Positions 1 to 64,000 of a stretch of 64,000 nt of DNA are shown here, piece after piece (position 1 is the stretch's first letter; every line of letters begins with the position of its first letter). The notes under the pieces were generated by a model. It saw only the letters and a list, made by a program, of their open reading frames with translations. It did no database searches and was not told the DNA's origin. The DNA comes from Marinobacter sp. ATCH36 (GTDB lineage: Bacteria > Pseudomonadota > Gammaproteobacteria > Pseudomonadales > Oleiphilaceae), in assembly GCF_023555055.1 (NCBI RefSeq), contig NZ_JAMJPL010000001.1:1364001-1428000 (forward strand), written 5' to 3'. Position numbers and translations under genes: made by a program.

Positions 1-78
1 CCTGGAACATGTTTCAAAAGGCTGTCATGCATAATTCTGCGCTGTCTGTTGAAATTGTGATCAGTTGGGAATATATTT

Positions 79-101
79 AAGATGTATTTAACATATTATA
101 T
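79..101 (+). promoter_or_regulatory. candidate NsrR operator
   Basis: The stretch starts with AAGATGTATTT, which matches the half-site of the gammaproteobacterial NsrR consensus; the second half is degenerate. It lies 17-39 bases before the start of the small membrane-protein gene, and an nsrR-like gene follows downstream. Assignment is by eye from the known consensus. Confidence 0.45.
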
Positions 102-117
102 AAAGGGGAAATGGGGA

Positions 118-333
118 ATGGAAAAGCTACTCGGATTTGCCAACAGCACTCTGCTTGCATCGGCCGTCGGGCTGGTAGCCACAATTCTGCTCGCCTATCC
201 GTTTGCCAGTGCCCTACCCATAGCCGGGCAGATAGTGGCTCATATCGGAACACTGATATTTGCAACCGGAATCAAGATTTCCTACGTCGCCCGTCTGGTG
301 TCGCTGAAGCAACTGGGAAGACCGGTACACTGA
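118..333 (+). CDS. small two-helix membrane protein, function unknown
   Basis: This 71-residue protein has two hydrophobic segments (about residues 9-30 and 36-53) and a short basic C-terminus, so it is probably an inner-membrane protein. The ATG at 118 is chosen over the in-frame ATG at 82 because GGGGAA stands 7 bases before it. The gene is first in a run with a DUF454 protein and an NsrR-type regulator, and has an NsrR-like half-site upstream, so a link to nitric oxide stress or denitrification is inferred. I do not recognise a family. Its stop codon lies inside a tandem 22-bp duplication. Confidence 0.6.
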   Translation: MEKLLGFANSTLLASAVGLVATILLAYPFASALPIAGQIVAHIGTLIFATGIKISYVARLVSLKQLGRPVH

Positions 334-372
334 TAACAGGTAGAAAAGCGACTGATAATAGGTAGAATAGCG
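329..372 (+). repeat. tandem duplication of a 22-bp unit
   Basis: Two adjacent 22-bp units (329-350 and 351-372) beginning ACTGATAA and ending TAGCG or AAGCG agree at 20 of 22 positions. The first unit contains the TGA stop of the upstream gene. A decayed third start (ACAGATTTT) follows. Confidence 0.8.
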
Positions 373-407
373 ACAGATTTTGGTGAGACCTTTGAGAGAA
401 GATGCCA

Positions 408-776
408 ATGAATTCCTTGTCCGGAAGAACCGGTTTCAAAATCCTTGCGTATACAAGTATCGCATTGGCTGCTATCGGTGTTGTCCTGCCTTTGTTGCCG
501 ACCACACCGTTTGTTTTGTTGGCGGCCTGGTCGGCCAGCAAAGGTTCGCCAGCTTTTTCCGAATGGCTTGAAAGCCACCAGACGTTCGGCCCGGCGATAG
601 ACAACTGGCGCCGAAGACGCGCGATTCCGTTAAAGGGAAAGTGGCTGGCTTTGGTGATGCTGTGTGCAAGTTGGTCCGTGCTGCTTGTAGGCGGTGCAGC
701 ACCGGTGGTGCTGGTAGCGACAGGTCTGATGTTTTCTGTCCTAGCCTGTTATCTCTTAACACGTGCATCGTGCTAA
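408..776 (+). CDS. DUF454 (YbaN-like) inner-membrane protein
   Basis: The 122-residue product has the DUF454/YbaN pattern: an N-terminal hydrophobic helix, the GVVLPLLPTTPFVLLAAW segment typical of the family, a polar middle with WRRRRAIPLKGK, and two C-terminal helices. The family is small and of unknown function. An ATG at 402 is also in frame, but GAGAGAAG abuts it directly and is better spaced for the ATG at 408. It sits between a small membrane protein and an NsrR-like regulator on the same strand, suggesting one transcription unit. Confidence 0.85.
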   Translation: MNSLSGRTGFKILAYTSIALAAIGVVLPLLPTTPFVLLAAWSASKGSPAFSEWLESHQTFGPAIDNWRRRRAIPLKGKWLALVMLCASWSVLLVGGAAPVVLVATGLMFSVLACYLLTRASC

Positions 777-805
777 CGATGTATCTGAAGTATTGGAGTT
801 GGTAA

Positions 806-1243
806 ATGCATATCACCCGTTACACCGATTATTCCCTGCGTGTTCTGATCTATTTGGCGGTGCAGGGTGACGAATTGGCAACTATCCAGGAAATTGCCGA
901 CAGCTACGATATCTCCAAGAATCACCTGATGAAGGTGGTGCACCAGCTCAACAAAAAGGGTTACATAGAGACCGTTCGTGGCAAAAAAGGTGGCATGCGG
1001 TTACACAGGGCGCCGGCAGATATCAACATCGGAATTCTGGTGCGGGAAACCGAGCAGGATCTGAATATTGTCGAATGCTTCTCGTCAAAGAATGCCTGTC
1101 GAATCACCCCTGTGTGTGGCCTGAAATCCATGCTTGGTGAAGCACTGACCGCGTTCCTCGAAACCCTGGACAAGTACACCCTGGCCGATGTGATTCAGGA
1201 TCAGCATCGGCCGCAGTTGCTAAGACTTTTACAGATTGCCTGA
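806..1243 (+). CDS. nsrR: NsrR-type nitric-oxide-sensing Rrf2 repressor
   Basis: This 145-residue Rrf2-family regulator has an N-terminal winged helix (MHITRYTDYSLRVLIYLA, then the recognition region near residues 26-50) and three cysteines at about 91, 98 and 104. That spacing is close to the iron-sulfur cluster ligands of NsrR, as is the early YTDYSLR signature. NsrR represses nitric oxide detoxification genes until NO damages its cluster. The related paralogue IscR has a different cysteine layout. A candidate NsrR half-site lies at 79-101, so autoregulation of the small operon is plausible. Confidence 0.85.
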   Translation: MHITRYTDYSLRVLIYLAVQGDELATIQEIADSYDISKNHLMKVVHQLNKKGYIETVRGKKGGMRLHRAPADINIGILVRETEQDLNIVECFSSKNACRITPVCGLKSMLGEALTAFLETLDKYTLADVIQDQHRPQLLRLLQIA

Positions 1244-1252
1244 ATTCCTCCC

Positions 1253-1277
1253 AGACGCCATTGCCAGGATGGTGTCT
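1253..1277. terminator. possible bidirectional terminator hairpin
   Basis: AGACGCCAT and ATGGTGTCT form a 9-bp stem with one G-T pair around a 7-base loop, exactly between the converging nsrR and desB stops. There is no T-run, so termination is only inferred from position. Confidence 0.35.
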
Positions 1278-1282
1278 CCCGA

Positions 1283-2380
1283 TCAGGACTGAGGTGCCGG
1301 ATTACTGAATTCCGGCAGCAGTCTGCTCCGCATCCGGTCCGGCAGCGAATACCCGATTATCCGTTTCAGCACCGTGGAGTATTGCTTCGCAAAGGTTCCG
1401 GTGTTGTATGGGATGCCATGTTTTTGGCACACCGCCTGCACCTGTTCCGAGATCTCCGGGTAACGGTGGGCGGGGAGGTCCGGAAAGATATGGTGTTCCA
1501 CCTGATAGCTCAGGTGGCCGCTCAGGACATGCACCCACTTTCCTCCGGTAAAGTTGCTGGAGCCGGTAAGTTGGCGCAGGTACCAGTGGCCCTTACTCTC
1601 ACCTTCACACTCTTCTTCGCTGAAGGTTTCCGCATCCTGAGTGAAGTGCCCGCAGAAAATTACCGTGGAGGACCAGAGGTTGCGGATCAGGTTGGCTCCA
1701 ATGTTACCGGCCAGTACCACCGGCGCGACCGGGAAAGTCACCAGGGGAAAGAACACGTAGTCCTTGAAGGCCTGGCGCCCACCCTTGCGGAAGAACTCTT
1801 TCAGGAATGGAATCTTCTCCCGCACGGAAATTTCGCGGCGGCGCAGTCGCTCGAATTCCAGCTCATGAAGCCCCACGCCCCACTGGAAAAACACGCTCAA
1901 CAGCACGTAATTCATGAACTGCAGGCTGTGGGCAGGCTTCCATTTGTCATCATCGCTCAGGCGCAGCAGGGCGTAGCCGTAGTCCCGGTCCTTGCCGATG
2001 ATGTTGGTGTAGGTGTGGTGCTCATAGTTGTGGGTACGGCGCCAGGAGTCGCCTGAGCATGCAGTGTCCCACTCGTAGGTCTGGGAGTGTAGCGACGGGT
2101 CGTTCATCCAGTCGTACTGGCCATGCATCACGTTATGGCCGATCTCCATATTTTCGATGATCTTGGACAGGCCCAGTGCTGTTGTGGCGGCGATAAAGAC
2201 CGGCGGAATGAATCCGAGAGGCATCAGTGCCCGGCCGCCCACTTCCAGAGAACGGTGAAGGCGGACAATCTTGCGGATGTAGCGGGCGTCCCGTTCACCG
2301 AGGTCAGCAATCACCTGGTCACGAATGGTGTCCAGGTCCTGTTCCAGTTCTTTAAGCTGTGTTTCGTTCATCGTTTTCAT
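1283..2380 (-). CDS. desB: acyl-CoA delta-9 desaturase, DesB type
   Basis: This 365-residue membrane di-iron desaturase carries three histidine boxes: HNVMH at 82-86, HNYEHH at 117-122, and QVEHH near residue 316. Enzymes of this family insert a cis double bond in saturated acyl chains using O2 and electrons from a reductase. A ferredoxin-reductase gene lies directly upstream on the same strand and a divergent TetR gene beyond it. This is the arrangement of Pseudomonas desB-desC-desT, in which DesB and DesC act on acyl-CoA. I infer the same pair here. Expression probably depends on the operators at 3573-3608. Confidence 0.88.
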   Translation of the reverse strand: MKTMNETQLKELEQDLDTIRDQVIADLGERDARYIRKIVRLHRSLEVGGRALMPLGFIPPVFIAATTALGLSKIIENMEIGHNVMHGQYDWMNDPSLHSQTYEWDTACSGDSWRRTHNYEHHTYTNIIGKDRDYGYALLRLSDDDKWKPAHSLQFMNYVLLSVFFQWGVGLHELEFERLRRREISVREKIPFLKEFFRKGGRQAFKDYVFFPLVTFPVAPVVLAGNIGANLIRNLWSSTVIFCGHFTQDAETFSEEECEGESKGHWYLRQLTGSSNFTGGKWVHVLSGHLSYQVEHHIFPDLPAHRYPEISEQVQAVCQKHGIPYNTGTFAKQYSTVLKRIIGYSLPDRMRSRLLPEFSNPAPQS

Positions 2381-2449
2381 GGTGTACTCCTTGCGAAATC
2401 GTCAGGACAGTTCCGCGAATAATGGGTTCAGGCTCTGCGAGGAGGCCGG

Positions 2450-3550
2450 TCAGATATCGATAGACACCGGCCCGCTGGGTACCGAGATACAAAGCTGAAT
2501 GGTTTCGTCGCCTGGCCCGGATGCTTTTCCGGTAAGACGATTGACTACGGTCCCGCTGGTCTTGCGGCAGCTGCACTGGTGGCAAATACCCATGCGGCAA
2601 CCGTAACGGGGCGACAGCTTGGCGGCCTCGGCAATCTCCAGCAGAACCGCGTCGCCCTCGGACGATACGTCCAGATCGCTGCGTTCGAAGCGCACGGCAC
2701 CACCAAGTGTGCTGGTATCCAGATTCGCTGCAGGCGCCGAGAAAAAGGTGCTGTGAACCCGGTCTTCAGCAATGCCCCTGCGGTACAGAAGGTCGTTGGC
2801 CAGGTCCATCAGCCCCTTGGGGCCGCAGAGATAACAGCGCCTTGCCGGCAGGCCGGGCACGTCACCCAGGTGCTTTTCGCAGAGTAACTGTGGCTCGGAT
2901 TCGTTGGTGGTAAAGATTTTCAACGTGAAAGCAGGCCAGCGAACGGCCAGTGCCCGCAGTTTTTCTGCGGCAATGACATCTGCCTGGGTGCGTACGTAGT
3001 AGAGCAGGGTAATCGGTGCCCGATAACCTGACGCCGCCATGGTTTCAAGTTGACTCAGGACGGGTGTGATACCACTGCCCCCGGCAATGTACAGGGCCGG
3101 TTCCTGAGGATCTGGTATCCGGAAATCTCCGAAGGCTTCGCCAAGGCCAACGACGGCACCAGGCTCAAGGTGGTCGTGCATCCAGTTGGTCACCAACCCC
3201 CCGGGCAGGCGCTTGATGGTCAGGGTTGCCTTACCGTCAGCTCGCCATTGCAATGGCGAGCTGGACAGGCTGAAGGTCCGGTTACGGCGCACACCATCAA
3301 CCTCAACACCGATATTGACATGCTGACCGGCTTCGAACCCTTTCCAGCGCCCGGCCGGCGCCAGCACAAAGGTTTTGGTGTCGGAGGTTTCATTGAAGAT
3401 CGCCGCTACCCTGGCGGGCGTGTACTGCTGCACCCACATGGGATTAATCCGCTCCAGCAGGGGGTCAAAAAAGGCAGCCGGGTCATCCCGGTTAAAAAGC
3501 TGCCTGCCCAGCCAGTGCAATGTTGATGACTTTTCCAGTAGGGCTGTCAT
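2450..3550 (-). CDS. desC: desaturase electron-transfer reductase, DesC type
   Basis: The 366-residue protein has an FAD-binding ferredoxin-reductase domain (NRTFSLSSSP region), an NAD(P)-binding domain (GGSGITPVLSQ) and a C-terminal plant-type 2Fe-2S domain with C-x4-C-x2-C (CRMGICHQC). It should pass electrons from NAD(P)H to the DesB desaturase encoded 69 bases downstream. The reading frame is open to 3628, but the ATG at 3550 (MTALLEKSS) is preferred because the extra residues would overrun the operator region and resemble no domain. It is the first gene of the desCB operon and is transcribed away from the TetR gene. Confidence 0.87.
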   Translation of the reverse strand: MTALLEKSSTLHWLGRQLFNRDDPAAFFDPLLERINPMWVQQYTPARVAAIFNETSDTKTFVLAPAGRWKGFEAGQHVNIGVEVDGVRRNRTFSLSSSPLQWRADGKATLTIKRLPGGLVTNWMHDHLEPGAVVGLGEAFGDFRIPDPQEPALYIAGGSGITPVLSQLETMAASGYRAPITLLYYVRTQADVIAAEKLRALAVRWPAFTLKIFTTNESEPQLLCEKHLGDVPGLPARRCYLCGPKGLMDLANDLLYRRGIAEDRVHSTFFSAPAANLDTSTLGGAVRFERSDLDVSSEGDAVLLEIAEAAKLSPRYGCRMGICHQCSCRKTSGTVVNRLTGKASGPGDETIQLCISVPSGPVSIDI

Positions 3551-3572
3551 GATCGCGCTCCTATGTACTGAT

Positions 3573-3588
3573 GTGTACAAGTGTTCAC
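3573..3588. promoter_or_regulatory. DesT-type operator, site 1
   Basis: GTGTAC-N4-GTTCAC is an inverted repeat with one mismatch per arm pair. It stands 23 bases before the desC start and 20 bp from site 2. The architecture matches the GTGAAC-N4-GTTCAC-type sites bound by DesT/FabR repressors. Confidence 0.7.
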
Positions 3589-3592
3589 TAAT

Positions 3593-3608
3593 GTGTACGA
3601 CTGTACAC
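3593..3608. promoter_or_regulatory. DesT-type operator, site 2 (perfect palindrome)
   Basis: GTGTAC-GACT-GTACAC is a perfect 6+4+6 palindrome lying exactly 20 bp, two helical turns, from site 1. Both sites are in the desC-desT divergent region. Confidence 0.7.
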
Positions 3609-3685
3609 TTAGTGCTCTGGGCGGGCAATCAGTCATTTCATGATGGCGCAAAATGACAAGTTTGGGTTATTTTCGGATTTTGGAT

Positions 3686-3701
3686 GTGTACACTTGTTAT
3701 C
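3686..3701. promoter_or_regulatory. degenerate third operator before desT
   Basis: GTGTAC-N4-GTTATC repeats the left arm perfectly and the right arm partly. It lies about 32-47 bases before the chosen desT start, in a position for autoregulation. Confidence 0.45.
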
Positions 3702-3732
3702 TTGTAATCAACCAGTGAGCTGTAGCGGGGCC

Positions 3733-4359
3733 ATGGCAGACAGGAAACGACCCAAACCGGGGGAAACCCGTGAAAAGCTGATGAATGCAGCACTGACTCT
3801 GGTAGGTAAAGGCCGGCACTTTGCCAGCCTGGGTATTCGGGAAGTCACCCGCCAGGCTGGCGTGGTGCCCACATCTTTCTACCGGCATTTCCGCAATATG
3901 GACGATCTGGGTCTGCAGCTGGTGGACGAGCTGGGGCTGGTACTGCGGCGTATGATGCGGGAGGCCCGCGCCAATGTGTCCCAGGCGGACAAGCTGATTG
4001 ATGAATCGGTGGGGATTTTCATCACCCACGCCCAGAACAACCGCGCCTTCTTTATGTTCATGGCCCAGGGCCTGGCGGGGGAGAGCAGGGCGGTGCAGGA
4101 AGGCATTCGCAGCGAAATGCGTTATTTTGCCAGTGAGTTGGCCAACGACCTTCGCCGGATGAAACTGGCGGAGCATCTCAGCGATGCCGACCTGGATCTG
4201 ACCTGTGACCTGGTGGTGCGCAGCGTTGCCTTCAGCCTTACCGACATTCTCGGGATCTCACCCGAGGACACCTATCAGGAAGAACAGGTGAGGAAGCGCA
4301 CGGCCCGCTTCCTGCAATTGATTTTTGTCGGCGCGGCCAACTGGAACAGTCATCCCTGA
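3733..4359 (+). CDS. desT: TetR-family acyl-CoA-responsive regulator, DesT/FabR type
   Basis: The 208-residue protein has an N-terminal TetR helix-turn-helix (GIREVTRQAGVVPTSFYRHF, about residues 39-58) and a helical ligand domain. It is divergent from desCB, as DesT is in Pseudomonas, where it senses the ratio of saturated to unsaturated acyl-CoA. The frame opens at 3640, but MADRKRPKPGETRE from 3733 is the usual family N-terminus, and the earlier residues overlap the third operator. Palindromes at 3573-3608 and 3686-3701 are the likely targets. Confidence 0.85.
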   Translation: MADRKRPKPGETREKLMNAALTLVGKGRHFASLGIREVTRQAGVVPTSFYRHFRNMDDLGLQLVDELGLVLRRMMREARANVSQADKLIDESVGIFITHAQNNRAFFMFMAQGLAGESRAVQEGIRSEMRYFASELANDLRRMKLAEHLSDADLDLTCDLVVRSVAFSLTDILGISPEDTYQEEQVRKRTARFLQLIFVGAANWNSHP

Positions 4360-4380
4360 GCGCCGCACGCGCACTGTTGC

Positions 4381-5757
4381 TTAAATCACCGTCACCATGC
4401 CAATGGCCACAAGCGTCGCAACGACTGGAATGGCTACCGTCACGACAAAGATGTCTTTATAGGCTTCTTTGTGCTTGAGGCCCATGATGGTCAGCATCGC
4501 AATAACCGCGCCGCAGTGTGGTAGTGAGTCGATGCCGCCGGAACCGAGTGTGGCAATCCGGTGCAGGGCCTCAGGCTCCACGCCGAGCGAGAGATATTTT
4601 TCGGCAAACGTCTGCATGAAAATCTGCAGCCCGCCTGACCCCGACCCCACAATGGCCGAGACCACACTGACCGAAGCGAATACGGACAGCAACGGTGGCA
4701 GCGGCAGTTCCAATACCCACTGGGCAAAGCTGTTGAAGCCGGTGGTCTGGGTCACCACGCTGCCGAAGCCGATTACCGCCGCGGTGTTCAGCAACGGCAT
4801 GATGGCATCATTGGCGCCGATGCCCAGGCTTTCCATGGCTTTGCTGCGGAAACCGGGAAACAGTACCGGGCAGCTCGCAGCGCCGATCAGCAGAGCAAAG
4901 CTGGGCCACACGATCGGCTCATTTCCGGCAAAGGCAATCAATGGTCCGAGCACTGGCGTTTCGCCATCGGCAATGCCAAGAGCGGTCAGCAGCCTCGGCA
5001 CGATGATGGTGCCCAGTACCAGCAGTAGCGGAATAATGCTCAGTTGCCATTTCGGGCCATGCTGCAGCGCCGGCGCCATGTTTTCCATATATTCATCCTG
5101 GGCATTGACCACGTAGCCTTCTCCGGCCGCACGGGCCTTGGTCCACTGCCGCTCCAGGTAAACCATGCCCAGCACAAACATCACCGCAGCAGCGGTCAGG
5201 CCGATGAGTGCGCCGGCAAACAGATCGGTGCCCAATGCCGAGGCAGCGATGACGTTATGAATGGAAGGGGTGCCCGGTAGCGCCGTCATGGTAAAGGTGC
5301 CGGCGCCCAGAGCGGTCGCACCGCAGAACAGTCGTTTGGGGAGATTGGCTTCCCTCATCAGCGCCACGCCCAGCGGGTACATGGTGAAAATCACCACAAA
5401 CACCACTACGCCACCGTAGGTCAGCAACGCACACACCAGCATGGTCACAAGAATGGTGCGTTTGGCCCCAAGGCCCCGGGTGATGGCACTGGCAATGGAC
5501 CCGGCTGCCCCGCTGGAAGCCATCATCTTGCCGAAAATGGCACCGGTCAGGAAAAGGATAAAAAACTTACCGGCGAAGCTGAAAGCGCCCAGTGGTCCAA
5601 AAGGAAAATGGTCGAGAAGAGCCGGCGCGACTCCCAAACCGTTGGTCACCGCAACGATCAGGCTTGACACCAGTGCCGCGACCAGAATATTGACCCCGCG
5701 CAGGGCCATGACAATCAACAGAACAAGACCGGCCAGAAGGCCCAGATTTGCAAGCAT
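4381..5757 (-). CDS. GntP-family permease
   Basis: This 458-residue protein is hydrophobic throughout, with about 12 predicted membrane segments, and shows GntP-family features such as TALPGTPSIHNV near residue 157 and a C-terminal GSGSGGLQIF. GntP members carry gluconate or other hydroxy acids; some relatives are annotated as beta-hydroxybutyrate permeases, which would suit an organism storing reduced carbon, but the substrate cannot be read from sequence. It follows the HD-domain gene by 38 bases and is probably co-transcribed with it. No strong ribosome-binding site precedes the ATG. Confidence 0.85.
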   Translation of the reverse strand: MLANLGLLAGLVLLIVMALRGVNILVAALVSSLIVAVTNGLGVAPALLDHFPFGPLGAFSFAGKFFILFLTGAIFGKMMASSGAAGSIASAITRGLGAKRTILVTMLVCALLTYGGVVVFVVIFTMYPLGVALMREANLPKRLFCGATALGAGTFTMTALPGTPSIHNVIAASALGTDLFAGALIGLTAAAVMFVLGMVYLERQWTKARAAGEGYVVNAQDEYMENMAPALQHGPKWQLSIIPLLLVLGTIIVPRLLTALGIADGETPVLGPLIAFAGNEPIVWPSFALLIGAASCPVLFPGFRSKAMESLGIGANDAIMPLLNTAAVIGFGSVVTQTTGFNSFAQWVLELPLPPLLSVFASVSVVSAIVGSGSGGLQIFMQTFAEKYLSLGVEPEALHRIATLGSGGIDSLPHCGAVIAMLTIMGLKHKEAYKDIFVVTVAIPVVATLVAIGMVTVI

Positions 5758-5795
5758 GAAGGTGAATCCGATAGTTGTTATTCAGGGGGCTGGGG

Positions 5796-6389
5796 TCACA
5801 TGACCCCTTCAGCTTTCTTGTACAGTGACCGCACTGGTCGGGCGAAAACCTGCCGGACCATGGGTTCGAAATAGGACAGTGGCAGGGTTTCAGCATCCGG
5901 GTCGAATGCCGGTGAGTCGTACTTGTGAACGAATTCGATGGTGCGCTCAAAGTGAGGGTGGTCCTGGTACCGGTCCCTCATATCCCGGTCCATGCCGAGG
6001 TAGTGGAAGAAGAAATAGCCCTGGAAAATGGCATGGTGTTTTACCATCCAGTGATTGGCTTCGCTGACAAAGGGTTCCAGCAGCACCGCAGCGACATCGG
6101 CATGGTTATAGGAGCCAAGAGTGTCGCCAATGTCGTGCAGCAGGGCACACACCACGTATTCGTCGTCTTTTCCGTCCCGGTGGGCGAGGGTGGCCGTTTG
6201 CAGGCAGTGGGTCAGCCGGTCGATGGGAAACCCGCCGAAATCCCCTTCCAGGAGTTTGAGATGCGCCAGAATTCGCTCTGGCAAACCTTTGGCAAATTCA
6301 CCGAAGGACGAAGCGATAATCTGCCAGTCCTCTGGTTTGCCATCTTTCATGTGGGTGAACGTGGCCTGGTTTTCTGATCGTTGGCTCAT
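5796..6389 (-). CDS. HD-domain protein, PhnZ/inositol-oxygenase-like
   Basis: The 197-residue protein has the HD-fold metal motif ALLHDIGD (about residues 82-89), an upstream histidine in LTHCLQTATLAHRDG and later histidines in MVKHHAIFQGY. The pattern resembles the mixed-valent di-iron HD oxygenases (PhnZ, TmpB, myo-inositol oxygenase) rather than the usual nucleotide phosphohydrolases, but the substrate is unknown. A good Shine-Dalgarno (GGAGAAC) precedes the start. It is paired with a GntP-type permease and divergent from a Crp/Fnr regulator, which suggests an inducible small-molecule catabolic unit. Confidence 0.65.
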   Translation of the reverse strand: MSQRSENQATFTHMKDGKPEDWQIIASSFGEFAKGLPERILAHLKLLEGDFGGFPIDRLTHCLQTATLAHRDGKDDEYVVCALLHDIGDTLGSYNHADVAAVLLEPFVSEANHWMVKHHAIFQGYFFFHYLGMDRDMRDRYQDHPHFERTIEFVHKYDSPAFDPDAETLPLSYFEPMVRQVFARPVRSLYKKAEGVM

Positions 6390-6402
6390 CTTGTTCTCCA
6401 GT

Positions 6403-6426
6403 TATACTCGGAAACTGCCGAGTGTA
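6403..6426. promoter_or_regulatory. 24-bp palindrome, candidate Crp/Fnr-type operator
   Basis: TATACTCGG-N6-CCGAGTGTA has 9-base arms with one mismatch and the 6-base spacer typical of Crp/Fnr operators. It lies between the divergent HD-domain gene (start 6389) and the Crp/Fnr gene (start 6474). Confidence 0.55.
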
Positions 6427-6473
6427 GGTAAGAGTGATCGGCGAAGACTGTCAATTCGTTTACAATTCAGGTC

Positions 6474-7166
6474 ATGACCGATATCAAGGCTGTCCTCGCC
6501 CAGTGCCCTTTATTCGCCGGCTTCCCCGAAACCGCGTTTCGCGATCTGGCGGCCATTGCCCGCATTCGCCGTTTCGAGGCCGATGAGCTTATCCATAGCA
6601 AAGGTTCCGCCACCTCAACCCTCAATGTAATAGCCAGTGGCGTGGTGCGGATAAGTTCAGTCAATCCGGCAGGGAGGGAAGCCACTCTGGTGATGTTCAG
6701 TGCCGGAACCTGGTTCGGAGATTCGGTGTTTTCTCCCGGGATGCGGCGGGTCTATGGTGCCACCGCTCACGAAGCTGCAACATTGGTCGAGTTCCCGGGG
6801 GATCTGTTTCGAGAGCTTATGGCGCGGTATCCGGAGTGCTACCCGGTGATTGTTGATATGGTCAGCCGCCGGTTATGGGCGGCGATGTCGATCATCGAAG
6901 ACGACGCTCTGAGGGGCATTGCTGCAAGAGTTGGCCGGCGGCTGCTGTTCCTGGCACAGATCCAGGGTAACGATGTTGTCGGGACGGACCCGGTGACTAT
7001 CTGGATCACCCGGGAGCACCTGGCCAATATGATGGGGATGACGCGTCAGGGCGTGCATAAATGGATCAAGGATTTTGAGCGGCGGGGGCTGGTGCAACTG
7101 GCTTATGGCAGGATCACGTTAACGGACCCTGTCGTATTGCAGCGCCACCTCGATACCATTGATTAA
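6474..7166 (+). CDS. Crp/Fnr-family transcriptional regulator
   Basis: This 230-residue protein has a cyclic-nucleotide-type beta-roll (residues about 12-125, with GTWFGDSVF) and a C-terminal Crp helix-turn-helix (ITREHLANMMGMTRQGVHKWIKDFE, around 172-196). It lacks the N-terminal cysteine cluster of FNR; the single Cys11 cannot hold an iron-sulfur cluster alone. Its recognition helix differs from that of CRP (RQGVHK rather than RETVGR), so a different operator is expected. The ACTCGG-N6-CCGAGT palindrome at 6403-6426 is the obvious candidate. Likely role: control of the divergent HD-domain/GntP-permease operon and of itself. Confidence 0.85.
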   Translation: MTDIKAVLAQCPLFAGFPETAFRDLAAIARIRRFEADELIHSKGSATSTLNVIASGVVRISSVNPAGREATLVMFSAGTWFGDSVFSPGMRRVYGATAHEAATLVEFPGDLFRELMARYPECYPVIVDMVSRRLWAAMSIIEDDALRGIAARVGRRLLFLAQIQGNDVVGTDPVTIWITREHLANMMGMTRQGVHKWIKDFERRGLVQLAYGRITLTDPVVLQRHLDTID

Positions 7167-7169
7167 CGC

Positions 7170-7187
7170 CCGGCCCCGCAGGGCCGG
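7170..7187. terminator. possible bidirectional terminator hairpin
   Basis: CCGGCCC and GGGCCGG form a 7-bp GC-only stem with a 4-base loop in the 28-base gap between converging genes. No T-run follows on either strand. Confidence 0.4.
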
Positions 7188-7194
7188 CATTGCA

Positions 7195-8679
7195 TCAGGT
7201 CTTGGGTGTGGCTTTTTTGCGCGGCGCCCTTCGAGCCCTGGTGGCCGACTTCGCTTTTCCTGCCGCAGGTTCGGATTTACCAGGCGGAGGCAAAACCAGG
7301 CTTTCCAGTTCATCCAGAGCCTCGCCGGTATAGACCGCGAGTTTCTGCATACTGGGCAGCGTGTCGCGGCAGCCTGTGAAGCCAAAGTTCAGTGAGCCTG
7401 CGTAGCTAAGGCAGGTGATGTTGAGAGCTCCACCGTGGGCAATCAGTGACACGGGATACATGGCTTCCAGTCGCGCGCCTTCGTAATACAGCGTTTCTTC
7501 CGGGCCCGGCACATTGGAAATGGTCACGTTGAAAACCGGCCGCATGCGCCCGCCCATACCCGACATCAATTGCAGGATATAGGGCGACATCAGCAGCATG
7601 GTGTACTGGGTCAGTGCCTTGCGGGGCAGCTTTTGCAGGTGTTGTTTTGCCCGCCGGGTGGATTGCTTGATATGCGACAGCCGTGTCAACGGGTCCGCTT
7701 CATTGGTTGCCAGTGAGGCAATCATGAAACTGATCTGCGTCCCCGTACCCTGGTCGTCAGAGGGGCGGATATTAACAGGGATACCCGCAGTCAGTGGTGT
7801 CTCCGGCAAGCCGTCCTGTTCCAGAAGAAAGCGTCGCAGGGCGGTACCACAGAGGTAAAGCACGATATCGTTCAGGGAGCCATTGGTGGCCTGGCTGACC
7901 TTTTTGATGCGCTCCAGTTGATAGTGCTGGGTAGCAAAGCGCCGTTGGCCGGTAACCCGATGATTGAGCGCCGACAGTGGGCCCGCAAATGGCGCGGTAA
8001 GCCCGTCTTCCGGGTGCCGCGCTGACTTGATCAGTCGGTTCATGGCGTCCCACAGGCGCGGGGCCATATCGGCCTGCAGTTTCAGAGCATCCATTGCCTG
8101 TGAAAATGCGGCGGGAACGCTGGCTTCATCGTCGGTTTTACTGCCGCGGGTGCGGTCCGGGCGCACCGACCAGGGAGGCAGCATATTGATTTCACCCGGG
8201 TCCTTGCTCAGCACTCGCTGCATCAGCCGGACACCGCTAATGCCGTCGATCATCGAGTGGTGCATCTTGGTGTAGAGTGCAAAGCGGTTGTTCTCCAGCC
8301 CTTCGATAATGTGGCATTCCCAGAGGGGGCGGGAAAAATCCAGCGGGTTGGAATGTAACCGTGACACCAGGATGCCCAGCTCGCGCTCGCTGCCGGGGCG
8401 GGGCAGCGCTGAATGGCGAACGTGGTAATCCAGGTCGAGCTTTTTGTCGACCTTCCAGGAGGGAGCCACCAGGCGGCCAAGAAATCCGGGAAACGCCAGC
8501 CTGTAGCACCAGGGGGGAGCAATATCGGCATCTGCCTTCATTCGGGCAAGCATGTCCCTCAGAAAGGTTTCCGGGGCATCTTCCGGAAGCGAAAAAATCT
8601 GCAGATTGCCAACGTGCATCGGAGTGTCTTCCGACTCCACAGCCAGCCAGGATGCGTCCAGTGTTCCCAGGCGTTTCAT
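7195..8679 (-). CDS. ws2: wax ester synthase/diacylglycerol acyltransferase, WS2 type
   Basis: The 494-residue bifunctional acyltransferase carries the WS/DGAT catalytic motif HHSMIDG at residues 140-146 and the C-terminal NISNVPGP-type motif (VTISNVPGPEETLYYEGA). It esterifies fatty alcohols or diacylglycerol with acyl-CoA to make storage lipid. I recognise the N-terminus (MKRLGTLDASWLAVESEDTP) and long conserved blocks as the WS2 enzyme of Marinobacter. The frame opens at 8739, but the ATG at 8679 gives the family N-terminus. The last ~28 residues are an Ala/Lys/Arg-rich tail (from about GKSEPAAGK) that may bind nucleic acid or the granule surface. Confidence 0.95.
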   Translation of the reverse strand: MKRLGTLDASWLAVESEDTPMHVGNLQIFSLPEDAPETFLRDMLARMKADADIAPPWCYRLAFPGFLGRLVAPSWKVDKKLDLDYHVRHSALPRPGSERELGILVSRLHSNPLDFSRPLWECHIIEGLENNRFALYTKMHHSMIDGISGVRLMQRVLSKDPGEINMLPPWSVRPDRTRGSKTDDEASVPAAFSQAMDALKLQADMAPRLWDAMNRLIKSARHPEDGLTAPFAGPLSALNHRVTGQRRFATQHYQLERIKKVSQATNGSLNDIVLYLCGTALRRFLLEQDGLPETPLTAGIPVNIRPSDDQGTGTQISFMIASLATNEADPLTRLSHIKQSTRRAKQHLQKLPRKALTQYTMLLMSPYILQLMSGMGGRMRPVFNVTISNVPGPEETLYYEGARLEAMYPVSLIAHGGALNITCLSYAGSLNFGFTGCRDTLPSMQKLAVYTGEALDELESLVLPPPGKSEPAAGKAKSATRARRAPRKKATPKT

Positions 8680-8879
8680 CAATCGTCCTCTTGCCTTTGT
8701 TCTGCTGAACGGTGAGCGACACTCAGCCTTTCCGTTCACTTAATTGTTGTTCGCAAGTATACGCAACAACAGGGATAATCACACGATGAACGAAGTGAAA
8801 GCTTTCAACTTTTTTGCTTCGCTTGTGCTATTTTCTTTAGCTGGCTAACTTCCTTAAAACAATAATCCATGGAGGCACT

Positions 8880-9773
8880 GTGGAGTCCAGTCCGCTGATT
8901 TCTGCAGGGTTACCGATCGCCCTGTTTATCATCATGATCGGTATCGGCATGACCCTGTCCGTCAGGGATTTTCGTCAGGTAGCGGTCTATCCCAAAGGCA
9001 TGATTGTGGGCACGATTGCCCAGATCCTGCTGATGCCCCTGATTGCCTTTGCTTTGGCCTCCATGCTCAATCTGCCTCCCGCCATTGCTGTGGGTCTTGT
9101 GATTATTGCGGCCTGTCCGGGCGGAACGACCTCCAACCTGTTTGTGTTACTGGCGCGGGGCAATATCGCCCTGTCGATTGTGCTGACAGTCACTGCCAGC
9201 CTCATCACCATTGTTACTCTGCCAATCCTCACAAATTATGCGCTGCAGTTGTACGCGGGAACGGAGGAATCCATCACTCTGCCGGTAGGGCGCACGGTGG
9301 GCATGCTGATTGGTATTGTGTTGTTTCCGGTTGCTGTCGGTATGGTTTTTCGCACCCGCGCACCCGATCTGTCACGTCGCGCTGAGAGTGCGGTGAGCGT
9401 ATTCGGGGGCGTGGTTCTGGCGCTGCTGGTGGTCGGGCTGGTCTGGGGAGTGCGGGACCAGATCTGGGATCTGCTTCGCCAGGCGGGCCCTGCGACTATG
9501 TTGTTGAACCTGGCGGGTATTTTTCTCGGTCTTCTGGCAGGCAGGGCGGCCGGGTTAACCCAGCGTGAGTCCATCGCAGTTGCTGTAGAGCTGGGCATAA
9601 AGAACAGCACCATTGCCTTGCTGGTGACCCTGACGCTACTGGAGTCCAGCACCATGTCGATTCCCGCAGCGGTCTACGGCGTGTTGATGTTCCCCATCGG
9701 TTTTCTGTTGGCGGCCTATGGCCGGAAAATTATTCCGGCTACGGTGATCACCAAACCGGTACACGAGACCTGA
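8880..9773 (+). CDS. BASS-family (bile acid:sodium symporter-like) transporter
   Basis: The 297-residue protein has about nine or ten membrane helices and BASS hallmarks: the ACPGGTTSNLFVLLARGN segment near residue 80 and VELGIKNSTIALLV near 237. It starts at a GTG with GGAGG 6-10 bases upstream; the nearby ATG at 8869 is out of frame. The lrgA and lrgB genes follow with a 2-base gap and an overlap, so the three form one operon. The family moves organic anions with sodium; plant BASS6 exports glycolate, which is relevant to the LrgAB neighbours. The actual substrate is unknown. Confidence 0.85.
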   Translation: MESSPLISAGLPIALFIIMIGIGMTLSVRDFRQVAVYPKGMIVGTIAQILLMPLIAFALASMLNLPPAIAVGLVIIAACPGGTTSNLFVLLARGNIALSIVLTVTASLITIVTLPILTNYALQLYAGTEESITLPVGRTVGMLIGIVLFPVAVGMVFRTRAPDLSRRAESAVSVFGGVVLALLVVGLVWGVRDQIWDLLRQAGPATMLLNLAGIFLGLLAGRAAGLTQRESIAVAVELGIKNSTIALLVTLTLLESSTMSIPAAVYGVLMFPIGFLLAAYGRKIIPATVITKPVHET

Positions 9774-9775
9774 CC

Positions 9776-10156
9776 ATGAATTTCCTCAACGGAATCACCC
9801 TGCTGTTGGTCTATCAATTGGCAGGGGAGATCACTGTTCGCCTGTTGGCTGTTCCCATCCCCGGCCCGGTACTGGGGATGGTGATGCTGTTTTTAACGCT
9901 GATGATTCGTGGCAAGACGCCGGAACCGTTGCAGAACGCTTCAACTGCCTTGCTCAGCCACTTGTCATTGCTGTTCGTGCCCGCCGGCGTGGGCATGATG
10001 GCCCATTTTGGCCGAATCGCCGAAGAATGGCTGCCGATTGCACTGACCCTGTTTCTCTCCACCATTATTACCATGGTCGCCACCGCCGGCATCATGCAGG
10101 TGACCACGCGATGGTTTGTCCGGCCAGGAAATGGAGGAGGGCAAGCGGGTGAATGA
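9776..10156 (+). CDS. lrgA: LrgA/CidA-family membrane protein
   Basis: This 126-residue protein has four hydrophobic segments and the family motif IPGPVLGMVMLFL near residue 27, with LFVPAGVGMMAHFG around residues 65-78. LrgA pairs with LrgB, and the complex was first viewed as holin-like but is linked to small organic-acid transport in several organisms (pyruvate in Bacillus, glycolate/glycerate for the plant PLGG1 fusion). The ATG follows the BASS stop by two bases and the 3' end overlaps lrgB, showing tight co-transcription. Confidence 0.88.
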   Translation: MNFLNGITLLLVYQLAGEITVRLLAVPIPGPVLGMVMLFLTLMIRGKTPEPLQNASTALLSHLSLLFVPAGVGMMAHFGRIAEEWLPIALTLFLSTIITMVATAGIMQVTTRWFVRPGNGGGQAGE

Positions 10157-10874
10157 ACCGGCCATCAGGGATATCTGGGTTTATCTTTCCGCGTCACCGT
10201 TACTGGGGCTGACCATAACGCTGGTGGCCTATGGGCTGGCCTATCGCCTGTATCTGAAGACCGGCTCGAATCCGCTGGTGAATCCCGTGGTAACGTCGGT
10301 GGCGCTGCTGATTGCATTTCTTCTGGCCACCGGGACGGCCTATGATGAGTACTTTGAAGGCGGGCAGTTTGTTCACTTTCTGCTGGGGCCGGCCACTGTT
10401 GCACTGGCCGTTCCCCTGTATCAGCAATTTTCCCGGCTGCGCCAGCTCTGGTTGCCGGTTACCATCTCCCTGGTCAGCGGCGTGGTCATTGCGGCTGGCA
10501 GCTCCATCGCCCTGGCATGGTTACTTGGCGGATCCCGGGAAATCCAGATGTCACTGGCGCCCAAATCCGCGACCGCACCGGTGGCCATGGGTATTGCCGA
10601 AACCATCGGTGGTATCCCTTCATTGACCGCTGTTTTGGTGGTGGCTACCGGCATCGTCGGTGCGGTACTCGGCACCAAGCTGTTTGAGTGGATGCGAATC
10701 ACCGACGACAGTGTTAAAGGCATTGCCATGGGTGTGGCCTCCCACGGCATTGGCACGGCGCGAGCGTTTCAGGTCAGCTCCCAGATGGGTGCTTTTTCCG
10801 GCCTGGCGATGGCTCTTTCTGCATTCGCGACAGCCCTTGTCGTTCCCTGGCTGGTGGATCTGATTGGAATCTAG
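10149..10874 (+). CDS. lrgB: LrgB-family membrane protein
   Basis: The 241-residue protein has multiple hydrophobic helices and LrgB motifs: LLGPATVALAVPLY near residue 80, LAPKSATAPVAMGIAE near 138 and ASHGIGTARAFQ near 198. The GTG at 10149 is preferred because GGAGGAG lies 9 bases before it; ATG 10131 and TTG 10116 are also in frame. It overlaps lrgA by 8 bases. It should form a membrane complex with LrgA, and with the BASS gene it completes a three-gene transport operon. Confidence 0.87.
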   Translation: MNEPAIRDIWVYLSASPLLGLTITLVAYGLAYRLYLKTGSNPLVNPVVTSVALLIAFLLATGTAYDEYFEGGQFVHFLLGPATVALAVPLYQQFSRLRQLWLPVTISLVSGVVIAAGSSIALAWLLGGSREIQMSLAPKSATAPVAMGIAETIGGIPSLTAVLVVATGIVGAVLGTKLFEWMRITDDSVKGIAMGVASHGIGTARAFQVSSQMGAFSGLAMALSAFATALVVPWLVDLIGI

Positions 10875-10888
10875 TGAGAGAGCGTACT

Positions 10889-10905
10889 TTTGGTGCAACA
10901 CCAAA
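10889..10905. repeat. short perfect inverted repeat downstream of lrgB
   Basis: TTTGGTG-CAA-CACCAAA is a 7-bp stem with a 3-base loop, 15 bases after the lrgB stop. It could end the lrgB transcript, or be an operator before the TonB receptor gene; there is no T-run. Confidence 0.4.
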
Positions 10906-10999
10906 GTGTGACCCCGGGAGGTTAAAGATCTCATACAAACCCGTAGTAACCTCGTATTCAATTCACAGGGTAATCATTGAATAAGAATCAGGGGGAAGA

Positions 11000-13072
11000 G
11001 TGATTGGTATAAGGACGTCGGTTGTGGCCTGTTCAGTTATGGTGGCCGCTGGTGCATCAGCAGTGGCCAACGCACAGGAAACCAGTGAGTCGGATGAAAC
11101 CGTCATTGAGGTTACGTCCCCCCGGTTGGTGAGGGATCTGTACGAAACGCCTGCTGCCGTTTCCGTTACAGATACGCCCGACATTCAGGAGGGCCAGCAG
11201 CGCCTGCAGCTGGATGAATCGCTGGATACGGTCCCCGGCCTGTTTTTCCAGAACCGCTATAACTTCGCGCAGAACCTTCGACTGTCCACCCGTGGTTTTG
11301 GGGCCCGGTCGCCGTTCGGCATTCGGGGTATTCGTATCCAGGTTGATGGCATTCCCTACACCCTGCCGGATGGCCAATCCCAGATTGATGCGGTGGACCT
11401 GGATTCCGCCCAGCGCATCGAGGTCATTCGGGGGCCGTCATCGGTTCAGTACGGCAATGCCTCCGGCGGCGTGATTGACATCACCACCGCCCGGGGAGAC
11501 GACCAGCCGCCGGGTACTCGGCTGCGCCAGGATGTCGGCAGCAACGACTATTACAAGACCACCGCTCAGGCCAACGGCACCCGGGGTAACACCAGCGGCA
11601 TTGCCACCATGTCCTGGCTTAACTATAACGGCTATCGTGAACAGAGTGAGGTGGAGAAGGGCCTGTTCAACGGCCGCTTGTCTCATGAATGGGGCGAAGG
11701 GCAGCGGTTAACCGCCACGCTCAATGCCCTGCACACGCCAAAGGCGGGGGATCCCGCGGGCCTTACCGCTGAACAGGTCGCCGAAGACCGGCGCCAGGCC
11801 ACCGACAATGCGAAAAGGCTGGATTCGGGGCAGGATGTTGACCAGCAGACGTTCGGTCTGCTGTATGAAACACCGACCGCCGGTGCCGGGGATTTAACCG
11901 TCAGCACCTTTTTTACACGCCGTGATTTCAGACAGCAACTGCCCTTTCCTGGCCCCAGTCTGATTGCGTATGATCGTCAGTTTTACGGTATCAGCTCGGA
12001 TTACCAACAGGGCAGTGAAGTGGCAGGGCGTCCGCTGACCTGGGTGGTGGGGGCAGACCTGCATCGCCAGGTTGACGAACGCCGCCGCTATTCGGTTTCA
12101 TTTAACGGGGATGTCACCGGGCAGACCCAGGAGGAAACCCAGAATGCGACAACAGCGGCGATATTTGCGCAGGGCGATCTGGCCATAACCGAGCGTTTGA
12201 ATGTGTCGATCGGCACCCGGTTTGACCGTCTCAGGCTGTCCGTGGATGACGATAAGCTGGATGACGGGGATGATTCCGGCAGCCGCACCTATGATGAGTT
12301 CAGCGGGTTTACCGGTATCAGTTACCGGCTTGCTCCTCGCCAACAATTGTATGCAACGATTGGCACGGCGTTCGAGTCTCCCACCTTTACTGAATTTGCC
12401 AACCCCGATGGCAGCGGTGGGTTCAACCCCGATATCGAGCCGCAACAGGCCCTCAACCGGGAAGTAGGGGTGCGCGGCAGTTTTGGGCAGGGGGTGAGCT
12501 ATGATCTGGCACTGTTTTCAATACGGGTGGACGATGAAATTCTTCCCTATGAAATAGACAGCCGCACCTTCTACGAAAATGCCGGGCGCACGGAACGCAA
12601 CGGCATCGAACTCGGCCTGAGCTGGGATATTTCATACGCCTGGCGGATAACCAGCGCACTGACCCTTGCCGATTACGAGCTCAGGGATTTCACCGGCGAA
12701 CAGGGTAACGACGCCGACGGCAACCGCCTGCCCGGCCTGCCCCGTGAGCAGTGGGTGACGGAAGTGGAATGGCGCGGCGATGGCCAGCGCTTTGCGGCGT
12801 TGGAATGGCAGTACGTTGGCGACCTGTATGCTGAAAACAGCAACCAGACAAACGTCCCCGGCTATTGGTTGCTGGGCGTCCGGGCCGGCGATACCGTTCG
12901 TTTCGGTACTCAGAGCCTGAACGTCTACGGTGGCGTCCGTAACGTGTTGGATGAGGACTACTTCAGCAATATTCGTATCAATGCCAACGCTGACCGGCCG
13001 GTGGAAGACAGGGGCTATTTCGAGCCCGCCCCGGGAAGAACTTTTTATGCTGGCGTGGAATGGGTATTCTGA
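11000..13072 (+). CDS. TonB-dependent outer-membrane receptor
   Basis: The 690-residue protein starts at a GTG preceded by AGGGGGAAG. It has a signal peptide ending in VANAQE, a TonB-box-like stretch (ETVIEVTSP), a plug domain with LRLSTRGFG and RIEVIRGPSSVQYGNASGGVI (about residues 95-155), and a long beta-barrel ending in TFYAGVEWVF with a terminal aromatic. Such receptors import iron-siderophores or other scarce ligands with TonB energy; close relatives include FecA/PfeA-like proteins, but the ligand cannot be assigned. Neighbours give no substrate clue. No frameshift is seen. Confidence 0.88.
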   Translation: MIGIRTSVVACSVMVAAGASAVANAQETSESDETVIEVTSPRLVRDLYETPAAVSVTDTPDIQEGQQRLQLDESLDTVPGLFFQNRYNFAQNLRLSTRGFGARSPFGIRGIRIQVDGIPYTLPDGQSQIDAVDLDSAQRIEVIRGPSSVQYGNASGGVIDITTARGDDQPPGTRLRQDVGSNDYYKTTAQANGTRGNTSGIATMSWLNYNGYREQSEVEKGLFNGRLSHEWGEGQRLTATLNALHTPKAGDPAGLTAEQVAEDRRQATDNAKRLDSGQDVDQQTFGLLYETPTAGAGDLTVSTFFTRRDFRQQLPFPGPSLIAYDRQFYGISSDYQQGSEVAGRPLTWVVGADLHRQVDERRRYSVSFNGDVTGQTQEETQNATTAAIFAQGDLAITERLNVSIGTRFDRLRLSVDDDKLDDGDDSGSRTYDEFSGFTGISYRLAPRQQLYATIGTAFESPTFTEFANPDGSGGFNPDIEPQQALNREVGVRGSFGQGVSYDLALFSIRVDDEILPYEIDSRTFYENAGRTERNGIELGLSWDISYAWRITSALTLADYELRDFTGEQGNDADGNRLPGLPREQWVTEVEWRGDGQRFAALEWQYVGDLYAENSNQTNVPGYWLLGVRAGDTVRFGTQSLNVYGGVRNVLDEDYFSNIRINANADRPVEDRGYFEPAPGRTFYAGVEWVF

Positions 13073-13109
13073 GGCCTGATAACAACACGAACCCCAGGTA
13101 TTGATAATC

Positions 13110-14468
13110 ATGCAAACCAAGTTTCTTCTCGAAGAAAGCCAGATGCCGAAGTACTGGTACAACCTGCAGGCAGATTTTCCGGAGCCTCTGCCCGCGGTAC
13201 TTCATCCCGGGACACAGCAGCCGGTTGGGCCTTCTGATCTTGAGCCGTTGTTTCCCATGTCGCTCATTGAGCAGGAAGTGACCACTGAACGGGAAGTTGA
13301 AATTCCCGAACCCGTGCGGGATGTTTACAAGCTCTGGCGACCAGCCCCCTTATACCGGGCCCACGGCCTTGAGAAGGCACTGGGAACACCAGCCAAAATT
13401 TTCTATAAGTACGAAGGGGTTAGCCCGGCTGGTAGCCACAAGCCCAACACCGCCATTCCCCAGGCTTTCTATAACCGCGAAGCCGGAATTCGTACCCTTA
13501 CCACGGAAACAGGCGCGGGCCAGTGGGGCACGTCACTGTCGTTTGCCGGGTCGCTGTTCGACATGGACGTGACCGTTTTCCAGGTGCGGGTTTCCTATGA
13601 TCAGAAGCCCTACCGCCGTGCGGTGATGGAAACCTACGGCGCCAGATGTGTGGCATCACCATCGGAGCTGACAGAATTCGGGCGCAAGGTGCTTGCGGAC
13701 AATCCGGACCATACCGGCAGCCTTGGCATTGCCATTTCCGAGGCCGTGGAGCTGGCGGTGCAGGATCCGAATACCAAGTACGCACTGGGGTCAGTTCTGA
13801 ACCATGTGTTGCTGCATCAGAGCATTATTGGCCTGGAGTCCATGCAGCAGATGGAAATGGCGGATTGCTGGCCGGATGTCATCGTAGGTTGTACCGGTGG
13901 TGGGTCCAATTTCGCCGGCATCGCATTCCCGTTCATGGGCCATGCGCTTCGCGGCGGGCAGAAATCACGGATTGTGGCCGTAGAACCCTCCGCCTGCCCG
14001 ACCCTGACCCGAGGTAAATACGCCTACGATTACGGTGATACTGCCCACATGACGCCGCTTACCAAGATGCATACCCTGGGGTCCGGCTTCACCCCGCCGG
14101 GCTTCCATGCTGGCGGTCTGCGCTACCATGGTATGGCGCCCATGGTGTCCCATGCCAAGGAGCTGGGGCTGTTTGAGGCAGTGTCCTATACGCAGCGTGA
14201 ATGCTTTGAGGCGGGTGTGCTGTTCGCACGTAACGAAGGCATTGTGCCGGCGCCGGAAGCCAATCATGCGGTAAAGGGTGCTATTGACGAGGCCATGCGC
14301 TGCAAGCGCGAAGGCAAGGAAGAGGTCATCCTGTTCAACCTCTGCGGTCACGGCCATTTTGATATGGCGGCCTATACATCGTATTTCGCTGGTGAACTGA
14401 GCGACCACGAATACGATGATCAGGAACTGGCCATGGCCCTGTCGGGTTTGCCTTCTGTTCCGGCGTAA
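13110..14468 (+). CDS. TrpB2-type tryptophan synthase beta-like PLP enzyme
   Basis: The 452-residue protein has the long N-terminus of the TrpB2 subfamily, the PLP-lysine motif EGVSPAGSHKPNTA (about residue 107) and the phosphate-binding CTGGGSNFAG. TrpB2 converts indole and serine to tryptophan without needing TrpA. The gene stands apart from any trp operon here, which is typical of TrpB2, and its role may be indole salvage. The ATG at 13110 is chosen; a TTG at 13101 is in frame. It converges on spoVR with a strong hairpin between them. Confidence 0.9.
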   Translation: MQTKFLLEESQMPKYWYNLQADFPEPLPAVLHPGTQQPVGPSDLEPLFPMSLIEQEVTTEREVEIPEPVRDVYKLWRPAPLYRAHGLEKALGTPAKIFYKYEGVSPAGSHKPNTAIPQAFYNREAGIRTLTTETGAGQWGTSLSFAGSLFDMDVTVFQVRVSYDQKPYRRAVMETYGARCVASPSELTEFGRKVLADNPDHTGSLGIAISEAVELAVQDPNTKYALGSVLNHVLLHQSIIGLESMQQMEMADCWPDVIVGCTGGGSNFAGIAFPFMGHALRGGQKSRIVAVEPSACPTLTRGKYAYDYGDTAHMTPLTKMHTLGSGFTPPGFHAGGLRYHGMAPMVSHAKELGLFEAVSYTQRECFEAGVLFARNEGIVPAPEANHAVKGAIDEAMRCKREGKEEVILFNLCGHGHFDMAAYTSYFAGELSDHEYDDQELAMALSGLPSVPA

Positions 14469-14477
14469 ATCAGGCCT

Positions 14478-14503
14478 GATGAGTGACCTTGCGGTCACTC
14501 ATC
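14478..14503. terminator. strong hairpin between converging genes
   Basis: GATGAGTGACC-TTGC-GGTCACTCATC is an 11-bp perfect stem with a 4-base loop. It overlaps the last three codons of spoVR, so it would act as a bidirectional terminator for trpB2 and spoVR. No T-run is visible on either side. Confidence 0.6.
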
Positions 14504-16039
14504 ATCCAGATCCTTTGGCGGGCAGTGTGCTTCGTCCACCACCTGGCCGTCGTCGACACTCTCCAGGTGCACATCGAAGCCCCACAGCCGGTGGACATGG
14601 CGCAGTACTTCCTCGGTATCTTCACCCAATGGCACCCGGTCTACAGGAATGTGCCGCAGGGTCAGTGAGCGGTCACCCCGCACATCCACGTTCCACACCT
14701 GAATATTGGGCTCGCGGTAGCTGAGGTTGTACTGCCGTGCCAGCTTTTCCCTGAGGACGCGGTATCCCGGGTCGTCGTGGATCGCGGTGATACGGTAGAC
14801 ATCCTCTTCATCGTCGTTCTGGATGGCGAAGAACTTCAGGTCCCGCATCACCTTGGGCGACAGGAACTGCTGAATAAAGCTTTCATCCTTGAAGTTCTTC
14901 ATGGCGAAATGCAAGGTTTGTACCCAGTCCGTACCCGCAATATCCGGAAACCATTCCCGGTCCTCATCGGTCGGATTTTCGCAGATGCGCCGCAGGTCGG
15001 TGAACATGGAAAAACCCAGGGTGTAAGGGTTGATGCCCGAATACCAGGGGCTGTCGAACGGCGGTTGGTAGACCACCGCGGAATGACTCTGCAGGAACTC
15101 CAGCATGAAGCCGTCGTTGACCAGACCCTTGTCGTACATGCGGTGTAACAGGGTATAGTGCCAGAAGGTAGCCCAGCCTTCGTTCATCACCTGGGTCTGG
15201 CGCTGGGGGTAGAAATACTGCGCCAGCTTGCGGACGATACGGATGATTTCCCGTTGCCAGGTTTCCAGCAACGGCGCATTTTTTTCAATGAAGTAAAGAA
15301 TGTTTTCCTGGGGCTCCTCTGGATACCGCTGCTTGCGTCTGACCGGGTCTTCGTCGTCGTCCAGTTTTGGAATGGTTCGCCAGAGGTCGTTGAGCCTGCG
15401 CTGCTGGTATTCTTCGCGCTCCTTCTGCCGGCGTGCTTCTTCGGCGGCGGAAATGGGGGCGGGGCGCTTGTAACGATCCACGCCGTAATTCATCAGCGCG
15501 TGGCAGGAGTCCAGGATCTGTTCAACAGCGTCCACTCCGTGGCGCTCCTCGCATTCAGCCACGTAGTCCCGTGCGAAGACCAGGTAGTCGATAATGGCGC
15601 TGGCATCGGTCCAGGTACGGAACAGGTAATTGCCCTTGAAGAATGAGTTGTGGCCATAGGAGGCATGGGCAATTACCAGCGCCTGCATAGGTAGGGTGTT
15701 CTCTTCCATCAGGTAGGCTATGCAGGGATTTGAATTAATGACAATCTCATACGCCAGCCCCATCTGGCCCCGTTGATAACCCTTGGAGGTCGACAGGAAC
15801 TGCTTGCCAAAGGACCAGTGGTGGTAGCCAACCGGCATGCCTACGGAACTGTAGGCATCCATCATCTGCTCAGCGCTGATCACCTCAACCTGGTTGGGGT
15901 AGGTGTCCAGCCCGAACTCTGCCGCGCATTTGGCGATTTCCTCGTCGTACTTTTCCAGCAGTGGAAAGGTCCACTCGGAGCTGGTGGAAATCGGCTCCCG
16001 GGTTCTCGGCTCGTTGGGTCTGTCCATGGTGTCGGTCAT
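14495..16039 (-). CDS. SpoVR-family protein (YcgB-like)
   Basis: This 514-residue protein belongs to the SpoVR/YcgB family, seen from HHWSFGKQF (about residue 73), [16 protein letters not shown] (about 130) and [10 protein letters not shown]. The biochemical function is not established; the family is tied to sporulation cortex formation in Bacillus and to stress or stationary phase in Gram-negatives. It overlaps the upstream yeaH-type gene by ATGA and is last in a prkA-yeaH-spoVR operon, a widely conserved trio. Confidence 0.92.
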
Positions 16040-17331
16040 GCGGCTTTCCTCTCGAACAACTGGCGGAAGACCGGGTAGATCTCACCGGGGTCGGCGATCT
16101 GCTGCAGGGCGAAACTCTGGGGGAATCGTTCCTGGATCTTCTCGTACTCGTACCACAGCATCTGGTGATCCTGGGGTGTGATCTCCACATAGGCGTAATA
16201 CTGAACCAGCGGCAGGATGCTGTCAGCCAGCAACTTGCTGCAGATGGGCGAGTCATCATTCCAGTTATCGCCATCCGAGGCCTGGGCTGCGTAAATGTTC
16301 CATTCAGCCGGAGAATAACGGGACTCGATGATTTTGTGCATCAGTTTGAGGGCACTGGAGACGATGGTGCCGCCGGTCTCCCGTGAGTAGAAGAATTCCT
16401 GCTCATCCACTTCTTTGGCGCTGGTGTGGTGGCGAATGAAGACCACTTCGATTTTTTTGTAGTTCTTCTTCAGGAACAGGTAGAGCAGGATAAAGAAACG
16501 TTTGGCGATGTCCTTGTGCATCTGGGTCATCGACCCGGACACGTCCATCAGGCAGAACATCACAGCACTGGTGGCCGGTTGTGGCTTCTTCAGGTGCTGG
16601 CGGTACCGCAGGTCGATCTCGTCGATGAAGGGAATACGGCGGACATTGGCCTTAAGTTCTGCAATTTCCTCCTCCAGGGCCTTGATCTGATCTTCATGGC
16701 TAAATGCCGCATCCAGATCATTCGGTGCTTCTTTCAGAGCTGCCAATTCCTTCTCCAGGTCCCGGATTTTCTTCTTGCGGGCACCACCGAGGCCCAGCCG
16801 CCGCGCGTGCGCGCCTCTAAGGGAACGCACCACGTCCAGCTTGGCTGGAACGCCCTGGGTGGAGAAGCCGGAGCGAACATACTTGAACGCTTCGGTATCT
16901 TTCAGCTTTTTGCGGGCGAGATTGGGTAACTCCAGGTCATCAAACAGAAAATCCAGGAACTCTTCCTGAGTAATCTGGAAGGCAAATTCGTCCATACCCT
17001 CGCCATCCGGGCTGGCCTGGCCCTGACCCTGGCCTCCACCACCCCCGCCCGGAGGTTTGGGCACGGTATCGCCAGTTACAAACTCCTTGTTGCCGGGGTG
17101 GATTACCTCACGTTTGCCGCCCTGGCCGTGATGAAAAATCGGTTCATCGGTATCCCTGGAAGGGATGCTGACGCTTTCGCCTCGTTCGATATCCGTGATG
17201 GAGCGACGGTGAACCGCATCCGCCACCGCCTTCTTGATGTGGTGGCGGTAACGGCGCAGGAACCTTTCCCTGTTTACCGCGCTTTTATTCTTCCCGTTCA
17301 GTCGCCGATCGACTACGTGGGTCATGCCCAT
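16036..17331 (-). CDS. yeaH: YeaH/YhbH-family (UPF0229) protein
   Basis: The 431-residue protein has the family N-terminus ([23 protein letters not shown]), a glycine-rich segment ([12 protein letters not shown], about residues 91-102), a predicted coiled coil (about 180-230) and a von Willebrand A-like C-terminal part with [11 protein letters not shown] containing the metal-site DxSxS. It probably partners the PrkA kinase encoded 33 bases upstream and the SpoVR protein overlapping downstream. The molecular role is unknown; the E. coli homologue acts in the stationary-phase and nitrogen-stress response. Confidence 0.92.
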
Positions 17332-17364
17332 AGTTTCACTCCAGTTCCGCTGATGACGGCTGAC

Positions 17365-19287
17365 TTATTGAGACTTACGAACCCGCAGGTACCATTCCGC
17401 AAGGAGCCGGACCTGTTTTTCCGTGTAGCCTCGATCGACCATACGCTCGACGAACTGCTTGTGTTTGTTCTGATCTTCCTGGCTTGCTTTCGGATTAAAG
17501 GAAATAACCGGCAGCAGGTCCTCGGTGTTGGAGAACATCTTCTTCTCGATCACGCTGCGCAGTTTTTCATAGCTCAGCCAGGACGGGTTGCGACCCTGGT
17601 TGTTCGCCCGTGCCCGCAATACGAAGTTGACTACCTCATTGCGGAAGTCTTTCGGATTGCTGATGCCCGCGGGTTTCTCTATCTTCTCCAGTTCGTCGTT
17701 GATGGACGAGCGGTCGAGAATTTCCCCGGTTTCCGGATCGCGGTACTCCTGGTCCTGTATCCAGAAATCGGCATAGGTCACGTAGCGGTCGAACAGATTC
17801 TGGCCATACTCGCTGTAGCTCTCCAGGTAAGCGGTCTGGATTTCCTTGCCGATGAATTCCACATAATGAGGTGCCAGGAATTCTTTGATGAAACGCAGGT
17901 AACGGTCCTGGGTTTCAACCTGGAACTGTTCCTGTTCTATCTGTTTTTCAAGCACATAGAGCAGGTGGACCGGATTGGCAGCTACTTCCGTCGTATCAAA
18001 GTTGAAAACCTTGGACAGAATCTTGAAGGCGAAGCGGGTGGAAAGTCCGTCCATACCCTCGTTCACCCCGGCCGCGTCCCGGTATTCCTGCATCGACTTG
18101 GCTTTGGGGTCGGTGTCCTTGATGTTCTGGCCATCGTATACCCGCATTTTGGAGAAAATACTGGAGTTTTCCGGCTCCTTGATGCGCGACAGTATGGAAA
18201 ACTGCGCCAGCATATCCAGGGTGTCCGGAGCACAGGGAGCGCCTGCAAGGGAGCTGTCCCGCAACAGTTTGCGATAGATATCAATCTCTTCGGTAACGCG
18301 CACACAGTAGGGCACCTTGACGATGTAAACCCGGTCAAGGAAGGCCTCGTTGTGCTTGTTGTTACGGAATGTCTGCCACTCCGACTCGTTGGAGTGGGCA
18401 AGGATAATGCCGTCGAACGGCACCGATCCCATACCTTCAGTGGTGTTGTAGTTGCCTTCCTGGGTGGCGGTCAGCAGCGGATGCAGAACCTTGATGGGGG
18501 CCTTGAACATTTCCACGAATTCCATCAGGCCCTGGTTGGCCTTGCACAGGCCTCCGCTGAAGCTGTAGGCGTCCGGATCGTCCTGGGAATAGTCTTCCAG
18601 CATGCGGATGTTGACCTTGCCCACCAGCGCGGAAATATCCTGGTTGTTGTCGTCCCCTGGTTCGGTTTTGGACACACCAATCTGGTCCAGCACCGACGGG
18701 TACATCTTCACCACGCGGAACTGGCTGATATCACCACCATATTCGTGCAGACGCTTCACCGCCCATGGCGACATGATGGACTTGAGATAGCGCGGCGGAA
18801 TGCCGTATTCCTCTTCCAGAATCTCAGCGTCTTCTGCCGGGTCGAACAGGCCCAGCGGGGATTCATTCACTGGTGAGCCTTTGATGGCGTAGAAAGGGAC
18901 TTTCTGCATCAGTGACTTGAGTTTTTCAGCCAGCGAGGATTTACCACCACCAACAGGACCAAGCAGGTAAAGGATCTGTTTCTTCTCTTCCAGGCCCTGA
19001 GCGGCATGTCGGAAGAATGACACGATATTTTCCACGGCTTCTTCCATGCCGTAAAACTCGGAAAATTCCGGGTAACGTTTGATCACTTTGTTGGAAAATA
19101 TACGTGACAATCTGGAATCACGGGATGTGTCGACATGTTCCGGCTCGCCGATGGCCAACAATATTCGTTCCGCGGCGGTGGCATATGCCGTTGGGTCCTT
19201 TTTGCAGATCTCCAGGTATTCCTCAAGAGTGTATTCCTCCTCCTGAGTTGCTTCATACCGGTCTTTGAAGTGCTGCATGATGCTCAT
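17365..19287 (-). CDS. prkA: PrkA-family serine protein kinase / AAA protein
   Basis: The 640-residue protein has an AAA-type N-terminal domain with Walker A LLGPVGGGKSSLAEKL (about residues 108-123) and the PrkA C-terminal domain. PrkA (YeaG in E. coli) phosphorylates proteins and is required for adaptation to sustained starvation in enterics. It is the first gene of the prkA-yeaH-spoVR operon. The 235-base upstream region holds a 10-bp inverted repeat but no gene. Confidence 0.94.
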   Translation of the reverse strand: MSIMQHFKDRYEATQEEEYTLEEYLEICKKDPTAYATAAERILLAIGEPEHVDTSRDSRLSRIFSNKVIKRYPEFSEFYGMEEAVENIVSFFRHAAQGLEEKKQILYLLGPVGGGKSSLAEKLKSLMQKVPFYAIKGSPVNESPLGLFDPAEDAEILEEEYGIPPRYLKSIMSPWAVKRLHEYGGDISQFRVVKMYPSVLDQIGVSKTEPGDDNNQDISALVGKVNIRMLEDYSQDDPDAYSFSGGLCKANQGLMEFVEMFKAPIKVLHPLLTATQEGNYNTTEGMGSVPFDGIILAHSNESEWQTFRNNKHNEAFLDRVYIVKVPYCVRVTEEIDIYRKLLRDSSLAGAPCAPDTLDMLAQFSILSRIKEPENSSIFSKMRVYDGQNIKDTDPKAKSMQEYRDAAGVNEGMDGLSTRFAFKILSKVFNFDTTEVAANPVHLLYVLEKQIEQEQFQVETQDRYLRFIKEFLAPHYVEFIGKEIQTAYLESYSEYGQNLFDRYVTYADFWIQDQEYRDPETGEILDRSSINDELEKIEKPAGISNPKDFRNEVVNFVLRARANNQGRNPSWLSYEKLRSVIEKKMFSNTEDLLPVISFNPKASQEDQNKHKQFVERMVDRGYTEKQVRLLAEWYLRVRKSQ

Positions 19288-19412
19288 AGATGGCCCCTCG
19301 CTTGCTCGCTTAACTGTGAAAAGACTAATCTCGATTCACGTAAATTCCCCGTTGCTATTGGCTCCGCCTTTTTTGGGCGGTGGTTATGGTTATGGGTGGA
19401 AGTATAGGGAGT

Positions 19413-19452
19413 ACCAGACCGATTTACGCTGTGGCGCTTATGTCGGTCTGGT
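19413..19452. repeat. 10-bp inverted repeat upstream of prkA
   Basis: ACCAGACCGA (19413-19422) and TCGGTCTGGT (19443-19452) are perfect complements around a 20-base loop, in the gap between prkA and tpm. A smaller GC-rich hairpin (CCGCC / GGCGG) lies at 19364-19380. They could be a terminator for tpm or part of the prkA leader. Confidence 0.5.
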
Positions 19453-19522
19453 TACTTTGAGCTTAGTTCAAGCTTCGGGACTTGGACAGGGGGAGAAGCG
19501 TTAAGGTTCATTAAATTGTGTA

Positions 19523-20176
19523 TCAGAGTTTCCGCAGCAGGAACACGCTCTCAGTCGCTCCGGCAAGGCCTTTACGCTTGGTAAAGGGGTGATCCTTCGC
19601 CAGTGTATTGGTGAGGACATGTTCGATTTCGTAATCGCCGGAGTAAAGTTCCCGGACTTCTTTATCGCTGACATTGAACGGAGGCCCCTTGATTTCGGTG
19701 TCGTAGTCCAGGGTAATCAGCAAAATTCGTGTGTCGTCCGGGATAATCGCCGACAGGTGGTCGACATAGTCCTTGCGCATGTGCGGTGGCAAGGCAATCA
19801 GAGCGGCGCGGTCGTAAACGAGCCTTACGTGTTTCAGGTCTTCCGGTACCAGCTGGAAGAAGTCGCCGCACCAGAGCTCCAGGTCACCGTGTTTGAAGGT
19901 GGTAAAGGGCTCGCCAGGGTGAACTTTGGCTTTTTCGCCGCCCTCCTCGAAGAAATCCTTGCAGGCAATTTCGCTGAGTTCCACGCCGATGACAGGATGG
20001 CCACGGTCGTTAAGCCACCACATGTCGTGGGCTTTTCCGCACAGGGGGACGAAAACAGCCCCAGTGCCCTGACCGGCCAGCTCAGGCCAGTGGTCGTAGA
20101 GGTATTGATTGACGGTACCCTCGTGGAAGCCGATCTCTTTCTTGGCCCAGCGCTCATGCCAGAATTCGTGTTCCAT
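19523..20176 (-). CDS. tpm: thiopurine S-methyltransferase
   Basis: The 217-residue SAM-dependent methyltransferase shows the bacterial TPMT pattern: FWHERWAKKEIGFHEG at the N-terminus, VFVPLCGKAHDMWWL (motif I, about residues 41-55), GVELSEIA and VYDRAALIALPP. In Pseudomonas the enzyme methylates thiopurines and can volatilise selenite or tellurite. Length matches the family (about 218). The gene is single, between the prkA operon and a divergent dehydrogenase gene. Confidence 0.93.
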   Translation of the reverse strand: MEHEFWHERWAKKEIGFHEGTVNQYLYDHWPELAGQGTGAVFVPLCGKAHDMWWLNDRGHPVIGVELSEIACKDFFEEGGEKAKVHPGEPFTTFKHGDLELWCGDFFQLVPEDLKHVRLVYDRAALIALPPHMRKDYVDHLSAIIPDDTRILLITLDYDTEIKGPPFNVSDKEVRELYSGDYEIEHVLTNTLAKDHPFTKRKGLAGATESVFLLRKL

Positions 20177-20273
20177 GTGCGTTCCCCTTTTTAGCGGTTG
20201 GAGGTTTTATTCAGTCTAACTTAATCTTGGGAACTGTTGGTTGATCGAAAACATCACGAATAAGGACTGATTA

Positions 20274-21206
20274 ATGAAAGCCGTATTTCTGGATGCAGAC
20301 ACACTGGGTAACGACGTCGACCTTTCGCCGATTGAGGCGGTAACCGGCAAGATGGTGATGCACCCGCAAACCTCACCGGAGTATGTGGTGGAGCGTATCC
20401 GGGGATTTGATACGGTACTGGTGAACAAGGTGTTACTGAAACAGGCGCATTTTGAGGCCTGCCCGGAGCTGAAAACGATTGCGGTGGTGGCCACCGGGTT
20501 GAATAACATCGATCAGGAGGCAGCAAGGGCGCATGACATCAAGGTGATGAATGTGACCAACTATGGGCGTTCGACCGTGGCACAGCACACCATGGCGCTT
20601 ATGCTGGCACTGGCCACGCGTTTGCTGGATTACGACCGGGATGTGCGGGCCGGGCGTTGGGGCAATAGCCCGATGTTCTGTCTGATGGACCACCCGATCA
20701 TGGAACTGGAAGGACGCACACTGGGCGTCGTCGGTTATGGCGATCTCGGGCAGGGCGTTGTTGAACGTGCAAAGGCCTTCGGGATGAATATCCTGCTCGG
20801 CGCAAGGCCCGGTCAGGCCGCGGGAGAGGTGGATGGTTACCCCAGGATCCCCATGGATGAGTTGCTGCCAAGGGTAGACGTATTGTCGCTGCATTGCCTG
20901 CTATCGGACGAAACCCGGAACATGATCGGTTCCCGTGAGCTGAAGATGATGAAAAAGGACGCGCTGCTGATCAACACCAGTCGTGGGGGCCTGGTGGATG
21001 AGCAGGCACTGGCCGATGCCCTGCGGGAAGGAACGATTGGTGGTGCGGGCTTTGACGTACTGACCGAGGAGCCACCGCGCAATGGCAATCCGCTGCTGGC
21101 AGACGACATTCCCAACCTGATCGTGACCCCGCATTCCGCCTGGGCCAGTCGGGAAGCCCGGCAGCGGATCGTGGAGATAACGGCCCGGAATCTGTCATCT
21201 ATCTGA
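20274..21206 (+). CDS. D-2-hydroxyacid dehydrogenase (glycerate dehydrogenase-like)
   Basis: This 310-residue NAD-dependent enzyme has the dinucleotide motif VVGYGDLGQGV (about residues 148-158), the INTSRGGLVDE signature with its catalytic Arg, a downstream glutamate in GFDVLTEEPP and the catalytic His in TPHSAW. The closest described group is HprA/glycerate or hydroxypyruvate dehydrogenases, but the exact acid is uncertain. TAAGGA precedes the ATG. It is divergent from tpm and followed by a YihY gene. Confidence 0.88.
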   Translation: MKAVFLDADTLGNDVDLSPIEAVTGKMVMHPQTSPEYVVERIRGFDTVLVNKVLLKQAHFEACPELKTIAVVATGLNNIDQEAARAHDIKVMNVTNYGRSTVAQHTMALMLALATRLLDYDRDVRAGRWGNSPMFCLMDHPIMELEGRTLGVVGYGDLGQGVVERAKAFGMNILLGARPGQAAGEVDGYPRIPMDELLPRVDVLSLHCLLSDETRNMIGSRELKMMKKDALLINTSRGGLVDEQALADALREGTIGGAGFDVLTEEPPRNGNPLLADDIPNLIVTPHSAWASREARQRIVEITARNLSSI

Positions 21207-21265
21207 TTTAACGGTTACTCTCCTGAGTTGTAACCTTTACATACCTTTTGCAAGCAGGACGATGT

Positions 21266-22588
21266 GTGGCTTCTTTCCAATTCAAAGACAGGCTCCAGGA
21301 AGCCGAAACCTGGATTCTGGCCAATCCCAACCCGCCGCAAAGCTGGCCATGGACATGGCTCTATAAAACCGGCCGCACAGCCTATGCACTGGTGCGGGAT
21401 ATCATCGCCGGTAACCTGACCCTGCATGCCATGAGTCTGGTGTACACCACTTTGCTGAGTATTGTGCCGCTGCTGGCGTTGAGTTTTTCGGTACTCAAGG
21501 CGCTGGGCGTACACCAGCGTATGGAGCCGTTTCTGTACCAGTTCTTTGAGCCCATGGGTCCACAGGGCATTGAGATTGCCGAACAGATTCTGGGGTTCGT
21601 GGATAATATGAAAGTCGGTGTGCTGGGCTCCGTGGGCCTGGCGCTGCTGGTCTATACCGTGATTTCACTGGTGCAGAAAATCGAGCGTTCCTTCAACATG
21701 ATCTGGCGGGTGCCAGACATGCGCTCCATGGCTCAACGCTTCAGCAACTACCTCAGCGTGATCATGATTGGTCCCTTGCTGATGGTGTCGGCCATCGGCA
21801 TCAGTGCCACGATTTTTTCGTCGGCGTTTGTCCAGGCTCTGATGGCAGTTGAGCCCCTGGGTTCAGTGATTATCTTCGCCACCCGCTTTGCTCCGTTCCT
21901 GCTGGTGGTCGGGGCCTTCACCTTTGTGTATGTGTTTATTCCAAATACCAGAGTGAAGGTTCGTTATGCCTTGATCGGTGGCCTGGTGGCGGGTATATCC
22001 TGGCAGGCGGCGGGGATGCTGTTTGCTTCATTTGTGGCAGGTTCGGCGAAGTACGCAGCCATTTACTCCAGTTTCGCCATCGGTATCATCCTGCTGATCT
22101 GGCTGTACCTGAACTGGATCATCCTGTTATTGGGCTCCAGTATCGCGTTCTATCTGCAGAACCCCGGGGCGGTCGCCAAGCGTAGCCAGGTAAGGTTATC
22201 CCCGGAACTGGTAGAGAATACCGGACTGGCACTGATGTGGCTGGTCGCCAAGCCGTTCAGTGAAGGGCGGCCAGCCCCCCAGCAAGAGGAAGTTGAGCAG
22301 AGCCTGCGAGTGCCCGGCGAAGTGACCCGCGGAGTCAGCGACAAACTCATTCGCGCGCGCTTGCTGGCGCTGGCCGGGCGTAATGGTGACTGTCTGGTCC
22401 CGGGGCAGTCGCTGGACAGAATCACCATCGGAGGGGTTTTGGAGGCCATTCGCCACGATGAGGATCGCGTGGTTGATCGACTGCCGTATCGGGTGCCTCG
22501 ACGTCTTCTGGCCCAGGCTCCTGAAGACGAATCAGTTACCTTTGCCGAATTATTGCGCCAGGAAAAAGAAGACAGAAAAGGCGGCTAG
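21266..22588 (+). CDS. YihY/BrkB-family inner-membrane protein
   Basis: The 440-residue protein has six predicted membrane helices in its first ~300 residues, with family features MSLVYTTLLSIVPLLALSFS and WLYLNWIILLLGSSIAF, and a soluble C-terminal extension of about 130 residues. The GTG at 21266 is chosen because AGGA lies 7 bases before it; a TTG at 21248 is in frame. Despite old annotation as ribonuclease BN, family members are membrane proteins of unclear function. It converges with and overlaps the HDOD gene by 4 bases. Confidence 0.88.
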   Translation: MASFQFKDRLQEAETWILANPNPPQSWPWTWLYKTGRTAYALVRDIIAGNLTLHAMSLVYTTLLSIVPLLALSFSVLKALGVHQRMEPFLYQFFEPMGPQGIEIAEQILGFVDNMKVGVLGSVGLALLVYTVISLVQKIERSFNMIWRVPDMRSMAQRFSNYLSVIMIGPLLMVSAIGISATIFSSAFVQALMAVEPLGSVIIFATRFAPFLLVVGAFTFVYVFIPNTRVKVRYALIGGLVAGISWQAAGMLFASFVAGSAKYAAIYSSFAIGIILLIWLYLNWIILLLGSSIAFYLQNPGAVAKRSQVRLSPELVENTGLALMWLVAKPFSEGRPAPQQEEVEQSLRVPGEVTRGVSDKLIRARLLALAGRNGDCLVPGQSLDRITIGGVLEAIRHDEDRVVDRLPYRVPRRLLAQAPEDESVTFAELLRQEKEDRKGG

Positions 22589-23625
22589 GCGCGACCCCGG
22601 ACCCCGGCCTCCAGAACATCAAGGATGACTTTGCGCACCCGGGTAAACTGTTCCCCGGAGATGTGGATAATACGCAGGATGTCTTCCTCCGGCATGTTGC
22701 GCTGGTGGGCATGGCGTAACACTTCCCGGGTTCCGATAATGATACCGTCGTTCAGTGGGGAATGTGTCTGCCCTGGAACCGGCCGTTCCGCAGCCAACAG
22801 TTGCGCATGGTATTTGGGCGGAAGGTTCCACTCGTTGGCCAGCATTTGCGACGCAGCCCACTGGTAGCGCGACAGGGCGGCATGAACCAGAGAGGGTGGC
22901 GCCTCTGCCAGTCCCGACTCCGCTCGGCAGATTCGCTGCAACTCCCGCCTCAGGGTTATATAGGATAGTGCGGGCAGTAATCCTGCCATGAAATAGACGC
23001 TGGTATCCTGACCCTGAATCTTGGCAATGAGTTCTGCGCTTCGGGCACAGGTAAGACCCCAGCGCCAAACTCTCTGCGCAAAAAGCGCCTCGCGGCTGTT
23101 ACGTGCTGCCATCATCGGGCGCATGATTGCAGCGGCAATGACGTTGCGAATACCGTCCATTCCCAACAGGAAAACAGCCTGATCCACGGAGTCGATGTGC
23201 TGGTCGCTGGGCCGGAAATAGGGGCTGTTGGCAATCTGCAGCAGCTGGTCGGTCAGTGCCGGATCGTTGAGGATTATCTCGGTTAGTTGGTGACGGTCCG
23301 ATTTTTCATTGGACAGAGCCCGCATCAACATTGGCAGGGTCATCGGTTGGCGGGGCAGTTCATCCAGCTCGTGATTGGCAATTCGCGTACGCAGCGTTTC
23401 CAGGATGTGTTCCCATTGCCCGGCTTCCGACCGCAGGGCGGTAGGCGGTGAATCCAGCAGCCAGCAAAACAGGTGCTCTTCCAGTTGGACGATCAGTGCA
23501 GGGTCTGTGGCTGAATCGTCATCCATCGAAGCTGCCGGATTAAGCAGACGGGATTCGGATGCTGTTAAGGTTGCTGGTTTCTGGGAAGAAAATAATCCTG
23601 AAATCCAGGAAATGAAGCCTGGCAT
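22585..23625 (-). CDS. HDOD-domain signalling protein
   Basis: The 346-residue protein has a hydrophobic N-terminal stretch (MPGFISWISGLF) and an HDOD domain (about residues 85-290, with TLPMLMRALSNEKSDRHQLTEIILNDPALTDQLLQIANSP and FLLGMDGIRNVIAAAI). HDOD proteins are degenerate HD relatives without the catalytic pair and are thought to act as signalling scaffolds. The frame opens at 23673, but the ATG at 23625 gives a more natural N-terminus. It overlaps the converging YihY gene by 4 bases. Confidence 0.87.
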   Translation of the reverse strand: MPGFISWISGLFSSQKPATLTASESRLLNPAASMDDDSATDPALIVQLEEHLFCWLLDSPPTALRSEAGQWEHILETLRTRIANHELDELPRQPMTLPMLMRALSNEKSDRHQLTEIILNDPALTDQLLQIANSPYFRPSDQHIDSVDQAVFLLGMDGIRNVIAAAIMRPMMAARNSREALFAQRVWRWGLTCARSAELIAKIQGQDTSVYFMAGLLPALSYITLRRELQRICRAESGLAEAPPSLVHAALSRYQWAASQMLANEWNLPPKYHAQLLAAERPVPGQTHSPLNDGIIIGTREVLRHAHQRNMPEEDILRIIHISGEQFTRVRKVILDVLEAGVRGRA

Positions 23626-23750
23626 CCAATGCCTCCGGGAAAAAAATAGTCGCCGGGAAATACACACCCGCATGTCCGGAGTATAGAGGCCGGTTGCGAT
23701 TATTCCCAGCCCAAACTGGGATATAACCGTCGGTTTTATCGCATTAAATG

Positions 23751-24980
23751 TCAGAGAATGGAACCACCGAACACAAAGACCAGTTGGCAGATACCGGCCG
23801 CAAACCCGAGGAAGGCGCCCACCAGTATCAGTTTGATCTCGTCCTCCTGGAAACAGGGGCGCAGAAGATCCTGGAATTCCTCTGAGGAGAGGGCAATCAT
23901 TCGTTCAACCATGATGCTTTCCACCGCCCTCGCCCTGTCGGTTTCGAAAACCGGATTGTTGAACGAGGTTTGAGAGATCTCGATGGCTTTCTGCCCGACC
24001 TGGTTCTTCAGAGTCGCAAATCCGGTGGGTCCGAAAGCCACCTGAGTCAGGGCCTTACCCATACCGGCAGTTTCATCAACCAGGGGCTTGATATGTTTCT
24101 TGACCATGTTGCGTGCGCGGTCGCCCTTCGGGCCTTCGAGGATGGCATTGATGATGTTGCCTACGGTGAGGATTTCATGGGTTACGATGTGGCAGAAAGA
24201 CTCGGCCACTTCCTGCTGGCGTTTGAGGAACAGGCCCTGTAGCCGGACAGGTCCGACTTTTTTCTCGTGCAGTGGCCGGAAAATCACGTTCAGTGCGATC
24301 CAGTTGGTGGCCCAGCCAACCAGCAGGCCAAAGAAGGGCAGTACCCACCAGGCCTGAAAGAAATACCACACGGTCATCTGCACAAGCCCGAACAGGAAGC
24401 CGAAGTAGAGGCCGGAATTGATGATAAAGCGGAATTCCACCTCGCCACACTCGATGAATATCCGGTTCAGCAGCTGTTTGTCGTTCGCCAGCCGCTCGAT
24501 GACCATGCTTTTGATGTCCAGCAGGTCTTCAATGTTGTCGGAGACGTCGCCCACCAGGTTGTCCACCAGTTGTGGTGTGGCTTTACGGACTCTTTCATAG
24601 ACCATGTTTCTGGCGGAGGCCGGCAGGTTTTCCCAGAAGGTGGGGTACTCTTTCAGCATCAGTTCGTCGACGTATTCTTCGGTGCGGGGTTCAACGGTGT
24701 AGATGATGTGTGCGGCGAGTACCTCGGGATCAATCTGTTGGAAGATTTCCTGCACGGTGCCGATTTTGGAGATAGTGGCGTCGACGCTGATGGCGGCCAT
24801 TTTGCGGGCTTTGGAGGGGATGATGCCTTGCCAGCCCAGCAGTGGCGGTTTGCCGACGAATTCCAGTGGGTAGAAGGTCATCTTGATGGCCAGCCAGTTG
24901 GTGGTCCAGCCAATCAGGGCGGCAATAACCGGGATGCTGAGGTATTGCCAGAATTCTATGGTACTTAACAGGCCTGTCAT
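23751..24980 (-). CDS. DUF445-family membrane protein
   Basis: The 409-residue protein has an internal duplication: an N-terminal helix with GWTTNWLAIKMTF and a central one with GWATNWIALNVIF, each followed by a soluble helical domain, and a C-terminal helix (LVGAFLGFAAGICQLVFVFGG). This is the DUF445/YheB layout, of unknown function. The frame is open far upstream, but that part is the rsmE antisense register; the ATG at 24980 overlaps the rsmE stop by ATGA, so the two are translationally coupled. Confidence 0.87.
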   Translation of the reverse strand: MTGLLSTIEFWQYLSIPVIAALIGWTTNWLAIKMTFYPLEFVGKPPLLGWQGIIPSKARKMAAISVDATISKIGTVQEIFQQIDPEVLAAHIIYTVEPRTEEYVDELMLKEYPTFWENLPASARNMVYERVRKATPQLVDNLVGDVSDNIEDLLDIKSMVIERLANDKQLLNRIFIECGEVEFRFIINSGLYFGFLFGLVQMTVWYFFQAWWVLPFFGLLVGWATNWIALNVIFRPLHEKKVGPVRLQGLFLKRQQEVAESFCHIVTHEILTVGNIINAILEGPKGDRARNMVKKHIKPLVDETAGMGKALTQVAFGPTGFATLKNQVGQKAIEISQTSFNNPVFETDRARAVESIMVERMIALSSEEFQDLLRPCFQEDEIKLILVGAFLGFAAGICQLVFVFGGSIL

Positions 24981-25708
24981 CCGATGTCTCCCCACAGCCA
25001 CTGGCACAGGGCCATGGCGGCAATCGGGGCGGTTTCTGTGCGCAGTACCCGCGGGCCGAGGGCGACGGGGAGGAAGCCGGCGGTTTCGGCGGCGGTGATT
25101 TCGTCTGTACTCAGGCCGCCTTCGGGGCCGATCATCAGCGCGATTCTGGCGGGTTTGGCCAGGGTGTTCAGGGATTGCTCTGTGCGGTGGTGGAGGACCA
25201 GGCGCAGGTCGCAATCGCTGGTGAAGTCGAACCAGTTTGCCAGGGTCATCACTGGCAGTATTTCCGGTACCCGGGCGCGGCCGCACTGTTCGGCGGCGCT
25301 GACTGCGACGGACTGCCAGTGTCTCAGGCGTTTGTCTTCGCGGTCGCCTTTGAGTTTTACGTCGCAGCGTTCGGTGGTTAGAGGCACGATGCGGGTGACG
25401 CCCATTTCTACGGCTTTCTGGATGGCGTAGTCCATCCTGTCACCCTTGGAGAGGGTCTGGCCTAGAAAGATGTCCAGTGGGGATTCGGTGGTGTTTTCCA
25501 CGGGTGTTCCAACCTCGGCTTCCACCCGTTTTTTACCGGCGTTGGTGATGGTGGCAGGGTAGTCCTTGCCGTCGCCGTTGAACAGCTGTAGTTCCTGGCC
25601 ATTCTGCATGCGCAGGACACGTCCAACATGCTGTGCTGCGCTGTCATCCAGCTTGGCAATGGCCCCCTCCGTGAGGGGGGAGCTGGTATAGATTCGGGGG
25701 ATTCGCAT
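24977..25708 (-). CDS. rsmE: 16S rRNA (uracil1498-N3)-methyltransferase
   Basis: The 243-residue SPOUT methyltransferase shows the RsmE motifs VPLTTERCDVKL, SVAVSAAEQCGRARVPEI (about residues 137-154), LMIGPEGGLSTDEI and LGPRVLRTETAPIAAMAL. It methylates U1498 of 16S rRNA. Length matches E. coli RsmE. It lies 9 bases after bioA and overlaps the DUF445 gene, giving a bioA-rsmE-DUF445 run. Confidence 0.95.
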   Translation of the reverse strand: MRIPRIYTSSPLTEGAIAKLDDSAAQHVGRVLRMQNGQELQLFNGDGKDYPATITNAGKKRVEAEVGTPVENTTESPLDIFLGQTLSKGDRMDYAIQKAVEMGVTRIVPLTTERCDVKLKGDREDKRLRHWQSVAVSAAEQCGRARVPEILPVMTLANWFDFTSDCDLRLVLHHRTEQSLNTLAKPARIALMIGPEGGLSTDEITAAETAGFLPVALGPRVLRTETAPIAAMALCQWLWGDIG

Positions 25709-25717
25709 AAGGTTCTG

Positions 25718-27070
25718 TCAGTCCCGTACCGCGATTTCGATGCCTTCGGTGGCTACCTGTGCCAAGTGGCGGATCTGTTCTTCGGTGATCACGTAAGGTG
25801 GCATAAAATAGACTACGTTACCCAGTGGGCGCAACAGCGACTGTCGGGTGAGGGCATGCTGGTAAACGCGGATGCCGCGGCGTTCCTGCCAGGGGAACGG
25901 CTCTTTCGTGGCTTTGTTTTTCACCATTTCCACCGCCAGTGTCATGCCGTGCTGGCGGATATCGCCGACATTGGGGTGGTCTGCAAGGTGAGCGACAGAG
26001 TCTGCCATGCAGGTGCTCAGGCGCTTGTTGTTCTCGATGACATTGTCGTCTCGAAAGATATCCAGGGTTGCCAGGGCGACAGCGCAGCCGATGGGATTGC
26101 CGGTGTAGCTGTGGCTGTGCAGGAAAGCCTTCAGGGTTTCGTAGTCGTCGTAGAAAGCGTTGTAGACATTGTCGGTGGTGAGCACTACAGACAGTGGCAG
26201 GTAACCGGCGGTCAGGCCCTTGGACAGACACATGAAATCCGGAGTGATACCCGACTGCTCGCAGGCAAACAGGGTGCCGGTGCGGCCGAAGCCGACGGCG
26301 ATCTCGTCTGCAATCAGGTGCACTCCATAGTGGTCGCAGGCTTCGCGCAGTTTGGTGTGGTAAATGGGGTGATGCATGCGCATGCCGCCGGCGCACTGGA
26401 TCAGCGGTTCCACCACCACGGCGCAGATTTCGTTGTGTTTTTCCGCCAGCAGCGCTTCCATGGCTTCGAACTGGCGTAGCGCGTATTCCTCGTCAGTCTC
26501 ACCCGGCTCCTTATTGAAAGCGTCCGGAGAGGGGGCGGTCAGCACTTCCATCAATAACGGCTGGTAGGTGTCCTTGTAGAGAGAGACATCGCCGAGAGCG
26601 AGGGCGCCCAGGGTTTCTCCGTGGTAGCTGTTGCTCAGGTTGACGAAGTTTTTCTTGTCCGGCTTGCCGTGGTTTTTCCAGTAATGGAAGCTCATCTTGA
26701 GCGCCGCTTCGATGGCTGAAGAACCGTTGTCAGCATAGAAGCATTTGTTGAGGCCCTCAGGGGTTACTTCGATCAGCCGTTCCGAAAGATTAACCACTGG
26801 CTCATGGGTAAATCCGGCCAGAATCACATGCTCCAGCTGGCCAATCTGTTCCTCAATGGCGGCGTTGATTCTCGGATTGGCATGACCGAACAGGTTGACC
26901 CACCAGGAACTCACCGCATCTATGTAACGGTTGTTCTCGAAATCCTCAAGCCAGACACCTTCACCCCGCTTGATCGGAACCAGAGGCAAAGTGCCTTCGT
27001 GGTCTTTCATCTGGGTACAGGGGTGCCACACGGACTTCAGGCCGCGGGCGACGAGGTCAGCATTGCGCAT
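25718..27070 (-). CDS. bioA: adenosylmethionine-8-amino-7-oxononanoate aminotransferase
   Basis: The 450-residue class III aminotransferase has the DAPA synthase N-terminus (SVWHPCTQMKDHE), the SSWWVNLFGHANP block, the phosphate-binding NGSSAIEAA, and the PLP lysine in SKGLTAGYLP. It makes 7,8-diaminopelargonate in biotin synthesis, using SAM as amino donor. No other bio gene is in the window. A symmetric GTTAAC pair lies 42-69 bases upstream and may be a regulatory site. Confidence 0.95.
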   Translation of the reverse strand: MRNADLVARGLKSVWHPCTQMKDHEGTLPLVPIKRGEGVWLEDFENNRYIDAVSSWWVNLFGHANPRINAAIEEQIGQLEHVILAGFTHEPVVNLSERLIEVTPEGLNKCFYADNGSSAIEAALKMSFHYWKNHGKPDKKNFVNLSNSYHGETLGALALGDVSLYKDTYQPLLMEVLTAPSPDAFNKEPGETDEEYALRQFEAMEALLAEKHNEICAVVVEPLIQCAGGMRMHHPIYHTKLREACDHYGVHLIADEIAVGFGRTGTLFACEQSGITPDFMCLSKGLTAGYLPLSVVLTTDNVYNAFYDDYETLKAFLHSHSYTGNPIGCAVALATLDIFRDDNVIENNKRLSTCMADSVAHLADHPNVGDIRQHGMTLAVEMVKNKATKEPFPWQERRGIRVYQHALTRQSLLRPLGNVVYFMPPYVITEEQIRHLAQVATEGIEIAVRD

Positions 27071-27111
27071 GATAGTTCTCCGTCAGACGCTCAGGTTGTG
27101 AATTCTCGGCG

Positions 27112-27139
27112 GTTAACCTGTGCGAATACTACAGTTAAC
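27112..27139. promoter_or_regulatory. GTTAAC-N16-GTTAAC, possible bioA operator
   Basis: Two identical palindromic GTTAAC hexamers are separated by 16 bases, 42 bases before the bioA start. Read on the bioA strand, the halves partly resemble a BirA operator (TGTTAAC for TGTAAAC, GGTTAAC for GGTTTAC), but the aligned spacer is 14 rather than 16. Confidence 0.35.
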
Positions 27140-27171
27140 AGCGCCTGCTGACCACCTGGGATCGCAACTGC

Positions 27172-27918
27172 TCAGTGCGACAGCACCCGGCTCAGGAACG
27201 CCTGTGTACGTTCGTTCTGCGGGTTGTCGAACACATCTGCCGGCTTGCCTTCTTCGACAATCTGGCCTTCGTGGATGTAGATCACGCGGTCGGCCACTTC
27301 CCGGGCGAAGCCCATTTCGTGGGTAACGACCATCATGGTCATGCCTTCCTTTGCCAGTTCCCGGATAACATCGAGCACTTCGCCGATCATTTCCGGGTCT
27401 AGCGCCGAGGTGGGTTCGTCGAACAGCATCAGCCGGGGTTCCATGGCCAGAGCGCGGGCAATTGCTACCCGTTGCTGTTGGCCGCCGGAGAGATGGCTGG
27501 GATACTTGTCTGCCTGGCTGGCAATATCCACCCTGCTTAGTAGTCGCTCGGCCGTGGCGTTGGCAATGGTCTGGGGGGTGTCCTTGACCTTCATGGGGGC
27601 CAGCATGATGTTCTTCTTCACTGTGAGGTGGGGGAAGAGATTGAACTGTTGGAAGACCATGCCCACTTCCTTGCGGATTTCCGCCAGGGCCTTCGGATTG
27701 CCGCTTTTCGGGGCAAGTTCGTTGCCGTCGACCACCAGCTTACCGGATTCAAATTCTTCCAGGCCGTTGACGCAGCGGATAAGCGTGGACTTCCCGGAAC
27801 CACTGGCGCCGATGATCACCACCACTTCGCCGGCTTCAACGCTCAGGTCAATTTCCTTGAGGACATGCAAGGTACCGAAGTACTTGTTCATGCCCTGCAT
27901 TTGCACGATCTGTGTCAT
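27172..27918 (-). CDS. glnQ: polar amino-acid ABC transporter ATPase (GlnQ-like)
   Basis: The 248-residue ATPase has Walker [10 protein letters not shown] (about residues 36-44), the signature [33 protein letters not shown] and the family-specific [16 protein letters not shown]. It powers uptake of a polar amino acid, with the permease 13 bases upstream and the binding protein before that. The GlnQ assignment rests on overall similarity and gene set; glutamine versus glutamate or another polar amino acid is not decided. Confidence 0.93.
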
Positions 27919-27931
27919 GGGTACCTATCCT

Positions 27932-28603
27932 TCAGACAGAAGCCAGTCCGCGCCGCTCTACGAGGCGGAGCACGAGAGAGAGGGAGAGGGTAATCGCGAG
28001 GTACATAAGTGCCACCACGAAGTAGACCTCGAAAGCGGTAAAGGTATTGGCGATATACACCTGGCCCTGGCGAACCAGTTCACCCACACCGATGACCGAG
28101 AACAGCGAGGTGTCCTTGATACTCACAATTGCCTGGTTACCCAGGGGCGGAATCATGCGGCGGAAGGCCTGGGGCCAGATGATCGACCAGAAGGTCTGGG
28201 ATCGTGACAGCCCGAGGGACAAGCCGGCTTCATTCTGGCCTTTGTCGATGGACTGCACGCCGCCCCGGACGACTTCGGAGATATAGGCACCGGAGTTCAG
28301 CGCAATGGCTGCGATACCGGCCGTCAACGGGTCAATGGGACCGCCAATAAGGTCGGGCAGGCCGTAGAAAATAAACAGCACCTGCACCAGAATCGGGGTG
28401 CCGCGAAAAATTTCGATATACGCCGTTGCGGGCCAGCGAAAGAACCATTTTTTATTGATGCTCAGCAACCCAAAAAAGATGCCGAGTAAAAAGCCGATGG
28501 CAAGGCCGCCAAAAGAAATCAGTAGGGTGTAGGGAATACCTTTGAGCAGGAAAGGAATCGAATTAATGGCTGCCTGCCAGTCAAACTGAAACTGGAATTC
28601 CAC
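27932..28603 (-). CDS. glnP: polar amino-acid ABC transporter permease (GlnP-like)
   Basis: The 223-residue permease has five predicted helices and the EAA-loop sequence QNEAGLSLGLSRSQTFWSIIWPQAFRRMIPPLGNQ typical of the HisMQ/GlnP family. The start is a GTG with GGAGAT 8 bases upstream. It lies between the ATPase and binding-protein genes, and as a single permease subunit would form a homodimer. Confidence 0.92.
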   Translation of the reverse strand: MEFQFQFDWQAAINSIPFLLKGIPYTLLISFGGLAIGFLLGIFFGLLSINKKWFFRWPATAYIEIFRGTPILVQVLFIFYGLPDLIGGPIDPLTAGIAAIALNSGAYISEVVRGGVQSIDKGQNEAGLSLGLSRSQTFWSIIWPQAFRRMIPPLGNQAIVSIKDTSLFSVIGVGELVRQGQVYIANTFTAFEVYFVVALMYLAITLSLSLVLRLVERRGLASV

Positions 28604-28672
28604 AGTGGGTATCTCCGTTGGGTGGGGAGTTGCCAGCCGGGGCGTTGTGCGCCCCGACTGTGGTTTTCAGTT

Positions 28673-29431
28673 TTACTTGTCTTCCGGCATCGGGCCGAAC
28701 CACTTCTCGTAGATTTCCTTGTAAGTGCCGTCTTCCTTGATGGATGCCAGCGCTTCGTTGACATCGTCCACCCATTCACTGCCTTTCTTCAGGGCGATGC
28801 CGTATTGCTGGCCTTCGTACAGCTCGCCAACGGTTTTCACTTTACCTTCACCCTTGGTGCTGGCGAAGTAGCCGACGTTGGGTGCGTCATAGAAAACAGC
28901 ATCAACAGCACCTGACATAAGCGACATGTACATGTCGGAGCTGCCCGGATAAGGAGTTACACCATCGTTTTCATCCAGGGTTTTGGTCAGGAAGTCGTAA
29001 CTGGTGCTGCCGATTTTGGTGCCGATTTTCTTACCTTCCAGGTCGGAAATCTCTTGCACCTCATCGTTATCCTGACGCACCAGGATCCTCAGACCGGAAT
29101 CGTAATACGGGTCAGAGAAATCAACGATTTCCTGGCGCTCTTCGGTAATGGTGATACCGGCGATGGCGATATCCACGTTGCCGGTCTGCAGAGCGGGAAT
29201 GATGCCGTTGAAGTCCATGGTGTTCAGATCAATCTCAAAGCCGGCACGGTCTGCCACTTCACGAATGATCTCCATGTCGAAACCGATCATCTCACCGGTT
29301 TCCTGGTCCATCATTTCGAAAGGCACGAAGCTGGGGTCAGTAACAACGCGCAGGGTCTCTGCGCTGGCGGTTCCTGCTGCAACGGTGAATGCCAGGGTTG
29401 CGCCAACCGTCTTAAGCCATTTGGTGCTCAT
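28673..29431 (-). CDS. glnH: periplasmic amino-acid-binding protein (GlnH-like)
   Basis: The 252-residue family-3 solute-binding protein has a signal peptide (MSTKWLKTVGATLAFTV, cleavage after TASA) and family motifs RVVTDPSFVPFEM, GFDMEIIREVADR and AGITITEERQEIVDFSDPYY. The frame opens at a TTG at 29500, but the ATG at 29431, with AGGAGATT just upstream, gives the signal peptide. It should deliver a polar amino acid to the GlnPQ-like transporter. Confidence 0.92.
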   Translation of the reverse strand: MSTKWLKTVGATLAFTVAAGTASAETLRVVTDPSFVPFEMMDQETGEMIGFDMEIIREVADRAGFEIDLNTMDFNGIIPALQTGNVDIAIAGITITEERQEIVDFSDPYYDSGLRILVRQDNDEVQEISDLEGKKIGTKIGSTSYDFLTKTLDENDGVTPYPGSSDMYMSLMSGAVDAVFYDAPNVGYFASTKGEGKVKTVGELYEGQQYGIALKKGSEWVDDVNEALASIKEDGTYKEIYEKWFGPMPEDK

Positions 29432-29649
29432 ACAATCTCCTGTTTCTACTTTTGTTGCCCTTGCACCTGGTGGAGTGCTCCGAAAATGCGGGCTGATCAA
29501 GCCAGTTCTTTTCGAGGGCAGTTAATGGAACTGCAACGTTTATACTCTAGACCATTAACCGGAGAAATGCAGGAAATCAAATGCTTGGGGGGAAGGAACT
29601 TGTCGGATTACGGCCGTTAGCTGACGGAATTGCATGATGAAGAGCGAAG

Positions 29650-29677
29650 GTTGGATTAGGCGAAGCCGTAATCCAAC
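29650..29677. repeat. REP-like hairpin after metF
   Basis: GTTGGATTA and TAATCCAAC form a 9-bp perfect outer stem closing GGC-GAA-GCC with one bulged G. A partial second unit (GTCGGATTACGGCCGTTAGC) lies at 29602-29621. The element is related in sequence to the one at 37834-37860 (GTCGGAT/ATCCGAC). It lies 13 bases past the metF stop and may end that transcript. Confidence 0.65.
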
Positions 29678-29690
29678 ACAACGAGGCCCA

Positions 29691-30560
29691 TCAAAAAGCA
29701 ATCTTCTCCCGCTCACCAATACCGAGGTTTTTCCAGATACTGACACTCGGCTCAGCCTGGTTCAGGGTATAGAAGTGCAACCCTGGCGCTCCGGCGGCAA
29801 GCAGCTTTTCGCACATGCGGGTAACCACTTCCTCACCAAACTGGCGAATGCTATCGCTGTCGTCGCCGTAAGCTTCCAGCTGCTTGCGGATCCAGCGGGG
29901 GATCTCCGCGCCGCACATATCCGAGAAGCGGGTCAGGTTGGAGAAGTTGACGATGGGCATGATGCCCGGCACCACCGGAATGGTGACGCCCATCTTTTCC
30001 AGCCGGTCAATGAAGTAGAAGTAGCTGTCTGCGTTAAAGAAATACTGAGTAATAGCGCTGTTGGCGCCGGCTTCGACCTTGCGGGCGAAGTTCTTCAGGT
30101 CATCTTCCGCAGTACGCGCCTGGGGATGGAACTCGGGATAAGCTGCCACTTCGATATTGAAGGCATCGCCGCTGTGCTCGCGGATGAAATTCACCAGCTC
30201 GTTCGCGTAGCGCAGTTCACCGGCCGCGCCCATACCGGAGGGCATGTCGCCCCGCAGGGCGACGATGCGGTTGATACCGTTCTCACGGTAGACATTCAGC
30301 AGTTCAGCAATGCTGTCGCGACTGGCGCCCACGCAGGACAGGTGCGGTGCCGTGGAAATGCCCCGCTTGTGCAAGTCCAGCACTGTTTGCACGGTGCGGT
30401 CCCGGGTGGAGCCGCCGGCACCGAAGGTGACCGAGAAAAAATCCGGATCAACCTCGGCCAGCGTGTTGCGAACGCCCTGCAGCTTTTCCCATCCGGCATC
30501 GGTCTTGGGCGGGAAAAACTCAAAACTGAAGCGGCGCTTGAACTGTTTCTGGGTTTCCAT
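29691..30560 (-). CDS. metF: 5,10-methylenetetrahydrofolate reductase
   Basis: The 289-residue flavoenzyme has the MetF motifs FSFEFFPPKTDAGWEKL (about residues 11-27), DFFSVTFGAGGSTRD and NSAITQYFFNADSYFYFID. It makes 5-methyl-THF for homocysteine remethylation. It follows ahcY by 12 bases, so the two steps regenerating methionine from SAH are co-transcribed. Confidence 0.96.
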   Translation of the reverse strand: METQKQFKRRFSFEFFPPKTDAGWEKLQGVRNTLAEVDPDFFSVTFGAGGSTRDRTVQTVLDLHKRGISTAPHLSCVGASRDSIAELLNVYRENGINRIVALRGDMPSGMGAAGELRYANELVNFIREHSGDAFNIEVAAYPEFHPQARTAEDDLKNFARKVEAGANSAITQYFFNADSYFYFIDRLEKMGVTIPVVPGIMPIVNFSNLTRFSDMCGAEIPRWIRKQLEAYGDDSDSIRQFGEEVVTRMCEKLLAAGAPGLHFYTLNQAEPSVSIWKNLGIGEREKIAF

Positions 30561-30572
30561 GCTGTTACCTGA

Positions 30573-31967
30573 TCAGTACTTGTAGGTTTCCGGCTTGTAC
30601 GGGCCTTCGACCGGTACACCAATGTATTGCGCCTGTTCAGGGGTCATTTTGGTGATCACGCCACCAAAACCTTCCACCATGGCGCGGGCGACTTCCTCGT
30701 CCAGCTCTTTCGGCAGAACCTGAACGTAGACACCCTTGGCGCGTGCATCATCCGGAAGATCCGCGAACTTGCGCTCAAACAGGTACATTTGCGCCAGCAC
30801 CTGGTTCGCAAACGAGCCATCCATGATCCGTGACGGGTGACCAGTGGCATTACCCAGGTTCACCAGGCGGCCTTCGGACAGCAGAATCAGGTGGTCATTG
30901 GTCGCTTTGTCGCGATACACCACGTGCACCTGCGGCTTGACCTCGTCCCATTCCCAGTTTTTGCGCATGAAGGCGGTATCGATCTCGTTGTCGAAGTGGC
31001 CGATATTGCACACAACCGCGCCGCTCTTCAGGGCCTTCAGCATGTTGGAGTCACAGACGTTCATGTTGCCGGTCGTGGTGACCAACAGGTCGGTGTTCTG
31101 CAGCAGCGCCTTGTCCACGCCGGACTCGGTGCCGGTGTTCACGCCGTCGAGGTACGGAGACACCACTTCAAAACCGTCCATGCAGGCCTGCATGGCACAG
31201 ATGGGATCAGCCTCGGTGATTTTTACAATCATGCCTTCCTGGCGCAGGGAGGCAGCGGAGCCCTTGCCTACGTCGCCATAGCCGATAACCAGCGCCTTTT
31301 TGCCGGCCATCAGGTGGTCAGTAGCACGCTTGATGGCATCGTTCAGGCTGTGGCGACAGCCGTATTTGTTGTCGTTCTTGGACTTGGTGACCGCGTCGTT
31401 GACGTTGATGGCCGGAACCTTCAGCGTTCCGTCCCGCATCATTTCCTGCAGGCGGTGAACACCGGTGGTGGTTTCCTCGGTTACGCCGTGGCAGTTGGCA
31501 AGTATTTCAGGAAACTTCTCATGCAACAGCGCCGTCAGGTCGCCGCCGTCATCCAGAATCATGTTCGGTTCCCAGCCGTCGACGTCGGCACCGACAGTGC
31601 GCTCGAGGCACCAGTCGTATTCTTCGTCGGTTTCACCTTTCCACGCGAACACGGGAATACCCTGCGCGGCGATAGCGGCCGCAGCCTGATCCTGGGTTGA
31701 GAAGATGTTGCACGACGACCAGCGTACGTTGGCGCCGAGTTCGATCAGTGTTTCGATCAGCACGGCGGTCTGAATCGTCATGTGGATACAGCCCATGACA
31801 TTGGCGCCCTTCAGCGGCTGCTCGGCTTTGTACTTTTCACGGAGCTTGATCAGCGCGGGCATTTCGCCTTCAGCAATGCTGATTTCCTTGCGGCCCCAGT
31901 CAGCGAGTGAGATATCACGGACTTTGTAGTCTTCGAAGTTGTTCAGCTTTTCTGCTGGAGTGCTCAT
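30573..31967 (-). CDS. ahcY: S-adenosylhomocysteine hydrolase
   Basis: The 464-residue enzyme has [16 protein letters not shown] near the N-terminus, [14 protein letters not shown] and the NAD-binding [10 protein letters not shown], and ends PYKPETYKY as the family does. It splits SAH into homocysteine and adenosine. The frame is open to 32153, but the ATG at 31967 (MSTPAEKLN) has GGGAGAAC upstream. The 217 bases between it and metK contain a hairpin but no SAH riboswitch that I could recognise. Confidence 0.96.
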
Positions 31968-32140
31968 ATAGTGTTCTCCCGTTTTTGAACTGTTGGCCTG
32001 GGAGTTATCTTCCCGTGCCTCTGAATTCTGGTGTATCGGTGATGGGAGACCCCCACCACCTCGTTCGAATCTTTGACGCATGCCGTCAGGAATACGCAAC
32101 AAACTCATAAATGGGTCCCGAAACTCCGGGTCCTTCAGCG

Positions 32141-32161
32141 CCGCCACCCCCAAAGTGGCGG
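32141..32161. terminator. GC-rich hairpin after metK
   Basis: CCGCCAC and GTGGCGG form a perfect 7-bp stem with a 7-base loop, 24 bases after the metK stop. It has no T-run on the metK strand, so readthrough into ahcY is possible. Confidence 0.4.
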
Positions 32162-32184
32162 GCTAACCCAGGCCAGGCCCAAAA

Positions 32185-33375
32185 TCAAACGCCAGCGGCA
32201 TCCTTCAAAAGGTCTGCCCGGTCGGTCTTTTCCCATGGGAACGAGGTAAAGGTTTTCCCGCCAACCGTCATCTCAGCCGGCTCGCGGCCGAAGTGGCCGT
32301 AGGCTGCTGTGGCCCGGTACATCGGGTGCAGTAGGTCCAGCATGTTGGTGATGGCATACGGGCGCAGGTCGAAATGCTCGCGGACCAGCTGGATGATCTT
32401 GTCGTCGCTGATCTTGCCGGTGCCGAAGGTGTTCAGGGAAATCGACGTTGGCTGTGCCACGCCGATGGCGTAGGACACCTGGATCTCGCACTTTTCGGCC
32501 AGGCCGGCTGCAACGATGTTCTTGGCGACGTAACGGCCCGCATAAGCAGCCGAACGGTCAACCTTGGACGGGTCCTTGCCGGAGAAGGCGCCGCCGCCGT
32601 GGCGGGCCATGCCGCCGTAGGTGTCAACGATGATCTTGCGGCCGGTCAGGCCACAGTCGCCAACCGGGCCGCCGATGACGAACTTGCCGGTCGGGTTGAT
32701 ATGGAACTGGGTGTCTTTATGAAGCAGTTCTGCCGGCAGGGCATTTTTGACGATCAGTTCCATGACGGCTTCTTTCAGGTCAGCCTGGGAAACGTCAGGG
32801 TCGTGCTGGGTCGACAGCACTACCGCGTCGATGCCGGAAACCTTGCCGTTTTCATAGCGGCAGGTGACCTGGCTTTTTGCATCCGGGCGTAGCCACGGCA
32901 GCAGGCCACTCTTGCGGGCTTCGGCCTGGCGCTGCACCAGGCGGTGCGAGAAGGTGATCGGCGCCGGCATCAGCACGTCGGTTTCGTTGCTGGCGTAGCC
33001 GAACATCAGGCCCTGGTCTCCGGCGCCCTGGTCTTCGGGTTTTTTACGGTCAACGCCCTGGGCGATGTCCACGGACTGTTTGCCGATGATGTTAATGATG
33101 CCGCAGGTGGCGCCATCGTAGCCTACGTCTGAAGAGGTGTAGCCAATGTCTTTGATGACGTCCCTGACCAGGTCTTCCAGGTCAACCCAGGAACTGGTGG
33201 TGATTTCTCCGCCGATGATGGCAACGCCGGTTTTTACCATGGTTTCACAGGCAACCCGTGCATGGGGGTCGTCCACGAGGATGGCGTCGAGTACGGCATC
33301 AGAAATCTGGTCTGCCAGTTTGTCAGGGTGGCCTTCAGAGACCGATTCGGAGGTAAAGACGCTGTAATCAGACAT
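32185..33375 (-). CDS. metK: S-adenosylmethionine synthetase
   Basis: The 396-residue protein has the MetK signatures [24 protein letters not shown] (start region), [12 protein letters not shown] (about residue 125) and GGGAFSGKD. It makes SAM from methionine and ATP. The frame opens at 33402, but the ATG at 33375 has GAGGAG upstream. Its 5' region contains the palindromic site at 33486-33509, so transcription is probably repressed by the ArsR-methyltransferase protein encoded next to it. Confidence 0.97.
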
Positions 33376-33485
33376 AGGGTTGCTCCTCTGTGAGCGTTGC
33401 AAATTCGTGCCGACGGCGTATCGCAGGTTCCGGCCGGCTGTGTTGATGTCGGTATCGTAAATCAGTTTTCAGAGTCTGCATAATT

Positions 33486-33509
33486 CTATATCAAAAAAAA
33501 TTGATACAG
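33486..33509. promoter_or_regulatory. SahR-type operator before metK
   Basis: CTATATCAA-N6-TTGATACAG is a 24-bp palindrome with one mismatch and an A6 spacer. A near-identical site is at 34567-34590. On the metK strand a TAGAAT that could serve as a -10 box overlaps it. It lies 111 bases before the metK start. Confidence 0.75.
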
Positions 33510-33524
33510 TTTTTATTTCTGCCA

Positions 33525-34526
33525 TCAGGCAGGCTCCGGGCTTTTCCAGAATTCTCTTACCTGCACCTGAAATCCGTTGCGCAGGCCAATAAACAAAGAC
33601 TCACCGGTTGTCAGGCCGGCTTCGGTTGCCCAGCTGGTGAGTTCTTCCGGTTCAAAACCAAGCCACAGGTCGCCGCAGTTTTCCTTGGCCCAGTCCTGAT
33701 CGTGGCTGCACAGGTCGCTGATCACCAGGCAACCGCCGGTTTTCATCAGGGCGGCGGCGTCGAGGAAGATGTCTGCAGGGCTGGGCACGTGATGCAGGAC
33801 CATGTTGGCCACCACCAGGTCGAAATCGTCGCCCCGGGCCAGCAGGTTGTCAGTCACGCCTTCAATCAGGTCGACGTTGTTCAGTCTTTCGTCGATACAG
33901 GTGCGAGTGGCTTTGGCCAACATGTCACGAGAGTTATCCAGCGCCACCACGTGCTCACAGATTTTCGACAGCACTGGCAGGAATGCGCCTTCGCCGGGCC
34001 CGATTTCCAGGGCGGTTTTCCAGTCATGACGAACAGAGCGGTTGCGGATCAGGCTTGCCACAGGCTCGGCGTATAACTCGAACGCGGCGATCAGTTCCTG
34101 TTGTTCGCGGAACTTTTCCGCGTAGCGGGCAAAGAAGGCCTGGGACTGGTCGGCGCGCTGGTTGCGGATGGCCTCAATCTTGCCCTGCAGATGTTCCGGC
34201 AGGGGAATGCGGTCGACGGTTTCGAAGACCTGGCGGATGGTCTGGTCGGTGAGCTTGTCGCTTTCCAGGTTCAGGGGGCGGCGATAGAAAATGGCGTTAC
34301 CCTCACGCTGGGGTTCCAGCAGCCCGGCCTTGTGCATCACTTTCAGGTGGTGGCTCATACCCGACTGGCGCATATCGAATAGCTGGCTCAGTTCCAGTAC
34401 GCCAAAAGTATCCCGACGCAACACACGCAGAATCTCCAGGCGCAACGGATCGCCGCTCGCCTTGTAGATCGGGGCCAGAGCGTCCACGGAGGACAGATTG
34501 TTTGCGTGCGTGGTCATTGATGTCAT
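33525..34526 (-). CDS. sahR: ArsR-family regulator fused to a methyltransferase domain, SahR type
   Basis: This 333-residue protein joins an ArsR winged helix (about residues 18-85, with MRQSGMSHHLKVMHKAGLLEPQREG) to a class I SAM-methyltransferase domain with ALEIGPGEGAFLPVL. The fusion matches the SahR regulators of methionine metabolism in Proteobacteria, in which the methyltransferase fold senses S-adenosylhomocysteine. The neighbours are metK, ahcY and metF. Palindromes before metK and before this gene support repression of the methyl cycle and of itself. ATGs at 34526 and 34517 and a TTG at 34559 are in frame; 34526 is chosen with modest confidence. Confidence 0.85.
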   Translation of the reverse strand: MTSMTTHANNLSSVDALAPIYKASGDPLRLEILRVLRRDTFGVLELSQLFDMRQSGMSHHLKVMHKAGLLEPQREGNAIFYRRPLNLESDKLTDQTIRQVFETVDRIPLPEHLQGKIEAIRNQRADQSQAFFARYAEKFREQQELIAAFELYAEPVASLIRNRSVRHDWKTALEIGPGEGAFLPVLSKICEHVVALDNSRDMLAKATRTCIDERLNNVDLIEGVTDNLLARGDDFDLVVANMVLHHVPSPADIFLDAAALMKTGGCLVISDLCSHDQDWAKENCGDLWLGFEPEELTSWATEAGLTTGESLFIGLRNGFQVQVREFWKSPEPA

Positions 34527-34566
34527 GGCAATAAAGTGTAGGGATGTCTGGCGAGGCAATCAATAT

Positions 34567-34590
34567 CTATATCAAAAAAAATTGATATAG
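34567..34590. promoter_or_regulatory. SahR-type operator before sahR
   Basis: CTATATCAA-N6-TTGATATAG is a perfect 9+6+9 palindrome with an A6 spacer. It lies 41 bases before the sahR start and about 170 bases before tkt, in the divergent region, so it could also affect tkt. Confidence 0.8.
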
Positions 34591-34760
34591 ATTTAGATCT
34601 GTTTGATAAATCAGCTAAAATTCTCGCTGCAAAAACTCCCCCTCGAAAAGAAGCCAGAAAAGAATGATGACGATTTGCCCCGGTGGTCACTAATCGGCGA
34701 AAATACGCGCCTTCTTTTTATCAGTTCACCTTTTAGCCGACCAAAACTGGAGAAACGTCA

Positions 34761-36761
34761 ATGCCATCTCGCACAGATCTCGCCAACGCCATTCGCGCGC
34801 TGAGCATGGATGCGGTTCAGAAAGCCAAATCCGGCCACCCGGGCGCGCCCATGGGTATGGCGGACATCGCCGAGGTACTCTGGAATGATTTCCTCAGCCA
34901 TAACCCGGCCAACCCCAAGTGGGCCAACCGTGACCGTTTTGTGCTGTCCAATGGCCACGGCTCGATGCTGCAGTACTCCCTGCTGCACCTGAGTGGCTAT
35001 GACGTTTCCATCGATGACATCAAGAACTTCCGTCAACTGCACTCCAAAACCCCGGGGCACCCGGAATACGGCTATACACCCGGTATCGAAACCACCACCG
35101 GTCCGCTGGGGCAGGGTATTGCCAATGCCGTAGGTTTTGCGCTGGCAGAGAAAGCTCTTGGCGAACAGTTCAACCGTCCCGGCCACAACATTGTTGATCA
35201 CTACACCTACGCATTCCTGGGCGATGGCTGCCTGATGGAGGGCATCTCCCATGAAGTGTCTTCCCTGGCCGGCACTCTGGGCCTGGGCAAGCTGATCATG
35301 TTCTATGACGACAACGGCATCTCCATCGACGGCGAAGTCGAAGGCTGGTTCACCGACGACACACCCCGGCGCTTCGAGTCCTACGGCTGGCAGGTCATTC
35401 CCGCCGTCGATGGCCATGATCCGGAAGCGGTCCGCGCAGCGATCGAGGCGGCCCGGGCCAACACCACCCAGCCCACAATGATCTGCTGCAAGACCATCAT
35501 CGGTTTCGGTTCTCCGAACAAGCAGGGCACCGAAGCCTGCCACGGCGCCGCCCTGGGCGAGGATGAAGTGGCGTTGACCCGCGAGAAGCTGGGTTGGGCC
35601 CATGCCCCGTTCGAAGTTCCCTCGGAAATTTACGGCGCCTGGGATGCCCGCGAAAAGGGTGCAGCCGCGCAAGCGGAGTGGGAGCAGGCTTTTGCCGCTT
35701 ATGAGAAGGCAGAGCCGGAACTGGCCGCCGAGTTCAAGCGCCGTATGGCTGGTGAACTGCCGGCTGACTTCTCGGAAAAAGCCCAGGCCTATATCCAGGA
35801 GTGCCAGGACAAGGGCGAGACCGTCGCCAGCCGCAAGGCTTCCCAGAACACCCTGAATGCCTACGGCCCGCTGCTGCCGGAACTGCTGGGCGGCTCCGCC
35901 GATCTGGCAGGCTCCAACCTCACCATCTGGAACGGCAGCAAGCCGGTCACCAAAGAAGATGCCAGTGGTAACTACATCTACTACGGGGTTCGTGAATTCG
36001 GCATGGCGGCCATCATGAACGGCGTGGCCCTGCACGGCGGCTTTGTGCCCTACGGCGCTACCTTCCTGATCTTCATGGAATATTGCCGCAACGCAGTGCG
36101 CATGGCGGCACTGATGAAACAGCGCTCCATCTATGTGTTCACCCACGATTCCATCGGCCTGGGTGAAGACGGCCCCACGCACCAGCCTATCGAGCAACTG
36201 GCCAGCCTTCGCACCACGCCCAACATGAGCACCTGGCGCCCGGCCGACACGGTGGAGTCCGCCGTCGCCTGGAAAGCGGCACTTGAGCGTACCGACGGCC
36301 CGACAGCCCTTGTGTTCTCCCGTCAGGGGCTGCCACATCAGGATCGTGACGCGACCCAGCTACAGAACGTGGCTAAAGGCGGTTACATTCTGTCTGACAG
36401 CGAAGGCACACCAGACCTGATCCTGATCGCCACCGGTGGCGAACTCGGGCTGGCTCAGGACGCTGCTGCAGCGCTTCGTGACAAAGGCTCCAGGGTTCGC
36501 GTGGTATCCATGCCCTCCACCGACACCTTCGACGCCCAGAGCGCTGCCTACAAGCAGGAGGTGCTGCCGCTGGAAGTCACCAACCGCGTAGCTGTCGAAG
36601 CAGCCATCGAAGACTACTGGTACAAGTACGTGGGCCTCGATGGCCGCGTGGTAGGCATGAGCACCTTCGGTGAATCCGCACCTGCCGGTGACCTGTTCAA
36701 GGAGTTCGGCTTCACCGTGGACAACATCATTGCGGTGGCCTCGGAGTTGCTGGAAGCCTGA
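34761..36761 (+). CDS. tkt: transketolase
   Basis: The 666-residue thiamine-diphosphate enzyme has the family blocks [39 protein letters not shown] (about residue 54) and the TPP-binding [12 protein letters not shown]...[11 protein letters not shown], and the pyrimidine-domain [15 protein letters not shown]. It exchanges two-carbon units in the pentose phosphate pathway. It is first in a tkt-epd-pgk-fba run and overlaps epd by one base (TGATG). The upstream region contains the SahR-type operator. Confidence 0.97.
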
Positions 36762-37795
36762 TGAGCAACGCTGCACCGTGTCGCATCGCCATCAATGGAT
36801 ACGGCCGTATCGGTCAGTGCGTTCTGCGCGCACTATACGAGAACGGTTTTCGCGATCACCTGCAGGTGGTCGCGATCAATGAGTTGGCGGATATAGATAC
36901 CATTGCCCACCTGACCCGGTACGACTCCACCCATGGTCGTTTCCAGGGGGAGATTGAGGTAGCGGGCGATGCCCTGATCGTGAACGGAGACCGCATCCGC
37001 GTGGTCCGCAACGCAGATGCGTCAGAGCTGCCCTGGGGTGAGCTGGGTGTTGATCTGGTGCTGGAATGTTCGGGTGCTTTTACCGATCGTGCCACTGCGG
37101 AGCTGCATCTGAAGTCTGGCGCTCAGCGCCTGCTCTTCTCACAACCGGCGGAACCTGATGTCGACCGCACCGTGGTTTATGGTGTGAATCAGGATCAACT
37201 GACCGGGGCTGATCGCATCGTGGCTGCGGCCTCCTGTACCACAAACTGCCTGGTACCGGTCATCCAGGTACTGGATGATGCTCTGGGCGTGGAGCAGGGC
37301 AGCACCACCACTATTCACGCTGCCATGAACGACCAGCCTGTCATCGACGCCTACCACCACCAGGATCTTCGCCGCACCCGCAGCGCCCTGCACAACATCG
37401 TTCCCGTGGACACTGGCCTGGCCAAAGGCATCGAACGCCTGCTTCCGCACATGGAAGGAAGGTTCAGTTCCGTGGCTATGCGCGTGCCCACCATGAACGT
37501 GTCGGCGATCGACATGGTGGTGAACGTCCGGAAAAAGACGTCGGTGGAAGCGGTCAATAATCTGTTGAAAGAAGCCGCCCATGGCCCGCTGAAACATATT
37601 CTGGGCTATACCGACGAGCTTTTGGCCAGCTCCGACTTCAACCATGACGCCCATTCCGGAATCGTGGACGGAGGCCAGACTCGTGTAACCGGCGGCACCA
37701 TGGTGAAGGTGCTGTGCTGGTTTGATAACGAGTGGGGGTTCGCCAACCGGATGCTGGATGTCAGCCATTGCTGGTTGAAGACAGTCAAAACCTGA
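36761..37795 (+). CDS. epd: erythrose-4-phosphate dehydrogenase (GAPDH family)
   Basis: The 344-residue protein has the Rossmann [40 protein letters not shown], catalytic SCTTNC (about residues 158-163) and [13 protein letters not shown]. These features, together with [10 protein letters not shown], mark the Epd branch rather than glycolytic GapA. It oxidises erythrose-4-phosphate to 4-phosphoerythronate for pyridoxal phosphate synthesis. The order tkt-epd-pgk-fba resembles the epd-pgk-fba order of E. coli. Confidence 0.9.
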
Positions 37796-37819
37796 CTGTC
37801 GGTTCTCGCTATGCTCGAA

Positions 37820-37860
37820 CCGACCTACGGTAGGTCGGATAGAACGAAGTGAAATCCGAC
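37820..37860. repeat. overlapping alternative hairpins between epd and pgk
   Basis: CCGACCTA-CGG-TAGGTCGG (37820-37838) is a perfect 8-bp hairpin. Its right arm overlaps GTCGGAT (37834-37840), which pairs with ATCCGAC (37854-37860). The two stems share bases and cannot form at once. Confidence 0.7.
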
Positions 37861-37883
37861 AACCAAACTTAGGGATGAACATT

Positions 37884-39044
37884 ATGGCTATCAAACGAAT
37901 GACCGACCTAAACCTCGCAGGCAAGCGAGTACTGATCCGTGAAGACCTGAACGTACCGGTAAAAAACGGCGCAGTCTCCAGCGACGCCCGAATCCGCGCC
38001 TCGCTGCCCACCATCAAGGCCGCCAAAGACGCCGGTGCCAAAGTCATGCTGATGTCCCACCTGGGCCGCCCGGAAGAAGGCGTTTATGATGAAGCCTCCT
38101 CCATGAAGCCGGTCGCCGACCATCTCAGCAAGGTACTGGGCCAGGAAGTACGCCTGATTACCGACTATCTCGACGGCGTGGAAGTAGCCGATGGCGAAGT
38201 GGTGCTGTTTGAAAACGTCCGCTTCAATAAAGGCGAAAAGAAAGACGACGAAGCCCTCGCTAAAAAGTACGCCGCCCTGTGCGATGTTTACGTAATGGAC
38301 GCTTTCGGCACCGCCCACCGCGCCCAGGCCTCTACTCACGGCGTTGCCCGCTTTGCCCCCGAAGCCTGCGCCGGCCCGCTACTGGCCGCGGAGCTGGAAG
38401 CACTCGGCAAGGCCCTGGATCACCCCGCCAAGCCGGTGGTTGCGATTGTCGGCGGCTCCAAAGTATCCACCAAGCTGGACGTACTCAACGCCCTGGAACA
38501 AGTCTGCGACTCCATCATCGTCGGTGGCGGCATCGCCAACACCTTCCTGGCGGCCGCTGGCCACCCGGTGGGGAAATCCCTTTGCGAACATGACCTGATT
38601 GACACCGCCCGTGAAATCGCCTCCCGCGTCGAAATCCCGCTGCCGGTGGATGTGGTGGTTGCCAGTGAATTCGCGGAAACGGCAGAAGCGACGGTCAAGA
38701 AGATCGACGAAGTTACCGAAGACGACATGATCCTCGACGTCGGCCCGGAAACCGCCTCCAAATTCGCCGGCCTGCTGAAGTCCTCCAAAACCATCCTGTG
38801 GAACGGCCCGGTGGGTGTATTCGAATACGACCAGTTCGGCAACGGCACCAAGGCCCTGGCGCAAGCCATCGCCGAGAGCGATGCCTTCTCTCTGGCCGGT
38901 GGAGGTGATACCGTCGCCGCCGTTGACAAGTATGGTGTGAGCGACAAAATCTCGTACATCTCAACCGGTGGTGGTGCTTTCCTGGAATTCGTGGAAGGCA
39001 AAACTCTTCCGGCAGTTGCTGTATTGGAAGAACGCGGCGAATAG
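37884..39044 (+). CDS. pgk: phosphoglycerate kinase
   Basis: The 386-residue protein has the PGK features [11 protein letters not shown] (about residues 20-30), [21 protein letters not shown], the [13 protein letters not shown] block and the C-terminal [11 protein letters not shown]. It interconverts 1,3-bisphosphoglycerate and 3-phosphoglycerate. The ATG at 37884 is preferred to that at 37875 because TAGGGA is 9 bases before it but abuts the other; length then matches E. coli PGK. It is separated from fba by the palindromic element at 39067-39160. Confidence 0.97.
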
Positions 39045-39066
39045 CACAGTTTTGAATCGCAAGGAG

Positions 39067-39160
39067 GGCCGAGAAGCTCTTCCGGGACCGTCAAAAACAT
39101 GGATGTTTTTGTCGAGCGTACACGGACGTATTCACAGCGTGTCCCGGAAGAGCTTCTCGG
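39067..39160. repeat. structured palindromic element, copy 1 (pgk-fba)
   Basis: Perfect 21-bp arms (39067-39087 and 39140-39160) enclose a 52-base core. The core holds an AAAACAT-GG-ATGTTTT hairpin and a GAGCGTACACGGACGTATTCACAGCGT stretch (longer than shown in one piece only here as motif GAGCGTACA...GGACGT). It shares about 72 bp with copy 2, in inverted orientation. Confidence 0.85.
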
Positions 39161-39228
39161 CACTCCGTAGCAGACTCCAAACCTAAAAGTCTGCCAAAGA
39201 CATTAAATAAACCAAGGAGACAACCCGA

Positions 39229-40293
39229 ATGGCCCTGATATCGATGCGGCAGATGTTGGACCACGCCGCTGAGCATGGTTACGGTGTGCCGGCGTTTAAC
39301 GTGAATAACCTGGAACAGATGCGCGCCATTATGGAAGCGGCCGACAAAACCGACTCCCCGGTGATTGTCCAGGCCTCTGCAGGCGCTCGTAAATACGCCG
39401 GTGCTCCTTTTCTGCGGCACCTGATTCTGGCGGCTATTGAGGAGTTTCCCCATATACCCGTGGTGATGCACCAGGACCACGGTACCAGTCCGTCTGTGTG
39501 TCAGCGTTCCATCCAACTGGGATTTAGCTCCGTGATGATGGACGGCTCTCTGGGTGAAGATGGCAAGACTCCGACTGACTATGAATACAACGTCGACGTT
39601 ACCCGCCGCACCGTAGAAATGGCCCATGCCTGTGGTGTTTCAGTTGAAGGTGAGCTGGGTTGTCTCGGTTCCCTGGAAACCGGCCAGGCCGGCGAAGAAG
39701 ACGGCATCGGCGCCGAAGGCACCCTGGATCACAGCCAGATGCTGACGGACCCGGAAGAAGCTGCAGACTTCGTCAAGAAAACCCACGTGGACGCTCTGGC
39801 CATCGCCATCGGCACCAGCCATGGCGCCTACAAGTTCACCCGTCCGCCGACCGGTGACATCCTTGCCATCGAGCAGATCAAAGCCATCCACAAGCGCATC
39901 CCGGACACCCATCTGGTCATGCACGGCTCCAGCTCGGTGCCTCAGGAGTGGCTGGAAATCATCAACCAGTACGGCGGTGAGATCCCGGAAACCTACGGTG
40001 TTCCGGTTGAGGAAATCGTGGAAGGTATCAAGCACGGCGTGCGCAAGGTCAACATCGACACCGACCTGCGTCTGGCCAGCACTGGCGCAACCCGCCGCTT
40101 CCTGGCCCAGAACCCGGCCGAATTCGACCCGCGTAAGTTCCTGAAGGAAACCATGAAAGCGATGACGGAAGTCTGCATCGCCCGCTACGAAGCCTTCGGA
40201 ACCGCCGGCAACGCCAGCAAAATCAAACCAGTTAACCTCGAGCGTATGTTCGAGCGGTATGCTGCTGGGGAGCTTGATCCCAAGGTCAAGTAA
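39229..40293 (+). CDS. fba: class II fructose-1,6-bisphosphate aldolase
   Basis: The 354-residue zinc-dependent aldolase has the family N-terminus ([19 protein letters not shown]), the first zinc-site region VVMHQDHG (about residues 78-85), [13 protein letters not shown] and [15 protein letters not shown]. Length and sequence fit the Calvin-type (CbbA) subgroup, used in glycolysis and gluconeogenesis. AAGGAGA lies 9 bases before the ATG. The gene is flanked by inverted copies of the same palindromic element. Confidence 0.96.
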
Positions 40294-40342
40294 TTGACTG
40301 TGGAGTTTGCTGCCGTCGTAGCCTGGTTGTTTCGGGGGTGGC

Positions 40343-40446
40343 GCAGAGGTGGGCCGTCCTTCCGGGACACGCTGTGAATACGTCCATGTACGCTCGACAA
40401 AAACATCCATGTTTTTGACGGTCCCGGAAGGACGGCCCACCTCTGC
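40343..40446. repeat. structured palindromic element, copy 2 (after fba)
   Basis: Perfect 26-bp arms (40343-40368 and 40421-40446) enclose the same core as copy 1 on the opposite strand, differing at one base inside the shared 72 bp. The outer 16 bases of the arms differ completely from copy 1 yet remain perfectly self-complementary. It lies between the converging fba and glycoside hydrolase genes. Confidence 0.85.
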
Positions 40447-40476
40447 TTGGTAAACCTCTCGATATCGCCTGCTTGT

Positions 40477-42705
40477 TCACATCTTGGCAAAGCCCGCTCC
40501 GGGGCTTGCTATTACCGCGTCATAACCAGGCAACTTCACATCAATCGGCGGCTCTTCGTTGTGCCAGTCGGCGGTCCACTCCACTTTTGGAGATCCCTCG
40601 GCGTTCGGCGTTATGGTGACGGACACAGTGCCGAAGCTTGTAGGGGCTGGCCCGAAACTGATGGTTTCGCCCGTTTCCCGCCAGCGTTCAGGGATGCCTC
40701 CACACAGCACCAGGCGGTCACCTTCCTCCCGCACGAAACAATTGCGCACCATCAGTACCCATTCCGCAGAGGCCCAGACGTGGTGGCCGTCGCCCATGCA
40801 GCCGCCGCGGGTGCCGGGGTGGATGGCTTCGGGCCATTGGCCGGTGGTTGAGGCCAGGTCTGCGACGGCGTCCATCAACTCGAGATAGCGGGGGTCGCCT
40901 GCACGCAGCAGTATCTGGGCCACGTGCAGGGTCAGATAGGCATTCAGGCCGGAGTGGATCATGTCCTGGTAGAAGGCGCCGTCGACGAAACAGCGCTCCA
41001 GCAGGAATTCAACGCAGTCCAGCAGGCGCGGATCGTCGGGCTTACAGAGCTGGGTCGGGTATCCGATTGCCAGGGAGCCGATGGCGCCCGCATCCAGACG
41101 CCGATAGGGTGAGGCGGGCATGCCGGGCCGTTTCAGGCGCTGCTGGCAACCTTCGAGGCTGCGGTCGACGGCTTTGGTGAAATCAACGGCATCATTCCAG
41201 AACAGTTGGCTTTCTTCCGGGCTGTCTTCGGCCAGCATGTCTGCCGCGGCTTGGAGCCCGGAGATGCCCCAGAAGTCGTCCCAGTAGTAATAGTCGTTAG
41301 GGCCCAGGTGCTCGGCACTGAAGCCTGCTGGCAGCAAACCGGCGTGGGGTGCTTCGGTTTCCTTGCGCAGGCGTTTGTGGGTGATCCACTGGGCGCCACG
41401 GCAGATGGGGTCGTGCCAATGCTTTTCCGGGCGGCGGCCGGTCAGGTCGAAGAAGCGTTTGAGTATCCACAGCACTTCGCCGTTGGCATCCCACTCGCCT
41501 TCCTGTGAACGGAAGTAGCCACTGCGGGTCTGGCGCTGGGGAAAGCGGGACAGGGCCCGTTCGGCGCGGTCGGTGAGGCCAATGCCCAACAGTGCATTGA
41601 TGATGAACGCGGCATCGCGGAACCAGAAGCGCTTGTAAGTAAAAGGGCCGGGATAGACATCGTCCGGCGAATGGAGGATCAACGAGGCCACGGCCGCATC
41701 GTATAGGAACTGGTACCGGGGTTCCGGGCACACAAGCCGGGCGTGGCCCTCCCGCTCTGTCTGCCAGGCATCGTTTGCCGGCAGGCTTGCCGGGTTATCG
41801 CTCAGCGGGATGCTGGCGGTGATTTCCCGCGTCTTGCCCGCTTTGATGGAAAACAGCGCCGCCGCCGTTACCATACCCACGTCGCACACGCCGTCGCTCT
41901 GATCGTCCCGGTCCATCAGGTGAATGTGGACATCCCCGTTCCGGTAATCCGACACATGATGCCGTTCGGCAGGGGCGCTGAAGGTGACTGTGCGATTACC
42001 GTCCACCGCCCACACATCCCGTTTTTTGGAAAGCTTGACGCGGTTTATGAAACTGACCCCTTCCGGGTTTGAGGGTCGCAGGGCCAGCACGATGGAACCC
42101 GCGACCTCTGATTTTGCCTTAAGCCGGAATTTGCAAATCGGAACACCCTGTTCCAGTTCCACCCAGGCATGGCTGCTCAGTTCCAGGCCGTCCATGGAAG
42201 ATTCCGTATTCACACGAACGTCGTCGACGTCCTGCCATTGCCGGGCTGTTTTACTCCGGGAAGGCAGCAGGCAGCGGCCGTCTTCTGCCAGCAACCAGCC
42301 ATCCAGCGACCAGCTGTCGAAAAACGGCGTCAGCATACCCCGGGGGTCTACTATTGGCAGTTCGTCACAGTCCGGGTGGCCGACAGCGGTCCAATTGCGG
42401 TTACTGAGGTTGATGTGGGTAATGGAAAATGCCCGGGGAATGAACGATGGGTCTTTCGGATCAAACTGCCGTTCGATCCAGTAGGGCCAGACCCAGTCCA
42501 GGTTGTGCTGGATGACCCGGCTGTTGATCAGTCCCCGGGCGTGGAAAACCGCACCCGCGCGCAGTAATTCAATAGGTTCGCCAACCTCGGAGGGCTGGGC
42601 GAAACCGTGAAGCTTGGCCAGAAGCGCAATCGGGTCGAGAAAACCGTGTTTGCGGGCGACGCTTTTTACCAACAGTCGCCAGGGAAGCCAATTCATCCAG
42701 GTCAC
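40477..42705 (-). CDS. predicted (alpha/alpha)6 glycoside hydrolase-like protein
   Basis: The 742-residue protein has no signal peptide. An N-terminal beta-rich half is followed by a repetitive helical half of six-hairpin glycosidase type, with GPFTYKRFWFRDAAFII at about residues 353-369, QEGEWDANG at 401-409 and YYWDDFWGISGLQAA. Related cytoplasmic proteins are mostly uncharacterised; glucoamylase or trehalase-like folds share the W-F-R-D pattern. Substrate and activity are unknown. The gene is second in a two-gene operon, overlapping the VTT membrane-protein gene by ATGA. Confidence 0.65.
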   Translation of the reverse strand: MTWMNWLPWRLLVKSVARKHGFLDPIALLAKLHGFAQPSEVGEPIELLRAGAVFHARGLINSRVIQHNLDWVWPYWIERQFDPKDPSFIPRAFSITHINLSNRNWTAVGHPDCDELPIVDPRGMLTPFFDSWSLDGWLLAEDGRCLLPSRSKTARQWQDVDDVRVNTESSMDGLELSSHAWVELEQGVPICKFRLKAKSEVAGSIVLALRPSNPEGVSFINRVKLSKKRDVWAVDGNRTVTFSAPAERHHVSDYRNGDVHIHLMDRDDQSDGVCDVGMVTAAALFSIKAGKTREITASIPLSDNPASLPANDAWQTEREGHARLVCPEPRYQFLYDAAVASLILHSPDDVYPGPFTYKRFWFRDAAFIINALLGIGLTDRAERALSRFPQRQTRSGYFRSQEGEWDANGEVLWILKRFFDLTGRRPEKHWHDPICRGAQWITHKRLRKETEAPHAGLLPAGFSAEHLGPNDYYYWDDFWGISGLQAAADMLAEDSPEESQLFWNDAVDFTKAVDRSLEGCQQRLKRPGMPASPYRRLDAGAIGSLAIGYPTQLCKPDDPRLLDCVEFLLERCFVDGAFYQDMIHSGLNAYLTLHVAQILLRAGDPRYLELMDAVADLASTTGQWPEAIHPGTRGGCMGDGHHVWASAEWVLMVRNCFVREEGDRLVLCGGIPERWRETGETISFGPAPTSFGTVSVTITPNAEGSPKVEWTADWHNEEPPIDVKLPGYDAVIASPGAGFAKM

Positions 42706-43454
42706 TGTCTGATCTCCAAGGCATGTTCCTCATCGGTGTATTTGGCCAGAGCTCGGCGCGCGAGGATGTTCAGAAACACAACAGCCACGACGGTGCCGGC
42801 AAATCCGGCGCCATATATCGCCCATTCAAGAGCAGACCGACCGGTTTCGCGGACACCCAGAACGGTCAGATCGGCGGCGATCGACCCCAGGTAAACATTG
42901 TGGAGCGAGAAGGGAATGAAGCCGAACACAGACCCGGCAAAGAAATCGCGAAACGAAAACCGGGTCAGGCCGAAGAAATAATTGGACAGCTTGCCGGGGA
43001 AAAAGGGGATCAGACGGGTCAGCAGTACGATCTTTCCGCCATGGGGCGTCAGTTCGTCGCTCATCAGCCGCAGCCGCGATCTTGCCATCACGAAGTCTTT
43101 AGCCCTTTCGCCGAAAAGATAGCGGGCAATCAGAAAGGCCATGGAGGCGCCAATCACGGTGCCGGTCACCACGTAGACGGTGCCTTCGAATACCCCGAAT
43201 ACGAAACCCGCGCCGGTAGTGAACAGAAAGCCCGGTAGCAACGCGACTACCGTAACCGTCATCAGCACAATAAACAGCAGGGCCGCCCAGGCTCCCTGAG
43301 CTTCAAACCAGCGAAGCATCTCCACAACCCGTTCATGGATGCCGAGAGAAAAGAGAATCGCAAGAATAACGCCGACGAAAGTGATGCTGGCCAACATTCC
43401 CAGAATCGGGGAGCTTTTCCAGCCGGCCCTTCGTTCCAGCTCTCCTTCTTGCAT
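42702..43454 (-). CDS. TVP38/TMEM64 (VTT-domain) membrane protein
   Basis: The 250-residue protein has an N-terminal cytoplasmic stretch, a membrane helix, and the VTT domain with LLPGFLFTTGAGFVFG, GTVIGASMAFLIARYLFGE and LIPFFPGKLSNYFFGLTRFSF. VTT proteins are related to DedA and to eukaryotic lipid scramblases; lipid transport is inferred from family. It is the first gene of the pair with the glycosidase-like gene. Confidence 0.9.
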   Translation of the reverse strand: MQEGELERRAGWKSSPILGMLASITFVGVILAILFSLGIHERVVEMLRWFEAQGAWAALLFIVLMTVTVVALLPGFLFTTGAGFVFGVFEGTVYVVTGTVIGASMAFLIARYLFGERAKDFVMARSRLRLMSDELTPHGGKIVLLTRLIPFFPGKLSNYFFGLTRFSFRDFFAGSVFGFIPFSLHNVYLGSIAADLTVLGVRETGRSALEWAIYGAGFAGTVVAVVFLNILARRALAKYTDEEHALEIRQ

Positions 43455-43687
43455 AATTGGAAGTGTCCTCCTGCGTGACAGCTACAATAAAAACGGGTGA
43501 TCGACCCTGATTTGGGCGTTTAAATCAGCCTCCATACACTATGGTAGGCCATGGGGTGAAAACAAGGGTGCCGGTATGCGCATCAATTCTGATGCAGCCA
43601 CACCTTGTAATTTGAGCTTCCTCATCAAATATAGAGGTAATAACCGGGCAACAATGCCCATTGTTAAGAACAGGTGTGAGGGAAAGA

Positions 43688-44671
43688 ATGGACTTCAAAG
43701 ACTATTACGCCGTGCTCGGTGTGAGCGAGTCTGCCTCCCCCGAGGACATCAAAAAGGCCTACCGCAAGCTGGCTCGGAAATACCATCCGGACGTCAGTAA
43801 GGAAGATAATGCCGACAACAAATTCAAAGACGTCGGCGAGGCTTATGAAGTACTGAAAGACCCCGAAAAACGCGCCGAATACGACGAAATCAAGAAGTAT
43901 GGCGCCCGGAAAGACGGGTCGTTCCAGCCGCCTCCCGGCTGGCAGAGCGGGTCCGGCTTTGGTGGCGGTGGATATACCGAGGCCGATGCGCGGCAGTTCA
44001 GTGACTTCTTTGAGGAGGTTTTCGGTGGCGACCGTCGCAAAGGGCCCGGTCACCGGGCCGGGTTCTCTGGTGGCTTCGGTGGCCAGCGCAATTCCATGCG
44101 CATGCGGGGTGAAGACGTTCATGCCCGGCTGGCGTTGTTCCTGGAGGAAGCCTTCCACGGCTGCGAGAAGCAGGTGTCGTTCAATGTCCAGGAGGCCGAC
44201 GCTCAGGGCCGGATAATGCCGCGCCAGAAAACCCTGAATGTGAAGATACCGGCCGGTATGAAGGAAGGGCAGCACATCCGCCTGAAAGGCCAGGGTGCTC
44301 CCGGCATCGGTGGTGGGGAAAACGGCGACCTGTTTATTGAGGTGGAGTACGCACCGCATCCCCTGTTCACGATTGAAGGCCGGGATATCATGGTGACGGT
44401 TCCAATTGCACCCTGGGAAGCCGCTCTTGGTGCCTCTATCACGGTACCCACCGTTGGTTCGAAGGTGAACGTAAAGGTGCCCAAGGGCTCTTCCAGTGGT
44501 CGCAAACTGCGGCTGAAAGGAAAGGGGCTGCCCGGCAAGCATCCGGGAGACCAGTTGGTGGTATTGCAGATCGTGATGCCCGAACGGCATTCTGAAGGTG
44601 CCGAGGAGCTATACAGGAAGCTGGCCGAGGCAGAAAAAGGCTTCAATCCACGCAGTAAGCTGCATGTGTGA
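43688..44671 (+). CDS. cbpA: DnaJ-class co-chaperone CbpA
   Basis: The 327-residue protein has an N-terminal J domain (residues 3-70, with the HPD triad in KYHPDVSKE), a Gly/Phe-rich linker (about 80-145) and two C-terminal substrate-binding domains, but no zinc-finger repeats, so it is a class II J protein of CbpA type. It stimulates DnaK and can bind DNA. The ATG at 43688 is preceded by GAGGGAAAG. The modulator gene cbpM follows after 13 bases. Confidence 0.94.
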
Positions 44672-44684
44672 GCGGGGGTGACGG

Positions 44685-45029
44685 ATGACTGACAAAGACC
44701 ATGCTCTGAGCGTCGAACTGGTGGAACCAACCGCTACATTCACCTTGCGGGAGATCTGCGAGCGTGGGGATTGCCATGCCGAGTTCGTCATTAAACTGGT
44801 GAGCTACGGTGTCATTGCGCCGGTGGAAGAGTCACCGGAGACCCGGCAATGGCAGTTTGATCTCGAGGCTCTCGCACGTTTGCACAAGGCCCAGCGTTTG
44901 CAGCGCGACCTGAAAATGAATCTACCGGGCCTCGCCATGTCTCTTGAACTTCTTGATGAAGTCCAGGAGATGCGACGTGAAGTCGATCGGTTAAACCGGC
45001 AGCTCCGGCAGTTCTTAGGCGAAACATAG
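44685..45029 (+). CDS. cbpM: chaperone modulator CbpM
   Basis: The 114-residue protein has a MerR-like winged helix (TFTLREICERGDCHAEFVIKLVSYGVIAPVE, about residues 13-43) and a C-terminal coiled coil ending LDEVQEMRREVDRLNRQLRQFL. CbpM binds the CbpA J domain and blocks its action on DnaK. Position right after cbpA supports the call. Copy 3 of the palindromic element starts 7 bases after its stop. Confidence 0.9.
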   Translation: MTDKDHALSVELVEPTATFTLREICERGDCHAEFVIKLVSYGVIAPVEESPETRQWQFDLEALARLHKAQRLQRDLKMNLPGLAMSLELLDEVQEMRREVDRLNRQLRQFLGET

Positions 45030-45035
45030 TCAGAA

Positions 45036-45146
45036 GGTCGGTTGGCACACCCCTGCTCAAAACCGTGGAGCGCCAGGGATGGCGCGACCGAGCCCTACAG
45101 GGACGTGTTTACGGGCGTGTTTTGAGCAGGGGTGTGCCAGCCGACC
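45036..45146. repeat. structured palindromic element, copy 3 (after cbpM)
   Basis: Arms of 28 bp (45036-45063 and 45119-45146) pair with one mismatch that would be a U-G pair in RNA. The core has GCGCCA-GGGA-TGGCGC followed by ...CGAGCCCTACAGGGACGT..., matching the fixed positions of copies 1 and 2 (CA-GGATG, CGAGC, TACA, GGACGT) with different stem sequences. Confidence 0.8.
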
Positions 45147-45164
45147 CACCCGCCATGCTAAAAA

Positions 45165-45335
45165 CTACTCCTTGCCGATTTTCTGCAGTTCCGCATAAAT
45201 CTTCTCTGCTTCTTCCATCAACGTCCCATGAGTGCGTAGGTCGCCATTACGCTGGGCGTGCAGCGCTTTCTGCAACTTAGCCTCATATTCTTTCTGAAGT
45301 TTTTTCTTCGGATCACCTTTCAAGAATCCCAGCAT
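45165..45335 (-). CDS. DUF6435-type small helical protein
   Basis: This 56-residue protein (MLGFLKGDPKKKLQKEYEA...) is highly charged and predicted to be fully helical, with the QRNGDLRTHGTLMEEAEKIYAEL pattern I know from small DUF6435 proteins common in marine gammaproteobacteria. AGGTGAG stands 6 bases before the ATG. It has no known function. It was found by translating the minus strand, where the gap between cbpM and the DUF5666 gene would otherwise appear empty. Confidence 0.8.
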   Translation of the reverse strand: MLGFLKGDPKKKLQKEYEAKLQKALHAQRNGDLRTHGTLMEEAEKIYAELQKIGKE

Positions 45336-45436
45336 TTTTTCTCACCTGTTTTCGTTCGTGTGTTCAGTAGCTTACGCCTGTCTGGCCGGAAAGTTCACAA
45401 AAACTTCATGATCAAAAACTGGACAAATCTTAAAAA

Positions 45437-45452
45437 TGGGAATAAATTCCCA
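45437..45452. promoter_or_regulatory. TGGGA-N6-TCCCA operator, site 1
   Basis: TGGGAAT-AA-ATTCCCA is a perfect 16-bp palindrome 98 bases before the first DUF5666 gene. It is one of three sites with the same arms and spacing. Confidence 0.7.
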
Positions 45453-45462
45453 ATTAGCAGTT

Positions 45463-45478
45463 TGGGAAAATAATCCCA
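45463..45478. promoter_or_regulatory. TGGGA-N6-TCCCA operator, site 2
   Basis: TTGGGA-N6-TCCCAA begins 26 bp after site 1 and 87 bases before the first DUF5666 gene (the stated span is the TGGGA-N6-TCCCA core). Confidence 0.7.
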
Positions 45479-45549
45479 ATAAAGAAAAATATTACCAACC
45501 GGCTGCACTCCGCGGCCGGTATTCCGGAAAGAATGAAAGGAGAACAACG

Positions 45550-47007
45550 ATGAAGCGCAATCCTTTGGCAAACGCTGTAAAACTCGCCCTGACCGGCGCG
45601 ATTGCAGGGTCCCTGGCTGCCTGTGGCGGCGGTGGTTCTGGCTCGTCTGGTAGTGACTCTACGTCCACTGGTACCAGCGTCGGTGCGGTTACCGGTTTTG
45701 GCAGTGTGTTTGTAAACGGCACCCGGTTCGAGACCAGCGGCAATGTCGACAGTGACGACGGCATTGAGCGGGAAGATCAGCTGGAAAAAGGCATGATTCT
45801 CCAGGTCAAAGGCGACTGGGATGACCGGGGCGAGGGCCGAGCAGACAAGGTCAGCTATGACGACACACTCCGTGGGCCTGTTGCCGGCATGAGCTGGAAC
45901 GAGACCGACCGTACCGGAACCCTTGCCATGCTTGGCCAGAACATTGAGTTGGACGGTCGCACCGTCTTTCGTGGTGCAACGCCTGCCGAGCTTGCCAGCA
46001 ACCCTCAGGGCTACCACGTGCGCGTCAGTGCCTGGCGACTGGATGATGGCAGCTTCCGCGCCAGCTTCGTTGGTGCCCGGGCTATCGATGTTGAATTTGA
46101 TGACGACAACGAGGTCGAGATTGAGGGCGTTGTAGCCAACCTGGACACAAGCGCAGAAACCTTCACCATCAACGGATTCCAGATCGACTACACCAGTGCT
46201 GTAGGAGATGACGACTTTTCTCTGAGTGATCTGGCCAACGGAATCGTTGTAGAAGTTGAGGGTCGTCTGAGCAACGGCGTCATTCTCGCTGATGAAATTG
46301 AAGACGAAGATGACTGGTATGACGACGATGACGATGTCGAGATTTCTGGCAGCATTTACGACTACGACTCGTCAAACCGTCAGTTCTCTCTCAATGGAGT
46401 AACGGTTCAGATTACTGGTGGCACCGAGTTTGATGACCTGCGTGAAAGCAGTCTGGCTGATGGTCTTTATGTCGAAGTTGAGGGCAATTTCCGTAATGGC
46501 ATTCTGGTGGCAGAAGAGATTGAGGGCCGCGAATCAGACGCTGAATTGGAAGGCCGCATCGAATCCATTGATCTGACTGATGAATCCCTGGTAGTCAGCG
46601 GCGTTCGGGTGCAGATCAATGCCAATACCCTGATTGAGGACGATGATGACGATGATCGCCGCAGCCGGGCTGAGGACATTCAGGACTTGCGGGTAGGTGA
46701 TTACCTGGAAATTGAAGGTCGCCAGCGGAGTTCCAACGGAGGCTTCCTTGAGGCGCTCAACATTGAACGTGACGACGACGATGACGATGAGTACGAGCTC
46801 GAAGCCCGGGCGAGCGCAATTGGCTCAAACTCCATCTCTATTATGAACCTGGAGATCCTCCTGAATGGGTACAGCACCTCGGGTGCAAAGGTTGGCGATG
46901 AAGTGGAAGTGGAGTACCGCGGAACCAGTGGTGGCCAGTACGAGCTTACCGACAACGTCGATGTCGATGATGATAGCGACGACGATGACGACGATGATGA
47001 TAATTGA
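45550..47007 (+). CDS. DUF5666-repeat lipoprotein, acidic
   Basis: The 485-residue protein has a lipoprotein signal peptide with cysteine 25 in SLAACGGGG, then the DUF5666 signature VTGFGSVFVNGTRFET (about residues 48-63). Four or five related beta-strand units follow, each with a VEVEG or EIEG strand and a hydrophobic V-NG-V strand. Asp/Glu content is extreme, with runs such as DWYDDDDDVE and a C-terminal poly-Asp tail. It is probably anchored to the outer membrane and may bind Ca2+; that is inference. AAAGGAGA precedes the ATG. Two TGGGA-N6-TCCCA sites lie upstream, and a paralogue is encoded at 48378-49952. Confidence 0.85.
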   Translation: MKRNPLANAVKLALTGAIAGSLAACGGGGSGSSGSDSTSTGTSVGAVTGFGSVFVNGTRFETSGNVDSDDGIEREDQLEKGMILQVKGDWDDRGEGRADKVSYDDTLRGPVAGMSWNETDRTGTLAMLGQNIELDGRTVFRGATPAELASNPQGYHVRVSAWRLDDGSFRASFVGARAIDVEFDDDNEVEIEGVVANLDTSAETFTINGFQIDYTSAVGDDDFSLSDLANGIVVEVEGRLSNGVILADEIEDEDDWYDDDDDVEISGSIYDYDSSNRQFSLNGVTVQITGGTEFDDLRESSLADGLYVEVEGNFRNGILVAEEIEGRESDAELEGRIESIDLTDESLVVSGVRVQINANTLIEDDDDDDRRSRAEDIQDLRVGDYLEIEGRQRSSNGGFLEALNIERDDDDDDEYELEARASAIGSNSISIMNLEILLNGYSTSGAKVGDEVEVEYRGTSGGQYELTDNVDVDDDSDDDDDDDDN

Positions 47008-47070
47008 TCACTAAACCGTTGAGTCAGGCCGGGAAACTCCGGCCTGACCTTCTGGCTTTTGACGTCGCTA

Positions 47071-47086
47071 TGGGAATACAATCCCA
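47071..47086. promoter_or_regulatory. TGGGA-N6-TCCCA operator, site 3
   Basis: The palindrome ends 3 bases before the ATG of the DUF6502 gene and contains TACAAT, a good -10-like hexamer. There is no Shine-Dalgarno in between, so the mRNA may be leaderless and the site would cover its promoter. Confidence 0.7.
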
Positions 47087-47089
47087 AAT

Positions 47090-47947
47090 ATGACAAAGTC
47101 CAACACCAATCCCCTGCATCGGGCGCTGTATCGCATTCTGCGCCCCATGGCACGCTTGCTGCTCCGCAACGGCATTCCGTTTGCCGAGTTTGCGGAACTG
47201 GTCAAGCGTGCGTATGTGGATGCCGCCATGGAAGATTTCTCTGACCAGCGCAAAAAGCCGACGGATTCCCGCGCAGCGGTAATGACGGGGCTTACCCGCA
47301 AGGAAGTGAAAAAACAGCGTGAGATTTTGGCAGGTGAACATGAAGGTAATCGTGGTGCGAGGCATGAAAATCGTGCTTCACGGGTGGTTTCCGGTTGGGT
47401 TCACGACGCCGCATTCCAGACCAGTGATGGCCAGCCTGCACAATTGCCGTTTGACGGCCCGCTGAGCTTCAGCGAACTGGTAAAACGCTACAGCGGAGAT
47501 ATGACGCCACGGGCGGTTCTGGAAGAGCTACTTCGGGTAGGTGTTGTGGCAACGGAAGGTTCGGGACATCTGGAGTTGCGCCAAAGGGCCTATGTGCCGA
47601 TCGGTGACAGCGAAGAAATGCTCCAGATCTTCGGCGAGGACGTATCCGATCTTATAGCGACCATTGATCATAATCTCACAGGGAGCGAAGCCGACAGCCA
47701 GCCCCTGTTTCAGAGAACACTGGTATACAACAACATACCTCCGGAAGTCATGGCACGCTGGCGCCGTTTCGCGGCGCAACAGGCCCAGTCCATGCTCGAG
47801 CAGATGGACAAATGGCTTGGTCCCCATGACCGGGACATCGCCAGCCATGGCGAAGGCAAGTCCGAGGGGGATGCGGTAAGAACCGGAGTGGGAATTTTCT
47901 ACTTTGAAGAACCGGTTCAGCCAGATATCGATGGAGAACAGAAATGA
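47090..47947 (+). CDS. DUF6502 protein, putative DNA-binding regulator
   Basis: The 285-residue protein starts with the family pattern LHRALYRILRPMARLLLRNGIPFAEFAELVKRAYVD. Residues about 58-77 (SRAAVMTGLTRKEVKKQRE) look like a helix-turn-helix with a recognition helix. The middle part has a second helical module ending LELRQRAYVP, and the C-terminal third resembles an uncharacterised ligand or dimer domain. DUF6502 has no assigned function. Its position between two DUF5666 genes and the operators at 45437-45478 and 47071-47086 suggest that it controls the cluster. The start codon directly follows operator 3 with no visible Shine-Dalgarno. Confidence 0.75.
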   Translation: MTKSNTNPLHRALYRILRPMARLLLRNGIPFAEFAELVKRAYVDAAMEDFSDQRKKPTDSRAAVMTGLTRKEVKKQREILAGEHEGNRGARHENRASRVVSGWVHDAAFQTSDGQPAQLPFDGPLSFSELVKRYSGDMTPRAVLEELLRVGVVATEGSGHLELRQRAYVPIGDSEEMLQIFGEDVSDLIATIDHNLTGSEADSQPLFQRTLVYNNIPPEVMARWRRFAAQQAQSMLEQMDKWLGPHDRDIASHGEGKSEGDAVRTGVGIFYFEEPVQPDIDGEQK

Positions 47948-48339
47948 CAAATTCCGGAGTCTGTTCACACACCGGACACTGCTGGCAGCCAACCGAGCTG
48001 GTCATTACGCTTCTATCCGCCAGCGCAAGAGAAGTGGTCCGACAATGGATCAGCTGCAATCGGTTTCTGGATGCCAATAACGAACCCACGCTTCTGTCCA
48101 CGGCAAGTACAGAAAAGACTGGTTTTACGGCTCTCGTCAACCAGGTGAATTGTGACCTTGCGCCGGCTGTCATTTTTAATGAATTACTTCGTAAGGGAAT
48201 TGTCGAACAGCATGAAAGTGGCTGCCTTCTGCTACGCCGCAGCGCCTATGTTCCGGACCTGCCATATAAGGGCGATGCCTTCGCAATGACAGAAGAGCCG
48301 GAAGTGGCTCCTCGCAGACGCCGTAACGATCAAATATAA
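47944..48339 (+). CDS. shortened DUF6502-like paralogue
   Basis: The 131-residue protein aligns by eye with the middle of its upstream neighbour: EVVRQWISCNRFLDAN and FNELLRKGIVEQHESGCLLLRRSAYVP match RVVSGWVHDAAFQTSD and LEELLRVGVVATEGSGHLELRQRAYVP. It lacks the N-terminal helix-turn-helix and the C-terminal third. It has four cysteines, three of them early (C7, C13, C43). Overlap with the upstream stop is ATGA, so translation is coupled. It may be a modulator or dominant partner of the longer protein. A decayed gene is possible, but the frame is intact. Confidence 0.7.
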   Translation: MTNSGVCSHTGHCWQPTELVITLLSASAREVVRQWISCNRFLDANNEPTLLSTASTEKTGFTALVNQVNCDLAPAVIFNELLRKGIVEQHESGCLLLRRSAYVPDLPYKGDAFAMTEEPEVAPRRRRNDQI

Positions 48340-48377
48340 ATAATGTTGGCCCCGTCGCTGGCCAGGGAGAAACATAC

Positions 48378-49952
48378 ATGAACCCGAAATCCATCCAATC
48401 AGCTACCCGATTCTCGTTGAGCGCATTGGCGATTGGCGTCCTTGCGGCCTGCGGCGGAGGCGGTGGAAGTGGGGACAGCATTGGTGTCGCCGATGGCGGC
48501 ATCCGCGGGACTGGTTCCAGCGTTGGGCCGGTTTCCGGGTTTGGTAGTGTGTTTGTGAATGGGGTTCGGTTTGAAACGGATGGCAACGTCACAAGCGATG
48601 ACGGCATCACGATAGAAGATGAGCTCAGCGAGGGAATGATTCTGCGCATAGAGGGCGAATGGCGCGAGGATGATCAGGGTACGGCGGACGAGGTCGAGTA
48701 TGACGATACGCTTCGGGGTGTTATTGATGATGTGTCTTTGGGAACCTCGAGCACTGATGAACTTGTAGAATTAACGGTGCTTGCCCAGACAGTCGTTGTT
48801 ACAAGACGAACCGTCATTGAGGGGATGACTTTCGATCAGCTTCTTCAGGGTAATGGTGAAGAGACCAGCATCAGGGTCAGTGCATGGCGCCAGGTCGACG
48901 GCAAATTCCGTGCAAGTTATCTCGGTGTTATTGCGGATACGGCAGAAGATGTTGAACTCGAAGGAGCCATTGACCAGAACTCAATTGAGGACGGCCGCTT
49001 TACCATCAATGGTGTCGAAATAAACTACGATGCTGCTGTTGATTTTGAAGGCGGTCTCTCTCCGGATGACCTCCAAGAAGGCGTATTTTTTGAAGTTGAG
49101 GGGGATTTCTCATCAGGAGTCCTTCTGGCGCGACAGATCGATAGAGACGATTTTCGACGGTACCAGCAGGGTAGCAGTGAGGGGGATATTGAGTTTACCG
49201 GTACGATTCAGCAACCGTTCGTGTCATCCGGAGGCGGAAATCAGATCGGTGAGTTCTCTGCCAGCGGCCTGACGGTTCAGGTTTCCGATGAAACTGAGTT
49301 TGAGGATGGGCTCACTCCCAGCGATCTTACAGAGGGAATCCTTGTGCAGGTGGAGGGACAGTTCGATTCTGCCGGCAATGTCGTGGCAGAAGAAATTGAG
49401 CTGCGTGAGGCCAATGCTGAAGTGGAAGGTGTAATCACGGATGGGTCGATAAACCTGATGACGCGATCTTTTGAGGTAGGCGGTGTAGAAATTCGGGTGA
49501 CGCCTTTAACGATTATTTCTGATGATGAAAATGATGACGACGACCCACGAATTACGCTCGGCGACCTCTTCGACGGTGACGAGTTGGAAATTGAAGGGAT
49601 TGAGCGGATAGAGCGAAGCAACAATGAGAATGTGTTTCTCGAAGCCCTCAGAATCGAGCGTGAGGAAGAGGATGACAACGAGGGTGATGGCGATGAGTCC
49701 GATGGTTTTGAGCTGAAAGGGAAAGTTCGAGACATCGATTTCAATTCAATCACCGTACTCGGCGTAAGGATGTTCGCAGAGAGCAATGCATTTGAGGACA
49801 ACGACCGGTCAAAAATCGAGGAATTATTTAACCCACTAACCGATGAGTTTCCGATTGTTGAGGTAGACTATGAGCCAGCCAATGTAGGACCGTATCCATA
49901 CAGAGCTACGGACATCGAACTCACAGAAGACGACGAAAATGACGATGATTGA
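48378..49952 (+). CDS. second DUF5666-repeat lipoprotein, acidic
   Basis: The 524-residue protein mirrors the one at 45550-47007: lipobox cysteine 25 in VLAACGGGG, the signature VSGFGSVFVNGVRFET, YDDTLRG, VSAWR and several beta repeats with FEVEGDF or VQVEGQF strands. It is rich in Asp and Glu and ends EDDENDDD. CAGGGAGAA precedes the ATG 7 bases away. No TGGGA-N6-TCCCA site lies just before it, and the 38-base gap suggests co-transcription with the DUF6502 pair. Substrate or partner is unknown. Confidence 0.85.
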   Translation: MNPKSIQSATRFSLSALAIGVLAACGGGGGSGDSIGVADGGIRGTGSSVGPVSGFGSVFVNGVRFETDGNVTSDDGITIEDELSEGMILRIEGEWREDDQGTADEVEYDDTLRGVIDDVSLGTSSTDELVELTVLAQTVVVTRRTVIEGMTFDQLLQGNGEETSIRVSAWRQVDGKFRASYLGVIADTAEDVELEGAIDQNSIEDGRFTINGVEINYDAAVDFEGGLSPDDLQEGVFFEVEGDFSSGVLLARQIDRDDFRRYQQGSSEGDIEFTGTIQQPFVSSGGGNQIGEFSASGLTVQVSDETEFEDGLTPSDLTEGILVQVEGQFDSAGNVVAEEIELREANAEVEGVITDGSINLMTRSFEVGGVEIRVTPLTIISDDENDDDDPRITLGDLFDGDELEIEGIERIERSNNENVFLEALRIEREEEDDNEGDGDESDGFELKGKVRDIDFNSITVLGVRMFAESNAFEDNDRSKIEELFNPLTDEFPIVEVDYEPANVGPYPYRATDIELTEDDENDDD

Positions 49953-50020
49953 TAGTAATCAAAGAGCTATGCACCGGTTGCCCCAAGGGGCAGCCGGCGC
50001 AAATGCCGACTAAAATCGCC

Positions 50021-50986
50021 CTACACATCAAGCCGGGAGCGCGCCTCCTTGTACTCCTTGGTAATCCTCTCAACTAGCTCATTGACAGGAACAACGTCCG
50101 TAATCTGGCTCACCCCCTGGCCAGCCGACCAAACCGTCTTCCAGGCCTTTGCCTCGTCATTCACCGGCTTGAGTTTTTCACCGTAGTCGAGCTTGCCGGC
50201 CTCGTTCAGCTTGTCCATCGGGTAGCCGGCCGCTTCCAGGCTCTGGCGCATGAAGTTGGCGGGTATGCCCGAAACTGCCGGGGTGTGAATGATGTCGCCG
50301 GAGACCGCCTCAATAATCATGTTCTGGTAAGCCGCTTCCGCCTTGGATTCCGTGGTGTTGATGAATCGGGTGCCCATGTAGCACAGGTCAGCACCCATAG
50401 CCTGGGCGGCGAGAATGTCTTCGCCTTTGGAGAGCCCGCCGGCAAGCAGGATAACTCCGTCGAACACTTCGCGAATTTCATGCACCAACACGAACGGGTT
50501 GATGGTGCCGGCGTGGCCGCCTGCGCCCGCTGAAACTGCGATAATGCCGTCCACTCCGGCTTCCGCCGCCTTGCGGGCGTGTTTCTGGTTGGTTACGTCG
50601 TGGAACACCAGGCCGCCATAGCTGTGCACGGCTTCAGTTACGCGGGTTGCAGCACCGAGAGAAGTGATCACAATGGGCACCTGGTGTTTCACGCAAAGCT
50701 CCAGGTCCGCTTCCCAACGTGGGTTGGTGCGGTGAACGATCAGGTTTACGGCGTAGGGTGCAATTTTCTGGTCCGGGTGGGTCTGGCGGAGGTCCTCCAG
50801 TCCCTCGTTCATCTGAATCACCCACTCTTCAAACGCTTCACTGGTGCGCTGGTTCAAGGCGGGGAAACTGCCGACGATGCCCTGCTTGCAGCAGGCAAGC
50901 GCCATCTCCGGCCCGGAGATCAGGAACATGGGGGCTGCCACCAGTGGCAGACTCAGCGACGACTTCAGTGATTCAGGTAACGCCAT
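50021..50986 (-). CDS. nitronate monooxygenase (2-nitropropane dioxygenase family)
   Basis: The 321-residue FMN enzyme has the family blocks LPLVAAPMFLISGPEMALACC (N-terminus), SLGAATRVTEAVH, the catalytic-type histidine in LVFHDVTNQKHARKA, GAGGHAG and MGADLCYMGTRFI. It oxidises alkyl nitronates such as propionate-3-nitronate. The substrate within the broad family is uncertain; a related enoyl reductase (FabK) is a less likely alternative. It converges with the second DUF5666 gene. Confidence 0.88.
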   Translation of the reverse strand: MALPESLKSSLSLPLVAAPMFLISGPEMALACCKQGIVGSFPALNQRTSEAFEEWVIQMNEGLEDLRQTHPDQKIAPYAVNLIVHRTNPRWEADLELCVKHQVPIVITSLGAATRVTEAVHSYGGLVFHDVTNQKHARKAAEAGVDGIIAVSAGAGGHAGTINPFVLVHEIREVFDGVILLAGGLSKGEDILAAQAMGADLCYMGTRFINTTESKAEAAYQNMIIEAVSGDIIHTPAVSGIPANFMRQSLEAAGYPMDKLNEAGKLDYGEKLKPVNDEAKAWKTVWSAGQGVSQITDVVPVNELVERITKEYKEARSRLDV

Positions 50987-51094
50987 GAGAATTCCTCAGT
51001 TTTAGTTGGAACTTTTGTACGATATAAAGGATCTTAGCGTGCTCACTACCGCCTGAAAATGATTAGAAACGAATAAACAACAAGGAGCTCCACC

Positions 51095-51817
51095 ATGGGT
51101 GAAGCAAAAAGAAGAAAGGAAACCGGTGCGCCACCTCCCCGCAAGCAGAGAGATCGCAAGCCACTTTATGCCGGTATTGGCGTTATTGTTCTGGTTTTCG
51201 TTGCAGTTGGTGTCTTTTTCCTGACCGCAAGCCCGGATCCGTCATCGGATGAGCTTCCGGTTGCAGCAGCCAATGCCGATCCCTTTCCGGCGCAGCTGGA
51301 TCGCTTTGGTGTCTCAGTGGGTAGCGACGATGCCCCTGTGGTGGTGCGGGAATTCGCAGACTACCAATGTCCTGCCTGTGCTCGATTCTCAGACGCCAGC
51401 CAGCAACTGAAACAGGAGTACGTCGAGTCAGGAAAGGTACGCTTTGTATACTTCGACCTGCCTCTGCAACAACATGACAATGCCGTCCCGGCAGCCCAGG
51501 CAGCCCGCTGTGCCGGCGACCAGGGCGCCTACTGGGAAATGCACGACCAGCTGTTTGATATGCAAACAGAATGGAGTGGGTCCGGCAGCCCAGTGGATAC
51601 CTTCAGCCGCTACGCCAATGATCTGGGGCTGGAAGAGCGCAGGTTCCGCCGTTGTATGACTACCGACCTTCACGTTGAAGACATCGAGCAGAGCCGGCGC
51701 GTAGCCATGCAACTCCGTGTCACCAGCACGCCAACCGTGCTCGTCGATAACATACGCCTGACCCGACCGGGCTGGGGGCAGTTGTCAGCCGTCGTTGAGC
51801 GTGAGCTGTCCGATTAA
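51095..51817 (+). CDS. membrane-anchored DsbA-like thioredoxin-fold protein
   Basis: The 240-residue protein has a basic start (MGEAKRRKE), one membrane helix at about residues 26-44, and a periplasmic DsbA/thioredoxin domain with the CPAC active site in FADYQCPACARFSD and the cis-proline segment RVTSTPTVLVDN. It is related to DSBA-like and disulfide-isomerase proteins, but the client proteins are unknown. AAGGAG precedes the ATG. It is followed by trhO with a 123-base gap. Confidence 0.88.
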   Translation: MGEAKRRKETGAPPPRKQRDRKPLYAGIGVIVLVFVAVGVFFLTASPDPSSDELPVAAANADPFPAQLDRFGVSVGSDDAPVVVREFADYQCPACARFSDASQQLKQEYVESGKVRFVYFDLPLQQHDNAVPAAQAARCAGDQGAYWEMHDQLFDMQTEWSGSGSPVDTFSRYANDLGLEERRFRRCMTTDLHVEDIEQSRRVAMQLRVTSTPTVLVDNIRLTRPGWGQLSAVVERELSD

Positions 51818-51940
51818 GCGCAGTAACTCCCTGTAATACTCTCCCGGGGCCGAATTCGTTAGAATGGCGGCCTCGCGCCTTTGGGCGATTATTAACCATG
51901 CTCCGGATTTACGGTCCGGCCCGCTGGAGAAACCAGACAC

Positions 51941-52951
51941 ATGAGCCAGGATGTTGTTGTCTGCGCGCTATACAAGTTCGCAGTTCTGAATGATTACAAA
52001 ACCCTTCGCCAGCCGCTGCTGGAGCTGATGCTTGAGAAAGACGTGCACGGCACCTTGCTGCTGGCCCGCGAAGGCATCAACGGTACTATCGCAGGCAGCC
52101 GTGAGGGTGTGGATGCGATAAGGAATTGGCTGGATGCCGATGAGCGGTTTGAGGGTATTGATTACAAGGAGTCCTTCGTGGATATCCAGCCTTTCAAGCG
52201 CACCAAGGTGAAGCTGAAAAAAGAGATTGTCACCATGGGCGTGGAAGGCATTGATCCGAAGCGCATTGTGGGCACTTATGTGGATCCGAAAGAGTGGAAT
52301 GATCTGATCTCCGACCCGGACGTAATGGTTGTCGATACCCGCAACCAGTATGAAGTAGAAATCGGAACATTCAGGAATGCCAGAAACCCGGCCACGGATA
52401 CGTTCCGGGAGTTCCCGGAATACGTGAAAGAAAACCTGGACCCGTCAAAACACAGAAAAGTGGCGATGTTCTGTACCGGGGGCATCCGGTGCGAAAAGTC
52501 CACGGCATTTCTGAAAGAGCAGGGCTTTGATGAGGTTTATCACCTCAGGGGTGGCATCCTCCGGTACCTGGAAGAAGTTCCGGAAGCAGAGAGCCTGTGG
52601 CACGGTGAGTGCTTCGTGTTTGATGACCGGGTAACGGTGAATCATAAGCTGGAGCGGGGTGAGTACGACCAGTGCCATGCCTGCCGCCGGCCAATTACCG
52701 AGGAAGATAAGCAGCGCCCGGAGTACGAGCAGGGCGTGAGCTGCCATCGCTGTATCGATTCGCTGACGGCAGAGCAGAAAGCCCGCTTTGCCGAGCGTGA
52801 GCGCCAGATGCGACTGGCCGAGAAGCGGGGCGAAGCGCATGTGGGTGGCGAAGCTGCGCTGATCATTGCGGAGCGAAAGGCCCGAAAAAAGGCAGAGCGC
52901 GAACAGCAGGCCCGAAAAAGCGCCATGGGCGAGCGTGGTGCCAAATCCTGA
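51941..52951 (+). CDS. trhO: tRNA uridine(34) hydroxylase, rhodanese family
   Basis: The 336-residue protein has the N-terminal [14 protein letters not shown] block, a rhodanese domain with catalytic C178 in [11 protein letters not shown], and a C-terminal zinc-ribbon-like part with two CxxC pairs (CHAC and CHRC). TrhO (formerly YceA) oxidises U34 of tRNA to 5-hydroxyuridine using O2. Length and domain order match the family. Confidence 0.93.
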
Positions 52952-52972
52952 TCATAAAAACTGGGAGATTTC

Positions 52973-53704
52973 ATGCGGTTCAGAACGACCCCTGCGATTG
53001 TATTGCTGGCCCTGTCACCGATGGTGTTCGCCGAGGATTTTGATGGCTGGGAAGGCGAAGGCGAAGCTGGTGTTCTGATAACCTCCGGCAACACCGAGGA
53101 AACCAACATTAATAGCCGTCTCGCGCTGATGTACGAGGAAGCCGAGTGGCGTCACTCCGGCGAGTTCCGCTCTGCCTATTCGGAATCAGACGATGAGACG
53201 ACGGCCGAGAAATACCGGGGTAATCTGCAATCCGACTACAAGTTCGAGGGCAGCCAGTACCTTTTTGTCCGGGGCGCCTACGAGGATGATCGCTTCTCCG
53301 GGTATGATTTTCAGTCAACCCTGACCACCGGTTACGGTAACCGGGTATGGCAGCGCGGCGACCGCTCCTTCCTCGATCTTTCAGCCGGTCTTGGTTACCG
53401 GTTCAACAAATTGGAAGAGCCTGATTCAGACGGCAACCGGGACGAAGAAGAAGCCATCGCCCGGCTGGCGGGCCAGTTCGACTATGGCCTGTCTGAAAAT
53501 GCCCTGTTTCGTCAGAAGCTGAGCACTGAAATCGGCCTGGATGAAAACAACACCGTCACAGAGTCTGAAACCTCTGTTCAGGCGACGGTTGTCGGTAACC
53601 TGTCAATGAAAGTGGCCTACCTGGTACAGCATGTATCGGATGAGCCTGAGGGTTCAGACGACACCGATACCGAAATCTCGCTGTCACTGCTGTACGGTTT
53701 CTGA
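52973..53704 (+). CDS. DUF481 outer-membrane barrel protein
   Basis: The 243-residue protein has a signal peptide (MRFRTTPAIVLLALSPMVFA) and alternating beta-strands such as GEAGVLITSGNTEETNINSRLALMYE, ending in a C-terminal aromatic (LLYGF). This fits the DUF481/YdiY salt-induced outer membrane family. It follows trhO after 21 bases. Confidence 0.87.
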   Translation: MRFRTTPAIVLLALSPMVFAEDFDGWEGEGEAGVLITSGNTEETNINSRLALMYEEAEWRHSGEFRSAYSESDDETTAEKYRGNLQSDYKFEGSQYLFVRGAYEDDRFSGYDFQSTLTTGYGNRVWQRGDRSFLDLSAGLGYRFNKLEEPDSDGNRDEEEAIARLAGQFDYGLSENALFRQKLSTEIGLDENNTVTESETSVQATVVGNLSMKVAYLVQHVSDEPEGSDDTDTEISLSLLYGF

Positions 53705-53716
53705 TGTGGGCTGGCG

Positions 53717-54664
53717 CTAGACCCGGTTCCTGAGCCCCAGCTCGTCCGGGTAAGGCGTCAGGTACTTCTGGGTATGCAGGTAGTCCACCGGCTCCCGCCG
53801 CTGGGCCATCCGCAGCAGCGTCATCGGCACGACCAACGGTATTTCGCCCCGGTGGTAAGCCTCGACCTGCTCCATCAGTACCTTGCGGTCCTCATTCGCC
53901 ATGGAATCCCGCAGGTAGCCCATCAGATGCTGCATGGCATTGACGTGTGAGCCACGGCTGACCCGCTGGGCCATTGCTTCCATGAACGCAGTGATGTATC
54001 GGTCGGCGATGTCTTTCAACGGTTCCGATTTCAGATCCCCAAGCATCGGGCCGAGCTGGCGGTAGATTCTCTCGGAGTGAGCCAGCAGCTGGAATTTGTG
54101 GCGGGTGTGGAACTCGATCAGGGCGCGGGCAGTGAGGTTTTCACCGGCGACGTTCTGCATCCAGTCGTCGTAGGCAAACACGCGTTCAATGAAATTCTCC
54201 CGCAGCGTGTCATCGTTCAGCCGGCCCTCTTCCTCCACCGGCATCAGCGGGTACTGGCGCATGAGTGCCTCGGCAAACAGGCCACGGCCGTCGCGGCGAA
54301 TCACATTGCCGTCAGCGTTGTGTACCTTGATCCGTTCCATGCCACAACTCGGTGACTTCGCCATCAGGATGTACCCCCGAAGGTCTGCCAGTGTCGGCAT
54401 TACCTGGTCGATGAACTCCTGCATGGCATCGGTATGGTCCGCCGTGCCTTTGGATTCGATCAGTTTGAGCCCGTCCTGGTATTCGCGCAGGTGGATAGCG
54501 GGCCTGGGCACGCCGAGCCCCGCCTCCAGTTCCGGGCAGATGGAGCGGAAATCAAAATGACGGGAGAGTACCTGGGTGCAGAAGCGGGAATGTTTGTGGC
54601 CGCCGTCATGGCGAACTTCCTTGCCCAGCAGGCAGGTGCTGATACCAACGGGAATGCCTGTCAC
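53717..54664 (-). CDS. YbgA-like protein (DUF523 + DUF1722)
   Basis: The 315-residue protein has an N-terminal DUF523 domain (GISTCLLGKEVRHDGGHKHS, SPSCGM with conserved cysteines) and a C-terminal DUF1722 domain (HTRHKFQLLAHSE). This is the YbgA fusion, sometimes linked to photolyase or 2-thiouracil metabolism. The GTG at 54664 is preferred, with GGAG 7 bases upstream; an earlier GTG at 54709 is also in frame. It converges with the DUF481 gene. Confidence 0.87.
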   Translation of the reverse strand: MTGIPVGISTCLLGKEVRHDGGHKHSRFCTQVLSRHFDFRSICPELEAGLGVPRPAIHLREYQDGLKLIESKGTADHTDAMQEFIDQVMPTLADLRGYILMAKSPSCGMERIKVHNADGNVIRRDGRGLFAEALMRQYPLMPVEEEGRLNDDTLRENFIERVFAYDDWMQNVAGENLTARALIEFHTRHKFQLLAHSERIYRQLGPMLGDLKSEPLKDIADRYITAFMEAMAQRVSRGSHVNAMQHLMGYLRDSMANEDRKVLMEQVEAYHRGEIPLVVPMTLLRMAQRREPVDYLHTQKYLTPYPDELGLRNRV

Positions 54665-54770
54665 AGTCTGTCTCCGGATTGAAAAGGTACCTGATAGGTA
54701 CGTTTTCACAGTCTAAACCGATCATCTCTGTTGGTGAAAGTAATGCGTTGGAGGTGTGCCGTTGATCGGG

Positions 54771-56987
54771 TTATCGGGAGGACGATCGCACCAGGGTAAG
54801 GGCGTAGATCTCACGCATATCACGGGCAAACTGCTCCACCGAATAATCCGCGGCAAACTCCAGGGCGTGGGCGGCCAGTTCCTCACGAAGCCCGTCGTCT
54901 TCCAGCAGCTGTTGCACCCGTGCACACCACTGGTCCTGCTTTTCCGGTGTCTTGAAGCCGTTGAAGCCGTCGCGCACCACATCGTCAATGCCACTGGAGC
55001 GTACTGCAACCACCGGCAGCCCGGCGGCCATGGCTTCCAGTATTACCATGCCCTGGGTTTCAGATTTGGAGGCGAACAGGAAAGCATCGCCAAGGTGATA
55101 CCAGGTGGCCATATCATCCGGAGGGATGGAGCCGACCAGTGTGAAGTGATCTTGTAAGTCAAGCTCATCGATACGCTGCTGCAGGCGCTCATGCTGGTGG
55201 CCTTCACCAATCATCAGGAAACGGAAGGGGCGGTCGGTGCGCCTGCGTAGTTCATCAATGGCATCGATCATGAAATCGATATTCTTTTCGTTGGAAAGCC
55301 GGGACACGCTGACGAATACGGTCTCATCACCAATATTCAGGGATTCCCGCAGCTTGCGGACATCTTCATCGTCAACCTCCTGGAATCGCTGGTACTCGAT
55401 ACCAGTGGGTTGAACAAACACCGGGCTCTTGACGCCAATCATCCGCAGGTACTCCTCGGTGGAGTAGGTGGGCACGATGACGCCGTCGCACTTGTTGGCA
55501 AACCGTTTGATCAGCTCATGAGAGATCAGGTTGCGGAACAGGTTGCCCGGCAGGGGTACGAAGTGCGCGTAATGTTCCAGGCGGGTGTGATAGGTGTAAA
55601 CCGCCGGCACCTTCAGGCGCCGGGCGATGAACATTCCCAGCGAACCCAGCCAGATGGGGTGGTGCAGGTGGATGATGTCTGGTTTGAACGCTCGCAGCCG
55701 CTGGCGGATCCGCGGCAGGAATATGTTGGCCAGCCGGAATTCCCGATTCTCGCCCATGGATAAAAGGGATGGCACCCGCACCACGTTGCTTTCCTGCCGG
55801 GGCTGGTCACGATATCGAGGGCACACAATCAGGATGACGTCGCCGAGAGTTTCCAGGCCTTTTCTCAGGCGCTCGATGGAGATAGGTACACCGCCAATGA
55901 ACGGCAGGTAGTTGTTGGTGAACATGGCAACCCTTAACGGTCGGGAAAGCCAGGGCTGTGGGTCCAGATCGTAATCCGGATAGTAGTCTTTCTCCACGAA
56001 AATGGCGGTGTAAAGCTTGATGCTGATCAGCACAAACACGGCCACCAGCAGGATGAAGTTCACGTAGCCCACATAGAACAGGGAGTAGACAAAGAACCAG
56101 AGGGATTCCAGGGTACTCAGTATCGGGTTCTGCCCGGCTTCCAGCCGTTCCATTGAATGGCTGATCTCGCCATCTTCGCTCACATTCACCCGCACGTAAT
56201 GGTAAAAACTGGTGTCATTATTGAGCACCAGTCCCCCGGCTCCACCGGTGGTGATGAATCGTGTATTACCCTCTACCTGATCCGAATACAGGGACAGATT
56301 GGCCGAGAACACCATATCCACATCGTGCCTGGCAATGGCCTCAAGCAGGGCCTGACGGAATTCCGGAGGCTCGAGGAAATCGTCATCCTCCTCGAAGGGC
56401 GCATCCTGTTCCGGTTCCAGCAGCGGGTGACCGACGAACAGAAAACGCACTCTGTTGGGCTCCTGGCTCAACAGGTCGTTCAGCCAGCGGATCTGCCATT
56501 GCCAGGGGGTTTTGCCGGTACTGTCCAGAAAGATCAGCCGTGCGTCACCGGCCTTGATACTGAAAAAATGTGGGCCGAAGTGGTCGTAGAACCGGTAGCT
56601 GCCGAAATTCTCGTACTCGTTGTCGCCAAAGGTCAGCAGGTAGGGAATGTCCAGATTGGACAGGGTGCCCTGAATGGCACGGTACTTGTCTTCGCCGCCC
56701 CCGCTGACAGCGTTTCCGGCGGACACTACAAAGTCCAGGCCAGACTGGTTGAGTACCGGGATCATCCGTTCTTCGAAGACACCAACGGAATTGTTGATGT
56801 TGCCCACAACCGCAAAACTGAAACCACCGGAGTCCGCCAGATTGTCGCTGATCCGGGCTACCTGCTCTGTGTGCAGGGCCTCGAACTCGGGCGCGAACAG
56901 GTTGAGGTAACCCTTGTACCCAATCAGCAGCAACAAAATCGACAGGTTGATGTAGAACAGCAGTTTTAACGGATGGCGGCTTTTCAT
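54771..56987 (-). CDS. fused pseudo-metallophosphoesterase / GT4 glycosyltransferase, membrane-bound
   Basis: The 738-residue protein starts with a membrane helix (about 8-30), then a calcineurin-like phosphoesterase fold (about 55-255), a second membrane region (about 295-325) and a GT4 glycosyltransferase (351-735). The latter has NNYLPFIGGVPISIERLR, HLHHPIWLG and the E-x7-E pair E643/E651. In the phosphoesterase part the metal ligands are mostly replaced: Asn63 and Asn65, Asn92, and GDNE at 121-124 where GNHE is usual; only His187 remains in a GHP motif. So it is probably catalytically dead and the domain may act as a sensor or substrate clamp. It overlaps the PF03706 gene by ATGA. Confidence 0.85.
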   Translation of the reverse strand: MKSRHPLKLLFYINLSILLLLIGYKGYLNLFAPEFEALHTEQVARISDNLADSGGFSFAVVGNINNSVGVFEERMIPVLNQSGLDFVVSAGNAVSGGGEDKYRAIQGTLSNLDIPYLLTFGDNEYENFGSYRFYDHFGPHFFSIKAGDARLIFLDSTGKTPWQWQIRWLNDLLSQEPNRVRFLFVGHPLLEPEQDAPFEEDDDFLEPPEFRQALLEAIARHDVDMVFSANLSLYSDQVEGNTRFITTGGAGGLVLNNDTSFYHYVRVNVSEDGEISHSMERLEAGQNPILSTLESLWFFVYSLFYVGYVNFILLVAVFVLISIKLYTAIFVEKDYYPDYDLDPQPWLSRPLRVAMFTNNYLPFIGGVPISIERLRKGLETLGDVILIVCPRYRDQPRQESNVVRVPSLLSMGENREFRLANIFLPRIRQRLRAFKPDIIHLHHPIWLGSLGMFIARRLKVPAVYTYHTRLEHYAHFVPLPGNLFRNLISHELIKRFANKCDGVIVPTYSTEEYLRMIGVKSPVFVQPTGIEYQRFQEVDDEDVRKLRESLNIGDETVFVSVSRLSNEKNIDFMIDAIDELRRRTDRPFRFLMIGEGHQHERLQQRIDELDLQDHFTLVGSIPPDDMATWYHLGDAFLFASKSETQGMVILEAMAAGLPVVAVRSSGIDDVVRDGFNGFKTPEKQDQWCARVQQLLEDDGLREELAAHALEFAADYSVEQFARDMREIYALTLVRSSSR

Positions 56988-58042
56988 GGGGCTTCCTTCC
57001 TGTTCCTAACCAGTTCCCTCTGCAGGATTACCAGACCGGCCAGCATGCCCAGATAAATCGTGATGAATCGCCAGGCGATAGTTACCAGAACCAGGTGATT
57101 GGCCGTGAGTATGTCCCGGAAGAAACTACCGAACACCCCTTCCGATATGCCGGACGCGCCGGGTGTTGGTGAAAAATACATCACAAACGTGGTCACCACC
57201 AGCAGGCCGGTGCTCACAACGTAGTCTACCTGGTAATCCAGTGCCGATATCAGCAGCGCCGGGAAGCTGAACAGGCTTAGCAGGAATATAAAAGTGAACA
57301 GTACCGATAACGCAACGAACCGTTTCGGGCCGTTGAGATAATCGCCGAAGCTGTGGGAAAACCGCAGCATTTCCCGCCTGGCCTTGAATTGCCAGCGATG
57401 GTGCCTGCGCTCACTGATAAGGTGGAAACGGTGCAACACACTCAGCAGTCTCCCCAGGGGTGCGATAAGCCAGCGGGTGCGGAACAGGACGACCATGAAA
57501 AAACCGAGGTAGAGGAGGATTAGCACCGCCAGTATCGGCCCCAGTTCTCCCACGAGGGGCTGATTCTCGAGGGCGTCGAGCGTCAGTAGGAAAACCGGGG
57601 TGAGCGAGAAGATAAAGATCACCGCGATCACGGTCCGGATGGTGGTCGCTGCCGTGGCACGGCCCACCGGTACCCCATGATGCTGCAGGTACCAGATCTG
57701 CGCAAAGCCGCCGCCGGTAGCCATGGGGGTAACATTGGAGAAAAACAGATTAATGAACACCAGCCGGAAAATCACCGGGAAGGACAAACGGTGTCCCAGT
57801 GCCCGCAGGGTGAAGTGCAACCTCAGACCGTCAGCGACAAAGTAAATCACAAGCAGCGCAATGACTGAAACGAGGGTTCGAGGCGCAAGCAGGCGCTGAT
57901 CAAAAGTAACGCTGCGGCCGGCGAACTGGTCGTACACGGCATAGAGCCCGGCTGCCGTCATGGCAATGAAGATCAGGCTGAAAACCGTCAGCCTGCGCCA
58001 GGACGCGCGCTGTTGATAATCCTGATCCGGGGGATTGGTCAT
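56984..58042 (-). CDS. PF03706 (YbhN/UPF0104) integral membrane protein
   Basis: The 352-residue protein has about eight to nine membrane helices and the PF03706 patterns FINLFFSNVTPMATGGGFAQIWYLQHHGVPVGRA and SPTPGASGISEG. Relatives include MprF-type flippase domains and glycolipid-associated proteins. In an operon with a glycosyltransferase, a role in lipid translocation is inferred. It overlaps both neighbours by ATGA. Confidence 0.87.
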   Translation of the reverse strand: MTNPPDQDYQQRASWRRLTVFSLIFIAMTAAGLYAVYDQFAGRSVTFDQRLLAPRTLVSVIALLVIYFVADGLRLHFTLRALGHRLSFPVIFRLVFINLFFSNVTPMATGGGFAQIWYLQHHGVPVGRATAATTIRTVIAVIFIFSLTPVFLLTLDALENQPLVGELGPILAVLILLYLGFFMVVLFRTRWLIAPLGRLLSVLHRFHLISERRHHRWQFKARREMLRFSHSFGDYLNGPKRFVALSVLFTFIFLLSLFSFPALLISALDYQVDYVVSTGLLVVTTFVMYFSPTPGASGISEGVFGSFFRDILTANHLVLVTIAWRFITIYLGMLAGLVILQRELVRNRKEAP

Positions 58043-58737
58043 GAACTGACCGCCAGCGCCTGCTGGATAAGTGCTTTCTGGTGGGCGCCAAACTCAGCCA
58101 CCAGGGCCTCAGATTCATTGGCGTCCCGCGCCAGGATAGCTTTGGTCAGGCGGCTGAAGAACAGCCCGGTGCGGTCCAGATCCTGCCGGTAGCGATCTGC
58201 ACTGAGGTAGTAGGCCCGGCTGACAGCCGGCTTGAAGTTGGTCAATGCCTCAGTGAGGTAAGGATTGGCCACTACCTTACAGCATACCTCCATCACCCCG
58301 AAACTGGCCTCCACGATCGCCGTGATATTGGCATTCTTCCGTTGCATCCGGGTGGTCACTGTTTCTACCGCCTGCAACAAATCTGCCTTGTCTGCCTCCT
58401 GCCAACGCTCGCACAGTCGCCGCGCCAGCATGATCAGCAAGTGCATGTAAACGTCGTAAAGCTCGGAAGCGTGCGCAGCATCCAGTTGGGTGGCGGATGC
58501 GCCTTTGCGTGGGGTGATCTCGACCAGGTGCCAGCGTTCGAGTGTGTACAGCGCCTCCTTCACTGAAGCCCGGCTGACCTTCAGTTCATTGGCGGTGGTG
58601 GCCTCATGCAACCGTTCACCAGGCCTGATCTGGCCCGTCATGATGCGCTCGGCCAGGTAGTTGGCGATTTGCTCGGCAAGGGTGTTGGGAACCTGGAAGT
58701 CCATTGATTGAAGCCTGCTTTTAACGTTCAGAACCAT
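58039..58737 (-). CDS. GntR-family (FadR/FCD-type) transcriptional regulator
   Basis: The 232-residue protein has the GntR winged helix (TLAEQIANYLAERIMTGQIRPGERLHEATTANELKVSRASVKEALYTLERW, about residues 19-69) and an all-helical effector domain of FCD/VanR type. It is the first gene of the overlapping regulator-PF03706-glycosyltransferase operon, and is divergent from the TAXI-TRAP operon across a 140-base gap, so either could be its target. Starts at 58737 and 58704 are both possible. Confidence 0.85.
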   Translation of the reverse strand: MVLNVKSRLQSMDFQVPNTLAEQIANYLAERIMTGQIRPGERLHEATTANELKVSRASVKEALYTLERWHLVEITPRKGASATQLDAAHASELYDVYMHLLIMLARRLCERWQEADKADLLQAVETVTTRMQRKNANITAIVEASFGVMEVCCKVVANPYLTEALTNFKPAVSRAYYLSADRYRQDLDRTGLFFSRLTKAILARDANESEALVAEFGAHQKALIQQALAVSS

Positions 58738-58877
58738 GATGGCTCTGGGAAATGCCTGTCAGATCTTAACCTTATTTGCAGGAAGAATCAGTAGTTGGCA
58801 ATTGGCTGCTATCCTATTAAAACGTCCACGGCAATCACGTGTCCCGACGCAATTCCAACAAAAATGAGGTGATTAAC

Positions 58878-59837
58878 ATGCGTAAGTTATTTCTGGCACT
58901 GAGCGCGACCGCGCTGATCGGTGTCTCCTCCGCCCATGCGGATACGAATCTCTCCATCGCCACGGGTGGCACCGGCGGTACCTACTACCCCCTGGGTGGC
59001 GGGCTTGCTGAATTAATCAGTAATCATATTGAGGGCTACAGCGCAGTGGCGGAGGTAACGGGCGCCTCGGTTGAAAACATGGGGCTGGTTCATCGCCAGG
59101 ATTCCGACCTGGCCATCGCGCTGGCTGATACGGTGCATCAAGCGCACAACGGTGGCGAACGCTTCAATGGCAATAAGCTGGATGTGCTGGCCATTGCCTC
59201 TCTCTACCCGAATGCGGTTCAGATCGTCACGTTGGCGGACTCGGGTATCACGTCGCTCGCTGATCTCGCGGGTAAGAATGTGTCTGTCGGGGCGCCCGGC
59301 AGCGGTACCGAAGTCAACGCCAAGTCTTTGCTGGAGGCGAACGGAATAAGCTTCGACGACTTCGACGCTCGCCGCCTGAACTTCAACGAGACTGCGGATG
59401 CCCTGCGTGATGGTGACATCGACGCCGGATTCTGGAGCGTGGGCCCGCCAACGAGCTCCATCGTCAGTCTTGCCACCACCCGCGATATCGCACTGATATC
59501 ACTCTCAGAGACCGAAATCGCCAATGCCAGGGCGGAAGTTCCGGTATTTGCACCTTACAAGTTGCGTGCCGGTGCCTATGAGGGTGTTGATTCAGCCATT
59601 TCAACGATTGGCATTCCAAACGTGCTCACGGTTAACAACGCCATGTCGGACGAGCTTGCCTACCAGATCACCAAGCTGCTGTTTGAAAAAGTGGACGCTC
59701 TGCGGGCGATTCACCCGGCTGCCGACGACACCACCGTGGAGTTCAGTCTTGAGTCCACACCCATTCCGCTCCATCCGGGTGCCATCAGGTATTACGAGGA
59801 AGTCGGCGCAACAGTGCCGGATAAACTGCGTCAGTAA
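58878..59837 (+). CDS. TAXI-family TRAP substrate-binding protein
   Basis: The 319-residue protein has a signal peptide (MRKLFLALSATALIGVSSAHA) and the TAXI signature SIATGGTGGTYYPLGGGLAELIS, then GAPGSGTEVNAKSLLEANGI. It delivers an unidentified carboxylate-type ligand to a TRAP permease. The frame opens at 58839 but the ATG at 58878, preceded by GAGGTGATT, gives the signal peptide. It is first in a TAXI-DUF1850-TRAP operon. Confidence 0.93.
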   Translation: MRKLFLALSATALIGVSSAHADTNLSIATGGTGGTYYPLGGGLAELISNHIEGYSAVAEVTGASVENMGLVHRQDSDLAIALADTVHQAHNGGERFNGNKLDVLAIASLYPNAVQIVTLADSGITSLADLAGKNVSVGAPGSGTEVNAKSLLEANGISFDDFDARRLNFNETADALRDGDIDAGFWSVGPPTSSIVSLATTRDIALISLSETEIANARAEVPVFAPYKLRAGAYEGVDSAISTIGIPNVLTVNNAMSDELAYQITKLLFEKVDALRAIHPAADDTTVEFSLESTPIPLHPGAIRYYEEVGATVPDKLRQ

Positions 59838-59856
59838 ACGGGCCCTGACAGCCATC

Positions 59857-60372
59857 ATGTCTCGGCGCGTTGCGTACCGGGCCTGTTGTCTGGCTGGATC
59901 ACTGCTGTGGGTGTTATTGCCCACAGCAGGCAGCTCGCAGGGCATGCCAGCCTGGCAACTGTCGGTATCGGATGCTAACCAAACCTCGCTGGCCGAGATC
60001 AGTCTGCCCGAGGGAGGGCGGTGGTGCCTGGTCTGGAATCATTCGGTGCAGGGGTTCCCGGTTACCGACTGCTTCCAGATGCAAGACGGCCAACTGATGC
60101 TGGACAGCAGTCACACACCAGACTTCGCCGCCGGCCTCGGCCACACGGAAGGGCGGGGAACATTGGAGTCTGACGACGAACACGGTTACCGCATCGTTGA
60201 AATGCAGGTTCCCATCTCCGGTAATCATCTCTGGTTGCGCGTTGGCGCTCTTTCAGTGAATCACCGCATTAGGGCGGGATCGCAGGTGGTCAGTCTCAGC
60301 CGTCTGGCTGCAGACACGCTGGTTGAGATTCGAGTCCAGCCCGCAGGCGATACAGGAAACCAGCTTCAATGA
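59857..60372 (+). CDS. DUF1850 protein
   Basis: The 171-residue protein has a signal peptide or single N-terminal helix and the DUF1850 patterns WNHSVQGFPVTDCFQ and DFAAGLGHTEGRG. DUF1850 proteins are nearly always encoded between a TAXI binding protein and a fused TRAP permease, as here, and are likely accessory periplasmic components. It overlaps the permease gene by ATGA. Confidence 0.87.
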   Translation: MSRRVAYRACCLAGSLLWVLLPTAGSSQGMPAWQLSVSDANQTSLAEISLPEGGRWCLVWNHSVQGFPVTDCFQMQDGQLMLDSSHTPDFAAGLGHTEGRGTLESDDEHGYRIVEMQVPISGNHLWLRVGALSVNHRIRAGSQVVSLSRLAADTLVEIRVQPAGDTGNQLQ

Positions 60373-62393
60373 GTCAACAAACGGCCCTTTTTCTGAAAAC
60401 CAATGGCGATTGGCAGCCGACCAGACTGAGCGGGCCCCGGCCTCTGCTCTGGCTTATTGCCCTGGTCGGTATCGCTCTCTCGCTGTTCCAGCTCTATACT
60501 GCGGGCATCCAGCCGCTCGGATTATTCTATCAACGAGGCATTCACCTGGCGTTGGTGATGGTGCTGTGTTTCCTGCTGTTCGGGCCGCGCCCCGGCAAAT
60601 CCCGTGGCACGATAACGGCACTGATCGACACCGTTTTTCTGATTGCCTCCGCCGCCTCCGGCTTCTATCTGGTCTGGTTTCTGGATGAGATTACCGGCCG
60701 GGCGGGATTCTGGAACCAGACCGACATCGTCATGGCCTGGGTCTGCACAATCGCTCTGCTTGAAGCCAGCCGCCGCGCAGTGGGCGCCGGCCTGACCGTG
60801 ATCGGTGTTGTTGCCATCCTTTACGCCATGAGTGGCCAGCGTGGGCCGCTGTCGGAACTGGGTGAGTGGTTGCCCGGCATTCTCAACCATCGCGGCTATT
60901 CCCTGGATCGAATCGGCGCCCAGTTATACCTCGGGCAGGAAGGCATTTTCGGCCTGCCACTGGGTGTCGCGGCGACGTTCGTCTTCATCTTCGTGCTGTT
61001 TGGCGCCATGCTGGAAGTCACCGGCGCTGGCCGCTTCTTTATCGACCTGGCCTTTGCTGCGACCGGTCGCCAGCGCGGAGGCCCGGCCAAGGCTGCGGTA
61101 TTGGCGTCGGCGAGTATGGGGTCCATCTCCGGCAGTTCCATCGCCAACGTGGTCACCACGGGCGCATTTACGATCCCGTTGATGAAAAAACTGGGCTTCC
61201 GCCCTGCCCAGGCCGGTGGTATCGAGGCTGCCGCCAGTACGGGTGGACAGATAATGCCGCCCCTGATGGGTGCTGGCGCCTTTCTGATTGCGGAGTACAC
61301 CCGGGTTCCGTATGTGGAAATCGTCAAGGTGAGCGTGTTTCCGGCTCTGCTCTACTTCGCCACGGTGTACCTGCTGGTTCACATCTGTGCGGTAAAGCAG
61401 GGTATGAAGGGCCTGCCCGCCAGCGATCTTCCCCAGCTCAGGGATGTTATGGCCGCAGGCTGGTACTTCCTGTTGCCAATCATCATGTTGGTGTACCTGC
61501 TGGTTATCGGGATCTCGCCCATGCGAGTCGGGTTCTACGCCGTGGTCGGCATCATTGGCATCGCCGGGCTGAATGGCCTTTACCTCGCCTACAAACAGGG
61601 GCGTGCCGAGAACCAGCTCGGCAAAGCGTTGATGCATGCGCTGCGTGAAGGTGTCGTGAAACTCTTGCAGGGGCTAGAGCTTGGCGCGCGCAACGCGGTG
61701 CCCGTCAGCATTGCCTGCGCGATTGCCGGCATCGTGGTGGCGGTTGTCGGTCTGACCGGGCTGGGCCTCAAGTTTTCCTCAATGATGATCGCGTTCGCAG
61801 ACGGCAACATCCTGTTGGCGCTGCTTCTGGTGGTCATTGCAAGCCTGATCCTGGGGCTGGGGCTGCCGGTCACCGCCAGCTACATCGTGTTGATTGTGCT
61901 GGTGGGGCCGGCGTTGACCAATGAGTTTGGTATCCCACTGTTGGTGGCCCACCTGCTGGTGTTCTGGTACTCGCAGGACTCCAATGTTACGCCCCCGGTG
62001 GCGTTGGCTGCGTTTGCGGGGGCGGCGATCGCAGGCAGCAAAACCATGGAGACCAGTATCCAGGCCTGGAAGTTCGCCAAGGGCCTTTACCTCATTCCAC
62101 TGTTCATGGTGTTCAACCCCGTAATCATAGAAGGCGGCCCGTGGCCTGTGCTGCTATGGAACGGGTTCCTCGCCATTCTCGCCCTGGCTGCCTTTGCAGC
62201 GGCACTGGAAGGCTTCCTGTTCACCAGCATGAAGGCGTGGATGCGAATCTTGCTGTGTGGCGGGGTTATCGCGGTTTTCTATCCCGACGTCTACGTGGAA
62301 GTCGCGGGTGTCCTGACCATGCTGTTGCTGCTGGCAGTGAACTATATGCAGCGTCGCGCCGGCGAATCAGCTGGGAGCGATTCCCGACTGTAA
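60369..62393 (+). CDS. TRAP transporter fused permease (DctQM)
   Basis: The 674-residue protein fuses the 4-helix DctQ and the 12-helix DctM parts. It has the fused-permease features GSISGSSIANVVTTGAFTIPLMKK, EAAASTGGQIMPPLMGAGAFLIAEYT and LGLGLPVTASYIVLIVL. With the TAXI protein it forms an ion-driven uptake system of unknown substrate. It lies just before alkB, but an alkane-derived substrate is only a guess. Confidence 0.93.
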   Translation: MSQQTALFLKTNGDWQPTRLSGPRPLLWLIALVGIALSLFQLYTAGIQPLGLFYQRGIHLALVMVLCFLLFGPRPGKSRGTITALIDTVFLIASAASGFYLVWFLDEITGRAGFWNQTDIVMAWVCTIALLEASRRAVGAGLTVIGVVAILYAMSGQRGPLSELGEWLPGILNHRGYSLDRIGAQLYLGQEGIFGLPLGVAATFVFIFVLFGAMLEVTGAGRFFIDLAFAATGRQRGGPAKAAVLASASMGSISGSSIANVVTTGAFTIPLMKKLGFRPAQAGGIEAAASTGGQIMPPLMGAGAFLIAEYTRVPYVEIVKVSVFPALLYFATVYLLVHICAVKQGMKGLPASDLPQLRDVMAAGWYFLLPIIMLVYLLVIGISPMRVGFYAVVGIIGIAGLNGLYLAYKQGRAENQLGKALMHALREGVVKLLQGLELGARNAVPVSIACAIAGIVVAVVGLTGLGLKFSSMMIAFADGNILLALLLVVIASLILGLGLPVTASYIVLIVLVGPALTNEFGIPLLVAHLLVFWYSQDSNVTPPVALAAFAGAAIAGSKTMETSIQAWKFAKGLYLIPLFMVFNPVIIEGGPWPVLLWNGFLAILALAAFAAALEGFLFTSMKAWMRILLCGGVIAVFYPDVYVEVAGVLTMLLLLAVNYMQRRAGESAGSDSRL

Positions 62394-62425
62394 GTCCGTG
62401 TTGATCAAAAAGTGTCTCTCCCCTA

Positions 62426-62455
62426 TTGACTACTGAAATATTGTCGAACAATAAT
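62426..62455 (+). promoter_or_regulatory. predicted alkB promoter
   Basis: TTGACT (62426-62431) and AATAAT (62450-62455) each match the sigma-70 boxes at five of six positions, spaced by 18 bases. The start codon of alkB is 58 bases after the -10 box. The promoter overlaps the palindromes at 62439-62468. Confidence 0.55.
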
Positions 62456-62468
62456 GCAGTCGACAATA
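62439..62468. promoter_or_regulatory. nested palindromes over the alkB promoter
   Basis: TATTGTCGA-N12-TCGACAATA has perfect 9-base arms. Inside it, TATTGT-CGA-ACAATA (62439-62453) is a second perfect palindrome sharing the left arm. They cover the -10 region, as expected for a repressor or activator site of alkB. Confidence 0.6.
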
Positions 62469-62512
62469 AGTGATCACCAAGATCCAATGCAACAGCCAAT
62501 GAGGTAAGACCC

Positions 62513-63649
62513 GTGAATACCAAACCATTGACCCTGGGCACTGAATCCGCACGCCGAAAGGTGTTGCTGACACTCAAAAAATACAGCTATCTGATCGCCA
62601 TGCTGCCCCTGGCGCTGCCACCCTTGTTGTTGGCGGCCGGGCAGGCCACCGGCTGGGTAAACCTGTTCGCCTGGGGTGTGCCTGTCGTCGTTTTCGGCAT
62701 CATCCCCATTCTCGATCTGCTACTGGGCAAAGACGCCCTCAACCCCGATGAGGAAGTGGACACGCCCCGCATGAACACCGAAGTGTTCTACAAATTCATT
62801 ACTCTGGGCTGGGTTGCCGCTTTTGCGGTGCTACTGGTCTGGAGCATGTTCGAGCTGGCCTCAGGCATGTTCAGTGTGGCCGGCGGCATCGGCTGGATAT
62901 TTTCCATCGGCATTGTCGGTGGCCTGGGCATCAACGTCGCCCACGAGCTCATCCACAAAGATGGCAAACTGGAAACCTGGGCTGGCGGCTTCCTGCTGTC
63001 GCTGGTGTGCTACGCCGGCTTCAAGGTCGAACACCTGCGTGGTCACCACGTTCACGTCTCCACCCCGGAAGACGCCTCCTCATCGCGTTATAACCAGTCC
63101 CTGTATAACTTCCTGCCCCAGGCCTACGCCCGCAACTTCATGAACGCCTGGAAGCTGGAAGCCAGGCGCCTGCGGAAAAAGGGCCACAAAGCCTTCAACT
63201 GGCGCAACGAACTCATCTGGTGGTATAGCATCAGCGCGCTGGCACTGGCCGCCTTCACCGTCGCCTTCGGCTGGCTTGGCGCCGCCTTCTTCCTGGGCCA
63301 GAGTTTCATCGCCCTCAACCTGCTGGAAATCGTCAACTACCTCGAGCATTACGGCCTCCACCGCCGCAAACTCGAAAACGGCCGCTACGAACGCACCGGC
63401 CCGGAACACAGCTGGAACTCCAACTACTTCCTCACCAACGTGTTCCTCTTCCACCTCCAGCGCCACAGCGACCACCACGCCTGGGCCAAACGCCGCTATC
63501 AGGTGCTCCGCCACCACGACGTCGCCCCGCAACTACCCGCCGGCTACGCTGCCATGGTGGTCCTGGCGATGATTCCGCCGCTGTGGAAGAAGGTCATGAA
63601 TCCAAGAGTGGAAGCGTATTACGAAGGCGAAGAGCATCAGTTGGTTTAA
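62513..63649 (+). CDS. alkB: alkane 1-monooxygenase
   Basis: The 378-residue membrane di-iron enzyme has the AlkB histidine boxes HELIH (144-148), EHLRGHHVHV (173-182) and LQRHSDHHA, plus the HYG motif NYLEHYGLHRR. It oxidises terminal carbons of medium- to long-chain n-alkanes using rubredoxin electrons; no rubredoxin gene is in the window. The start is a GTG preceded by GAGGTAAG. No truncation is seen. Confidence 0.95.
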   Translation: MNTKPLTLGTESARRKVLLTLKKYSYLIAMLPLALPPLLLAAGQATGWVNLFAWGVPVVVFGIIPILDLLLGKDALNPDEEVDTPRMNTEVFYKFITLGWVAAFAVLLVWSMFELASGMFSVAGGIGWIFSIGIVGGLGINVAHELIHKDGKLETWAGGFLLSLVCYAGFKVEHLRGHHVHVSTPEDASSSRYNQSLYNFLPQAYARNFMNAWKLEARRLRKKGHKAFNWRNELIWWYSISALALAAFTVAFGWLGAAFFLGQSFIALNLLEIVNYLEHYGLHRRKLENGRYERTGPEHSWNSNYFLTNVFLFHLQRHSDHHAWAKRRYQVLRHHDVAPQLPAGYAAMVVLAMIPPLWKKVMNPRVEAYYEGEEHQLV

Positions 63650-63680
63650 AGTCGAACCTTGAAATCTCCCTGCAACGCAC

Positions 63681-63704
63681 TCAGGTATAATGTTTGATAC
63701 CTGA
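63681..63704. promoter_or_regulatory. inverted repeat over the gloA -10 box
   Basis: TCAGGTAT-N8-ATACCTGA has perfect 8-base arms, and the left arm runs into a perfect TATAAT at 63686-63691. It lies 24-47 bases before the gloA start, so it may be an operator or a 5' hairpin. Confidence 0.5.
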
Positions 63705-63727
63705 ACGCATAAAATAGGGAGTAACCC

Positions 63728-64000
63728 ATGCCCAAGCACTTCGAACAAGCCCCTGGCCTGCACGAAGCGTCAGTGCCCGAAACCGAAGGCTACGTCTTCA
63801 ACCAGACCATGATGCGCATCAAAGACCCAGAGCGCTCCATGGACTTCTACACCCGGGTGATGGGCATGCGCCTGGTCAGAAAACTCGATTTCCCGGAAAT
63901 GAAATTCACTCTCTACTTCCTGGCCTATCTTGATGACCGCCAGGCCAACATGGTGCCCCACGACGACGCTCACCGCACCACGTTCACCTTCGGCCGTGAA
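63728..64000 (+). CDS. gloA: glyoxalase I (partial, runs off window)
   Basis: The first 91 residues show the glyoxalase I N-terminus with FNQTMMRIKDPERSMDFYTRVMGMRLVRKLDFPEMKFTLYFLAY, which contains the metal-ligand glutamine of GFNQT-type enzymes. It detoxifies methylglyoxal-glutathione hemithioacetal. Only the start is seen; the rest lies beyond 64000. AGGGAG precedes the ATG. Confidence 0.9.
   Translation, partial: MPKHFEQAPGLHEASVPETEGYVFNQTMMRIKDPERSMDFYTRVMGMRLVRKLDFPEMKFTLYFLAYLDDRQANMVPHDDAHRTTFTFGRE

Follow-up and report, generated by a model that had tools for sequence, protein, structure and literature searches.

The DUF6502 protein of Marinobacter sp. ATCH36 is probably a DNA-binding autorepressor of its own gene and of the DUF5666 lipoprotein genes beside it, acting through a palindrome, TGGGA-N6-TCCCA, that lies over the predicted −10 box. 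This reading, drawn from comparison of sequences, would give two widespread families without an assigned function a joint proposed one, consisting of a regulator, an operator and a regulon. The window, that is the whole stretch of DNA that was analysed, comprised 64,000 nucleotides (contig NZ_JAMJPL010000001.1, positions 1,364,001 to 1,428,000), and the cluster occupies positions 45437–49952 of it. The features are listed below by window position.

45420–45448, plus strand: predicted sigma-70 promoter of LIP1, TGGACA (45420–45425), 17 nt, TAAATT (45443–45448) inside O1
45437–45452, no strand assigned: putative operator O1, TGGGAATAAATTCCCA, exact palindrome
45463–45478, no strand assigned: putative operator O2, TGGGAAAATAATCCCA, 26 bp after O1
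45550–47007, plus strand: LIP1, DUF5666 lipoprotein, 485 aa, lipobox LAAC, net charge −81
47023–47048, plus strand: GC-rich hairpin between LIP1 and DUF6502, by sequence
47071–47086, no strand assigned: putative operator O3, TGGGAATACAATCCCA, enclosing the predicted −10 box TACAAT (47077–47082)
47090–47947, plus strand: DUF6502 gene, 285 aa
47944–48339, plus strand: short gene S, 131 aa, resembling DUF6502 only in its second winged helix
48378–49952, plus strand: LIP2, DUF5666 lipoprotein, 524 aa, net charge −91, with a GGIRGTG tag
48495–48515, plus strand: codons of the GGIRGTG tag, inside LIP2

The four genes named in the preliminary description, on one strand and with an ATGA overlap, were all found as LIP1, DUF6502, S and LIP2, the overlap lying between DUF6502 and S. 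LIP1 and LIP2 scored 163 and 133 bits against DUF5666 (Pfam PF18914, cut-off 27), with five stretches each, and both are predicted lipoproteins, with a signal peptide ending in a LAAC lipobox whose cysteine is residue 25. The start codon of LIP1 is the ATG at 45550, not 45436. The DUF6502 product matched Pfam PF20112 over profile positions 6–264 of 268 (212.4 bits, E 7.2e-63, cut-off 27). S had been called a shortened DUF6502 paralogue; it does resemble DUF6502, but only over the second winged-helix stretch (profile positions 89–164) and at 19.2 bits, below the cut-off of 27. Similar short genes of other Marinobacter genomes reached up to 33 bits against the same profile, and S follows DUF6502 in 34 of 68 Marinobacter loci. 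Profile searches of the whole genome returned a single DUF6502 match and eight DUF5666 matches, all of the latter within LIP1 and LIP2. A comparison with NCBIfam assigned none of DUF6502, S and LIP2 to a family, and no match to LIP1 exceeded the cut-off. The hairpin at 47023–47048 is a possible terminator of the LIP1 transcript and was not flagged by a terminator scan. The cluster is flanked by what we take to be cbpA/cbpM-like genes on one side and a nitronate-monooxygenase-like gene on the other; the cbpM-like gene had a MerR_2 match.

TGGGA-N6-TCCCA occurs exactly three times in the 4.29 Mb genome, always within the cluster. The two copies reported before the first gene were confirmed as exact at 45437 and 45463, but the third (47071), previously assigned to the promoter of the third unit, lies in that of DUF6502, the second gene. 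Its end is 3 nt from the DUF6502 ATG, or 4 nt when counted from the core GGGA-N6-TCCC. In an alignment of Marinobacter loci the operator columns carried near 2 bits and most flanking columns far less. This conservation, together with the confinement of all three copies to the cluster, indicates that the palindrome is real beyond chance.

The 124 Marinobacter genomes were scored for the AT-core form of the palindrome, TGGGAWWNNWWTCCCA, which was present in all 68 genomes with a full-length DUF6502 gene, in two of nine with the short gene only and in two of 47 with neither. Exactly three copies were found in 55 of the 68 genomes and one, two or four in the other 13. A looser pattern occurred zero to nine times per genome, both with and without DUF6502 (mean 5.0 versus 1.5). 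The idea of a general Marinobacter repeat was discarded, the AT-core form being almost restricted to DUF6502 genomes. Each of the 68 full-length genes, one locus per genome, had the exact palindrome immediately before it, and DUF5666 adjoined 67 of them (63 flanked on either side and four on a single side), the remaining locus having none. The nine genomes with the short gene only keep it in place; three of them contain DUF6502 fragments, one also with a LIP1 fragment, and two of the nine retain the exact operator.

Upstream of LIP1, CTGGACA is conserved across the Marinobacter alignment. A generic promoter scan of the region performed at chance level (three found, 3.3 expected), and the promoter claim therefore rests on conservation. 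At the predicted DUF6502 promoter the Marinobacter −10-like hexamer is TACAAT, and the −35 element is a poor match to TTGACA but partly conserved. The distance from core to ATG, measured at 67 of the 68 sites (one fell outside the limits of the script), was 4 nt in 63, 5 nt in three and 3 nt in one. Among 49 distinct starts with a core 3–5 nt before an ATG, the consensus was ttgac, about 17 nt, attTGGGAaTAta.TCCCAAa and the ATG; 46 of these were DUF6502 genes, as judged by eye from their N-termini. Because a −10-like hexamer lies inside the palindrome, placed for a start at the ATG, RNA would begin at or beside the DUF6502 start codon. The DUF6502 mRNA is thus likely to be leaderless as judged from sequence, and with the palindrome over the predicted −10 box and 3–5 nt before the ATG, DUF6502 is best read as a probably leaderless, autorepressed transcription factor. 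An inverted repeat near a start codon could also act at the RNA level, by forming a 5′ hairpin, a terminator or an attenuator, without being a protein site. That explanation is very improbable, since the −10-like hexamer within the palindrome would leave O3 untranscribed and GGGA/TCCC was specific among the arms tested at equal spacing; hairpin and terminator readings were rejected on the position over the −10 box.

The exact O1/O2 pair was present in 61 Marinobacter loci, with a spacing of 26 bp in 43, 25 bp in 12, 27 bp in five and 24 bp in one. Two operators 24–27 bp apart before LIP1 could allow cooperative or looped control, so that DUF6502 might bind the palindrome and activate, or both activate and repress, for example by aiding polymerase at O1/O2. 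We regard activation as rather unlikely, as a palindrome that covers the predicted DUF6502 −10 box and reaches nearly to the ATG fits occlusion and not upstream activation. An overlay of O1 and O2 on the −35 and −10 elements of one promoter (TTCCCA-N16-AATAAT) was also considered, and was less likely than TGGACA-N17-TAAATT with its genus-conserved TGGACA. Under autorepression, DUF6502 would bind TGGGA-N6-TCCCA through a predicted helix-turn-helix bearing TG[LI]xRKEV, and, with the operator lying over the predicted −10 box, the bound protein would shut out RNA polymerase. The DUF6502 mRNA, starting at or within a few nt of the ATG, would also carry S and LIP2, and LIP1 would have its own promoter plus a second operator downstream. 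A signal that lifts repression would then cause the regulator and the acidic lipoproteins to be made together.

The pattern is broader than had been proposed. A class sample was assembled from 60 of the 99 DUF6502 genomes, mostly the higher-scoring ones, each contributing a single locus, and a second set from the best 80 of 393 loci in named genomes, of which 74 were kept after six repeats of class loci were dropped. Adjacency of DUF5666 and DUF6502 across genera, a check suggested in the preliminary description, was seen in 49 of the 60 class loci (same strand, at least one being a weak match) and in 70 of the 74 named loci, other phyla included, in addition to the 67 of 68 in Marinobacter. 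The palindrome core upstream of DUF6502 or of the first DUF5666 gene, the companion check, was likewise found in 68/68, 39/60 and 61/74 loci, so that neither check told against the proposal. Within the class sample, 31 of the 60 loci had the exact core GGGA-N6-TCCC at most 600 nt before DUF6502, compared with 0–3 for eleven other arms at equal spacing; the figure of 39 includes sites before the upstream DUF5666 gene, and 21 loci had no exact core. With one mismatch allowed, a core was near DUF6502 in 41 of 60 loci compared with 3–15 for 13 control arms. Among the named loci, the core was within 400 nt of DUF6502 in 55 and only before the upstream DUF5666 gene in six, and an exact core near the cluster was missing in 13. 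By record title, the core was found in 19 of the 21 records labelled nitrospirotal and in 13 of the 18 labelled desulfobacterial or deltaproteobacterial, although single taxon assignments may be wrong because most of these records are metagenome-assembled genomes. The DUF6502 stop codon overlapped the following start (ATGA, GTGA or TTGA) in 74 of the 134 class and named loci.

Across 369 genomes of the class, a DUF6502 match was found in 99, and 50 of these had the AT-core form, compared with 24 of the 270 others (Fisher P=7e-17, uncorrected for relatedness); this strict site was absent from the other 49 DUF6502 genomes. The 24 genomes with a site and no DUF6502 match would suit a different DNA-binding protein that reads the palindrome, with DUF6502 merely one of its targets, and binding by DUF6502 is itself something that we infer. 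Such a protein is nevertheless decidedly improbable: the AT-core site occurred in only two of the 47 Marinobacter genomes with neither gene, every site of the present genome belongs to the cluster, and site and DUF6502 are found together in several phyla. The genes beside distant sites also speak against it. Forty stretches around sites judged distant from DUF6502 were taken among the matches listed, at least one (G199, a DUF6502 genome) being left out. A DUF5666 lipoprotein gene followed the site directly, with no DUF6502 in the stretch, in eight of 26 stretches from DUF6502 genomes, the other 18 being without a DUF5666 gene. Where the genome had no DUF6502 match this arrangement was found in one of 14 stretches, and that single case is from an 81 %-complete genome with a genus-mate that has DUF6502.

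Other neighbours of distal sites included two beta-propeller lipoproteins, one multi-heme cytochrome lipoprotein and, at sites L320, L338 and L351, a divergent pair with a 4Fe-4S pyridine-nucleotide oxidoreductase, one of these genomes being without a DUF6502 match. In a fourth genome (L349), one flanking gene resembled, by eye, the other member of this divergent pair. The 270 genomes without DUF6502 contain 26 sites, a background at which chance would account for about ten of the 83 counted where DUF6502 is present. The regulon would be the cluster itself in ATCH36 and, in other genera, would extend to DUF5666 genes at unlinked positions and possibly to a small number of further envelope genes, so that 'self-contained', as the cluster had been called, describes this genome but not other genera. 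As the operator is searchable in genomes, further targets can be sought.

The earlier proposal of a DNA-binding DUF6502 protein that controls acidic lipoproteins gains support from the comparison as a whole, through co-occurrence, retention in other phyla, unlinked DUF5666 sites and a predicted helix-turn-helix. The predicted parts of the protein are the helix-turn-helix (residues 31–83), in which the conserved stretch TG[LI]xRKEV sits, a second winged helix (95–163) and C-terminal helices (175–251). The structure model reached a middling confidence (pLDDT 77, pTM 0.64), and it resembled known structures weakly; among the matches, DUF6502 was set beside helix-turn-helix domains of the DeoR, IclR/PcaR and sigma-factor types. 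The cyanobacterial transcription factor HetR (PDB 3qod, 4j00 and 4yrv) aligned with an rmsd of 9.9 Å and a TM-score of about 0.3, below the level that would indicate kinship. A search of PDB sequences with the DUF6502 profile gave one match, at a meaningless E of 0.22, and no chain below E 0.1. In the recognition helix, RR or RV replaced RK in four of 20 coreless class loci (no exact core within 2.2 kb upstream) and in one of 40 with a core, which is suggestive only of a change in the helix that may accompany operator loss.

In LIP1, an acidic lipoprotein, several OB-like domains are predicted in series. It was compared with CusF, RPA/SSB, PriB and PilY2, most of which we take to belong to the OB-fold class, and no ligand is implied by the likeness. 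Foldseek also returned many DDB1 chains at similar E-values. Autoregulated local repressors are a general class in which the operator overlaps the repressor's own promoter. DUF6502 shares with them a small regulator gene and a putative operator over its own and adjacent target promoters. What sets it apart is the fixed arrangement of operator, predicted −10 box and likely leaderless start, which recurs in several phyla, and the tag on the exported protein that is its coupled target; if leaderless autorepression is true, operator, −10 box and start codon are fused in an element of about 25 bp that recurs across phyla. A literature search found no paper on DUF6502 or PF20112, no binding test and nothing on leaderless autorepression with a lipoprotein, most subscription papers lying outside its coverage. 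DUF5666 was mentioned in four papers, each time in no more than a table row or a single sentence, and PF18914 in one.

The coupled protein need not be a DUF5666 protein. Eleven of the 60 class loci had no DUF5666 gene beside DUF6502. In seven of these (L186, L189, L190, L195, L197, L202 and L206) a lipoprotein-like exported protein was encoded directly after DUF6502, two of the seven with Calx-beta and fn3 domains; at L188 and L201 this place is taken by genes of a different kind, and L191 and L204 yielded none that could be judged. The seven proteins and LIP2 have in common a motif, G[I/V/L/M/T]xGTG, after the signal sequence. The frame downstream of DUF6502 was scanned over its first 130 residues for G[IVLMTFA]xGTG, leaving out eight duplicate loci and 12 without a callable gene. 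Of 188 genes, 165 encode this tag (64/65 Marinobacter, 62/68 named-genome and 39/55 class loci), 17 have a looser version of it and six lack it. Third codon bases of the tag vary, indicating that selection acts on the protein. Among upstream DUF5666 lipoproteins with a lipobox found, one of 77 had the tag (two were left out); LIP1 is without GGIxGTG, and none of the nine DUF5666 lipoproteins encoded next to an unlinked operator has the motif, L348 having the near-match GGIGGTA.

The tag could be an unrecognised envelope sorting or signalling signal. It might further be the working part of a two-part device formed by DUF6502 and the downstream exported protein, a dedicated handle near the mature N-terminus that would serve in sorting, in processing or in signalling back, with DUF6502 reporting the fate of its partner and setting the expression of untagged DUF5666 proteins; we consider this unlikely. 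A literature search for GGIxGTG with lipoprotein found nothing, again with most subscription papers outside its coverage; the string GGIGGTG occurs in one paper, an antifungal-peptide review. As a back-translated DNA pattern, GGIxGTG matched this genome once, in LIP2. Of 31 stretches taken from matches to the DNA pattern across the class, 22 look like chance or unrelated matches, and nine have it behind a signal-like sequence or near an N-terminus in a gene adjoining DUF6502. The tag persists although the body of the protein differs completely, from DUF5666 repeats to Calx-beta/fn3 proteins and unknown lipoproteins.

Away from DUF6502, sites resembling the palindrome proposed as its operator (TGGGA-N6-TCCCA) were flanked by a divergent gene pair in three genomic stretches (L320, L338 and L351) and likewise, as judged by eye, in L349. 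In L320, L338 and L351 the pair includes a gene for a 4Fe-4S pyridine-nucleotide oxidoreductase; its partner gene, tested in L320 and L351, gave no match in a Pfam search. This arrangement is a hint of redox control. Operator-like sites also preceded genes for beta-propeller lipoproteins and an MtrC/MtrF-like multi-heme cytochrome lipoprotein (L331, L332 and L340). A different palindrome, TGGGACAAGGTTCCCA, recurred among Marinobacter genomes whether or not they encode DUF6502 (G001, G002, G010, G011, G017 and G019) and is probably an unrelated site.

In most of the loci counted, the exported protein encoded directly 3' of DUF6502 was tagged close to the N-terminus with G[I/V/L]xGTG, irrespective of fold (codons 48495-48515 in LIP2, the downstream lipoprotein), in contrast to the upstream DUF5666 lipoprotein, which generally lacked this tag. 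The short gene S, which resembles only the second winged helix of DUF6502, was retained in place in nine Marinobacter genomes (L135-L143) without full-length DUF6502 or either lipoprotein, and may therefore have a role of its own.

The top structural match of the DUF6502 model (47090-47947 product) was the cyanobacterial regulator HetR, with a weak score. At locus L205, a DUF6502 relative with a divergent recognition helix has a GGGG/CCCC palindrome (TTGGGGTATACTGCCCCAA) 5' of its ATG, a combination that provides a natural test case for specificity.
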